Source: Pseudomonadota bacterium (lineage in GTDB: Bacteria; Pseudomonadota; Gammaproteobacteria; Steroidobacterales; Steroidobacteraceae). From it: a stretch of 37,492 nt of DNA. A program made the translations under genes and the position numbers. This document shows, in pieces, positions 1-37,492 of the stretch (position 1 is the first letter of the stretch; each line of letters begins with the position of its first letter). A model generated the notes under the pieces. That model did no database searches, was not told where the DNA came from, and saw only the letters and a list, made by a program, of their open reading frames with translations. Where the stretch lies: positions 1 to 37,492 of the forward strand of contig JAKCDC010000026.1 in NCBI GenBank assembly GCA_021838635.1. Direction: 5' to 3'.

Positions 1-212
1 CCGCCGTTCTGATCCACGCACGCCCCCACGTCGTCGCCACGATCACTCACGCCGCACGTCCATCACCGAACGTGAAAACCGGTCCATCAAATATCGTGGC
101 GCGTCTCATCCGGCGCACCGTGCGCCGCCACGAAATCGAGCGGTTGCGCGTGGTGGCCGAGCGCATCGGCAGCGCCGTCAAATACCTGGAGCGCAAACAG
201 AATGGCCGCTGA
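1..212 (+). CDS. C-terminal fragment of an unidentified protein
   Basis: The frame beginning at base 3 is open from the window edge to TGA at 210-212. It encodes about 69 residues, rich in Arg, with a basic helical-looking tail containing ERLRVVAERIGSAVKYLERK. The stop overlaps the ATG of the next gene (202) by 11 bp, so the two were probably translationally coupled. I do not recognise a family. The position immediately before a replication ATPase fits a small regulatory or DNA-binding protein of the same island, but that is inference. The N-terminus is outside the window. Confidence 0.5.
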   Translation, partial: AVLIHARPHVVATITHAARPSPNVKTGPSNIVARLIRRTVRRHEIERLRVVAERIGSAVKYLERKQNGR

Positions 213-1839
213 TCCAATTGATGCGACACTCGCGGCCCTCGATTCGCTGGCGGCGACCGAAGGGAAGAACAACCCGGATGACCCGACCGAGGGCGGCGAG
301 AAGAAATCCGTTGAATCGCAAGCGTCCACCCTTGTGGCCTTCGTGCGCGACCGCTGCCGGCTGGTGCACGACGAAAACGGCGAGGTGTACGCGGTGGAAA
401 ACGGCACCGGCGAAGTACGGAACATCGAGCGCAAAGCCTTCAAGACGTGGTTGCACGCGGAGTTCTACACCGAGACGAAAAAGGCCGCCCGATCGCAATC
501 GGTGGCCGAGGCGCTGACCACCCTGGCCGGCATCGGCCTGCACGATGGCGAGGCAGCGGAGGTGCATATCCGCTGCGCCCAGTTGGGCGGCGGTTATGTG
601 ATCGACCTGGGCGAGCAGGGGAAAAGTCGTGCCGTGCTGGTGCGCCCTGGTGGCTTGACCGTCACTGAGCACCACGGCGCGATGTTCACGCGGCCTGATT
701 CAATGAAGCCGCTGCCGGAGCCGGTTGAGGGCGGCACCCTCGATGCGCTGTGGCCACTGGTCAACGTGCCGGAAAGTTCGCGCCTGCTGGTGACGGCGTG
801 GCTGCTTGACTGCTTGAGACCCGATACACCGTTCCCGCTATTGGAGGCCATCGGCGAGCAAGGCTCTGCGAAGTCTGGTTTGCAAAAGCTGCTGAAACGG
901 CTGATTGACCCGTCCGCCATCGAGCTGCGCTCCGCGCCGCGCGGCGGTGAGGATGTCTTTGTAGGAACTGCGCAGGGCTGGCTGCTCGCCTACGACAACG
1001 TGAGTCACCTTTCGGCGGAGATGCAGGATGTTCTGTGCCGCGTGGCGACCGGCGCGACCTTCGCCACCCGGAAGCTGTACACGAACGCCGAGGAATCCGC
1101 GATCCGGGCGAAGAGACCTGTCACGCTCAACGGCATCGGCGCGAGCATCACTGCTCAAGACCTCGTGGACCGCGCTATCAGTCTGGAACTGCCGGTCATA
1201 GAGGATCGCCGCGAGGCCGCTGGTATCGAAGGTGAGTTCGACCGGCTGCACACCAAGCTGTTGGGCGCTCTGCTGGACCTCTTCGCCAAGGCTCTGACGA
1301 TCCTGCCGAGCATCGCCATCGAGCGCGACCGCCGGCCCCGACTGATCGAGTACGCAAAACTCGGCTGTGCGGTGGCCGTGGCGATGGGCGGCACCGCCGA
1401 TGCCTTCCTGGCCGAATTCGAGGCCATGCGGGCCGACAGCATCGCGCGCACGCTGGACGCAAGCCAGGTGGCCGGCGCTGTGCTCACCTATCTGGAAGGC
1501 CGCCCCGACCGATTCACGGAGTACACCGTCAAGCGCCTATTCGAGTCACTGGACCGCCCTGACGGCGGCGAAGCGTGGCCGCGCAGCCCCAAGGGATTTG
1601 GCGATGCCCTGCGCCGTGCCGCTCCGGCTCTGCGCACCTTCGGGGTAGTGGTGAAGTTCACCGGCAAGCGCGGGTCTAGTACCTGGCTGACCGTGACCGA
1701 GAAAAAGTTGCCGGAATCAAGTCGTGGAAGTCGTGCTGCCGATGGTTCCGGCGATCCCGAGCACGACATTGACGACATTCACGACATGGTTTCAGCAAGT
1801 ATTTCCGCCCCCACCGACGAACAGGAGGTGACGATATGA
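202..1839 (+). CDS. Helicase/primase-type ATPase of an integrative element
   Basis: A 545-residue P-loop protein. Walker A is GEQGSAKS at residues 218-225, a hydrophobic Walker B-like stretch ending in YDN lies near 261-266, and an arginine-containing motif (DLVDRAISLEL) lies near 320-330. The region from about 185 to 335 has the look of the superfamily 3-like ATPase domain found in phage and island primase-helicases. Residues 1-180 show no zinc-binding or catalytic primase motif that I can see, so it may be the helicase half only. The start overlaps the preceding ORF, and the stop overlaps the start of the next small gene by 4 bp (ATGA, 1836-1839). The likely role is replication or maintenance of the excised element; the exact function is not established. 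Confidence 0.75.
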   Translation: MAADPIDATLAALDSLAATEGKNNPDDPTEGGEKKSVESQASTLVAFVRDRCRLVHDENGEVYAVENGTGEVRNIERKAFKTWLHAEFYTETKKAARSQSVAEALTTLAGIGLHDGEAAEVHIRCAQLGGGYVIDLGEQGKSRAVLVRPGGLTVTEHHGAMFTRPDSMKPLPEPVEGGTLDALWPLVNVPESSRLLVTAWLLDCLRPDTPFPLLEAIGEQGSAKSGLQKLLKRLIDPSAIELRSAPRGGEDVFVGTAQGWLLAYDNVSHLSAEMQDVLCRVATGATFATRKLYTNAEESAIRAKRPVTLNGIGASITAQDLVDRAISLELPVIEDRREAAGIEGEFDRLHTKLLGALLDLFAKALTILPSIAIERDRRPRLIEYAKLGCAVAVAMGGTADAFLAEFEAMRADSIARTLDASQVAGAVLTYLEGRPDRFTEYTVKRLFESLDRPDGGEAWPRSPKGFGDALRRAAPALRTFGVVVKFTGKRGSSTWLTVTEKKLPESSRGSRAADGSGDPEHDIDDIHDMVSASISAPTDEQEVTI

Positions 1840-2175
1840 GTAGCGCCGCGATCCTCGACCGACTGCGCGCCGCTGGCGTGACCGTCCGACCGGACCCCGA
1901 GCACTGCGACCGCCTGAAGCTGGCACCGGCTGACCCCGGACTTGCTGGAACTGGTGAAGCGGAACAAGCCCGCGCTGCTGGCTGCACTGCGGGAGCGAGC
2001 CCGACCCACCCCGGAGCAATTGAACGCATGGGGCGAATACCTGCTTGAGCGTGCATCGATCATGGAGCACGACGCCGAGCTGCCCCGAGCCGAAGCCGAC
2101 CGGCGGGCATGGGCCGAGTTGCTGAGCAAGTACCCTGCGGCGGCAGCACACTTCCTGCCCGGGGGTGCATCGTGA
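1836..2175 (+). pseudogene. TubC_N docking-domain-like small protein, frameshifted
   Basis: From ATG 1836 the first 33 or so codons (MSSAAILDRLRAAGVTVRPD..., LKLAPAD) look like the start of a TubC_N-type domain. The continuation expected for that fold (LLELVKRNKPALLAALRERA) is in the +1 frame, which stays open to TGA at 2175. The switch falls in a run of four C bases at 1934-1937. Removing one C joins the halves into about 112 residues. TubC_N domains are known from NRPS/PKS docking, but small stand-alone versions also occur beside replication genes in islands. Possible causes are a real mutation, a sequencing error in the homopolymer or programmed frameshifting. The 3' end overlaps the next gene by 4 bp. 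Confidence 0.6.
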
Positions 2176-2387
2176 GCACCGTTCCCTACCGGCTGGAAGC
2201 ATGGAAGGTCATCAATACCCAAGTGAACCGCAAGCTGGCCGAGCGGCTGGAGCTCGTGCGCGCAGCGCTGAATCTGCTTGCTGTCGCGCAGGCCCATATC
2301 GCGGCAGGCCGGCCCGAGTTTGCGGCAGATGCGATTGATCGAGCACGCTCTAAACTGACCGCTTGCATACCGAGGGACGCACGGTGA
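2172..2387 (+). CDS. Small helical hypothetical protein of the island
   Basis: GTG at 2172 overlaps the TGA of the previous frame (GTGA), and the product is 71 residues. I prefer this start to one further upstream because every junction in this cluster uses the same 4-bp overlap. The sequence is mostly helical and charged (VNRKLAERLELVRAALNLLAVAQAHIAAGR begins near residue 15). It has no cysteines beyond one near the C-terminus, no signal peptide and no membrane segment. I do not recognise the family. It is likely a conserved accessory protein of the element. Confidence 0.55.
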   Translation: MSTVPYRLEAWKVINTQVNRKLAERLELVRAALNLLAVAQAHIAAGRPEFAADAIDRARSKLTACIPRDAR

Positions 2388-2878
2388 ACAGCCGGAAACC
2401 TTCGCCACGAAAGGGGCTTGCCGCACACCCTACCCCCGAGCCGCTGGCCGGCCACCTGGCGTACTGGTGCAGTGGAAATGGGTCGAGCCGCCTGAGTACA
2501 GCGGCGACAGACCCCACGATCCGCGCCTGTACTACCGGCGGGTTGTGGTTGCAGACCCGTACGACGATGACGTGCGCGCTGCCTTGCGCTCGCTGCGCCT
2601 GCGCGGCCTGTGGCACGGCCTGCTCAAGGACGATGAGCTGCCCCCACCACCCGGCAGCACCCGGCGAGGGATTCCACCCGACTACGCTGGCGGCGATGAG
2701 CACTTGTGCAATGCGCGCTGCGTCACCGGGCGACCGTGCCGTTGCGCTCGCGAATGGGCGATGCGTCCGGCATGGGGGCATGAGCACCGGCCCTAAGACG
2801 CCCGAGGGTAAGCGGCGGAGCGCGCTGAATCTGGCGCTGGCCCGCGCTGCACTGGCCGCCAAGCGGCGAGCCGGCTGA
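2384..2878 (+). pseudogene. HGG-motif (HGGxSTGPKTPEG) island protein, frameshifted
   Basis: The 3' part in the frame ending at TGA 2878 carries NGRCVRHGGMSTGPKTPEG. This is the signature of a family of small Cys-containing proteins common beside integrase genes in islands. The cysteine pattern that should precede it (CNARCVTGRPCRC) is in another frame, open from a GTG at 2467 to TAA 2796, so the reading frame changes near 2740-2755. The GTG at 2384 overlaps the previous stop by 4 bp and may be the original start, which would imply a second shift near 2460. The function of the family is unknown to me. The intact version probably binds a metal through its cysteines and histidine. Confidence 0.6.
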
Positions 2879-3801
2879 GGTACCGCAAGGCATACAAGGT
2901 CTATGACGATCGCGGGCTGTATATGGTGGTCAATCCGAACGGGTCGCGGTGGTAGCGGTTCAAATACAAATATGACGGGAAAGAGCGCGGGTTCTCGCTC
3001 GGCGTGTACCCGGATGTGACGTTGGCGTACGCGCGGGAGCAGCTGCAGGAGGCGCGGCAGCTCCTCGCTCGAGGGATCGACCCGAGCGCGCAGCGGCGGA
3101 CGGTCAAGATCGCCAGGGCGGACAGCTTCAAGGTGATTGCCGAGGAATGGCTGGAGATGCAGGCCGAGAGGCTGGCGCCGATCACAATGACTAAGGCGCG
3201 GTGGATTCTGGGCTCGCTCGTCTACCCTCGCCTGGGCTCGTGGCCGATCGCCGAGATCACGGCGCCTGAGGTCTTGGCCGTGCTGCGGCCGATCGAGAGC
3301 CGCGGGATGAACGAGACCGCGCACCGAGCCCTGCAGCGCTGCGGGCAGATCTTCGGGTACGCCATCGCGACGGGTCGAGCGACGCGGGACATTACGTCCG
3401 ACTTGCGGGGCGCCTTGGCGCCGGTGGTGGTCGAGAACCGCGCGGCGATTACGGAGCCGTCGAAGATCGGCGCCCTACTCCGCGCCATCGACGACTACAT
3501 AGGGCATCCGACAACGCTCATAGCCCTGAAGTTGTCCCCCCTCGTCTTTCTACGTCCCAGCGAGCTTCGGGCGGCGGAATGGAGCGAGATCGACCTGCAG
3601 ACAGCTGAGTGGCGCGTCCCGGCGGCGCGGATGAAGATGCGGGAGCGGCACATCGTTCCGCTGGCGTCCCAAGCAGTCGCCCTGCTCCGAGAGCTCCGTG
3701 GCGTGACCGGCAAGGGCAGATACCTCTTTCCGTCGCTTCGCAGCTCGGATAGGCCGATGTCCGTGAACACGGTGAATGGTGCGCTGCGGCGGCTTGGCTA
3801 T
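2878..3801 (+). pseudogene. Tyrosine-type site-specific integrase, inactivated
   Basis: The frame encodes a P4-type integrase: an N-terminal DUF4102-like arm-binding region (YKVYDDRGLYMVV, SLGVYPDVTLAYAREQ), a core-binding domain, and the first part of the catalytic domain with its first Arg (FLRPSELRAAEWSEIDL). Three things disable it. The first dozen residues usual for the family are not present in frame. TAG at 2953-2955 replaces what should be Trp in the SRWWRFKY-like motif. Homology stops after RRLGY at 3801, so the HxxR, the last His and the nucleophilic Tyr are lost. The open frame continues to 4158, but that tail is not integrase. The element is therefore expected to be immobile unless supplied in trans. 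Confidence 0.85.
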
Positions 3802-3958
3802 GCGCGCGCAACGAGCCCTGGCGCTCGATGCCGCCTTCGCGGCCCATCCCATCCGCTTCAAGGGCATCGCCCCGATGCCACCGGAGCTGCCGACCGCAGC
3901 CTGGATCAACCCCCCGAAAAAGGAGACGACACCACCCGCTTGCTCTCTAATCTCATGA
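3800..3958 (+). pseudogene. C-terminal fragment of an IS3-type (rve) transposase
   Basis: In the frame ending at TAA 3958 the peptide contains ALDAAFAAHPIRF and LPTAAWINPP. These are the closing motifs of many DDE transposases of the IS3/integrase-core type, which end in a similar DAAYAAHPERF...WINPP. Only the last ~40 residues remain. The fragment abuts the truncated integrase at 3801, so an insertion followed by deletion removed both the integrase catalytic end and most of the IS. The family call is by eye from the C-terminal motif. Confidence 0.65.
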
Positions 3959-3984
3959 CACCAGGTGTTCCAATCTCATTGACA
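3948..3984 (+). repeat. Direct repeats at the presumed IS terminus
   Basis: TAATCTCATGACA (3948-3960) and CAATCTCATTGACA (3971-3984) are near-identical and 23 bp apart, directly after the transposase fragment. Read on the minus strand the outer copy begins TGTCAATGAGATTGG, which would make a plausible IS end with an internal transposase-binding repeat. The other IS end is not present. Confidence 0.45.
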
Positions 3985-4117
3985 CGTTCCGAACCGTGCG
4001 TGCTATCCGTGGTATACGAGGGCTGCTTGCCGACTGCAGCTGCGCGAATCTCGGAAGAGATCCGTAGCGAGATTCATGGTCGCGCACAGCTCGGTCATAA
4101 AATCGAAAACCGACCGA

Positions 4118-4540
4118 TCAAGGGATTGGAAGAAGTGCCTCGAAACCCGCCTCTCTGAAGTGCCGGTCTGTCGTCAGTGCTGAGCGGATCTCCAGTTCAG
4201 CCATGATTACGAAGCTTGTACAGTCTGTAAAGGAATAACCGTGATCCGAATGTTTGCGAAAGTACTGCTTGGCAGACGAAAATCTTTCGCCTGTAAGCAT
4301 CTGCAGTTCAATCGAATCCGAGCGTTCCATCCTATCGAGCAACGAGAGGGATGTGGGGGTGTCAATGCGCGCCTTCGTCAAAGTGAGCAATTCGTCCACA
4401 ACGTAGTCTGTGGTCACTACGCGAACATCGGTCCGTAGTAGTTTCTCGTAGACTGTGACTGCCGAACGATGTGCCGGATCCCGCTTGGCGACGAGTGCAA
4501 AAAAAAAGGACGTATCGCCAAAGACTCGTCTAGATGCCAT
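4118..4540 (-). CDS. vapC: VapC-type PIN-domain toxin ribonuclease
   Basis: A 140-residue PIN-domain protein. The four acidic residues expected in a VapC active site are visible: D9 (GDTSFF), E50 (VVDELL), D106 (FTDCTSFVIM) and D125 (TTDRHF). VapC toxins are Mg2+-dependent endoribonucleases that cut specific RNAs, often tRNA. The ATG at 4540 gives an 11-bp overlap with the upstream antitoxin gene, the normal coupling for this operon type. A longer frame from further upstream is open but would add 13 residues with no family resemblance. The gene looks intact, in contrast to the decayed integrase and IS pieces on both sides. Toxin-antitoxin pairs commonly persist in such regions. Confidence 0.88.
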   Translation of the reverse strand: MASRRVFGDTSFFFALVAKRDPAHRSAVTVYEKLLRTDVRVVTTDYVVDELLTLTKARIDTPTSLSLLDRMERSDSIELQMLTGERFSSAKQYFRKHSDHGYSFTDCTSFVIMAELEIRSALTTDRHFREAGFEALLPIP

Positions 4541-4784
4541 AGACCGTCCGGTCGATCTCTTCATTGTCGGTCGGACCAATTGGACCGTCGTAGCTATATT
4601 CCTCTACGCGCAAGAGTGGGTCATCAAGCGGTCTGGCGCGCTTCTTCACCACGCGCGCGGGCCGGAGCTCCGCGACGGGCTTACCGGCCCGGGCGATCAC
4701 GATGCGCTCTCCCCGCTCGACTCGTGCGATAAGACGTGAGAGCTGGGTCTTCGCATCGTGGATATTGACGGTTTTCCCATTCAT
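4530..4784 (-). CDS. vapB: Phd/YefM-type antitoxin (VapB role)
   Basis: An 84-residue protein beginning MNGKTVNIHDAKTQLSRLI, the standard N-terminus of Phd/YefM antitoxins, followed by ARVERGERIVIARAGKPVAEL, the conserved second half of the DNA-binding domain. The acidic C-terminal tail (DDPLLRVEEYSYDGPIGPTDNEE) is the part expected to wrap the PIN toxin and block its active site. It is the first gene of the pair and probably represses its own promoter, with toxin as co-repressor. A perfect 10-bp palindrome lies 8 bp upstream of its start codon. Confidence 0.88.
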   Translation of the reverse strand: MNGKTVNIHDAKTQLSRLIARVERGERIVIARAGKPVAELRPARVVKKRARPLDDPLLRVEEYSYDGPIGPTDNEEIDRTVYGI

Positions 4785-4792
4785 TTTCGTAG

Positions 4793-4802
4793 CTTAGCTA
4801 AG
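4793..4802. promoter_or_regulatory. Candidate VapBC operator palindrome
   Basis: CTTAGCTAAG is a perfect 10-bp palindrome just upstream of the antitoxin ATG (complement of 4782-4784). It lies in AT-richer DNA than its surroundings. Phd/YefM antitoxins bind short palindromes overlapping their own promoter, so this is a reasonable operator. No binding consensus was tested. Confidence 0.4.
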
Positions 4803-5084
4803 TCTTGTGGACTAATCAAGTTGCTTTGATTGGTACCTCGTGCGTGCGGCGGCGGCTGCTCGCACGGGCTGAAGGTTTGGCTCCCCGGGGCTTGCTGCAA
4901 AATGGAGAGCGGGACCGCTCGCGTGAATTGCCGTTCGTTCAGCTTTACCGTTGATTCCGTGCCGCAATAGCCGATAGCGCGGCTGCCCACCCGAAAGGGT
5001 CCGCATCAAGTGTGGGATAACCAAGAGGATCGCCGTACGAACCCCGCCCAAGTGGCGGAGTTTGATTTGGTGAAGGGCACGTTG
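4803..5084. other. Non-coding stretch between antitoxin and IS fragment
   Basis: No convincing gene. Short open frames here lack ribosome-binding sites and recognisable motifs. The segment separates the vapBC promoter from the IS5-type scar and probably contains its upstream flank. Confidence 0.4.
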
Positions 5085-5339
5085 TTATCGGACGCATGGA
5101 TCGACTTCGGGAATCTGAATCGAATAGAGCACCTGCAGCAGCAGTCCCCGAATGAGCCGCTCCGGCGCAATGGAAGATCTGCCCGTCTGGGCGTAGAGCT
5201 TCTCGAACCGCCCATCCATCTGCGCCAGCGCCTCGAAGATCATCGCGCGGATCGGCCGCAGCGGATGCTTCGCCGAAACCCGCTCTTCCGGGGAAACGGA
5301 GCTGAACATCGCGTCCTGCTTCGAGTCCGCTCCACGCAT
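5085..5339 (-). pseudogene. N-terminal fragment of an IS5-type transposase
   Basis: The minus-strand frame from 5339 reads MRGADSKQDAMFSSVSPEERV, then HPLRPIRAM, FEKLYAQTGR and PERLIRGLLLQVLYSI. This is the DUF772-type N-terminal domain of IS5-group DDE transposases. After LYSI (about 5117) the homology stops, and the last dozen residues are unrelated. All catalytic DDE residues are absent. On the other side, AT-rich DNA near 5385-5400 (GGGTTTTTCAACAGCCTG) resembles the outer end of such an IS, but I could not define an inverted repeat. The stretch 5340-5623 holds no other gene that I can support. Confidence 0.75.
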
Positions 5340-5623
5340 CGGAGAACCTCAATCGTGCGCCGGATAACGTCTACTTTGCCCGAAACTCCGGGTTTTTCAA
5401 CAGCCTGCTGGATGATCGAAGATGATGGCGCATTGGTCGTTGCCATTTACATGACAGTCGACACCCTCGGACCGGGAGACAGCGCACTTGACGGGTCCAG
5501 GAAAAACCTGCGCTTCAAACATCTTCACCGGTTGGAGTCGCGCTAGCCGAAATGCGGGCGGGTGTGAGACTGTGATATAAATTTTGTGTTTGAGACGGAT
5601 CTGAAAACTCGCAGCACAACAGC

Positions 5624-6268
5624 ATGCAAGAGTCTGATCTTTTCACCTCGAGTGACGCCCCGCGGCCCCTGCCCCCGGGGCTTGTCTGGCTCGAACGCTT
5701 TGCCCTCGCCTGGGAGGATGCGTTGCTCGAGGCCATCACCCAAATCGTCGTCGCGGCGCCGCTGCGACACCTGAGGACTCCGGGAGGGCAGCGGATGTCC
5801 GTCGCCATGACCAATTGCGGCCCGCTCGGCTGGATCTCGGACCGGCGCGGTTACCGCTACAGCGCAACCGACCCCCAGAGCGGCAAGCCCTGGCCTGCCC
5901 TGCCCACACCGCTGCAGGCACTGGCTACCGCGGCTGCACAGGCGGCAGGCTTTGAGTCCTTTGCGCCCGATGCCTGCCTGATCAATGCCTACGGCCCCGG
6001 GGCCCGCATGTCTTTGCACCAGGATCGGGACGAGGATGATCTCAGCGCGCCCATCGTGTCGGTCTCACTGGGATTGCCGGCGGTCTTCCTCTTCGGGGGC
6101 CGCACGCGCCGCGACCGGCCACTGCGACTGCCGCTGACCCACGGCGACGTCGTGGTCTGGGGCGGCCCGGCACGTTTAGCCTTCCACGGAGTGGCGCCTG
6201 TCGCCGATGGGCAACACCCCAGACTCGGGCGCCAGCGCATCAACCTCACCTTGCGTCGGGCGCGCTAA
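5624..6268 (+). CDS. alkB: Alpha-ketoglutarate-dependent DNA/RNA alkylation repair dioxygenase AlkB
   Basis: A 214-residue protein matching E. coli AlkB along its whole length. It shares TPGGQRMSVAMTNCG (52-66), the PWPALP segment and PDACLINAYGPGARMSLHQD. The Fe(II) ligands are H132, D134 and H188, and the 2-oxoglutarate-binding arginines are R205 and R211 (RQRINLTLR). The enzyme removes methyl groups from 1-methyladenine and 3-methylcytosine in the cytoplasm, releasing formaldehyde. It stands alone on the plus strand, immediately after the IS scar, with no ada gene nearby. I therefore infer that it is not part of an Ada regulon operon here. Confidence 0.97.
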   Translation: MQESDLFTSSDAPRPLPPGLVWLERFALAWEDALLEAITQIVVAAPLRHLRTPGGQRMSVAMTNCGPLGWISDRRGYRYSATDPQSGKPWPALPTPLQALATAAAQAAGFESFAPDACLINAYGPGARMSLHQDRDEDDLSAPIVSVSLGLPAVFLFGGRTRRDRPLRLPLTHGDVVVWGGPARLAFHGVAPVADGQHPRLGRQRINLTLRRAR

Positions 6269-6417
6269 TTCCGATTCGGGCCTGCGGATCAGCCGGTTGC
6301 GACCGGTACACGTAAACCCCAGACACCTGCCATAGGTACTTCTCGCGCGCCTCAGTGGTTGCCACAATAGCAACGCTTGACCGATACTTACCGCACCCGC
6401 CGATATGGAGGTGTGCT

Positions 6418-6774
6418 GTGTCCGACTCGAAGAATCATACTGATCCCTCTCGCCGTGCGTTTCTCGCGTCAGCTGCCATTGCGGCATCCGTCGCGGTAGT
6501 CGGTCTGCGACCGCGCACCGCGTCTGCCGCTGGTGAGAAATTGCCGCACTTGTCCGAGAGCGATCCGCTCGCCAAGTCACTCGGCTACCGCGCAAATGCC
6601 AGCGCCGTTGACCGCAAGAAGTTCCCGACGTACAAGCCGGGTGACCGCTGCGGCATGTGCCGCTTCTTCCTCGGCACCCCGGGCGAGAAGGCCGGCTACG
6701 CCGGCTGCCAGATCTATGCCGGCTACTCGGTGAATGCCGACGGCTGGTGCGCGTCGTTCAACGCGCGCAGCTGA
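6418..6774 (+). CDS. High-potential iron-sulfur protein (HiPIP), Tat-exported
   Basis: Start GTG 6418 is preceded by GGAGG at 6407-6411, the best ribosome-binding site available. An upstream in-frame start would add residues before the signal peptide. The 118-residue precursor has a twin-arginine signal (SRRAFLASAAIAASVAVVG, residues 11-29) and a likely cleavage after ASA near 37. The mature domain has the four cluster ligands C78, C81, C97 and C111 in the HiPIP order (CGMC, GYAGC, GWC). HiPIPs fold in the cytoplasm around one 4Fe-4S cluster and carry electrons in the periplasm, for example from a bc1 complex to a terminal oxidase or from sulfur-compound oxidation. The gene is single, with a hairpin 18 bp after the stop. 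Confidence 0.95.
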   Translation: MSDSKNHTDPSRRAFLASAAIAASVAVVGLRPRTASAAGEKLPHLSESDPLAKSLGYRANASAVDRKKFPTYKPGDRCGMCRFFLGTPGEKAGYAGCQIYAGYSVNADGWCASFNARS

Positions 6775-6791
6775 GATCCGCTGACGCCGAG

Positions 6792-6820
6792 CGCCGCTGC
6801 GGTTGCTGACCGCAGCGGCG
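6792..6820 (+). terminator. Hairpin after the HiPIP gene
   Basis: A perfect 12-bp stem (6792-6803 with 6809-6820) closes a 5-base loop, 18 bp after the stop codon. The following bases are only moderately T-rich, so termination is probable but not certain. Confidence 0.7.
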
Positions 6821-7211
6821 TGGTGGCTTCTTCGCGATCGCCAGCCTCACCTCTCGCGGATCAGTGCGCAGGTTCGCACTTCGACCTCTTTAACGGCCGC
6901 TCCCTCAGCCCCAGTTCAGTTTGGAGGACACTCACAACCCGTCCGCGCCGCCATCGGGTAGCGAACCTGAGTCTGGCGCCGCGCCTGGCGTACGTGAGCG
7001 CAGACGGACCTCCCCGCAACGCAGCGTCATCCCACACCATTTCAGCACCGCACTCCGATCTCGCGATGCGTGACCCGGCGATCATCACGGTCGAACGCTG
7101 CGGACGCTCGCGCGTGAGCTGCCGATGCAGTCCACGCGCGCCTCCCCGTTAAGGCTCGCGTCCCTCTGAAGCCCCCGGCGAGCCCCCGAAACCCGCGACC
7201 CGCCGCCCCCC
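6821..7211. other. Intergenic region without a supported gene
   Basis: About 390 bp between the HiPIP hairpin and the end of the SGNH hydrolase gene. Open frames on both strands are short, Arg/Pro-rich and lack ribosome-binding sites. I see no RNA gene, repeat or clear promoter. Confidence 0.5.
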
Positions 7212-8111
7212 TTAGCGTTGGGCGCTTTGCACTCTGGAGTGCGGCCAGGGCGCCTCGAGTGCCCGCCGTGCCAGTGCGCTCATCACCTTGAACCCGTTGC
7301 GGTTCGGGTGCACCCCGTCATTAGAGAGGCTCCTGCGGAAGCGGCCGCCGCGGCCCACCAGATGCGCGTAGTAGTCGACGAAGCGCAGGCGGTGACGCGT
7401 GGCATATGCACGCAGCCAACGGTTCAGTCTGCGGATCTCGGCGGCGGGGTGATACTTCGGCGCCCACCAGAAGCGTACCGCGGGCGGCAGGGAACCGAGG
7501 ATGACGTGGATGTGATTGGCTTGCGCCAGGGTCACCATCGCGCGGATGTCATCCTCGTAGTGGCGTGCCGTGGTCGGACCGGTGTTGCCGGCGATATCGT
7601 TGGTGCCGGCGAGGATCTGTACCACCTTCGGGTGCAGCGCGATCACGTCCGGCCAGAACCGCACCAGCATCTGGGCGCTCGTCTGGCCGCTGATCCCGCG
7701 GTCCACGATGCCATGGGTGAAGAAGGCCGGATCGGCATCCTGCCAGAAGTCCGTGATCGAATCGCCCATGAACACGACGCGAGCGTGGTGGTGCAAGGCC
7801 TCATTCGCGGCCCGGTAACGGCACAGATCCGCCCAATCGCGCGCCCGCTGGCGGTCCGCGGCCCGCTGCGCACGTGCCTTCTGCTGCGCCGACTGCGGCG
7901 GCAGCTGAAAACGCGCCCCAGGGTGCAGGATCATGTGCATAAACGCCTTCCCCGGCGCTGCGCTCGGAACGGCGGCGCACGGGTTGCCGCTCATCGCGGT
8001 GTAGGACGCCGCGCGCGCATGCGCCGGCTGCGGGATCATCAGGACCCCCGCACAGGCCGTAGCCAGCAGTGCGAGGGCGGCACCGCGCCGCCTCATTCGT
8101 GTCTCAGTCAT
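7212..8111 (-). CDS. Secreted SGNH/GDSL-family hydrolase
   Basis: A 299-residue protein with an N-terminal signal peptide (RRRGAALALLATACAGVLMI..., cleavage probably after AHA near 32). The SGNH blocks are in order: GDS with catalytic S118, the block II Gly in GISGQTS (139-145), GTND with N171, and DGVHPN with D265 and H268 completing the triad. Such enzymes are periplasmic or outer-membrane-associated esterases, lipases, thioesterases or carbohydrate acetylesterases. The substrate cannot be told from sequence. It starts 18 bp after the zur stop on the same strand, so it may be the last gene of the zinc operon. Nothing in the protein itself indicates a zinc link. Confidence 0.88.
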   Translation of the reverse strand: MTETRMRRRGAALALLATACAGVLMIPQPAHARAASYTAMSGNPCAAVPSAAPGKAFMHMILHPGARFQLPPQSAQQKARAQRAADRQRARDWADLCRYRAANEALHHHARVVFMGDSITDFWQDADPAFFTHGIVDRGISGQTSAQMLVRFWPDVIALHPKVVQILAGTNDIAGNTGPTTARHYEDDIRAMVTLAQANHIHVILGSLPPAVRFWWAPKYHPAAEIRRLNRWLRAYATRHRLRFVDYYAHLVGRGGRFRRSLSNDGVHPNRNGFKVMSALARRALEAPWPHSRVQSAQR

Positions 8112-8129
8112 TTTGTCTCACTCCGTGGG

Positions 8130-8645
8130 TCAATCCGAATGCTCATCAGGTGCCGCGCCGCGCCGCCTCTCTCGACCGGACGGCGCGGCACGGCAGCGAC
8201 CGCACAGTCCCGTAAGCTCCACGGCGCGCGCATCGATCATGAACCCGTGCGCCGCACCGAGCCGCTCGGCCGCTGCCGTGAGGCGGGCATCCTCGCTCTC
8301 CACGACGGTCCCACAGGCACGGCAGATCAGTAGCTGCCCGGCATGGGGCGCCGTCGGTGGCTCGGCGAGGTCACAGAGGATGAACGAACGGGTCGACTCC
8401 AGCCGATGCACGAGGCCGGCGTCGATGAGAAATTCCAGCGCGCGGTAGATGCCCGCCGGCGTCGAGCGGCCGTCCTCGGGACGCAGCCGCTCGAGCAGCT
8501 CGTAGGCGCTGAGCGCTCGCCCGGCGCGCGCGAGCTGATGAAGGACGGCTCGGCGCTGGCGCGTCAGACGCAATCCTCTGCCCCGGCAGACCGCCTCGAG
8601 CCGCCCGAGCAACGGGTTCGTCTGCCGTCTGGGCGCGAGGCTCAT
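8130..8645 (-). CDS. zur: Zinc uptake regulator Zur (Fur family)
   Basis: A 171-residue Fur-family repressor. The N-terminal winged helix contains RLTRQRRAVLHQL (26-38) and the recognition-helix region TPAGIYRALEFLIDAGLVHRL (62-82). The structural zinc site is C108-x2-C111 plus C148-x2-C151, as in Zur. The ATG at 8645 gives the family length. The frame is open for a further 180 codons upstream, but that part is antisense to the permease gene and is rejected. Zur binds DNA when zinc-loaded and represses zinc uptake genes. Here it lies in the operon it should control, 11 bp after the permease stop, so autoregulation is likely. Confidence 0.92.
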   Translation of the reverse strand: MSLAPRRQTNPLLGRLEAVCRGRGLRLTRQRRAVLHQLARAGRALSAYELLERLRPEDGRSTPAGIYRALEFLIDAGLVHRLESTRSFILCDLAEPPTAPHAGQLLICRACGTVVESEDARLTAAAERLGAAHGFMIDARAVELTGLCGRCRAAPSGRERRRGAAPDEHSD

Positions 8646-8656
8646 CCGCACGCCCC

Positions 8657-9451
8657 TTAAGACCCGGCACCGGCGAGCAGGCTGCGCCGCCGTCCGGCCA
8701 CGTAGCACATCGCGCTCAGCGCACCGACGAAAAAGCCCACCGGCCAGTCGGTAAGATAGGTCAGCGCAATCGCCGACCACACGACCGCCATCGACAGAAG
8801 CACCGACAGCAGCAGCGCGCGCCACGGCCGATTGGTGTACGCGCGCGCAGCGCTCGCCGGGCCGACCATCAGGCTGAACACGAGCAGCGCGCCGACCACC
8901 GGCACCGCCATCGCCGTCGAGAGCGCCACGATGAGCAGAAACGCGCCCTCCAGGGATCGAGCCCGCCCGAACGCTGCGGCGGCCAGATCGCCCGACAGCG
9001 ACTCCAGCAGCAGCGGGCGCGCCAACAGCGCGAGCAGGGCAAGCGTCAGCGCACTCAGCAGCGCGATCCCGAACACTTGCGTTCGGCTGATCCCGAGCAC
9101 CTCGCCGAACAGCAACCCGTAGAGGCTCTGCGCGTAGGCGCCGGAGAGGCTGAGCAGCAGCACCCCCAACGCGAGGGCAAACGCCAGCCATAGTGCGCTC
9201 GCCACCTCGCGCCGCTCCCCGCGCTGCAGTTGGGTAATCGCGATGACGCCCACGCCGCTGAACAGCGCCAGTCCGAGCAGCTCGTTCACGCCAAGCAGGC
9301 TCGCCGCCGCGGCGCCGGGGAACGCCCCGAGCGGCAGCGCGTGGGCCGCGAACGCCGCGCGCCGCGCCACCACGAAAAAACCGACGGCACCTCCGACGAT
9401 CGCCACCATCGTTGCGACCAGCCAGGCGTGCAGCATGAAGGCGGCGAACAT
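8657..9451 (-). CDS. Zinc/manganese ABC transporter permease (second)
   Basis: A 264-residue ABC-3 family membrane protein with seven to nine hydrophobic segments and the EGAFLLIVALSTAMAVPVVGALLVFSLMVGPA stretch typical of ZnuB/MntB. Unlike the usual single permease gene, this operon has two different ABC-3 permeases back to back. Its ATG (9451) follows the stop of the first permease by 1 bp. The two probably form a heterodimeric channel in the inner membrane. The GPAxAAR motif marks the coupling region to the ATPase. Confidence 0.9.
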   Translation of the reverse strand: MFAAFMLHAWLVATMVAIVGGAVGFFVVARRAAFAAHALPLGAFPGAAAASLLGVNELLGLALFSGVGVIAITQLQRGERREVASALWLAFALALGVLLLSLSGAYAQSLYGLLFGEVLGISRTQVFGIALLSALTLALLALLARPLLLESLSGDLAAAAFGRARSLEGAFLLIVALSTAMAVPVVGALLVFSLMVGPASAARAYTNRPWRALLLSVLLSMAVVWSAIALTYLTDWPVGFFVGALSAMCYVAGRRRSLLAGAGS

Positions 9452-9452
9452 C

Positions 9453-10343
9453 TCAGTGCGCCTCGCAACCCGAGGGGAGGCCCACGGCGCGCCGCGGCCA
9501 GCGCACCGCGAGCGCTCCGGCCGTCAGATACGCGGCAAAGACCAGCGCAACGATGAAGAAACTGACCGGCCACCCTCGCCCCGGCGTCCAATAGAAGCTC
9601 TCATAGGCGAGGTAGATCCCGCCCCAGGTTGCGCCTAACCCGATCGCCGCGGCGAGCGCCACCGCCGCCGCCGGGCGGCGAGCCACGCGCAGCGCCGCGG
9701 CCGCCGGCCCGATCAGTAGCGCCGTGGAGAGGATGGCCCCGACGGTCATCGCCGCGAGCGAAACGGCGAGCGCGAGCGCCAACGCATGAGCGAGCGATAC
9801 TGCGCGCACGCGGATCCCTTGCGCACGCGCCAGATCGACCGACAGCGCGCTGACCAGCAGCGGCCGATGCACGAGCGCGCTCACCGTGAGCGCGGTGAGC
9901 GCCACAGCGAGAGCCAGCGGCACGACCGCCGCGGGGATCGTGAACATCGATCCGAACAGCACGGCGACCGCCGCGCCGCTCGCACTGTGCACTGTCGATG
10001 CGAAATACAACAGCAGCGCAGCGAGTCCGAGTCCGGCACCGAGGACCACGCCGGTGAGCAGATCGCGCTCGCGCGCCTCGCGGATCTCCGACCACTCCAT
10101 AACCCCGGCGGCCGCGGCGGCCAGTCCGAGAAAGCCGAGCAGCGGGTTCAAACCGAGCAGATAGGCCGCTGAACCGCCCGCGCTGCTGACATCCGCCAGC
10201 GCGTGGCCGGCGAAGGACTGGCGTTGCATCACCGTGGCAACGCCCACGACGGCGCACACCAGGGCAGCCCCGCCGCCGACGATGAGCGCGACGCGCACCG
10301 GCTCGTTGTGCAGAAACTCGACAGCGGACAACAGGACGGACAT
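9453..10343 (-). CDS. znuB: Zinc/manganese ABC transporter permease (first)
   Basis: A 296-residue ABC-3 permease. It opens with a transmembrane helix (VRVALIVGGGAALVCAVVGV) and the motif MQRQSFAGHALADVSSAGGSAAYLLG, conserved in ZnuB proteins (typically RxxFxGHALxHxxLxG). The C-terminal half repeats the VGAILSTALLIGPAAAALR coupling segment. It lies 15 bp downstream of the ATPase stop and 1 bp upstream of the second permease. With its partner it should move the metal delivered by the lipoprotein into the cytoplasm. It extends past the last helix with a basic tail. Confidence 0.9.
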   Translation of the reverse strand: MSVLLSAVEFLHNEPVRVALIVGGGAALVCAVVGVATVMQRQSFAGHALADVSSAGGSAAYLLGLNPLLGFLGLAAAAAGVMEWSEIREARERDLLTGVVLGAGLGLAALLLYFASTVHSASGAAVAVLFGSMFTIPAAVVPLALAVALTALTVSALVHRPLLVSALSVDLARAQGIRVRAVSLAHALALALAVSLAAMTVGAILSTALLIGPAAAALRVARRPAAAVALAAAIGLGATWGGIYLAYESFYWTPGRGWPVSFFIVALVFAAYLTAGALAVRWPRRAVGLPSGCEAH

Positions 10344-10358
10344 TGTGTGCCGCGCCCG

Positions 10359-11180
10359 CTACGGCACGCTCGCGGTGTGCACTGGGTCGCGAGCCACCGC
10401 CTCGTGGATCTGCTCCCCGGCTTCGGCCGCCACGACCACCACGCGGCCGTGCACCCGCACCACATCGACGTGGTAGCCGTAGAGACTGCTCAATACCTCG
10501 GTGCGCACCACCTCTTCCGGCCGACCCGCGACGGCCGCGCCGTTCGCGAGGTAGACGATCCGGTCCATCGCACTCAGCAGCGGGTTCATGTCGTGCGCCG
10601 ACAGCAGCACTGCCGCGCCGTACTCGCGCGACAGACGCCGCAGCAGCGCGACGATCTCGGCGGTGCTGCGCACATCGAGGTTCGCCAGCGGCTCATCGAG
10701 CAGCAACAGCCTTGGACGGCGCACGAGGGCGTGTGCCACCAGGACCCGCTGTTGCTGGCCGCCGGAGAGCAATCCGATGCGCTGCTCGGCGAATCCCTCG
10801 GCGCCGACCGCCCTCAGCATCCGGTCGACTTCGGCGTTGCGCGCCTTCGAGGGCCATGAGATACCGAGTCGGGCCCCGTCGAGTCCGAGCGCCACGACAT
10901 CGCGCGCCCGCAGAGGCAGCGCCGGATCGAGTGCGAGCTTCTGCGGGACGTAGCCGATCGGGTCCGGCGCACCCGCGGCGCCCTCGAGACGAATCTCGCC
11001 CGCCGCGAGTGGCACGAACCCGAGGATGGCGCGCAGCAGTGTCGTCTTGCCCGAGCCGTTCGACCCGATCAGCGCACAGAACTCTCCGGGCTCAAGAGCG
11101 AAGGTTACATCGCGCAGGACCAAGCGTGCGCCGAGCGCAACGCAGGCGCCCTCCACGCTGAGTGCCGGCGAGCGGCTCAT
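10359..11180 (-). CDS. znuC: Zinc/manganese ABC transporter ATPase
   Basis: A 273-residue ABC ATPase with all motifs: Walker A GSNGSGKT (39-46), Q-loop Q80 (GYVPQK), signature LSGGQQQR (138-145), Walker B LLLLDE ending at E163, D-loop NLD, and H-loop H196 (SAHD). The C-terminal extension after about residue 230 (YGYHVDVVRVHGRVVVV...) is common in metal transporters of the ZnuC/MntB group. The ATG overlaps the end of the binding-protein gene by 4 bp. It provides ATP-driven transport at the inner face of the cytoplasmic membrane. Confidence 0.95.
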   Translation of the reverse strand: MSRSPALSVEGACVALGARLVLRDVTFALEPGEFCALIGSNGSGKTTLLRAILGFVPLAAGEIRLEGAAGAPDPIGYVPQKLALDPALPLRARDVVALGLDGARLGISWPSKARNAEVDRMLRAVGAEGFAEQRIGLLSGGQQQRVLVAHALVRRPRLLLLDEPLANLDVRSTAEIVALLRRLSREYGAAVLLSAHDMNPLLSAMDRIVYLANGAAVAGRPEEVVRTEVLSSLYGYHVDVVRVHGRVVVVAAEAGEQIHEAVARDPVHTASVP

Positions 11181-12118
11181 CTAGCGTGCCCGGGCGGACC
11201 GAGCCTGCGGGTGGAAACCCCGCGCGTCACCGCGGCGCGCAACGCCTGCAGCTCGGCCAGCATCCAGTCCTGATAGTGATAGCCCTGCGGCAGCGTCTCG
11301 TACACACCAACCACCGGAATATGCTCGGCGCGCGCCAGCTGCAGGAACGAGGCGGTGAGCGGGTCGGTCACCTGTTGGTTGTACACGAGCACTTGCACCC
11401 GGTGATCGCGCAGCAGCGCCCGCTGCGCCGCCACGTCCTGCGGGGCCGGATCGGTGCCGTTCATCACCGCCAACTGCAGCGCGCGCGGCGTCAAGATACG
11501 GCAGCCGGCCGCCCGCAGCAGCGCGTTCGCCACCGGCTCGGTCACCGCCACCGCAGTGCCGCCGTGATGGGCACGGAATGCCTCGAGCGCGGCGCGCCAG
11601 GTGTTCAGCGAGGCGCTGAAGCGCTGTGCCTGGGTCGCGAAATACACCGCGTGCGCAGGGTCGAGCGCGCTGAAGGCGCGGGCGGCGGCTGCGGCCACCA
11701 CTGGCATCGTGCGCGGGTCGTACCAGAGGTGCGGATTGACGGTATCGGCCGGACGCCCCAACAGGCGGCGCACGTCGATCACCTGCCGGCGTGCCGTGGG
11801 CGAGGCGGCCATGATGCGCGTGATCCAGGCATCGTAGCCGAGGCCATTGATCACGACGAGTGCCGCGCCGGAGACCTCGCGCGCCACGGTGGGGTTCGCC
11901 TCGAATGCGTGCGGATCGGTGTTCGGGTTACTGAGGATGGAGCGCACGCGGATGTACGGTCCACCGATCTGACTCAGCACGTCGGCATACTGGCTCTCGA
12001 CGCCGATCGCCAGCGGCCGACCGCGCTCCTGCGGAGCACTGCAGCCGGCGATCAGCAGCACCAGTGCCACTGCGAGCAGTCCTCGCAAATGCGAACCTGA
12101 TGCCGTGATCGCGCCCAT
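11177..12118 (-). CDS. znuA: Metal-binding lipoprotein of the zinc/manganese ABC transporter
   Basis: A 313-residue cluster A-I substrate-binding protein. I start it at ATG 12118, because the next in-frame ATG upstream (12133) lies inside the presumed Zur operator. From 12118 the signal peptide ends in a lipobox (LIAGC, C26), so the protein is anchored as a lipoprotein. Metal-ligand candidates are H70 (DPHAFE), H130 (NPHLW), E194 (TEPVA) and D252 (QQVTD). The third position is Glu, where classical ZnuA has His, and the His-rich loop of E. coli ZnuA is absent. The metal preference is therefore uncertain from the protein alone; the neighbouring zur gene argues for zinc. It is the first gene of a six-gene operon. 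Confidence 0.9.
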   Translation of the reverse strand: MGAITASGSHLRGLLAVALVLLIAGCSAPQERGRPLAIGVESQYADVLSQIGGPYIRVRSILSNPNTDPHAFEANPTVAREVSGAALVVINGLGYDAWITRIMAASPTARRQVIDVRRLLGRPADTVNPHLWYDPRTMPVVAAAAARAFSALDPAHAVYFATQAQRFSASLNTWRAALEAFRAHHGGTAVAVTEPVANALLRAAGCRILTPRALQLAVMNGTDPAPQDVAAQRALLRDHRVQVLVYNQQVTDPLTASFLQLARAEHIPVVGVYETLPQGYHYQDWMLAELQALRAAVTRGVSTRRLGPPGHAR

Positions 12119-12125
12119 ACCTGAA

Positions 12126-12140
12126 TGATACATTGTATCA
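12126..12140. promoter_or_regulatory. Candidate Zur operator
   Basis: TGATACA-T-TGTATCA is a perfect 7+1+7 inverted repeat, 8 bp upstream of the chosen znuA start. An AT-rich palindrome of this form at the head of a zur-containing operon is what Zur control predicts, though its sequence is not the E. coli Zur consensus as I recall it. I noticed no second copy in the window. Confidence 0.65.
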
Positions 12141-12163
12141 CTCGCGGCCGTCCACGCACCGCC

Positions 12164-12910
12164 TCAGCTCAGGAGGATGCCGCCATTGACGCCAATGGTC
12201 TGCCCGGTGAGGTAGGGGTTGCCGATCACCATCAGCACCACCTGGGCGACCTCCTCCGGTAAACCGAGCCGCCCGACCGGGATCTGCTTAAAAACACCGG
12301 CCTGCATGAGCGGCCCGGCCATATCGGTGTCGATCGGACCCGGCGCGACGGCGTTGACGGTGATGCCGTCGGCCGCGAGCCGCGCGGCGTAGCCGCGCGT
12401 CAGTCCCTCCAGACCGGCCTTGGCCGCGTTGTAGTGCACGCCGACCACGCCCGCGCCGCGCGCGGCCACCGAGGAGATATTGACGATGCGCCCGCGGCGC
12501 AGCGCACGCATCGCCGGCAACACCGCCTGGGTGCACAGAAATGCCGACTTGAGGTTCACCGCGAGGGCGAGGTCGAACTCCGCCTCATCGAGATCATCGA
12601 GGCCGCGAACGTTCGCGATACCGGCGTTGTTCACCAGCATATCGATCGGGCCGAGCTCTCGGCCGACGCGCACCACCATGTCCTCGACCGCCTCGCGCAC
12701 CGACACGTCGGCGGCCACCGCGATGGCGCGGCGCCCCATCGCGCGTAGCGCGGTCACCACCTCCTCGGCGCCACCGGCATGGGTGCGACAGTTGACCGCC
12801 ACATCCGCCCCAGCGCCCCCGAGCGCCAGCGCGATCGCCCGGCCGATGCCGCGCGAGCTGCCCGTCACCAGTGCCACACGCCCCTGAAGATCGCCGGGCT
12901 TCGTGTTCAT
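12164..12910 (-). CDS. SDR-family oxidoreductase (FabG-like)
   Basis: A 248-residue classical short-chain dehydrogenase. It has the TGSSRGIG nucleotide-binding loop (16-23), NNAG (94-97), catalytic N119, S146/S147, Y160 and K164 (YNAAK), and the PGPIDTDM segment. The absence of an acidic residue after beta-2 and the presence of NCRT suggest NADP(H). The substrate is unknown; the length and motifs match 3-oxoacyl-ACP reductases, but there are no other fatty-acid genes nearby. ATG 12910 is preferred over 12937 because the family starts just before the Rossmann beta strand. It lies upstream of znuA on the same strand, but the intervening operator suggests separate transcription. Confidence 0.88.
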   Translation of the reverse strand: MNTKPGDLQGRVALVTGSSRGIGRAIALALGGAGADVAVNCRTHAGGAEEVVTALRAMGRRAIAVAADVSVREAVEDMVVRVGRELGPIDMLVNNAGIANVRGLDDLDEAEFDLALAVNLKSAFLCTQAVLPAMRALRRGRIVNISSVAARGAGVVGVHYNAAKAGLEGLTRGYAARLAADGITVNAVAPGPIDTDMAGPLMQAGVFKQIPVGRLGLPEEVAQVVLMVIGNPYLTGQTIGVNGGILLS

Positions 12911-13056
12911 GGAGCATCGTCCCGCTGTGCTTGGCAATCAACTGCCGGGCATTGTACCCCCCGCCGGTGCGACTCGAGGTGCCCTTGAGTGAGGGGACGC
13001 ACGATGGTAGAAGCCTTCGCAGCACGATCTCCGCGCGCCTGATCGAAAGACCCTAC

Positions 13057-13695
13057 ATGACGTTTCGTAGCATTGCTCTCGCCCTGGCGCTCGCCAGCGC
13101 GCTCGTCCTCGGCGGCTGCGCCCGATCGGGCGCAGCCGCCTCCGGCGCTCGGGGCGTGCCGGCGGCCCTGTCCCTGCGCGCGCTCGAGTCGCTTACCAAT
13201 TACCGCGCGCGCCTCACCAGCGGTGCCGGCGGGCCGGATATGACGATCCGCTCAGCGGTGCACAGTCCTGAGAACTGGGCGAGCACGAGCGGCTTCACCG
13301 TGCTGCACATCGGGGAGCGGAGCTATGTTCATTTTGGCTCGCGCTGGTTCGTCCATACCGATCGACCCGGCCTGTATGCACAGACCAACCTGCCCTCCTT
13401 CGCGCGCCAGTTCTACGCCATGACCCGCGTCAGCGGCGTGCGCATCCGGCGCGGTGGTCCCTGCCGCCAAGCGGGACTGGCCGGCTACAGCTGGTCCCTG
13501 CGGGCCGCGGCCGGGTCGAACTTCGGAGAGACCTTCAGCGCCTGCGTCGCCAATGGCAGCGGCGCGCTGTTGAGACTCGCCGTCGGGGCGAGCGGCGTGG
13601 CGCTAGGCGGCCGCTACGCCCGCGAGGTTTACGAAATCACCGCCGTGGGCAACGTCCCGCCTTTCCACCCGCCGGCGGTGCTGTCCGGTCGCTGA
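13057..13695 (+). CDS. Putative lipoprotein of unknown function
   Basis: A 212-residue protein starting at ATG 13057. The signal peptide MTFRSIALALALASALVLGGC ends in a lipobox with C21. The mature part begins with a low-complexity Ala/Gly/Ser linker, then a beta-rich domain: ESLTNYRARLTS, MTIRSAVHSPENW, TVLHIGERSYVHFGSRWF. The alternating pattern recalls LolA/LppX-type lipoprotein-localisation folds or DUF domains that sense outer-membrane lipids, but I cannot assign a family. Two cysteines (PCRQAGLAGYSW and SACVANG) could form a disulfide. It is divergent from the SDR gene and has no obvious operon partner. Confidence 0.7.
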   Translation: MTFRSIALALALASALVLGGCARSGAAASGARGVPAALSLRALESLTNYRARLTSGAGGPDMTIRSAVHSPENWASTSGFTVLHIGERSYVHFGSRWFVHTDRPGLYAQTNLPSFARQFYAMTRVSGVRIRRGGPCRQAGLAGYSWSLRAAAGSNFGETFSACVANGSGALLRLAVGASGVALGGRYAREVYEITAVGNVPPFHPPAVLSGR

Positions 13696-13861
13696 ACCGC
13701 CGCTGCGCAGTCCCGCCCCTGGCGGCTGCCCCGCTCAGTTCTCGTGACGCGCGTGAACCGCAGCCTCGAGCTGGCGTTCGTTCGGCACTGCCTCGGCGCC
13801 AGTCCGAGCCGCGTATTCTTCGGCCACGACGGGCGCGTAGATCCCCGGGGCGCGAGGCGTC

Positions 13862-14254
13862 TCAGGCGCGAACTGTTCTCACTTCGCCGCTCGCCGGATC
13901 AAGGCGGGTGACCGCAAGCCCGGCGCACTTCCACGCGCTGATGCCGCCGGCCAGATGCGTCGCCTCGGCCTGCCCGAGCGCGAGCACCTGGCGAGCCGCG
14001 AGCGCCGAGCGCCGCCCGGTCCCACACTGAAAGATGATCCGCCGGCCGCTCTGCAGCGGCAGACACTGCGGATCAAACCCGGACAGCGGAAACAACAGCG
14101 CCCCCGGGATGCGCTCGGCTTCGAACTCCCCCGGCTCACGGACGTCGATCAGCACGGCCTCGCGCGCCTGCAGTAACGCCTGCACCTGCTGCGGGAGCAG
14201 CTCGTGCAGCGTGCCCTCGGGACAGGCGTGAGGGGTCTGAGTATGTTGCGTCAT
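13862..14254 (-). CDS. Single-domain rhodanese (sulfurtransferase)
   Basis: A 130-residue rhodanese: LIDVREPGEFEAERIPGA (35-52) followed by the active loop with nucleophile C77 (CGTGRRS), then LAGGISAWK near 102-110. Single-domain enzymes of this kind move sulfane sulfur between thiosulfate, persulfides and acceptors in the cytoplasm. The six-residue active-site loop is typical for sulfur rather than phosphate substrates. The gene has its own AT-rich promoter region with a near-perfect palindrome (14291-14312) and is divergent from the GH92 gene. In a sulfur-oxidising setting it could handle persulfide produced during sulfur oxidation; that is inference. Confidence 0.92.
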   Translation of the reverse strand: MTQHTQTPHACPEGTLHELLPQQVQALLQAREAVLIDVREPGEFEAERIPGALLFPLSGFDPQCLPLQSGRRIIFQCGTGRRSALAARQVLALGQAEATHLAGGISAWKCAGLAVTRLDPASGEVRTVRA

Positions 14255-14290
14255 GATGGGTGCACCTCGCCGGACGTCGGTGGGCGTGAG

Positions 14291-14312
14291 TATATCAGTT
14301 TATTCTAATATA
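14291..14312. promoter_or_regulatory. AT-rich inverted repeat upstream of the rhodanese gene
   Basis: TATATCAG (14291-14298) and CTAATATA (14305-14312) form an 8-bp inverted repeat with one mismatch across 6 bp, in an AT-rich island of otherwise GC-rich DNA, 37 bp upstream of the rhodanese start. Read on the minus strand it gives TATATTAG-AATAAA-CTGATATA. This resembles the operators of ArsR-type persulfide sensors (BigR/SqrR/YgaV), which often control rhodanese genes. No such regulator is encoded in this window. Confidence 0.5.
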
Positions 14313-14415
14313 TAAGCCGACGCGTCGTGCCCCGTGCTCAAACCCGCCGCGTATCTTGCGTCCCGGTCCGATGGGGGTACCCTAACGCCTCCGCAGCACC
14401 CCCAGGGAGCCCCTG

Positions 14416-17400
14416 ATGAGACCCGTCCGTTCGACCGCTCTGCGTCCGAGTCCTCCGGCGCTTCTGGCCAGTGTCCTGCTGCTCGCAGGCGCTGCGGGCC
14501 TCGCCCGTGCCGCCACCCCGACCGCCGCCGTGACCGATCCGGCCGCGCGGGTGAACGTATTCGTTGGAACCTCAGGCACCGCCGTCGGCGGACCGATTGA
14601 TACCTTCCCGGGGGCGAGCCTGCCCTTTGGCATGATCCAGTGGAGTCCGGACACCCCGAGCGCCCCGGCCGGCGGCGGATACAACTATCCGGACCACGCC
14701 ATCACGGGCTTCAGTCTCACCCACTTGAGCGGGCCCGGCTGCTCGGTGGCCGGGGATATCCGCATCCTGCCGACCAGTGGCGCGATCCGTGCGCCGGGGA
14801 GCGCGACGCTGCCGCTGGTGCATGCCGATGAGCACGGCGCACCCGGCTGGTACGCCATTCGCTTCGCGCGCGCCGGAATTGGCGCCGAGCTCACCGTTAC
14901 GCGGCGCACCGGACTTGGCCGCTTCAGTTTCCCGGCCGGTCGCGCGGGCAATCTCCTTTTTAATGTGTCTTCCAATCAGGCCGGCGTCACCGCCGCGCAC
15001 TTTCGCATCGACTCTCCCCGTCAGGTCAGTGGCTCGGCGACCGGTGGGGCGTTCTGCGGCGCTCCGGATCTGTACACGATCTATTTCGTGGCCCGCTTCA
15101 ACCGACCGATGAGCGCCTACGGCGCCTGGCGCGGCAGCGACGTGCATCCCGGGGCACGCAGCATGCGCGGCGTCGGCACCGGCGGCTGGGTCAGCTTCGA
15201 CACCGCCAGGCATCGCAACGTCAAGGTTGAAGTCGCCATCTCCTATGTCAGTCGTGCCAATGCGCTTGAGAATCTGCGGGCCGCGCCGCAGCGCTGGCAG
15301 GTGCGCGCGACCCGCGAGCGCGCCACGGCGATCTGGAACGGCATGCTGCGGCGCATCCAGATCAGCGGCGGTACGCGCGCAGCGCAATCGACCTTCTACA
15401 CTGCGCTTTACCACACGCTCCTCTCCCCGACCCTCTACAGCGACGTGAACGGTGAGTACCGCGGCTTCGATGGCCGGGTGCACCGTCTGTCTGCCGGCCA
15501 TGACGAGTACGCCAACTACTCGGGCTGGGACATCTACCGCACCGAAGTACCGCTACTCGCGCTCCTCGCTCCGCACCGCGCGAGCGACATGATGCAGTCG
15601 CTGCTCGATGAGGGACGTCAGGGCGGGTGGCTGCCGAAGTGGCCGCTGGAGAACGGCTACACGGGCGTGATGGGCGGCGACGCGGCCGACATCATCCTTG
15701 CCGGCGGCTGGGCGTTTGGCGCACGAGACTTCAACGTCCACGAGGCCTTGCGCGAGATGGTCAAAGGCGCGACGGACACGCACTCCCCGCCCGGTCAAGG
15801 CTGGTACGTGGAGCGGCCGGGTCTGAAGCAGTACCTGCGCCAGGGTTACCTGTCCGATGACATGACCACCTCATCGGCACCGGTCCCGAACGGCTCTTCC
15901 GAGACGCTCGAGTACGCCGATGATGACTTCGCCATCGCGCGACTCGCCGGTGAAAACGGCGCGATGCGCCTCGCCCGGCGCTTCCTGCGCCGCTCGATGA
16001 ATTGGCAGAATGTGTTCGACACCGCGACCGGTTCGATCAGCGCGCGCGATGCGACCGGCGCGTTCGTCGCGACCCCGATCAATTCCAACGGCCAGCGCGG
16101 CTTCCAGGAAGGCAACGCAGCCCAGTACACCTGGATGGTGCCGCAGGATCTGCACGACCTGATCGATGCGATGGGCGGTCGCGCCGTGGCGCGCCAGCGC
16201 CTGAACACGTTCTTCACTCAGCTCAATGCCGGCCAGGCCGCCCCGTACGCCTGGCTCGGCAACGAACCGAGCCTCGGGGCGCCCTGGGTGTACCTCAACG
16301 CCGGCGCCCCCTGGCGCACCGAGGAGATCGTGCGCACCGCGATCGACACGCTCTACAACGACACCCCGGCGGGCATTCCCGGCAACGATGACTTGGGCAC
16401 CATGAGCGCCTGGTACGTCTGGTCGGCGATCGGACTGTACCCACAGAACCCGCCGGTGCGCGGGCTGCTCGTCGGCAGTCCTCTCTTCCCGCGCATCGTC
16501 ATCGCCTCTCCGGGCGGTCTCACCGTGCGCATCAATGCCCCGGGGGCGGCAGCGAACCGCCCGTACGTGCATGCGCTCAGCGTCGATGGACGCAGCACCG
16601 AGCACACCTGGCTCGCACTGCCGCTGCGCGGAACGGTGCGCATGCACTTCACCCTCGGGCGAACGCCCGACATGCTCTGGGGGACCGCCGCGCAGGATGC
16701 GCCGCCGTCCTACACCGCGGGCACGCCCCATTTTCCGGCGGCGACGGCCGCGAGCTGGCACACGCTGACGCGCCGCACGCGCGTCCTGCCGGGACACGTT
16801 GCACTCGCCTCGTTCGTGCTCACCGACCCGCGCGGCGCACCGGTGACGACGGTGCACTGGCATGCGATCGCGCCGGCCGGTCTGCGCGTGCACCCGGCCG
16901 CCGGGCATCTGGCGATCGGCCCGGGGGAGACACGCACGGTGCGCCTCACCGTCAGCGCACACACCGGCACCCTCCCCGGCTACTACGCCATCGCGCTGCG
17001 GGCTCGGGCGGCCAACGGGGCACTCCTACCGGCCACCGCGCTCATCGCGCGCACTGCGCCGGCCGGCCAGGTGCTGCCGCTGCTGTACCTGGCAAGCTTC
17101 GCGAACAACACGGTCGTGCCGTTCGATCCGGCCACCCGCGCGAGCGCCCCGAGCATCGCGGTCGGTGAGAATCCGGACGCGGTGGTCAGCAACGCCACGG
17201 GGACCCGCATTTACGTGGCGAACCAGAGCTCGAATACCGTCTCGGTGATCGACGGACGCACGCACGTCGTCCTCGCCACCGTGGCGGTCGGGTCCGCCCC
17301 GGCCGCACTGGCGATCGGCGGCGCTGATCACACGCTCTGGGTGGCCAACGGCGGCAGTAACACCGTCGAGCCGATCGACACCGCGACGCGCCAGGCGGGC

Positions 17401-17961
17401 GTGCCCATCCCGGTGGGTAGCGCACCGGCCGGACTCGCGCTCGGACCCCACGGCCATACGCTCTATGTGAGCGATCAGGGCTCGAACACCGTGACGCTGG
17501 TCGATACACGCACGCGCAAGGTGCGCGCCACCTTCCCTGCCGGCGCCAGTCCGACCGCTGTGGCGGTCAGCCCCAATGGCCGCACGCTGTACGTGACCGA
17601 TACGCTCGCGCACCAAGTGCTGCCGATCCAGACCGCCTCGGGACGGGCGGGCAAGCCGCTCGCCACCGGCCTCTCACCGCGCGCACTTGCCCTCTCGCCG
17701 AACGGAAAACTGCTCTATGTGGCCAACACGGCGGTCGATACGCTGACCGTCATCCACACCGTCAGCGGTGCCGAGGGCGCACCGATCACGGTCGGTCCTG
17801 GCCCGATCGGTGTCGCCTTCAGCCGCAACGGCCGTGAGGCATATGCGATCGACAGCCAGAGCGGCCGCTGTGCACTGATCCAGACGGCCTCGGGCCACGT
17901 GCTCGCCTCCGTGCCGGTGGCACCATTTCTGATGGCGCTGTCGAGTCCGGCCGTCCCCTAG
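14416..17961 (+). CDS. Secreted GH92 alpha-mannosidase-like enzyme fused to a YVTN beta-propeller
   Basis: An 1181-residue protein with a signal peptide (to about residue 32). Residues ~38-760 are glycoside hydrolase family 92: VFVGTSG and TFPGASLPFGMIQWSPDT (48-80), GFSLTHLSGPGC (98-109), SETLEYADDDFAIA (495-508), QEGNAAQYTW with the presumed acid E565, and GNDDLGTMSAWYVWSAIG with presumed base D658 (656-673). GH92 enzymes are Ca2+-dependent exo-mannosidases. Residues ~785-880 look like a NEW3-type beta domain. From ~885 to the end run about seven YVTN repeats of ~42 residues (LYVANQSSNTVSVIDGRT and similar), enough for a complete propeller. The order GH92-NEW3-YVTN is unusual to me. The partner genes for mannan use are absent here. 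Confidence 0.9.
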   Translation: MRPVRSTALRPSPPALLASVLLLAGAAGLARAATPTAAVTDPAARVNVFVGTSGTAVGGPIDTFPGASLPFGMIQWSPDTPSAPAGGGYNYPDHAITGFSLTHLSGPGCSVAGDIRILPTSGAIRAPGSATLPLVHADEHGAPGWYAIRFARAGIGAELTVTRRTGLGRFSFPAGRAGNLLFNVSSNQAGVTAAHFRIDSPRQVSGSATGGAFCGAPDLYTIYFVARFNRPMSAYGAWRGSDVHPGARSMRGVGTGGWVSFDTARHRNVKVEVAISYVSRANALENLRAAPQRWQVRATRERATAIWNGMLRRIQISGGTRAAQSTFYTALYHTLLSPTLYSDVNGEYRGFDGRVHRLSAGHDEYANYSGWDIYRTEVPLLALLAPHRASDMMQSLLDEGRQGGWLPKWPLENGYTGVMGGDAADIILAGGWAFGARDFNVHEALREMVKGATDTHSPPGQGWYVERPGLKQYLRQGYLSDDMTTSSAPVPNGSSETLEYADDDFAIARLAGENGAMRLARRFLRRSMNWQNVFDTATGSISARDATGAFVATPINSNGQRGFQEGNAAQYTWMVPQDLHDLIDAMGGRAVARQRLNTFFTQLNAGQAAPYAWLGNEPSLGAPWVYLNAGAPWRTEEIVRTAIDTLYNDTPAGIPGNDDLGTMSAWYVWSAIGLYPQNPPVRGLLVGSPLFPRIVIASPGGLTVRINAPGAAANRPYVHALSVDGRSTEHTWLALPLRGTVRMHFTLGRTPDMLWGTAAQDAPPSYTAGTPHFPAATAASWHTLTRRTRVLPGHVALASFVLTDPRGAPVTTVHWHAIAPAGLRVHPAAGHLAIGPGETRTVRLTVSAHTGTLPGYYAIALRARAANGALLPATALIARTAPAGQVLPLLYLASFANNTVVPFDPATRASAPSIAVGENPDAVVSNATGTRIYVANQSSNTVSVIDGRTHVVLATVAVGSAPAALAIGGADHTLWVANGGSNTVEPIDTATRQAGVPIPVGSAPAGLALGPHGHTLYVSDQGSNTVTLVDTRTRKVRATFPAGASPTAVAVSPNGRTLYVTDTLAHQVLPIQTASGRAGKPLATGLSPRALALSPNGKLLYVANTAVDTLTVIHTVSGAEGAPITVGPGPIGVAFSRNGREAYAIDSQSGRCALIQTASGHVLASVPVAPFLMALSSPAVP

Positions 17962-17967
17962 CGACAC

Positions 17968-17994
17968 CCCGGGCCCCCAGTGAGGGGACCCGGG
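17968..17994 (+). terminator. Hairpin after the GH92 gene
   Basis: An 11-bp stem with one mismatch (17968-17978 with 17984-17994) and a 5-base loop, 6 bp after the stop. GC-rich, with no T run after it, so it is probably a factor-assisted or weak terminator. Confidence 0.6.
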
Positions 17995-18072
17995 AGGCTG
18001 AGTTCACGCGTAGCATGCGGATCGGCTCCGTCGTGTGGGTGCAGAATCAATGCATATGGTTTATACCAACGC

Positions 18073-18078
18073 TATAAT
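18073..18078 (+). promoter_or_regulatory. Candidate -10 element for soeABC
   Basis: A perfect TATAAT stands out in GC-rich DNA, 147 bp upstream of the preferred soeA start. The hexamer 17 bp before it (18050-18055) is a poor -35 match, so an activator is likely. TGGT...ACCA half-sites (18057-18068) just upstream could bind one. Confidence 0.5.
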
Positions 18079-18224
18079 ATCTGCATTTGCGGCATGGGCC
18101 TCGCCTCGGCATCATGGCGCCCGACGGCGATCGGTCGCCTGTCGCGAGGACCAGAGATGACGACACCGCACGCCGTCGGGCGCCGCTCGACACGCTGGAT
18201 GACCGTGGCAGGGCGAGTCTTGAC

Positions 18225-21011
18225 ATGAGTGTCAAATCGGTCGCGCACACCACGTGTTACATGTGCGCCTGCCGCTGCGGCATCAAGGTGCATCTGGAGG
18301 ACGGCCGGCTGCGCTACATCGAGGGCAACCGCGACCATCCGATCAATCGCGGCGTGCTGTGCGCCAAGGGTTCGGCCGGGATCATGACTGCGCTCTCTCC
18401 GGCGCGCCTGCGCGGCCCGCTGAAGCGCACCGGTCCACGCGGTTCGGGCACCTTCGAGGCGATCTCCTGGGAGGAGGCGCTGCGGCTTCTGACCGAGCGG
18501 CTGACGGCGATCCGCGCGAGCGATCCGAATCGCCTGGCGCTGTTCACCGGGCGCGACCAGTCCCAATCGCTGACCGGGCACTTTGCGCGCATGTTCGGCA
18601 CGATCAACTTCGCGGCCCACGGCGGATTCTGCTCGGTGAACATGGCCGCCGCGGGACTGTATTCGCTCGGCGGGGCATTCTGGGAGTTCGGTGAGCCGGA
18701 CTGGGAGCACGCGCGGCTGTTCCTGCTGTTCGGGGTCGCCGAGGACCATGATTCCAACCCGATCAAACTCGGTCTTGCGCGCCTGAAGGCCCGCGGGGCG
18801 AAAATCGTCTCCTTCAACCCGGTGCGCACCGGGTACTCGGCGATCGCCGATGAGTTCATTGCGGTCACCCCGGGCACCGACGGACTGCTGGTGCTCGCCC
18901 TCATCCACTGCCTGCTTGAGGCCGGACAGATCGACACCGAGTTCCTGGTGCGCTACACCAACGCCCACCACCTCGTCATCGATCAACCGGGCAGCGCCGA
19001 GCACGGCCTGATCGCACGTGACGCCGAGGGCCGCCCGCTCGCCTTCGATCGCACCTCGGGCGCGCTGGTGGCGGCCGAGACCCTCGGCATCGACCCGGCG
19101 CTCGTCGGTCGCTTCACGCTACCGGAGGGCAGCGCCGCCCGTCCGGCATTCGCACTGCTCGCCGAGCGCTACAGCGAGCCGAGTTATGCTCCGGAGGCGG
19201 TCGCGGCGCGCTGCGGTGTCGCGGCCACCACCATTCGGCGCCTTGCCGCGCAGATCGCCGAGGCCGCCTTCCATCAGCCGGTCGTGCTCGAGCAGCCCTG
19301 GACCGACACGGCCGGGCGCCGTCACGAACGCATGGTCGGCCGTCCGGTGGCCATCCACGCCATGCGCGGGATCTCCGCGCACTCGAACGGTTTTCATTCC
19401 TGCCGCGCGATCCACGTGTTGCAAATGCTCCTCGGCGCCGTCGACACGCCCGGCTCGTGGCGCTACAAGTCCCCCTACCCGAAGCCCATCCCGGGCGGCG
19501 GTCCCCCGGGGCGCACCGTCGGGCCACCGGGCACACCGCTCGATGCCGCACCGCTCGGCTTTCCGCTCGGCCCGGAGGATCTGCTGGTCGATGCCGAGGG
19601 CGAGGCGCTGCGGCTCGACCGGGCCTTCTCCTGGGAAGCGCCGCTCGCCATCCACGGCCTGATGCACATGGCGATCGCGCGCGCCTTCGAGGCCGGCGCG
19701 CAGAAGATCGACACGCTGTTCCTCTTCATGTCCAACATGGCGTGGAACTCGGCCATGAACCCCGGCGAGACGACTCGCATGTTGAGCGCCACCGACGAAC
19801 ACGGCGAGTACCGCATCCCGTTCGTCGTGGTGGCCGACGCGTTCGCCTCCGAGACGGTCGCCTATGCCGATCTGGTGCTGCCCGACACGACTTACCTCGA
19901 GCGCTACGACTGCATCTCGCTGCTTGATCGGCCGATCGGCTCGGCGCACGGTCCGGCCGATGCGATCCGCGTGCCGGTGCTCGATCCCGGGCGGGACGTA
20001 CGGCCCTTCCAGGACGTGTTGATCGAGCTTGCCGGACGGCTGGGGTTGGCGGATTTCACCGCCGCACAGGGCGGCCCGCTCTACGCCTCGTACGCCGATT
20101 ACATCGTGCGCCATCAGCGCCGCCCCGGTATCGGCCCGCTCGCGGGCTTTCGCGGTGCCGACGGCACCGCCGTCGGGCGCGGTGAGCCGAACCCCGATCA
20201 ACTGCGCCGTTACGTGCAGAACGGCGGGTTCTGGTCGCAGCACCTGCCGCCGCAGCAGCTCTATTACAAGTTCGCCAACCGCGACTATCTCCTCGGTGCT
20301 CAGCAGATGGGGTTCATCGGGTCTGCCGACCCGATCGTACTGCAGCTGTACTGTGAACCACTGCAGCGGCTGCGGCTCGCGGCCGAGGGACACGGGCCGC
20401 GCGTGCCGCCACAGCGGCTGCGGGCGCGCATCGCGCGCTACTGCGATCCGCTGCCGATCTGGTACCTGCCGCTCGAGCAGTCGATGAGCGAGCGCTCACG
20501 CTACCCGCTGCACGCCATCACGCAACGGCCCATGGCCATGTATCACTCCTGGGGCTCGCAGAACGCCTGGCTGCGCCAGATCCTGCCGGAGAATCGCCTC
20601 TATCTGCACCGCGAGCTCGCCGCCGAACTCGGCATCGAGGACGAGGACTGGGTCTGGGTCGAATCGCGCACCGGGCGCGTAAAGGCGCGGGCGCGCACCA
20701 TGAGCGGGGTGAACCGCCACACCGTGTGGACCTGGAATGCGGTCGGTAAGCGCGCCGGCGCCTGGGGCTTGAAGCCGGACGCACCGGAGTTCACCCGCGG
20801 GTTCCTCCTCAATCACGTGATCTCGGAGTTTCTGCCGGGCAGCGGCGCCGATGCACCACAATCGAACTCCGACCCGGTGACCGGACAGGCCGCCTGGTTC
20901 GATCTCACGGTCCGCCTCGAGCGCTGCCCGCCGGACAGCCCTGATGAGACCGCGCCGCGCCCCGGCGCCAATCCGCTGCGCATCAAGCCTCGCTCGGAGA
21001 AACCCACATGA
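18225..21011 (+). CDS. soeA: Cytoplasmic sulfite dehydrogenase molybdopterin subunit SoeA
   Basis: A 928-residue molybdopterin oxidoreductase of the DMSO-reductase superfamily. An N-terminal 4Fe-4S site is formed by C11, C14, C18 and C46, and the likely Mo ligand is C136 in AHGGFCSVNMAAAG, a SoeA-type signature. No Tat signal is present, consistent with a cytoplasmic enzyme. The family catalyses sulfite to sulfate oxidation at the inner face of the membrane, passing electrons through SoeB and SoeC to quinone. I chose ATG 18225 because homology begins 10 residues later. The frame is open upstream to a TTG at 18087, whose extra 46 residues look unstructured and start almost at the predicted transcription start. 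The gene overlaps soeB by 4 bp. Polysulfide or thiosulfate reductase activity is the main alternative. Confidence 0.87.
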   Translation: MSVKSVAHTTCYMCACRCGIKVHLEDGRLRYIEGNRDHPINRGVLCAKGSAGIMTALSPARLRGPLKRTGPRGSGTFEAISWEEALRLLTERLTAIRASDPNRLALFTGRDQSQSLTGHFARMFGTINFAAHGGFCSVNMAAAGLYSLGGAFWEFGEPDWEHARLFLLFGVAEDHDSNPIKLGLARLKARGAKIVSFNPVRTGYSAIADEFIAVTPGTDGLLVLALIHCLLEAGQIDTEFLVRYTNAHHLVIDQPGSAEHGLIARDAEGRPLAFDRTSGALVAAETLGIDPALVGRFTLPEGSAARPAFALLAERYSEPSYAPEAVAARCGVAATTIRRLAAQIAEAAFHQPVVLEQPWTDTAGRRHERMVGRPVAIHAMRGISAHSNGFHSCRAIHVLQMLLGAVDTPGSWRYKSPYPKPIPGGGPPGRTVGPPGTPLDAAPLGFPLGPEDLLVDAEGEALRLDRAFSWEAPLAIHGLMHMAIARAFEAGAQKIDTLFLFMSNMAWNSAMNPGETTRMLSATDEHGEYRIPFVVVADAFASETVAYADLVLPDTTYLERYDCISLLDRPIGSAHGPADAIRVPVLDPGRDVRPFQDVLIELAGRLGLADFTAAQGGPLYASYADYIVRHQRRPGIGPLAGFRGADGTAVGRGEPNPDQLRRYVQNGGFWSQHLPPQQLYYKFANRDYLLGAQQMGFIGSADPIVLQLYCEPLQRLRLAAEGHGPRVPPQRLRARIARYCDPLPIWYLPLEQSMSERSRYPLHAITQRPMAMYHSWGSQNAWLRQILPENRLYLHRELAAELGIEDEDWVWVESRTGRVKARARTMSGVNRHTVWTWNAVGKRAGAWGLKPDAPEFTRGFLLNHVISEFLPGSGADAPQSNSDPVTGQAAWFDLTVRLERCPPDSPDETAPRPGANPLRIKPRSEKPT

Positions 21012-21748
21012 CGATGTTGCCCGAGCGCGCCCCGGGGGCGCGCAAGATGGGTCTGGTAATCGACCTCGACACCTGTGTCGGCTGCCACGCCTGCGCTGTG
21101 AACTGCAAGGAATGGAACACCGGAGGCGAGGCCGGGATCCTGCCCGATTACGACAAGTACGGGGCGAACCCCGATGGGGTGTGGTTCAACCGCATTCACT
21201 CGTACGAGACCGACAGTCCCCAGCGCTCACGCACGGTGAACTTCCCGCGCTCGTGCCTGCACTGCGAGAACCCGCTGTGCGTCACGGTCTGTCCCACCGG
21301 CGCCTCGTTCAAGCGGGCCGAGGACGGCATCGTGCTGATCAACACCGACATCTGCATCGGCTGCAAGCTGTGCTCGTGGGCCTGCCCTTACGGGGCACGC
21401 GAGTTCGACGAGGACAACGGCGTGATGCGCAAGTGCACGCTGTGCATCGATCGGATCTACAACGAGGCGCTGCCCGAAGCGGAGCGCGAGCCGGCCTGCG
21501 TGGCCACCTGCCCGGCCAAGGCGCGACACTTCGGGGATCTGGCCGATCCGGCCAGTCCGGTGGCGAAGTTGGTCGAGGAGCGCGGCGGCGTGGACCTGCT
21601 CGCCGAGCTCGGCTACCGCCCAACCAACAAGTACCTGCCGCCCCGCCAGGCGCAGATCCCGAGCGGACCTGAGGAAACCCCAGCGCAACCGGCCCCGGGC
21701 GTGGGCGGGGCGCTGTTGCGACTGCTCGACAAGGCACTCAGTCGATGA
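21008..21748 (+). CDS. soeB: Sulfite dehydrogenase iron-sulfur subunit SoeB
   Basis: A 246-residue four-cluster ferredoxin. Its sixteen cysteines fall in four groups: C23/26/29/33, C83/86/91/95, C116/119/122/126 and C143/146/164/168. This is the pattern of the electron-transfer subunits of the DmsB/PsrB/SoeB family. It carries electrons from the molybdenum subunit to the membrane anchor. There is no signal peptide, matching a cytoplasmic orientation. Its start overlaps the end of soeA by 4 bp (ATGA) and its end overlaps soeC by 4 bp, so the three are translated together. The last 35 residues are a Pro-rich linker and a short helix that may contact the anchor. Confidence 0.92.
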   Translation: MTMLPERAPGARKMGLVIDLDTCVGCHACAVNCKEWNTGGEAGILPDYDKYGANPDGVWFNRIHSYETDSPQRSRTVNFPRSCLHCENPLCVTVCPTGASFKRAEDGIVLINTDICIGCKLCSWACPYGAREFDEDNGVMRKCTLCIDRIYNEALPEAEREPACVATCPAKARHFGDLADPASPVAKLVEERGGVDLLAELGYRPTNKYLPPRQAQIPSGPEETPAQPAPGVGGALLRLLDKALSR

Positions 21749-22680
21749 GACCGGCGGCCTCGATCCTGCTGCTGACGACGCTCACGGGGTTCGCCTACGG
21801 ACTGCTCGCATGGCTCGGTCTGTATGCCGCGGCCGGTGCCGCGGGCGCGGACCGTACCCTGATCCTCATCGGCGTCGGACTCGTCATCGTGCTCGCCACT
21901 GCGGGCCTGGCCACCTCGGCGCTGCATCTGGGTCGCCGTGAGCGCGCCTGGCGCGCCTTCAGCCAGTGGCGCTCGTCCTGGCTGTCGCGCGAGGGCGTCG
22001 CCGCGCTGTTCACCTATCCGGTGACGCTCGCGTTCGTGGCCTGCGTCTACCGCGCACCGCACGCCCCGCTCACCCGGCTCCTCGGGGCTGCGGCGACCCT
22101 CGCAGGCCTTGGCACCGTCTACTGCACCGCAATGATCTACGGGAGCTTGAAGCCCATCCGGCAGTGGCACAACCGGCACACCGCGCCCGATTATCTCATC
22201 TTCGCGCTGTTCTCCGGCGGCACGCTATTCGCGCTGCTGCACACCGTGGTGATCGGTACCGGGGCGTGGCCGGCGGCGCTCGTGGCACTCGCGGCCGCCG
22301 TGGCACTGCTGGCCAAGCTCGCCTACTGGCGCCACATCGACCAGCAGCAACCGCTCGCCACCCTCGCAAGCGCGATTGGAATGGCGCACGACACGGTCGT
22401 ACGGCCACTCGATGCACCGCACTTCACAGAGAACTTCGTGCTGCGCGAGATGGGCTTTCAGATCGCCCGGCGCCACGGCATGAAACTGCGGCGCATCGCA
22501 CTTGGACTCGGCTTCCTCCTGCCGCTGCTGCTGAGCCTGCTCGGCGCCGCCGGTGGGGTGCCGCTCGTGAGCAGCGCCCTCGCCGTCGCCTGCGCCGCGC
22601 TCGGGCTGCTCACCGAACGCTGGCTGTTCTTCGCTCAGGCGACCCACGTCTCGGCCCTCTATTACGGCCGCAGCGTCTGA
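21745..22680 (+). CDS. soeC: Sulfite dehydrogenase membrane anchor SoeC (DmsC family)
   Basis: A 311-residue integral membrane protein with eight or more hydrophobic segments, starting with ASILLLTTLTGFAYGLLAWLGLY and including CTAMIYGSLKPIRQWHNRHT, a region conserved in DmsC/SoeC anchors. It should anchor SoeAB to the cytoplasmic membrane and hand electrons to ubiquinone without haem. It overlaps soeB by 4 bp. The length and topology fit the family. The gene ends the operon; the MFS gene downstream is 505 bp away and probably independent. Confidence 0.9.
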   Translation: MRPAASILLLTTLTGFAYGLLAWLGLYAAAGAAGADRTLILIGVGLVIVLATAGLATSALHLGRRERAWRAFSQWRSSWLSREGVAALFTYPVTLAFVACVYRAPHAPLTRLLGAAATLAGLGTVYCTAMIYGSLKPIRQWHNRHTAPDYLIFALFSGGTLFALLHTVVIGTGAWPAALVALAAAVALLAKLAYWRHIDQQQPLATLASAIGMAHDTVVRPLDAPHFTENFVLREMGFQIARRHGMKLRRIALGLGFLLPLLLSLLGAAGGVPLVSSALAVACAALGLLTERWLFFAQATHVSALYYGRSV

Positions 22681-23185
22681 CCGGACCGCCCGCCGGTCCC
22701 CGCGACGTGCCGCGGCCCACTCGGCGTGGCGCCGACGAACCGCATGGCGTTAAGCGCAACACTGACACGACGGACCGACTCGTGAGCGGGTCCGACCGCA
22801 AACCTTGGGGCCTTCGCCAGGGCGCACCCACGGCTCGCCCGGCGGCGCGCGGTGCGCGCGGGAAATCTGCGCGGCTCTCAATGATCAGCGTGGCACCGTT
22901 GGGCGGGGTGATCGCACTGTGCCGCAGTGCGCTCGCCTGGCTTGGCGAGTGCATGCCCGGCGGCCTGCGCAAGGCGCGCCGCGCAGCATGGATCGGCGCG
23001 ATGGTGTTGGCGGTGGCCATTGCCGGCGTCGCCCCTGCGCGGTGCACTGCCGACCCGCTGAGCGGTGCAGATGTCAGCGCCCACCGCGCTCGACCCGCAC
23101 GGTGCGGTTGTGTTTCGCCTGCCGGCTCCTCTACACTCGATCCGTTGAACACGCGAACCGAATTTTCCCGGCACGCCACGGCAGG
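22681..23185. other. Intergenic region between soeC and the MFS permease gene
   Basis: No well-supported gene. One plus-strand frame beginning at ATG 22881 has a hydrophobic stretch like a signal peptide (WIGAMVLAVAIAGVAPARC), but it lacks a ribosome-binding site, its tail is Arg/Ser/Pro-rich and it overlaps the MFS start. A promoter for the MFS gene presumably lies here, but I cannot place it. Confidence 0.4.
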
Positions 23186-24496
23186 ATGCTCTCCTCGAGG
23201 CGCAAGACGCGACAGCGCGGGCCTCGACCCGGCTGCCCGGTCGGAGCCAAGCGGGCGGCGCTCGAGTTGAATAACACGGGCGTGGCGCGAGCCAGTACAC
23301 CGATCTGGGTGATGGGACTCACCAATGCCACGTTCGGCATGATGAACGGGTTTGCGGTGGTCACCCTGCCGCAGATGCTCGCCGCGGAGGGTGTTCCTGG
23401 AGGTCACATCGCGGCGATCACCGCGATCATCATCTCGCCAGGATTCTGGGCGTTTATGTTCTCACCGATGCTCGATGTGCGCCTCCGCCGGCGCACCTAT
23501 GCCCTCGCGTTCTGCGTGCTCGCCGCCGTGTGCACCGCCTATACGGTGATGCATCACAGCAACGTCGCGACTGTCGAAGCCGTGATGATTCTCGGCTATC
23601 TGTCCGCAGCCTTCTACCAGGGGGCGGTCGGGGGCTGGATGGGCAGTCTCATCCGTGCGGACGAAGACAGCCGGCTCGGCACATGGTTCAACGTTGCCAA
23701 CGTCGGCTCCAGCGGCTTGATCATCGTGGCCGGCGGTCCGCTCATCCTGCACGCCTCGGCGCTGCACGGCGCGCTGTTCATGCTCGCCGCGATGCTCACC
23801 CCGCCGGTGCTCTTCCTGTTCATCCCGGCGCCGGCGCCCGACCGAGTGCTCGCGGCGGAGAGTTTCGGGCGCTTCAGCCGCGCGGTGCTCACCTTGCTTC
23901 GCCGCCGCGACGTGCTGATCGGACTGGCGCTGTTTATGCTGCCCTCGGCCTCGTTCTCCCTCACCAACGTTCTCGGCGGCATCGGCAACGATTATCACGC
24001 CTCGGCGGCGACCGTGAGCCTGTTCGCGGGCGTCGGCTCCATGATCGCCGGGATCGGTGGCAGCTTCCTCGTTCCACAGCTCGCGCGCCGCGTGGCGCTG
24101 CGCCCGCTCTACCTGGCAATCGGCATCTGTGGGGCGCTCTTCACCCTCGGCACGCTGCTGCTGCCACGGGCGCCGTGGGCGTTCGGGTTCGTGTTCGGCG
24201 GTGAAATCATCTTCCAGGCGCTCGCGTTCACCGTCGCATTTGGTATCGCCTTTCAGATCATCGGCCCGGACAACCCGCTGGCCGCGACGCTGTTCACCGT
24301 GCTCATCGCCGCGATGAACCTGCCCATTACCTACATGGGCCTGCTCGATGGCTGGGGATATGACCGCGGCGGTCTCATCGGCAGCTTTCTGACAGATGCC
24401 GGACTCAGCATGGCGGCCTGTCTGCTGCTCGTGCTGACACTGCGCCGCTGGCTGTTTGAGCCGCAGATCGCACCGGCGCCGATGCCCGCCGAATAA
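23186..24496 (+). CDS. Major facilitator superfamily permease (AmpG-like)
   Basis: About 436 residues with twelve predicted membrane segments beginning at PIWVMGLTNATFGMMNGFAVVTLP. The order of segments, GGWMGSLIRADEDSRLGTWFNVANVGSSG and GWGYDRGGLIGSFLTDAGLS, resembles AmpG-type muropeptide permeases or other MFS carriers; the substrate is not determinable. ATG 23186 follows GGCAGG. A TTG at 23267 closer to the first membrane helix is a good alternative start. The frame is open further upstream but without homology. The gene converges on the LysR gene with 27 bp between stops. Its place after soeABC may be coincidental. Confidence 0.75.
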   Translation: MLSSRRKTRQRGPRPGCPVGAKRAALELNNTGVARASTPIWVMGLTNATFGMMNGFAVVTLPQMLAAEGVPGGHIAAITAIIISPGFWAFMFSPMLDVRLRRRTYALAFCVLAAVCTAYTVMHHSNVATVEAVMILGYLSAAFYQGAVGGWMGSLIRADEDSRLGTWFNVANVGSSGLIIVAGGPLILHASALHGALFMLAAMLTPPVLFLFIPAPAPDRVLAAESFGRFSRAVLTLLRRRDVLIGLALFMLPSASFSLTNVLGGIGNDYHASAATVSLFAGVGSMIAGIGGSFLVPQLARRVALRPLYLAIGICGALFTLGTLLLPRAPWAFGFVFGGEIIFQALAFTVAFGIAFQIIGPDNPLAATLFTVLIAAMNLPITYMGLLDGWGYDRGGLIGSFLTDAGLSMAACLLLVLTLRRWLFEPQIAPAPMPAE

Positions 24497-24523
24497 CGCC
24501 CCGCTCGGCGCTCGTGGCGCGCG

Positions 24524-25420
24524 TTAAGCCCCCGAGCCTCTATTTCGCGCGTGCGCGAACAGCTGCTGCACTAGCGGCGAGGGACTGGTCCGGAACGCGG
24601 TGACGGCGTAGAAGTGCTCAAACACGCCAGGAATGGCGCAATAGCGCTGCAGACGCCCCTCGCGCAATTCGTCCTGGACCACCACCTCGGGCACCACCGC
24701 GACAGCACCTGAATCACGCGCGAACAGGCGCAGCATCGCCATGTCGTCGACTTCCGCGGCGATCTCGACCTTGATGCGCCTGCGCTCACACCACAAATCA
24801 AACTGAGTGCGCACGTCACTGCTCGGCCCGGGCAGCACCAGGGGCATTCCGACCAAGTCCTCAGGCAGCCGCAAGCGCCGGCGCCCGGCGCGCGGCGGTC
24901 CGATCAGACACACCGACTGGCGCGAAAGCGGCACGCAGCGCCACGGCCGCTCGGTCTCGGCTACCACCGGGCGGTTCGAGAGCAAAACATCGAGGTTGTG
25001 CACGCGCAGCTGCTCCAGCAGTTCGGCAAGACTGCCGGACTGCAGCGTCAGGCGGACTTCCGTGCGACTGAACAGCGGACGCAGCAGATTCTCCGTGAAG
25101 TTGCGTGACAGCGTGGCGACCACCCCGACGCGCAGGTGCTTTTGGCGCTGTCCGAGCCCGCCGCGCACCGTCGCCATCAGCTCCTGCCCGAGCCCGAAGA
25201 TGCTGTCGGCGTAGTCGAGCACCACGGTGCCGAACTCCGTCAGGTGCAACGAGCGCCCGGCGCGCTCGAACAGCGGCTGGCCGAGATACATCTCAAGCTG
25301 ACGGATCTGCGCCGACAGCGCCGATTGCGACACGCGCAGCTGCGCGGCGGCCTGGGTCAGATGACCGCGCTGCGCGACGGTCCAGAAATAGAGCAGATGC
25401 CTGAAGTTGAGATTTCTCAT
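24524..25420 (-). CDS. LysR-type regulator of the DAB operon
   Basis: A 298-residue LysR regulator. It has an N-terminal HTH (LTQAAAQLRVSQSALSAQIRQLEMYLGQPLFERAG, residues ~21-55) and an effector-binding domain from about 90. The sequence (NFRHLLYFWTVAQ...) belongs to the NhaR/CbbR-like part of the family. It is divergently transcribed from dabB across 97 bp, an arrangement used by LysR activators controlling the neighbouring operon. It may respond to inorganic-carbon status as CbbR-type proteins do, which is inference from context. A perfect 6+1+6 palindrome lies in the shared region. Confidence 0.9.
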   Translation of the reverse strand: MRNLNFRHLLYFWTVAQRGHLTQAAAQLRVSQSALSAQIRQLEMYLGQPLFERAGRSLHLTEFGTVVLDYADSIFGLGQELMATVRGGLGQRQKHLRVGVVATLSRNFTENLLRPLFSRTEVRLTLQSGSLAELLEQLRVHNLDVLLSNRPVVAETERPWRCVPLSRQSVCLIGPPRAGRRRLRLPEDLVGMPLVLPGPSSDVRTQFDLWCERRRIKVEIAAEVDDMAMLRLFARDSGAVAVVPEVVVQDELREGRLQRYCAIPGVFEHFYAVTAFRTSPSPLVQQLFAHARNRGSGA

Positions 25421-25433
25421 GTTCTTTTTTCTC

Positions 25434-25446
25434 GAACGATTCGTTC
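25434..25446. promoter_or_regulatory. Candidate LysR operator between the regulator and dabB
   Basis: GAACGA-T-TCGTTC is a perfect inverted repeat. It is followed by two direct copies of TTCTATTT (25444-25451 and 25453-25460) in AT-rich DNA. LysR regulators bind such sites between divergent genes, and the repeats after the palindrome may be the activation site near the dabB promoter. Confidence 0.5.
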
Positions 25447-25517
25447 TATTTATTCTATTTTACAGATCTTCCTCGTCCGCGAATACTCCCTCGCGTCGCC
25501 CGCCCCCCGGAGTACGC

Positions 25518-27083
25518 ATGCTGCATCACCCGCACTGGACCGCCTGGCTCGTTCCGCTGCTCTACCTGCTCGGCGCCACCGCCGGCGCGCTGCGCCGCCG
25601 CGCACTCTGGCCAGCGCTCGCGTGGGCCTCGGGCAGCGCGCTCGCAGGAGCGCTCGCCGGGGACATCAGCCGCCTGGTGCCGGATCTGGCATTCGGTCCG
25701 CACAATGGTCCGGCTGCCGCGGTGATGACCTTGATCACGTTTTTGGGCTGGATCATCGCGCGCTACTCGCGCGGCAATCTCGCCGGCGAGGCCGGTGAGC
25801 GGCGCTTCGTGTGCGCCTTGCTGCTGACGCTCGCCGGTGTGAGTGCCGTGGTGGCGGCGCGTAACTTCGCCGTGTTGGTGCTGACCTGGGCCGCCAGTAG
25901 CGCCGCGCTGCACCCACTCCTGACACACTACCGCGAGCGGCCCGCGGCTCGCATCGTTGCGCGCAAGAAATTCCTCGCCAGCCGGCTGGCCGATGGGTGC
26001 CTGCTCGGCGCGGCGCTGCTGCTCTATAGCCGCTGGCACACCCTTGGACTGACACCCCTGGCGCGGATGATCACCACTCATGGCGCGAGCGGCCCCGAAG
26101 CGCAGTGCGCCGCGCTGTTGCTCGCCGCGGCCGTGCTGTTGAAATCGGCTCAGCTACCTCTGCACGGCTGGCTGGTACAGGTCATGGAGGCGCCGACCAG
26201 TGTCTCGGCTCTGATGCACGCCGGCGTGGTTAATCTTGGCGGCTACGTGCTGATCCGCCTCGCCCCGCTGATCAGCGCATCGCTGCCGGCCCAGGGGCTG
26301 CTGGTGATCGTCGGCAGCACGACCGCAGCGCTCGCCGGACTCACCCTGATGACCTGTCCCACGCGCAAGACACGCCTTGCCTGGTCGACCTGCTCGCAGA
26401 TGGGGCTGATGGTCGCCGAATGCGGTCTGGGACTGTACGGCCTGGCCCTGCTGCATCTGCTCGGCCATGCGCTCTACAAGGCGCACGCGTTCCTCTGCTC
26501 GGGCGAGGCGGTGCGCGAGAGCGCCGAGGTGCGCATGGGAGCTGAACCGCGATTGCGCGCGCCGTACGCGCCGCTGCTCGGGCTCGCACTTGCCGCCGGC
26601 CTGGTCGCAGGCTCGGCGCGCCTGTGGCACACCGTCGTGCGCGCCCCGACGGTGCCCTGGATCGCACTGCTGGTATGCACGCTCGGGGTCGCTACGCTGC
26701 TGTGGGACGGTGTGCCGAGTCTCGCCACCCGGACCCGCAACCTCCTGGCGGCCGCCCTCGCCGTACAGCTGTATCTGCTCTGGCACTTCACGATGAATCG
26801 GGGCCTGGGTGTCCCCTCGGCCCACCCGGCGCCGCTGCTGGCGCTGTACGGCGCGCTCTGTGTGGTCGGGCTGTACTGGGCACAGGGGCGCCTCTGGCGC
26901 GCCGGCGCCGCGACGCGCCACTCGCGCCTCTACTCGCGCCTCTACGTATGGGCCGCGGCCGGGTACTTCCTCGATGAGCCGGTCACGCGGCTCGTCACGT
27001 CGCGATGGCCCTGGTGCGGCGTGCGCCGCCTGGACAGACGCCTCGGCCCGTGGCTGGCACCGCACGAACGGGGCGCGGCGTGA
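25518..27083 (+). CDS. dabB: DabB: ion-conducting membrane subunit of the DAB inorganic-carbon system
   Basis: A 521-residue polytopic protein of the NuoL/MrpA (ND5-like) family. The conserved antiporter-type core is visible: K209 in LLKSAQLPLHGWLVQVMEAPTSVSALMHAG, with H216 and H234. Followed directly by DabA, it is assigned as DabB, which couples H+ or Na+ movement to CO2 hydration by its partner. The start ATG 25518 gives a first membrane helix at LVPLLYLLGATAGAL. An upstream frame is open but contains the promoter. It lacks the other complex I subunits nearby, so it is not part of a Nuo operon. It overlaps dabA by 4 bp. Confidence 0.92.
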   Translation: MLHHPHWTAWLVPLLYLLGATAGALRRRALWPALAWASGSALAGALAGDISRLVPDLAFGPHNGPAAAVMTLITFLGWIIARYSRGNLAGEAGERRFVCALLLTLAGVSAVVAARNFAVLVLTWAASSAALHPLLTHYRERPAARIVARKKFLASRLADGCLLGAALLLYSRWHTLGLTPLARMITTHGASGPEAQCAALLLAAAVLLKSAQLPLHGWLVQVMEAPTSVSALMHAGVVNLGGYVLIRLAPLISASLPAQGLLVIVGSTTAALAGLTLMTCPTRKTRLAWSTCSQMGLMVAECGLGLYGLALLHLLGHALYKAHAFLCSGEAVRESAEVRMGAEPRLRAPYAPLLGLALAAGLVAGSARLWHTVVRAPTVPWIALLVCTLGVATLLWDGVPSLATRTRNLLAAALAVQLYLLWHFTMNRGLGVPSAHPAPLLALYGALCVVGLYWAQGRLWRAGAATRHSRLYSRLYVWAAAGYFLDEPVTRLVTSRWPWCGVRRLDRRLGPWLAPHERGAA

Positions 27084-29566
27084 GCGGCCCGGCGACACAC
27101 CCAATGCGACAGCGCAGCCCGAGTCTGCACCGTGCGGCACTCGAGGCGGCCTGCCGCACCATCGCGCCCGCCTGGCCGCTCGATCGCCAGGTCGCGGTCA
27201 GCCCCTACTGGGGCTATCGAGCGCTGCCCTTCGGCACGACGGCCGAGCGGCTGCAGCGCCTCTGCGGCGCGCCGCTGACCTGGGCGCGCCCTCAGTACCT
27301 GCACGCCTGGCAAGAGGGACAGATCGAGCGGACGCACCTCGAGCAGGCCCTGCGCGAACAGCCGGTGGTCGCCAGTATCGCGGCCGCCGTGCGGGCGCTC
27401 GAGCAGCCGGTTGCGGCCGCGGAGGGACTGCCGCTGCTCAGCGACCGGCTCGACGCCGATCCGCTCCGGTGCGGCGCGATTCCCTGGCGCCTGCGCATCA
27501 CGGAGCAGATCAGCGAGTACTGTGCGGCCTACTTCGACCGGCTGCAGACCGACGCAGCGCCGCAGCGCCGGCTCGGGCTGTTCGCGGGCTGGCGCGCGGC
27601 GCTGCTTGAGGATCAGCGCTTGCGTCCGCTGCACGGACGCGCTGCACAGGTGCCCGAGCAGACCGACGCGGCGCTTCACTGGGCGCTCGATCGGCTGGCC
27701 GTGCGCGATACACAACTGGCCGAGCTGCTCGAAGTGATTGCCCGGCGCATCGACGGCTGGGCGGCCTGGTGCGCCTACTTGCGCTGGGAGGCGGCACTTG
27801 CCGGGGGCGCGGATGATCACTTGGCGCAGTTGCTCGTGATCCGCCTCAGCTGGGAGGCGCTGCTACACGACGGGCGGCACGATGTGCGCTCCGTATGGTG
27901 GGACTGGCTCAAACAGTGGAACGCCGCGATCACCGCCCAGCCCCCTGTCTCCCTTGGTATCGACCTGCTTTGGCAGCGCGCGCACGAGATCGCCTATCAG
28001 AGCCGTCTCTTCGGTGCGCTCGCCGCGCCCCACGAGGCGGGCCCCGCCGCACAGCCCGCCGCGCCGCGCGCACAGCTCGTGTTCTGCATCGACGTGCGCT
28101 CAGAGCGCATGCGGCGCGCCGTCGAGCAGACCGATTGCGGCGTGCGCACGTATGGGTTTGCAGGCTTCTTCGGTCTGCCCCTGCGCTACACCCCGCTCGG
28201 GACCTCGCTCGAACAGCACCAGCTGCCCGCACTGTTCGCTGCGACGCTCAGCGCAAGTGACACGAGCGGAAGCACCAACACAGACCAACGGCTCGCCGAC
28301 CGGCGCCAACGGACACTGCAGCGGCGCGCGAGCCTGCAACCGTTCTCGCGTCTGCCGACCGGCGCATTCAGCACCGTGGAGATCCTCGGCCTCACCTATC
28401 TGCCAAGGTTACTCGCTCGCACGTTCGGGCGCGCGCCGCAGAGCCCCGCACACATCGGACTCAAACGCGCCGAGCACGCTTCGCTCCGCCCGCAGCTGAT
28501 CGGCGGTGGCCCCGACACACTCGCCGAACAGGCGCAGCTCGCGGCGCGCATCCTGCGCGCCATGGGACTCCAGCGCCCCTCGGCCCGACTGCTCGTGCTG
28601 ATCGGCCACAATGCACGCACCGCCAACAACCCACAGGCCGCCGCGCTCGCGTGCGGCGCCTGCGGTGGTCACAGCGGCGAGGTGAACGCGCGCACGCTGG
28701 CTGGCCTGCTGAACGATCCGGCGGTGCGCCATGCACTCGCCGGCCACGACGTATCGCTCCCGGAGGACACGGTGGTGATCGCCGGGCTGCACGACACCGT
28801 GACGGACACCGTCGAGTTGTTCGCCCCGCCGCAGCTTCCGGCCAGTCACGCAGCGGAGCTTGAGCAGCTGCGCGACACGCTACGGCGCGCCGGCGCGCAG
28901 GTACGCCGCGAGCGTGCCGCCGATCTGGGGCTTGCGCATCTTGGGGGACGGGACTCGGCTCTGCTGCGCCGACTGCAGCGGCGCACACGCGACTGGGCCG
29001 AAGTGCGGCCCGAGTGGGGGCTTGCAGGCAACGCGGCGCTCATCCTCGCACCGCGCGAGAGGACCCGTGGCATCGATCTTCAGGGACGGGTCTTCCTGCA
29101 TGAGTACCACGCCACGGAGGACCCCGACGGCGCACTGCTTGAGCAACTGCTGGCCGGCCCTCTGCTCGTGGCACACTGGATCAACCTGCAGTACTACGGC
29201 TCAACCGTCGATCCGCAGCGCTTCGGCAGCGGTGACAAGCTGCTGCACAACGTGCTCGGCGGGCGCATCGGGGTTCTCGAAGGACACAGCGGGGACCTGC
29301 GCATCGGACTGGCGCGCCAGTCCGTGCACGACGGCACCGCCTGGCGACACGCGCCGCTGCGCCTGACGGTGCTCATCGATGCGCCGCGCGAGCGGATCGA
29401 ACGGATCGTCCAGCGCCAGTCCGACGTGCTGCAACTGGTCGAAAACCAATGGCTGTACCTGTACCGCCTGTGCGAGCCGTGCCCCGAGCGCCTGTTTGAT
29501 CCGCACCGCGCACGGCACGCCACCAGATCCGCAGCCCTCGAGGAGTCCTCAGAGGTGCAGGTATGA
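27080..29566 (+). CDS. dabA: DabA: carbonic-anhydrase-like subunit of the DAB system (DUF2309)
   Basis: An 828-residue DUF2309 protein. By comparison with Halothiobacillus DabA the zinc-site residues are C336 and D338 (CIDVRSE), H510 (LIGHNARTANNP) and C525 (CGACGG). The spacing matches the known C351/D353/H524/C539 with a shift of 14 to 15 residues. DabAB is an energy-driven CO2 hydration pump: CO2 entering the cell is converted to bicarbonate, which cannot leave, and feeds RuBisCO. GTG 27080 overlaps the dabB stop (GTGA). An ATG 24 bp further in is also possible. The protein is peripheral on the cytoplasmic side of DabB. Its stop overlaps cysD by 4 bp. Confidence 0.95.
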   Translation: MSGPATHPMRQRSPSLHRAALEAACRTIAPAWPLDRQVAVSPYWGYRALPFGTTAERLQRLCGAPLTWARPQYLHAWQEGQIERTHLEQALREQPVVASIAAAVRALEQPVAAAEGLPLLSDRLDADPLRCGAIPWRLRITEQISEYCAAYFDRLQTDAAPQRRLGLFAGWRAALLEDQRLRPLHGRAAQVPEQTDAALHWALDRLAVRDTQLAELLEVIARRIDGWAAWCAYLRWEAALAGGADDHLAQLLVIRLSWEALLHDGRHDVRSVWWDWLKQWNAAITAQPPVSLGIDLLWQRAHEIAYQSRLFGALAAPHEAGPAAQPAAPRAQLVFCIDVRSERMRRAVEQTDCGVRTYGFAGFFGLPLRYTPLGTSLEQHQLPALFAATLSASDTSGSTNTDQRLADRRQRTLQRRASLQPFSRLPTGAFSTVEILGLTYLPRLLARTFGRAPQSPAHIGLKRAEHASLRPQLIGGGPDTLAEQAQLAARILRAMGLQRPSARLLVLIGHNARTANNPQAAALACGACGGHSGEVNARTLAGLLNDPAVRHALAGHDVSLPEDTVVIAGLHDTVTDTVELFAPPQLPASHAAELEQLRDTLRRAGAQVRRERAADLGLAHLGGRDSALLRRLQRRTRDWAEVRPEWGLAGNAALILAPRERTRGIDLQGRVFLHEYHATEDPDGALLEQLLAGPLLVAHWINLQYYGSTVDPQRFGSGDKLLHNVLGGRIGVLEGHSGDLRIGLARQSVHDGTAWRHAPLRLTVLIDAPRERIERIVQRQSDVLQLVENQWLYLYRLCEPCPERLFDPHRARHATRSAALEESSEVQV

Positions 29567-30513
29567 CGAGCGCCTGCGAACCGGCGCAGCGCCCGAACGT
29601 GCCGCCCCCGAAGGTACCAGGCGCCTCGCTCGCGACGCTAGAGTCCGAGGCGATTCACATCCTGCGTGAAGCCATCGCCGAGGCGCGCAACCCCGTGCTC
29701 CTGTTCTCCGCCGGCAAAGACTCCACCGTGCTCGCCCATCTGGCGTGCCGCGCCTTTTTTCCCTCGCGCCCCCCGGTGCCGCTGCTGCACATCGATTCGA
29801 CCTGGGAGTTCCGCGAACTGCTGCAGTTCCGCGACCGATTCGCGCATCGGTACGGCTTTCAGTTGCGCGTGCATCACAACGAGGCCGGCCGCGCCGCCGG
29901 CATCAACCCGTTCGAGCATGGCGATCGTTACACGACGGTGATGCGCACCGAGGCGCTGAAGAGTGCGCTCGATGCGGGTCGATACGACATCATCCTCGGC
30001 GGTGCCCGGCGCGACGAAGAGCGCTCGCGCGCCAAGGAGCGCATCGTCTCGGTGCGTGGTCCGCACCACACCTGGGAGCCGCGCCGCCAACGACCGGAGC
30101 TGTGGAACTTGTTTAATTTCCGTCTCGGCCCGCAGGAGAGCGCACGTGTCTTCCCGCTGTCGAACTGGACCGAACTCGACGTGCTCACCTATGCCCTGGC
30201 GCGCGACATCGAACTGGCGCCGCTCTATCTGGCGCGTCCCCGTGCCGTGCTGAGGCGCGACGGACAGCTCATGGTCATCGATGAGCCGCAGCGCATGCCG
30301 TTGCGGCCGGGAGAGATTCCCGAAGTGCGCAAGGTTCGCTTTCGTACGCTCGGATGCTGGCCGGTCACCGCGGCGGAGGCGTCCGACGCCGAGACACTCG
30401 CGGCGGTCGTCGCCGAGACTCTGCGCTCGCGCCAGTCCGAGCGCAGCGGCCGGCTCGCCGATCGCGACGCCGGCGGCTCGCTCGAGCAGCACAAGCGTGA
30501 AGGCTATTTCTGA
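29563..30513 (+). CDS. cysD: Sulfate adenylyltransferase subunit 2 (CysD), without CysN
   Basis: A 316-residue member of the PAPS-reductase/CysD family. It has the PP-loop SAGKDS (49-54), GGARRDEERSRAKERI, LPLRPGE-like segments and GCWPVTAAEAS. The closing segment RQSERSGRLADRDAGGSLEQHKREGYF is a diagnostic CysD ending, 27 residues long at the C-terminus. CysD transfers AMP from ATP to sulfate, but normally only with the GTPase CysN. No cysN or cysC lies downstream; instead a small unknown protein and TspO follow. The ATG overlaps the dabA stop by 4 bp, so the cell expresses them together. The cysN copy may be elsewhere, or this CysD may have another role. Confidence 0.92.
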   Translation: MTSACEPAQRPNVPPPKVPGASLATLESEAIHILREAIAEARNPVLLFSAGKDSTVLAHLACRAFFPSRPPVPLLHIDSTWEFRELLQFRDRFAHRYGFQLRVHHNEAGRAAGINPFEHGDRYTTVMRTEALKSALDAGRYDIILGGARRDEERSRAKERIVSVRGPHHTWEPRRQRPELWNLFNFRLGPQESARVFPLSNWTELDVLTYALARDIELAPLYLARPRAVLRRDGQLMVIDEPQRMPLRPGEIPEVRKVRFRTLGCWPVTAAEASDAETLAAVVAETLRSRQSERSGRLADRDAGGSLEQHKREGYF

Positions 30514-30535
30514 TGTCGCGTGAGGAGAGTAGACT

Positions 30536-30802
30536 ATGTCCCCCTGCACTGCCGAGATCGATCTGATCAGCGCTGAACGGCGCATTCAACATGCGCTCGG
30601 GCACCCGGCCCTCAGCGGGTGGCTAAAAGACACGCTGCGGTCGGCCTTCGAGCGCGAGCCGCTTGCCCTCGCCAACGATCTGGAACTGCTCGGGCATTTG
30701 CTGCGCCCCTGGACGGAGGCGTTCATCGCCCACGAGGGCCACCCCCGACAGACCGATGGCGTGCACGGCGCCACGCCCGGTACGCCCTGTGACGTGGCTT
30801 GA
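30536..30802 (+). CDS. Hypothetical 88-residue protein
   Basis: Start ATG 30536 is preceded by a good ribosome-binding site (GAGGAGAG, 30523-30530) 22 bp after cysD, so it is likely part of the dab operon. It has a helical N-terminal part (AEIDLISAERRIQHALGHP, SGWLKDTLRSAFEREPLALANDLELLGHLLRPWTEAF) and a short polar tail. There is no signal or membrane segment. I do not recognise the family. Its codon use and position support a real gene. It ends at 30802 in a TTGA that could overlap an alternative TspO start. Confidence 0.6.
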   Translation: MSPCTAEIDLISAERRIQHALGHPALSGWLKDTLRSAFEREPLALANDLELLGHLLRPWTEAFIAHEGHPRQTDGVHGATPGTPCDVA

Positions 30803-30828
30803 CCGGATCGCGCGCACTGCCGCAGGCT

Positions 30829-31344
30829 ATGCGGATGATGCTGCCCTCCTCCTGCGAGCTCACCGACCGCCGGCACTCCCTGCGGCGGCTCGTGAGGTCG
30901 CTATTGCTGGCATACGCGGCCGCGGCCGTCGGGGCCATCGCCTCGATCGATGCCGCAACCTTCTACGCTCATCTGGTGCGCCCGGCCTGGGCACCGCCCG
31001 GATGGGTGTTCGGCCCGGTCTGGACCGCGCTGTATGGAATGATGGGCTTCGCACTGTGGCGGGTCTGGCAGGTCCGACCCGCGAAATCGAGCGCGGTGCT
31101 GCTCTTTTATGCACAACTTGTCGTTAATGCGGTCTGGTCATGGCTTTTCTTCCGGTGGCACCTCGGCGCGGTGGCCTTTGTCTGGATCGTTCTGCTCGTG
31201 GTGCTGCTCGGGATCACGGTGAGGGTATTCTGGCGCATCAGTCGAGTGGCCGGCGCGCTGCTGCTGCCCTACCTCGCCTGGGTGCTGTTTGCGTGCGCGC
31301 TCTCCTGGGCGGTCTGGCGCGCCAATCCCGCCTCGCTCGGCTGA
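30829..31344 (+). CDS. tspO: TspO/MBR-family tryptophan-rich membrane protein
   Basis: A TspO protein of about 171 residues with five membrane helices. The motif ATFYAHLVRPAWAPPGWVFGPVWTALYGMMGFALWRVW and the later NAVWSWLFFRWHLGAVAFVWI carry the tryptophans and PP pair typical of the family. TspO proteins bind porphyrins and other ligands and are associated with stress or tetrapyrrole metabolism. I start at ATG 30829, with two further ATGs within 15 bp. A TTG at 30799, overlapping the previous stop, is possible. It closes the plus-strand run and converges with the LytTR gene. Confidence 0.9.
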   Translation: MRMMLPSSCELTDRRHSLRRLVRSLLLAYAAAAVGAIASIDAATFYAHLVRPAWAPPGWVFGPVWTALYGMMGFALWRVWQVRPAKSSAVLLFYAQLVVNAVWSWLFFRWHLGAVAFVWIVLLVVLLGITVRVFWRISRVAGALLLPYLAWVLFACALSWAVWRANPASLG

Positions 31345-31377
31345 TGCGACAGCGCCGGGGGCTCGGCACCCTGCACT

Positions 31378-32160
31378 TCAGCCGACGGTATATCGCGCGA
31401 GATGCAAACGCACTGTCTCCCGATAACCCTCCGCGCTCGTCACCGTCGCACCGCCGCTGAGCACCAGGATGTAATCGCCACGGCGGGTGCGGCTGATCCG
31501 GCGCACGTGGTTGAAATTGACCAGACAGGAGCGGCTGACCCGCAGCAACGGTTGGGTGCCCAGCGCTTGCTGTGCCGCGCGCAGCGTCGCTCGCAGAATG
31601 TGCGCCTCGGAGCCCACATTCAGTCTGACGTAATTGCGTTCGGCGCTCGCCGCCTCGATCTGCTCGGCATCGAGCACTTGCCGGTCACTGCCGGTCCCGA
31701 CGACTAGACGCGGCCGACGGGCAACGCGTGCCGCGCGGGCCCGCTGCAGGTGCTCGAGCGCCGCCTCCAGTGCCTCTTGACGCGCCGCACTGCGCTCGGC
31801 CCTCAGGCGCCACCGGACGCGCTCGAGGGTATCGTGAAAGCGCGCCGCGTCGAACGGCTTGAGCAGATAGTCCGCTGCGCTCAGTTCGAACGCTTGCGCC
31901 GCATAGCGCATATGGGCCGTAACGAAGACCACCACAGGCGGCCGGGGCGCCTCCAGCGCACGGGCCAGCGTCACGCCATCGAGTGCATCCATCTCAATAT
32001 CGAGAAAGATCGCATCCGGAGGCGTGCTCTGCACGGCCTGCAGCGCTGTGTGCCCGTCCGCATACTCCCCAAGAATCTGCAGATCCGGTTCGGCGGCACA
32101 ATATTCGCGCAGCAGCCTGCGGCCAGAGGCCTCGTCATCCACGATCATCGCCGTCAGCAT
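31378..32160 (-). CDS. LytTR-family response regulator
   Basis: A 260-residue regulator. The receiver domain has acidic pocket D8/D9, phosphoacceptor D54 (IFLDIEMD), T81 and K101 (LLKPFD). A linker at ~115-150 is followed by a LytTR DNA-binding domain (~155-258; IEAASAERNYVRLNVG, LLRVSRSCLVNFNHVRRI). ATG 32160 begins exactly at the receiver strand; the longer open frame upstream overlaps the kinase end. It is 13 bp from the kinase stop and surely pairs with it. LytTR regulators of the LytR/AlgR type bind pairs of 9-10 bp repeats spaced about 21 bp apart. Such a pair lies upstream of the kinase gene. Confidence 0.93.
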   Translation of the reverse strand: MLTAMIVDDEASGRRLLREYCAAEPDLQILGEYADGHTALQAVQSTPPDAIFLDIEMDALDGVTLARALEAPRPPVVVFVTAHMRYAAQAFELSAADYLLKPFDAARFHDTLERVRWRLRAERSAARQEALEAALEHLQRARAARVARRPRLVVGTGSDRQVLDAEQIEAASAERNYVRLNVGSEAHILRATLRAAQQALGTQPLLRVSRSCLVNFNHVRRISRTRRGDYILVLSGGATVTSAEGYRETVRLHLARYTVG

Positions 32161-32173
32161 CGATCGCCCCTCC

Positions 32174-33286
32174 TTACAGGCTCGGTGCGCCGCCATCCGC
32201 TCCGAGCAGTGGCAGATGAATCTCCGCGGTCCACTCCCCCGGCTGTTGCGCCGCCACCCGTATCCTCGCCCGCTCCCCAAAATGCAGCGCGAGTCGATGA
32301 CGCACGTTCCGCAGCCCGATCCCCTCGGCACGGTCCGCCTCGCGCTGTGCCGCGGTGTTGATCACCCGCAGCGTCAGCTCACCCTCGGCGGCCACGACTT
32401 CCACGCGGATCCACACCGCCCCGTGGTGACCGCGCAGACCGTGCACGACGGCGTTCTCGACCAGCGGTTGGAGAATCAGGCTCGGCACCCATACCCCCGG
32501 CAGCCCGGCCGCCGTCGGCACATTCAAGCGCAGCCGCTCGGCGAACCGATGTTGCTGCAACGCCAGGTACTGATGCGCGAAGCGGATTTCGGCCTCGAGC
32601 GGCCAGAACTCCCGTTCGCTGGCGCTGAGCAGCTCGCGCAACACCTCGCCCAACATCGCCACCAGCTCCCGGGCGGCCGTTGGATCCCAACCGATCTGAC
32701 CTTGCAGGGTATGCAGCAGATTCAACAGCGAGTGCGGCGAGAGCTGGGTGCGCAGCGTCGCCAGACGCGCCGCCAAGAGCGCCCGGCGCAACGATGCCGC
32801 CTGTGTCTCCTCTTCGCGCAGCGCGCGGCCCATCTGGCACGCCCAGATGAGTGCGAGCGCAAACGCATAGGCGAGCAGAAAGCGCGTGACGCTCGAGAGC
32901 CAGAGGCTCGCCTCCAGGGCGGCAGCGCGCCAGAGGGAAGCGACGGCGACATGGGGAGCGGCGGCGAGATCGCCTGTGACCCACTCCCCGAGCAGCAAGC
33001 CCGGCGCGGCAAGAGCGGAAAATCCCAGCCCGAGCGCTAGCTGCACGGGCACTTGGCGCGCGTACGGCCGCCAGCCGAGGCGCTGCGAACCCCAAAGACA
33101 GCCGAGCAGGACCGGGTAGAGCAGCAGGTGCGCGATCAGCTGCGGTCCGCAAGGGGCGAATACGGTTTTCACACGCATCGCCGAGAGCGCGGCCTGAGTG
33201 CTTGTGGCCTGCAGAACGTCCGTGCCGGTGACATACGCCCAGAACACGCTCACCAGCACGAGCGGCATGCGGATGCGGCAGCTCAC
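32174..33286 (-). CDS. LytS/AlgZ-type membrane sensor histidine kinase
   Basis: A 370-residue sensor. The N-terminal half has about four membrane segments and little periplasmic sequence (LIAHLLLYPVLLGCLWG, VQLALGLGFSALAAPGLLLG, FLLAYAFALALIWAC). The His_kinase-type domain follows with LSPHSLLN (H185), LQPLVENAVVHG (N278) and GIGLRNVRHRL. The H-box differs from the usual NPHFLFN, but the His is kept. The start is GTG 33286, or ATG 33268 just before the first helix. This kinase family lacks a long sensor loop, so the signal may be within the membrane. It is the first gene of a two-gene operon with the response regulator. Confidence 0.9.
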   Translation of the reverse strand: MSCRIRMPLVLVSVFWAYVTGTDVLQATSTQAALSAMRVKTVFAPCGPQLIAHLLLYPVLLGCLWGSQRLGWRPYARQVPVQLALGLGFSALAAPGLLLGEWVTGDLAAAPHVAVASLWRAAALEASLWLSSVTRFLLAYAFALALIWACQMGRALREEETQAASLRRALLAARLATLRTQLSPHSLLNLLHTLQGQIGWDPTAARELVAMLGEVLRELLSASEREFWPLEAEIRFAHQYLALQQHRFAERLRLNVPTAAGLPGVWVPSLILQPLVENAVVHGLRGHHGAVWIRVEVVAAEGELTLRVINTAAQREADRAEGIGLRNVRHRLALHFGERARIRVAAQQPGEWTAEIHLPLLGADGGAPSL

Positions 33287-33395
33287 CTGAGGCGCCCCGC
33301 CCCCGGGTGGCTCTTGCCCCTGATCTGCATCGGCCCTCCCTCACGCTGCGCGTCTGGACCTCCGCCGCCACCGATCCGGCCTCGGAAGCGCTGGG

Positions 33396-33426
33396 ACGAA
33401 CTCGTCGATGGCAGGGACGAATTCGT
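33396..33426. repeat. Two palindromic 10-bp sites 21 bp apart, candidate LytTR operator
   Basis: ACGAACTCGT (33396-33405) and ACGAATTCGT (33417-33426) are near-identical, each preceded by GGG. The second is a perfect palindrome. The centre-to-centre distance is 21 bp, two helical turns, as for LytTR-domain regulators. They lie 110-140 bp upstream of the kinase start (minus) and ~250 bp upstream of the borosin methyltransferase start (plus). The rest of 33287-33678, the 392-bp divergent intergenic region, contains no gene I can support; its open frames lack ribosome-binding sites. Confidence 0.55.
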
Positions 33427-33678
33427 TGGGTCGCTTATTCCCGAAGGCTGCCACAAAGTGTCTCATATCTTTATGGCCCCGGAAAAACCAGAAACGCCGG
33501 CGTACGGCGCGGCCACGGCCTTCGTTGCGCCCCGCGGGCACGCCGTCACGACGTCTCGGCTCGCTTCGGCTGACACTGCCCCGATACTGTTTCCGCTGGG
33601 AGGCGGCGCGCATCGGGTCCCGTCGGCCGCCAAAACTCGTCCGCTTTTTTGTCCTACACCACGACAGAAGAGGCTGCC

Positions 33679-34593
33679 ATGAATGGAAAATTGACCGTGG
33701 TCGGCACCGGAATGACCGCAATCAGTCAGCTCACGCGCGAAGCGGAGCATTGCCTGTTCACGGCCGACAAAGTGTTCTATCTGCTTACCGACCCGCATAC
33801 CGAGGGCTACGTCAAACAGCTCAATGCATCGGCCGAATGCCTCAAACGCCACTACGAGCACGGCAGCGGAAAACCCCGACTCTGGGCCTACCAGGACATG
33901 GTGGAGACGCTGCTCGCCCCGGTGCGCCAGGGTCAGTCGGTCTGCGCGGCGTTCTACGGCCACCCCGGCGTGTTCGTCTACCCCTCGCACGAGGCGATCG
34001 TCCAGGCGCGTCGCGAAGGCCACGAGGCGAAGATGCTGCCGGGGATTTCGGCCGAGGACATGATGGTGGCCGATCTGGGCATCGACCCGGCGCTGCCGGG
34101 CCTGCAGACCTACGAGGCCACCGGCTTCGTGCTATTGAAACCGACGATCGACGCACGCATCCCGCTCGTACTGTGGCAGATCGGGGTCGTCGGCCTACTC
34201 ACACCCGAGGCGCACCCGTCGCGCAGCAATCTCGGGGCACTCACCGAGATTCTGCTGCGCAGCTACCCGAGCAATCACCAGGTGGTGCTCTACCAGGCCT
34301 CCGCGTACGAGAACATCGCACCGGTCCTGCACGTGTTCGCGCTGCGGGATCTGGCGCGGCAGGACATCAATGCACTGAGCACACTGTACGTTCCGCCGGG
34401 ACAGCATGCCGATCCGGACCCGAGTCGGGCCGAACTGCTCGGAGTGCGCCTGGCCGACCTGTCGCTGACGCACACCCAGGGCGGTGCCCGCGTTCCGGGG
34501 CAGGCGTATGGAATCACCCATCCGGAAAAACCCGGCTGGGTGACCGCGGCGCAGGGCTGCGGCGCGGCAAGCGCCGAGTTCGCCGCAGGCTGA
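33679..34593 (+). CDS. Borosin-type peptide alpha-N-methyltransferase (TP-methylase fold)
   Basis: A 304-residue SAM-dependent enzyme of the tetrapyrrole-methylase fold. Several segments closely match borosin backbone N-methyltransferases (OphMA, SonM): VVGTG (7-11), DKVFYLLTDPHTEGYVKQLNA, GKPR...Y (64-71), FYGHPGVFVYPSHEA (92-106), MLPGISAEDMM, ADLGIDP, QTYEAT and LYVPP (236-240). R67, Y71 and Y93 correspond by offset to OphMA R72, Y76 and Y98 as I recall them. A cobalamin or sirohaem methylase is unlikely: those lack the YGHPGVFV...PGISAED combination. The C-terminal ~60 residues contain no hydrophobic core peptide, so this is the enzyme of a split system. ATG 33679 follows GAAGAGG. The likely substrate is the small ORF 107 bp downstream. 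Confidence 0.9.
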   Translation: MNGKLTVVGTGMTAISQLTREAEHCLFTADKVFYLLTDPHTEGYVKQLNASAECLKRHYEHGSGKPRLWAYQDMVETLLAPVRQGQSVCAAFYGHPGVFVYPSHEAIVQARREGHEAKMLPGISAEDMMVADLGIDPALPGLQTYEATGFVLLKPTIDARIPLVLWQIGVVGLLTPEAHPSRSNLGALTEILLRSYPSNHQVVLYQASAYENIAPVLHVFALRDLARQDINALSTLYVPPGQHADPDPSRAELLGVRLADLSLTHTQGGARVPGQAYGITHPEKPGWVTAAQGCGAASAEFAAG

Positions 34594-34700
34594 AGCGTAG
34601 CGGCGAGCAGACCGCGCACGGGGCAGGCCCGAAGAGTTTGGAAGGAATAACCGGGGCAGGAACGCCCGCAATCCCACCGTCAAATCAGAGGAGATCAGCA

Positions 34701-34847
34701 ATGACCATGCGAACCCCTGTGTTAGGCATCGACATCGGCAGCTGTGGACGCGTGCTGTACAGCGACGCTCCGTCACACCGGCTGCTGCGCGCCAACGAAA
34801 CTGCGCTCTCGCCCGAAACGAAGGTCGTGATCGTGCTCGTGCTCTGA
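34701..34847 (+). CDS. Candidate borosin precursor peptide (48 residues)
   Basis: ATG 34701 has a strong ribosome-binding site (AGAGGAGA, 34687-34694). The product has a mixed leader (LGIDIGSCGRVLYSD, RLLRANETALSPE) and ends in KVVIVLVL, an all-hydrophobic beta-branched tail strongly like the N-methylated core of omphalotin (WVIVVGVIG...). It lies directly after the methyltransferase gene, with a 23-bp-arm hairpin terminator starting 50 bp after its stop. Known type IV borosin precursors carry a larger helical binding domain of about 60-70 residues; this one has none that I recognise. It has one cysteine (C15). The alternative is a chance small ORF, but position, ribosome-binding site, terminator and tail together argue against that. 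Confidence 0.75.
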   Translation: MTMRTPVLGIDIGSCGRVLYSDAPSHRLLRANETALSPETKVVIVLVL

Positions 34848-34896
34848 CTGAGCGCACGAGCGGTTCAGCTCCCACGCGGTCCCACCGGCCAAAAGA

Positions 34897-34954
34897 CAGG
34901 CTGGGATGCGCATCCCGCATCGGAAACCTTTGCGGGAGCGCGCATCCCAACCTG
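34897..34954 (+). terminator. Long hairpin after the borosin precursor gene
   Basis: Arms at 34897-34919 and 34931-34954 pair almost perfectly (CAGG.TGGGATGCGC...TCCCGCA) around an 11-base loop, starting 50 bp after the precursor stop. The right arm is followed by a G run rather than T, so on the plus strand it may act as an mRNA-stabilising end. On the minus strand, C-rich flanks precede the end of the beta-propeller gene. It probably separates the two convergent units. Confidence 0.75.
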
Positions 34955-34982
34955 AGGGGGGGTCGGTAGGCGCTCAGTTCAC

Positions 34983-36053
34983 TCAGCTCGGCGCGAACAC
35001 CGCAACACAACCGGCGCGGCAGGTGCCATCGGCCGGATTCGCGGCAATCGGGACAAACACCTTGCCGCTGCGCGCATCGGCGGCCACGGAATGCGCCTGC
35101 GGTCCGCTCGGCAGGTTGGCAATCCAGCGGCGCGTGCGCGCATCGAGGATGCCGAGAACCGGACCGCCGGGATTTTTCGCTGCGGCCAGGTAGTAACGCT
35201 GCACACGCGGATCGGCATACGCCTCGTCCGAACCGCCGACCTGCGGTATACGGGCAACGACTTTCCCAGTGCGCGCATTGAGGATCAGCGAGTGCGCCGG
35301 GAACCCTGCCGCAACGGCATCGTCGCCGCAGCCGACGAGCAGGTCGCTGTGCGGCCCGAGCGCCAGCCCCGCGGGCATGCACTGATGCACGTGAATCGGC
35401 TTCAACAGCCGGCGCGTCCGCGGGTTGATGAGCGCGATGGCGCCCTCGGCCTTGACATGCTGGAGCACCGGCAGCGACAGATAGAGCAGACCGGTGGCCG
35501 GCACGTACGCCGGCTGCTCCGCCCCGTCCGTAGCGGCCGCGAGCATGACTCTTCCGACCACCTTGCGAGTGCGTGTAGAGATCAGATTGGGAATGGGCGG
35601 GCCGTCGTGCTTGGGCATCACCGCGAGGAGATGATCGCGAGGAGCGTAGGTGAGCTCATCGGTGGTCTTGCCGCGCTCGGTGAGCACGCTCGCGATGATC
35701 CTTCGAGTTCGCACATCGACCACTTTGACCGTTCCGCTGTCCCCGTCGCTGGCCCAGAACGTCTCCGTTCCGACCGCGACCACACCCTTCGGACCGCCGA
35801 GGCCGAAGCCGCCGGCGCGGCCCAGGAACCGCCCTGTCGATGCATCGATCAGGTCGAGGCCATGATTTGATGTGTCCGCGAACGCATAAATCCCGGCCGC
35901 ATTGACGAAGCCGATGTCGAATTTCTTCAAGGGCTGACCCGGCACGGCAATCTCGCCCACCCGCCGCAGTGCAGCCCTGCTCGGTGCGGCGTGGGCCACC
36001 GCCGCACCGAGCAGGGCGACCATCGTCGCGGTCAGGATCGACAGCACGCGCAT
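34983..36053 (-). CDS. Secreted YVTN-type beta-propeller protein
   Basis: A 356-residue exported protein, signal peptide MRVLSILTATMVALLGAAVAHA from ATG 36053 (ATG 36092 is possible but adds residues before the signal). The mature part is built of ~45-residue beta-propeller repeats: YAFADTSNHGLDLIDASTGRFLG, FWASDGDSGTVKVVDVRTRRIIA, LYLSLPVL...GAIALINPRTRRLL, AHSLILNARTGKVVARI. There is no haem-binding motif and no catalytic signature. A pair of cysteines near the end (GTCRAGCVAV) may form a disulfide. It is probably a periplasmic binding or scaffolding protein. It converges on the borosin genes across the hairpin. The repeat style resembles the propeller of the GH92 fusion, but the two are distinct. 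Confidence 0.82.
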   Translation of the reverse strand: MRVLSILTATMVALLGAAVAHAAPSRAALRRVGEIAVPGQPLKKFDIGFVNAAGIYAFADTSNHGLDLIDASTGRFLGRAGGFGLGGPKGVVAVGTETFWASDGDSGTVKVVDVRTRRIIASVLTERGKTTDELTYAPRDHLLAVMPKHDGPPIPNLISTRTRKVVGRVMLAAATDGAEQPAYVPATGLLYLSLPVLQHVKAEGAIALINPRTRRLLKPIHVHQCMPAGLALGPHSDLLVGCGDDAVAAGFPAHSLILNARTGKVVARIPQVGGSDEAYADPRVQRYYLAAAKNPGGPVLGILDARTRRWIANLPSGPQAHSVAADARSGKVFVPIAANPADGTCRAGCVAVFAPS

Positions 36054-36427
36054 GCGCCACTGCGCCGGAGCACACGGAACGGGATCTATCACTGGGCTGC
36101 TCTTGACTCAGGACCTCGGAGGCGCCCAGTGTCGCAGTCCTTCCTGACAATCGTATGACACTGCGCATCCATTCGCGCCCGGGGCGGTCGCGGCCGAGCG
36201 TCACTCGCCCCCAAAGGGCGTCGGCCTGGCATCCTTCATGGCGGCCCTGACATCTTCGAGGTCCAGGGCCGATCGAGGATCTAGCGATCAATGCCAACCG
36301 GCAGCCCTATCGCTCAACGGACCCTGCCGTCGGTCGTTCGCGCCGCATCTGCAAAAACAGCGTTACTCTCGGCCCCGTCCAGGAACGTCGCAGAGAGTTT
36401 CCGCACGCACGGAGTGCGTCTCCCTCC
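36054..36427. other. Intergenic region with a small hairpin
   Basis: No supported gene. An 8-bp stem, CGGCCCTG/CAGGGCCG (36242-36249 with 36264-36271), could end transcription of the Rieske oxygenase gene, which stops at 36428 on the minus strand. There is no T run. The promoter of the beta-propeller gene should also lie here. Confidence 0.4.
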
Positions 36428-37465
36428 CTACAACGGAACGCCGCAGCGCGCGAGGACATCACGCAGATCACGAATCGGGGGGAACACCTCATTATTCCAA
36501 TCCGTGCCCTGGGCATCGTGCGCACGCTGTTCGTGTTCGACGATTTCCTGATCTTCGCGGAAAATGTTCTCGGTGAACCGCACCACGAACGGCCAGACCA
36601 CGTGGATCAGTCCCGGGATCGGTGGCTTTTTCACCGACAGATAGCCGAAGGTCCGGTTGGTGCGATGCTCGGCATCGAGCGGCGTGTAGCACAGCCAGAC
36701 TTCGAGCACCGGATCCTGCGTCTCCTGAATGTTGCGACCGACCCAGACCTTCAGGCTCTGGGATGGATAATCTGTGCGGATGCGCATGTGATCACGAAAA
36801 TCCTGGCGCTCCTCGCCGCGGCTGCGCATCATGTCGACGATCACGCGCTCGCCGACCGTGGACTTGCCCTCGCTTCGGCTGAAGCTGTATTCGACCTCCG
36901 CCCATTGTTCTCCGTGTTTGCGCCCGAGACAGCTGGCGCGGATCGAGCCCATCTGCTTGCGGTGCATGAACTGGTGGTTCATGTCGAAGAGATTCTCGTG
37001 CATGAACGTATAGTGGCAGGCGACTTCGCGGTTCAGACGCCGGGTCTTGTAGTCGCGCCGTTGGGACGCACCGAGCGAATTCGGCAGGCGTTCTTCAGCC
37101 AGCTCGGCCTTGCCGGGGAAGATGAAGATGAGGCCGTCGATCTCGCGGACCGGGTAGCTGCGCACTCCGTTCGGCCGGCGTTCTTTGCCGAGATACGGCA
37201 CATCCGTGCATTTCCCCGAACAGTCGTACGCCCAGCCATGGTAGTGACATTTCAGGACGTCCCCGGTGACGACACCGAGGTGCAACGGCACCTGCCGATG
37301 CGCGCAGCGGTCTTCCAATGCAAAGACCCGGCCGCTTTCACCGCGATAGAGCGCGATCGGCTCGCCGGCGAATCGGCGCCCGAGAATCTGCCCTGCCTTG
37401 AGCTCATCGGACCACGCGAGCGGATACCAATAATCCGGATTCGCACCGGTCCGCCTCAAATCCAC
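36428..37465 (-). CDS. Rieske non-haem iron oxygenase (ring-hydroxylating/demethylase type)
   Basis: A 345-residue oxygenase. The Rieske cluster ligands are C54, H56 (CAHR), C73 and H76 (CHYHGW). The mononuclear iron site is N158-x2-D161-x2-H164-x3-H168 (ENLFDMNHQFMHR). The architecture matches vanillate/phenylpropionate O-demethylase and related alpha subunits. It would need a separate ferredoxin-reductase, not seen here. The substrate is unknown. GTG 37465 is the last usable start inside the window; the frame is open to the edge and the true start may lie beyond it. Its role beside the borosin locus, if any, is unclear. Confidence 0.9.
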   Translation of the reverse strand: MDLRRTGANPDYWYPLAWSDELKAGQILGRRFAGEPIALYRGESGRVFALEDRCAHRQVPLHLGVVTGDVLKCHYHGWAYDCSGKCTDVPYLGKERRPNGVRSYPVREIDGLIFIFPGKAELAEERLPNSLGASQRRDYKTRRLNREVACHYTFMHENLFDMNHQFMHRKQMGSIRASCLGRKHGEQWAEVEYSFSRSEGKSTVGERVIVDMMRSRGEERQDFRDHMRIRTDYPSQSLKVWVGRNIQETQDPVLEVWLCYTPLDAEHRTNRTFGYLSVKKPPIPGLIHVVWPFVVRFTENIFREDQEIVEHEQRAHDAQGTDWNNEVFPPIRDLRDVLARCGVPL

Positions 37466-37492
37466 ACCGTCGTGCGTGCCCGCCGGGCACGC

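Follow-up and report, generated by a model that had tools for sequence, protein, structure and literature searches.

The window, that is, the whole 37,492-nucleotide stretch of DNA analysed here, encodes a 304-residue enzyme and a 48-residue partner that probably form a split borosin system. The SAM-dependent enzyme would bind the 48-mer and methylate backbone amides of its VVIVLVL tail without a borosin-binding domain (BBD), and a LytTR regulator would control the pair, which seems to sit in a slot that belongs to an UrcA-family gene in sister genomes. A split borosin had been proposed in the initial annotation, and this reading is now supported by the family of the enzyme, its conserved active-site residues, and a conserved partner ORF of fixed length.

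The enzyme gene (33679..34593, plus strand) encodes a protein identified as a borosin-family peptide backbone alpha-N-methyltransferase by its motifs, profile, fold, position in the tree and active-site residues. All of the motifs originally quoted for this ORF (YGHPGVFV, PGISAED, GKPR..Y and LYVPP) were present, and the closest solved structures were MroMA1, OphMA and SonM, with sequence, fold and residues agreeing on a borosin methyltransferase domain. Among 7996 scored candidates, 5218 relatives matched at E 0.001 or better; neither the 304-aa nor the 48-aa ORF is, on sequence grounds, a chance ORF. SonM active-site residues Y58, R67, Y71, Y93, F99, E146, W166 and Q167 correspond to Y59, R67, Y71, Y93, F99, E146, W166 and Q167 of the window enzyme, and the counterparts of Y58, R67, Y71 and Y93 were all invariant in a 14-row clade alignment. 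Counting against our reading, SonM E173 is replaced by L173. The catalytic domain is 34-38% identical to those of the fused fungal enzymes OphMA and MroMA1 (VIA alignments), but in those proteins the enzyme is fused to core and clasp, while in the window the core has a gene of its own. At its C-terminus the 304-aa protein reads AAQGCGAASAEFAAG, without the hydrophobic core of fused borosins (types I-III), and the 48-mer lies in a different frame beyond the enzyme's stop.

We also considered that the enzyme could be a divergent tetrapyrrole or corrin methylase, with the small ORF unrelated to it. Its Pfam match is PF00590 (TP_methylase), and weak NCBIfam matches included YabN and cobalamin models, but all eight tetrapyrrole-type models matched fell far below cut-off, the best at 46.5 bits versus 525, which places the protein outside the tetrapyrrole methylases. 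When profiles and structures were compared with OphMA/SonM and with tetrapyrrole methylases, as the initial annotation had suggested, the latter were distant in both score and fold. Clustering with tetrapyrrole methylases, named there as the outcome that would speak against a borosin, did not occur; fold and tree sided with the borosin enzymes. Also against this alternative, the window genome contains two further PF00590 proteins, CysG-like and RsmI-like as judged from sequence, and the 48-mer is conserved beside the enzyme. We therefore consider a tetrapyrrole methylase highly improbable.

For the locus comparison, the best 80 of 129 relatives were kept, and enzyme trees were built from 39 of those 80 loci in one case and 24 in the other. 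SonM fell on another branch than the window lineage in the 24-locus tree, where the bootstrap had not settled and two outgroup rows sat on very long branches. In one genome (G023) a single gene is split between two contigs, as L025/L010 and L017, and L025 was excluded from the trees. The lineage is further marked by a C-terminal extension (residues 258-304; 34450..34590, plus strand) that adds about 45 residues relative to SonM and follows the consensus R.PG.AYGITHPE.PGWV. R271, Y277, G278, P282, E283 and V288 were invariant in the 14-row clade alignment, which includes P0028, and by eye the motif was absent from the 18 distant enzymes inspected. In the AF2 model, pLDDT per block of 10 residues was 53 (261-270), 66, 79, 53 and 38.

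The small ORF with a hydrophobic tail that had been noted after the enzyme was found at 34701..34847 (plus strand), starting 107 nt past the enzyme stop and preceded by a Shine-Dalgarno-like AGAGGAG at 34687..34693. A borosin enzyme occurred in 13 of 58 genomes of the genus that were searched, 10 of them with the enzyme of this lineage and three with a SonM-like enzyme. Separate, adjacent enzyme and precursor ORFs were found in all 10 loci of the lineage (L001-L009 and L017), where the partner was exactly 48 aa long, began 100-145 nt past the enzyme stop, and had GGAG on its 5' side in nine cases and AGGA in L008. Loss of the partner from relatives that keep the enzyme, which would have spoken against a functional pair, was thus not seen among these same-genus genomes. 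A 48-mer profile search of 5.8 billion proteins, which admitted only proteins 0.55-1.75 times the query length (about 26-84 aa), returned 17 matches among 22 candidates, all 48 aa long and including the window's own.

For the 48-mer, Nei-Gojobori pN/pS was 0.18-0.46 in seven of eight close pairs and 1.56 in L005/L007, a pair with few changes; in five distant pairs it was 0.54-1.09. The value for L005/L007 and those for the distant pairs count against our reading. For comparison, the enzyme gave 0.04-0.19 in close pairs and 0.18-0.27 in distant pairs. The shifted forward frames of the 48-mer were interrupted by a stop in 10/10 loci for one and 8/10 for the other. In a 21-row alignment, M1, R4, G13, G16, R17, R30, A31 and P38 were invariant, and the last seven residues (42-48; 34824..34844, plus strand) formed a hydrophobic, mostly branched tail, such as VVIVLVL, VVVVLVL, IIVVVVI or ITVVLVA, sometimes with Ser/Thr, as in ISITIVL. 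By analogy with residues 62-71 of SonA (PMC8429565), we infer that this tail is the core, and thus the substrate for methylation.

The pair could also be a true borosin enzyme beside a 48-mer that acts as a small regulator or partner, with the substrate encoded elsewhere in the genome. The 48-mer lacks a BBD, and its AF2 model, of low confidence (pLDDT 65.6, pTM 0.29), has short strands and one helical turn, not a helix bundle; the invariant R4, G13, G16-R17, R30-A31 and P38 could likewise suit a small folded protein. These features are offset by the hydrophobic, mostly branched tail, whose position relative to the C-terminus is constant, and by the co-occurrence of 48-mer and enzyme in 10/10 genomes. 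In addition, a search of the rest of the window genome gave no BBD-type precursor (best E 0.65). We regard a non-substrate role for the 48-mer as unlikely.

The absence of a detectable BBD sets this lineage apart from most distant borosin loci. The SonA leader is described as a five-helix BBD spanning residues 1-53 (PMC8429565), and at 62 of 71 distant borosin loci an iterated BBD profile matched an ORF lying no more than 3 kb from the enzyme, on the same strand at 60; the nine without a match were L040, L045, L054, L059, L061, L072, L073, L076 and L080. With the same profile and distance, none of the 10 loci of this lineage had a BBD near the pair (best E 9.3), a count that is less than complete for four of them because flanks were shorter than 3 kb on one side: downstream sequence amounts to 1.8 kb in L023 and 2.9 kb in the window, upstream sequence to 2.1 kb in L021, and L025 breaks off within the enzyme gene. 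The lineage therefore has no detectable BBD in the precursor, the mark of type IV. Leader recognition may instead rely on the short leader (residues 1 to about 37), perhaps read by the C-terminal extension of the enzyme, in place of a five-helix BBD. A short leader read by the extension would explain the invariant 48-residue length, which would suit a set spacing between the point of recognition and the active site.

Among characterized systems, type IV SonM/SonA of Shewanella oneidensis, as described in PMC8429565, resembles the window pair in its discrete enzyme with the same fold and main active-site residues, and in having, next to the enzyme, a small precursor ORF whose C-terminal core is hydrophobic. 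It differs in that SonA carries the five-helix BBD, whereas the 48-aa precursor has none detectable, and in that SonM has 263 aa, whereas the window enzyme has about 45 more C-terminal residues. Borosins have been classed into types 0-X plus XI, and Class 4 of Xu et al. 2024 is defined in the legend to Figure 1 as having separate enzyme and core with no BBD identified in the cluster (PMC11395268). The architecture of the window pair agrees with Class 4 at the level of that definition. BBD-less split borosins are thus, by that legend, already a named class, and the window pair is a variant within the known borosin family, not type IV.

Upstream of the enzyme, and divergent from it, lie a histidine kinase of 370 aa with a PF06580 domain and a GTG start (32174..33286, minus strand) and a LytTR response regulator of 260 aa from its first ATG, also given as two residues longer (31378..32160, minus strand). 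The kinase adjoined the enzyme in 10/10 loci, and the regulator was likewise present in 10/10, partial at the contig end in L021. Outside the lineage, none of 71 distant loci had kinase or regulator relatives at E 1e-8; weak receiver-domain matches to the regulator (E 1e-3 to 1e-6) in seven of them (L055, L067, L075, L077, L082, L084 and L085) were taken as general response-regulator similarity.

The kinase-enzyme intergenic region contains an operator-like direct repeat, GGGACGAA-N13-GGGACGAATTCGTT, with a period of 21 bp (33393..33427, plus strand). A direct repeat of this period was kept in all 10 borosin loci; for paired GGGACGAA with up to two mismatches, the chance expectation in the window was 0.02. 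A promoter-like block, GTGTCTCATA, follows at 33458..33467 (plus strand), 65 nt from the operator start. It was exact at +65 in seven of the 10 loci, with 9/10 letters at this position in L023 and 8/10 in L024, and 8/10 letters at +64 in L020. An ORF starting at a conserved ATGG after this block was rejected, as its frame, length and stop varied among the 10 loci. As a group, LytTR regulators are reported to bind pairs of imperfect direct repeats separated by about 12 bp, a spacing given for such regulators in general, with AlgR's own sites said not to follow it (PMC4064291). The window repeat shows two direct repeats at about this spacing beside a LytTR gene, and we predict that the regulator binds it and controls the operon. 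AlgZ/AlgR and other LytTR systems, as outlined in the same source, share the regulator with partner kinase and the two repeats about 12 bp apart; they differ in that the predicted target here is a borosin operon.

Peptide, modifying enzyme, kinase, LytTR regulator and direct repeat occur together in 10/10 loci, an arrangement that could point to a Gram-negative agr/com-like circuit in which the peptide is an autoinducer for the adjacent kinase. The pattern GGGACGA-N14-GGGACGA-NN-TCGTT was found once per genome in exactly the 10 borosin-lineage genomes of 58, and a backwards-pattern control gave 0. A closed peptide-signalling circuit appeared strong at first on this restriction. The restriction partly reflects the pattern, however, since it includes TCGTT and a shorter form of the repeat is found at UrcA-linked loci too, and the circuit was demoted once regulator sets of the same kind, linked to UrcA, emerged in genomes that lack this borosin.

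A related kinase was present in 48 of the 58 genomes of the genus at E 1e-50, and a related regulator in 52 at E 1e-35, distant ones included. In an unrooted tree of 38 of 60 kinase matches, the 10 borosin-linked kinases formed one side of a branch (100/100), and the remaining 28 comprised a set of 11 (weak, 84/56) and a set of 17 (100/99). In the set of 11, GGGACGA-N14-GGGACG lay upstream of the kinase in 10/10 loci with enough sequence (L108, L111-L113, L116, L118, L119, L121, L123 and L124; L109, with 296 nt upstream and no repeat there, was excluded from the count). In these same 10 loci an UrcA-like gene, divergent from the kinase, lay on the far side of the repeat, and TIGR04433 scored above cut-off in all five UrcA-like genes tested. 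The GTGTCTCATA block was exact at +65 in one of these loci (L108), with 5-7 of 10 letters in the other nine, and this limited sharing counts against our reading. The 10 borosin loci themselves showed no UrcA-like stretch, and TIGR04433 had no match in the window genome, with the control matching in Caulobacter only.

In the set of 17, flanking sequence covered 11 loci, and none of these showed GGGACGA upstream of the kinase. Eight of the 10 borosin genomes carry a second kinase copy, in every case within the set of 17. A housekeeping two-component system was rejected as an explanation for this copy, as the copy in the window genome (L128) had no regulator among the ORFs of at least 150 aa in a 6-kb stretch around it. 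One genome (G008) has an extra regulator, 89% identical, on contig C234, possibly a contamination. Another (G028) has, at the edge of contig C203, a kinase fragment (61% identity) adjoining a regulator (55%); no enzyme was found in that genome, and the borosin pair may have been lost to an assembly gap.

Since a kinase and repeat of this kind adjoin an UrcA-family gene in related genomes without this borosin, the borosin operon seems to have taken over that slot. The most economical interpretation is that the regulator and repeat predate the borosin linkage, with the operon now in the place of urcA. Such an order of events speaks for the capture of a regulated promoter that already existed, and against a circuit dedicated to peptide signalling; the occurrence of the regulator set beside UrcA in genomes without this borosin makes the peptide unlikely as the kinase's signal. 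The kinase is also of the PF06580 type, which we take not to be the AgrC type, and no exporter was recognised beside the pair. An autoinducer role thus appears quite unlikely. In Caulobacter, the UzcRS two-component system is reported to regulate urcA and to respond to U, Zn and Cu (PMC8963506).

The initial annotation had also remarked on unusual sulfur and carbon neighbours. These are real in the window, which encodes DabA, DabB, a PAPS-reductase-family protein and a molybdopterin oxidoreductase, in a genome that contains RuBisCO, but their association with the borosin genes is not conserved. The molybdopterin oxidoreductase and following ORFs at 18087-22680 presumably resemble SoeABC, and a DabB-like/DabA inorganic-carbon uptake pair lies at 25407-29566. 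A functional tie to these genes was rejected, as DabA/DabB and CysH recurred only in L018, L019 and L025. Downstream neighbours varied as well: YVTN-like and Rieske/VanA-type proteins in the window, L018 and L019; another Rieske protein and an amino-acid permease in L021; a DsbA-like protein in L023; and a lipid A acyltransferase in L019 and L024. The annotated neighbours included no recognisable peptidase or exporter. The pepsin-like peptidase family PF00026 had no match in the window genome, but its control matched nowhere either, which makes that absence uninformative.

Collectively, these findings suggest a split borosin in which the LytTR regulator would activate the operon, the enzyme, as a dimer like that of SonM, would bind the 48-mer, and the backbone amides of the tail would be methylated stepwise with SAM before a peptidase freed the tail. 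The product might, at a guess, contribute to the response to envelope or metal stress. We tentatively entertain, without favouring it, a fuller reading that joins a new recognition mode, in which a short leader read by the extension replaces the BBD, with a promoter captured from an UrcA-family slot and an N-methylated product for envelope or metal stress. To our knowledge, little is established about what bacterial borosins do; one route to function is the signal of a regulator that, in sister genomes, has its counterpart next to an UrcA-family gene. Few mature borosin products are stated to be known despite many gene clusters (PMC11395268), and among the open-licence PMC papers listed, judged by titles and abstract openings, none dealt with a borosin in this genus or with the pairing of a regulator with a borosin. 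With its very small parts list (an enzyme and a fixed-length 48-mer), its conserved regulatory input and the lack of a detectable BBD, the pair would be a clean system for BBD-less leader recognition, and N-methylation without a BBD would aid peptide engineering.

Other borosin loci were met in the comparison. L012, L013 and L014, from three further genomes of the genus, encode a borosin of a different, SonM-like kind, and BBD-type ORFs nearby have a Cys-Cys stretch followed by Glu/Asp-rich sequence; this borosin is probably an independent acquisition. Contigs binned as Thermoplasmata archaea (L028, L029, L033 and L035) encode borosin enzymes at 42-48% identity, which are either archaeal borosins or the result of mis-binned contigs. 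Among the 120 matches listed, 24 relatives were at least 430 aa long, 23 with tandem double borosin methyltransferase domains (P0015-P0027, P0029-P0032, P0039, P0042, P0044, P0046, P0063 and P0118; L067:8001 onward) and one, P0012, with a single domain; L067 has two BBD-type ORFs upstream. The catalytic Arg and Tyr were kept in 21 of the 23 first copies (P0022 has D at the Arg position, and P0030 is cut there), and none of the 23 second copies had either residue, several being gapped there. This distribution suggests that the tandem enzymes are fused pseudo-dimers of an active and an inactive copy.
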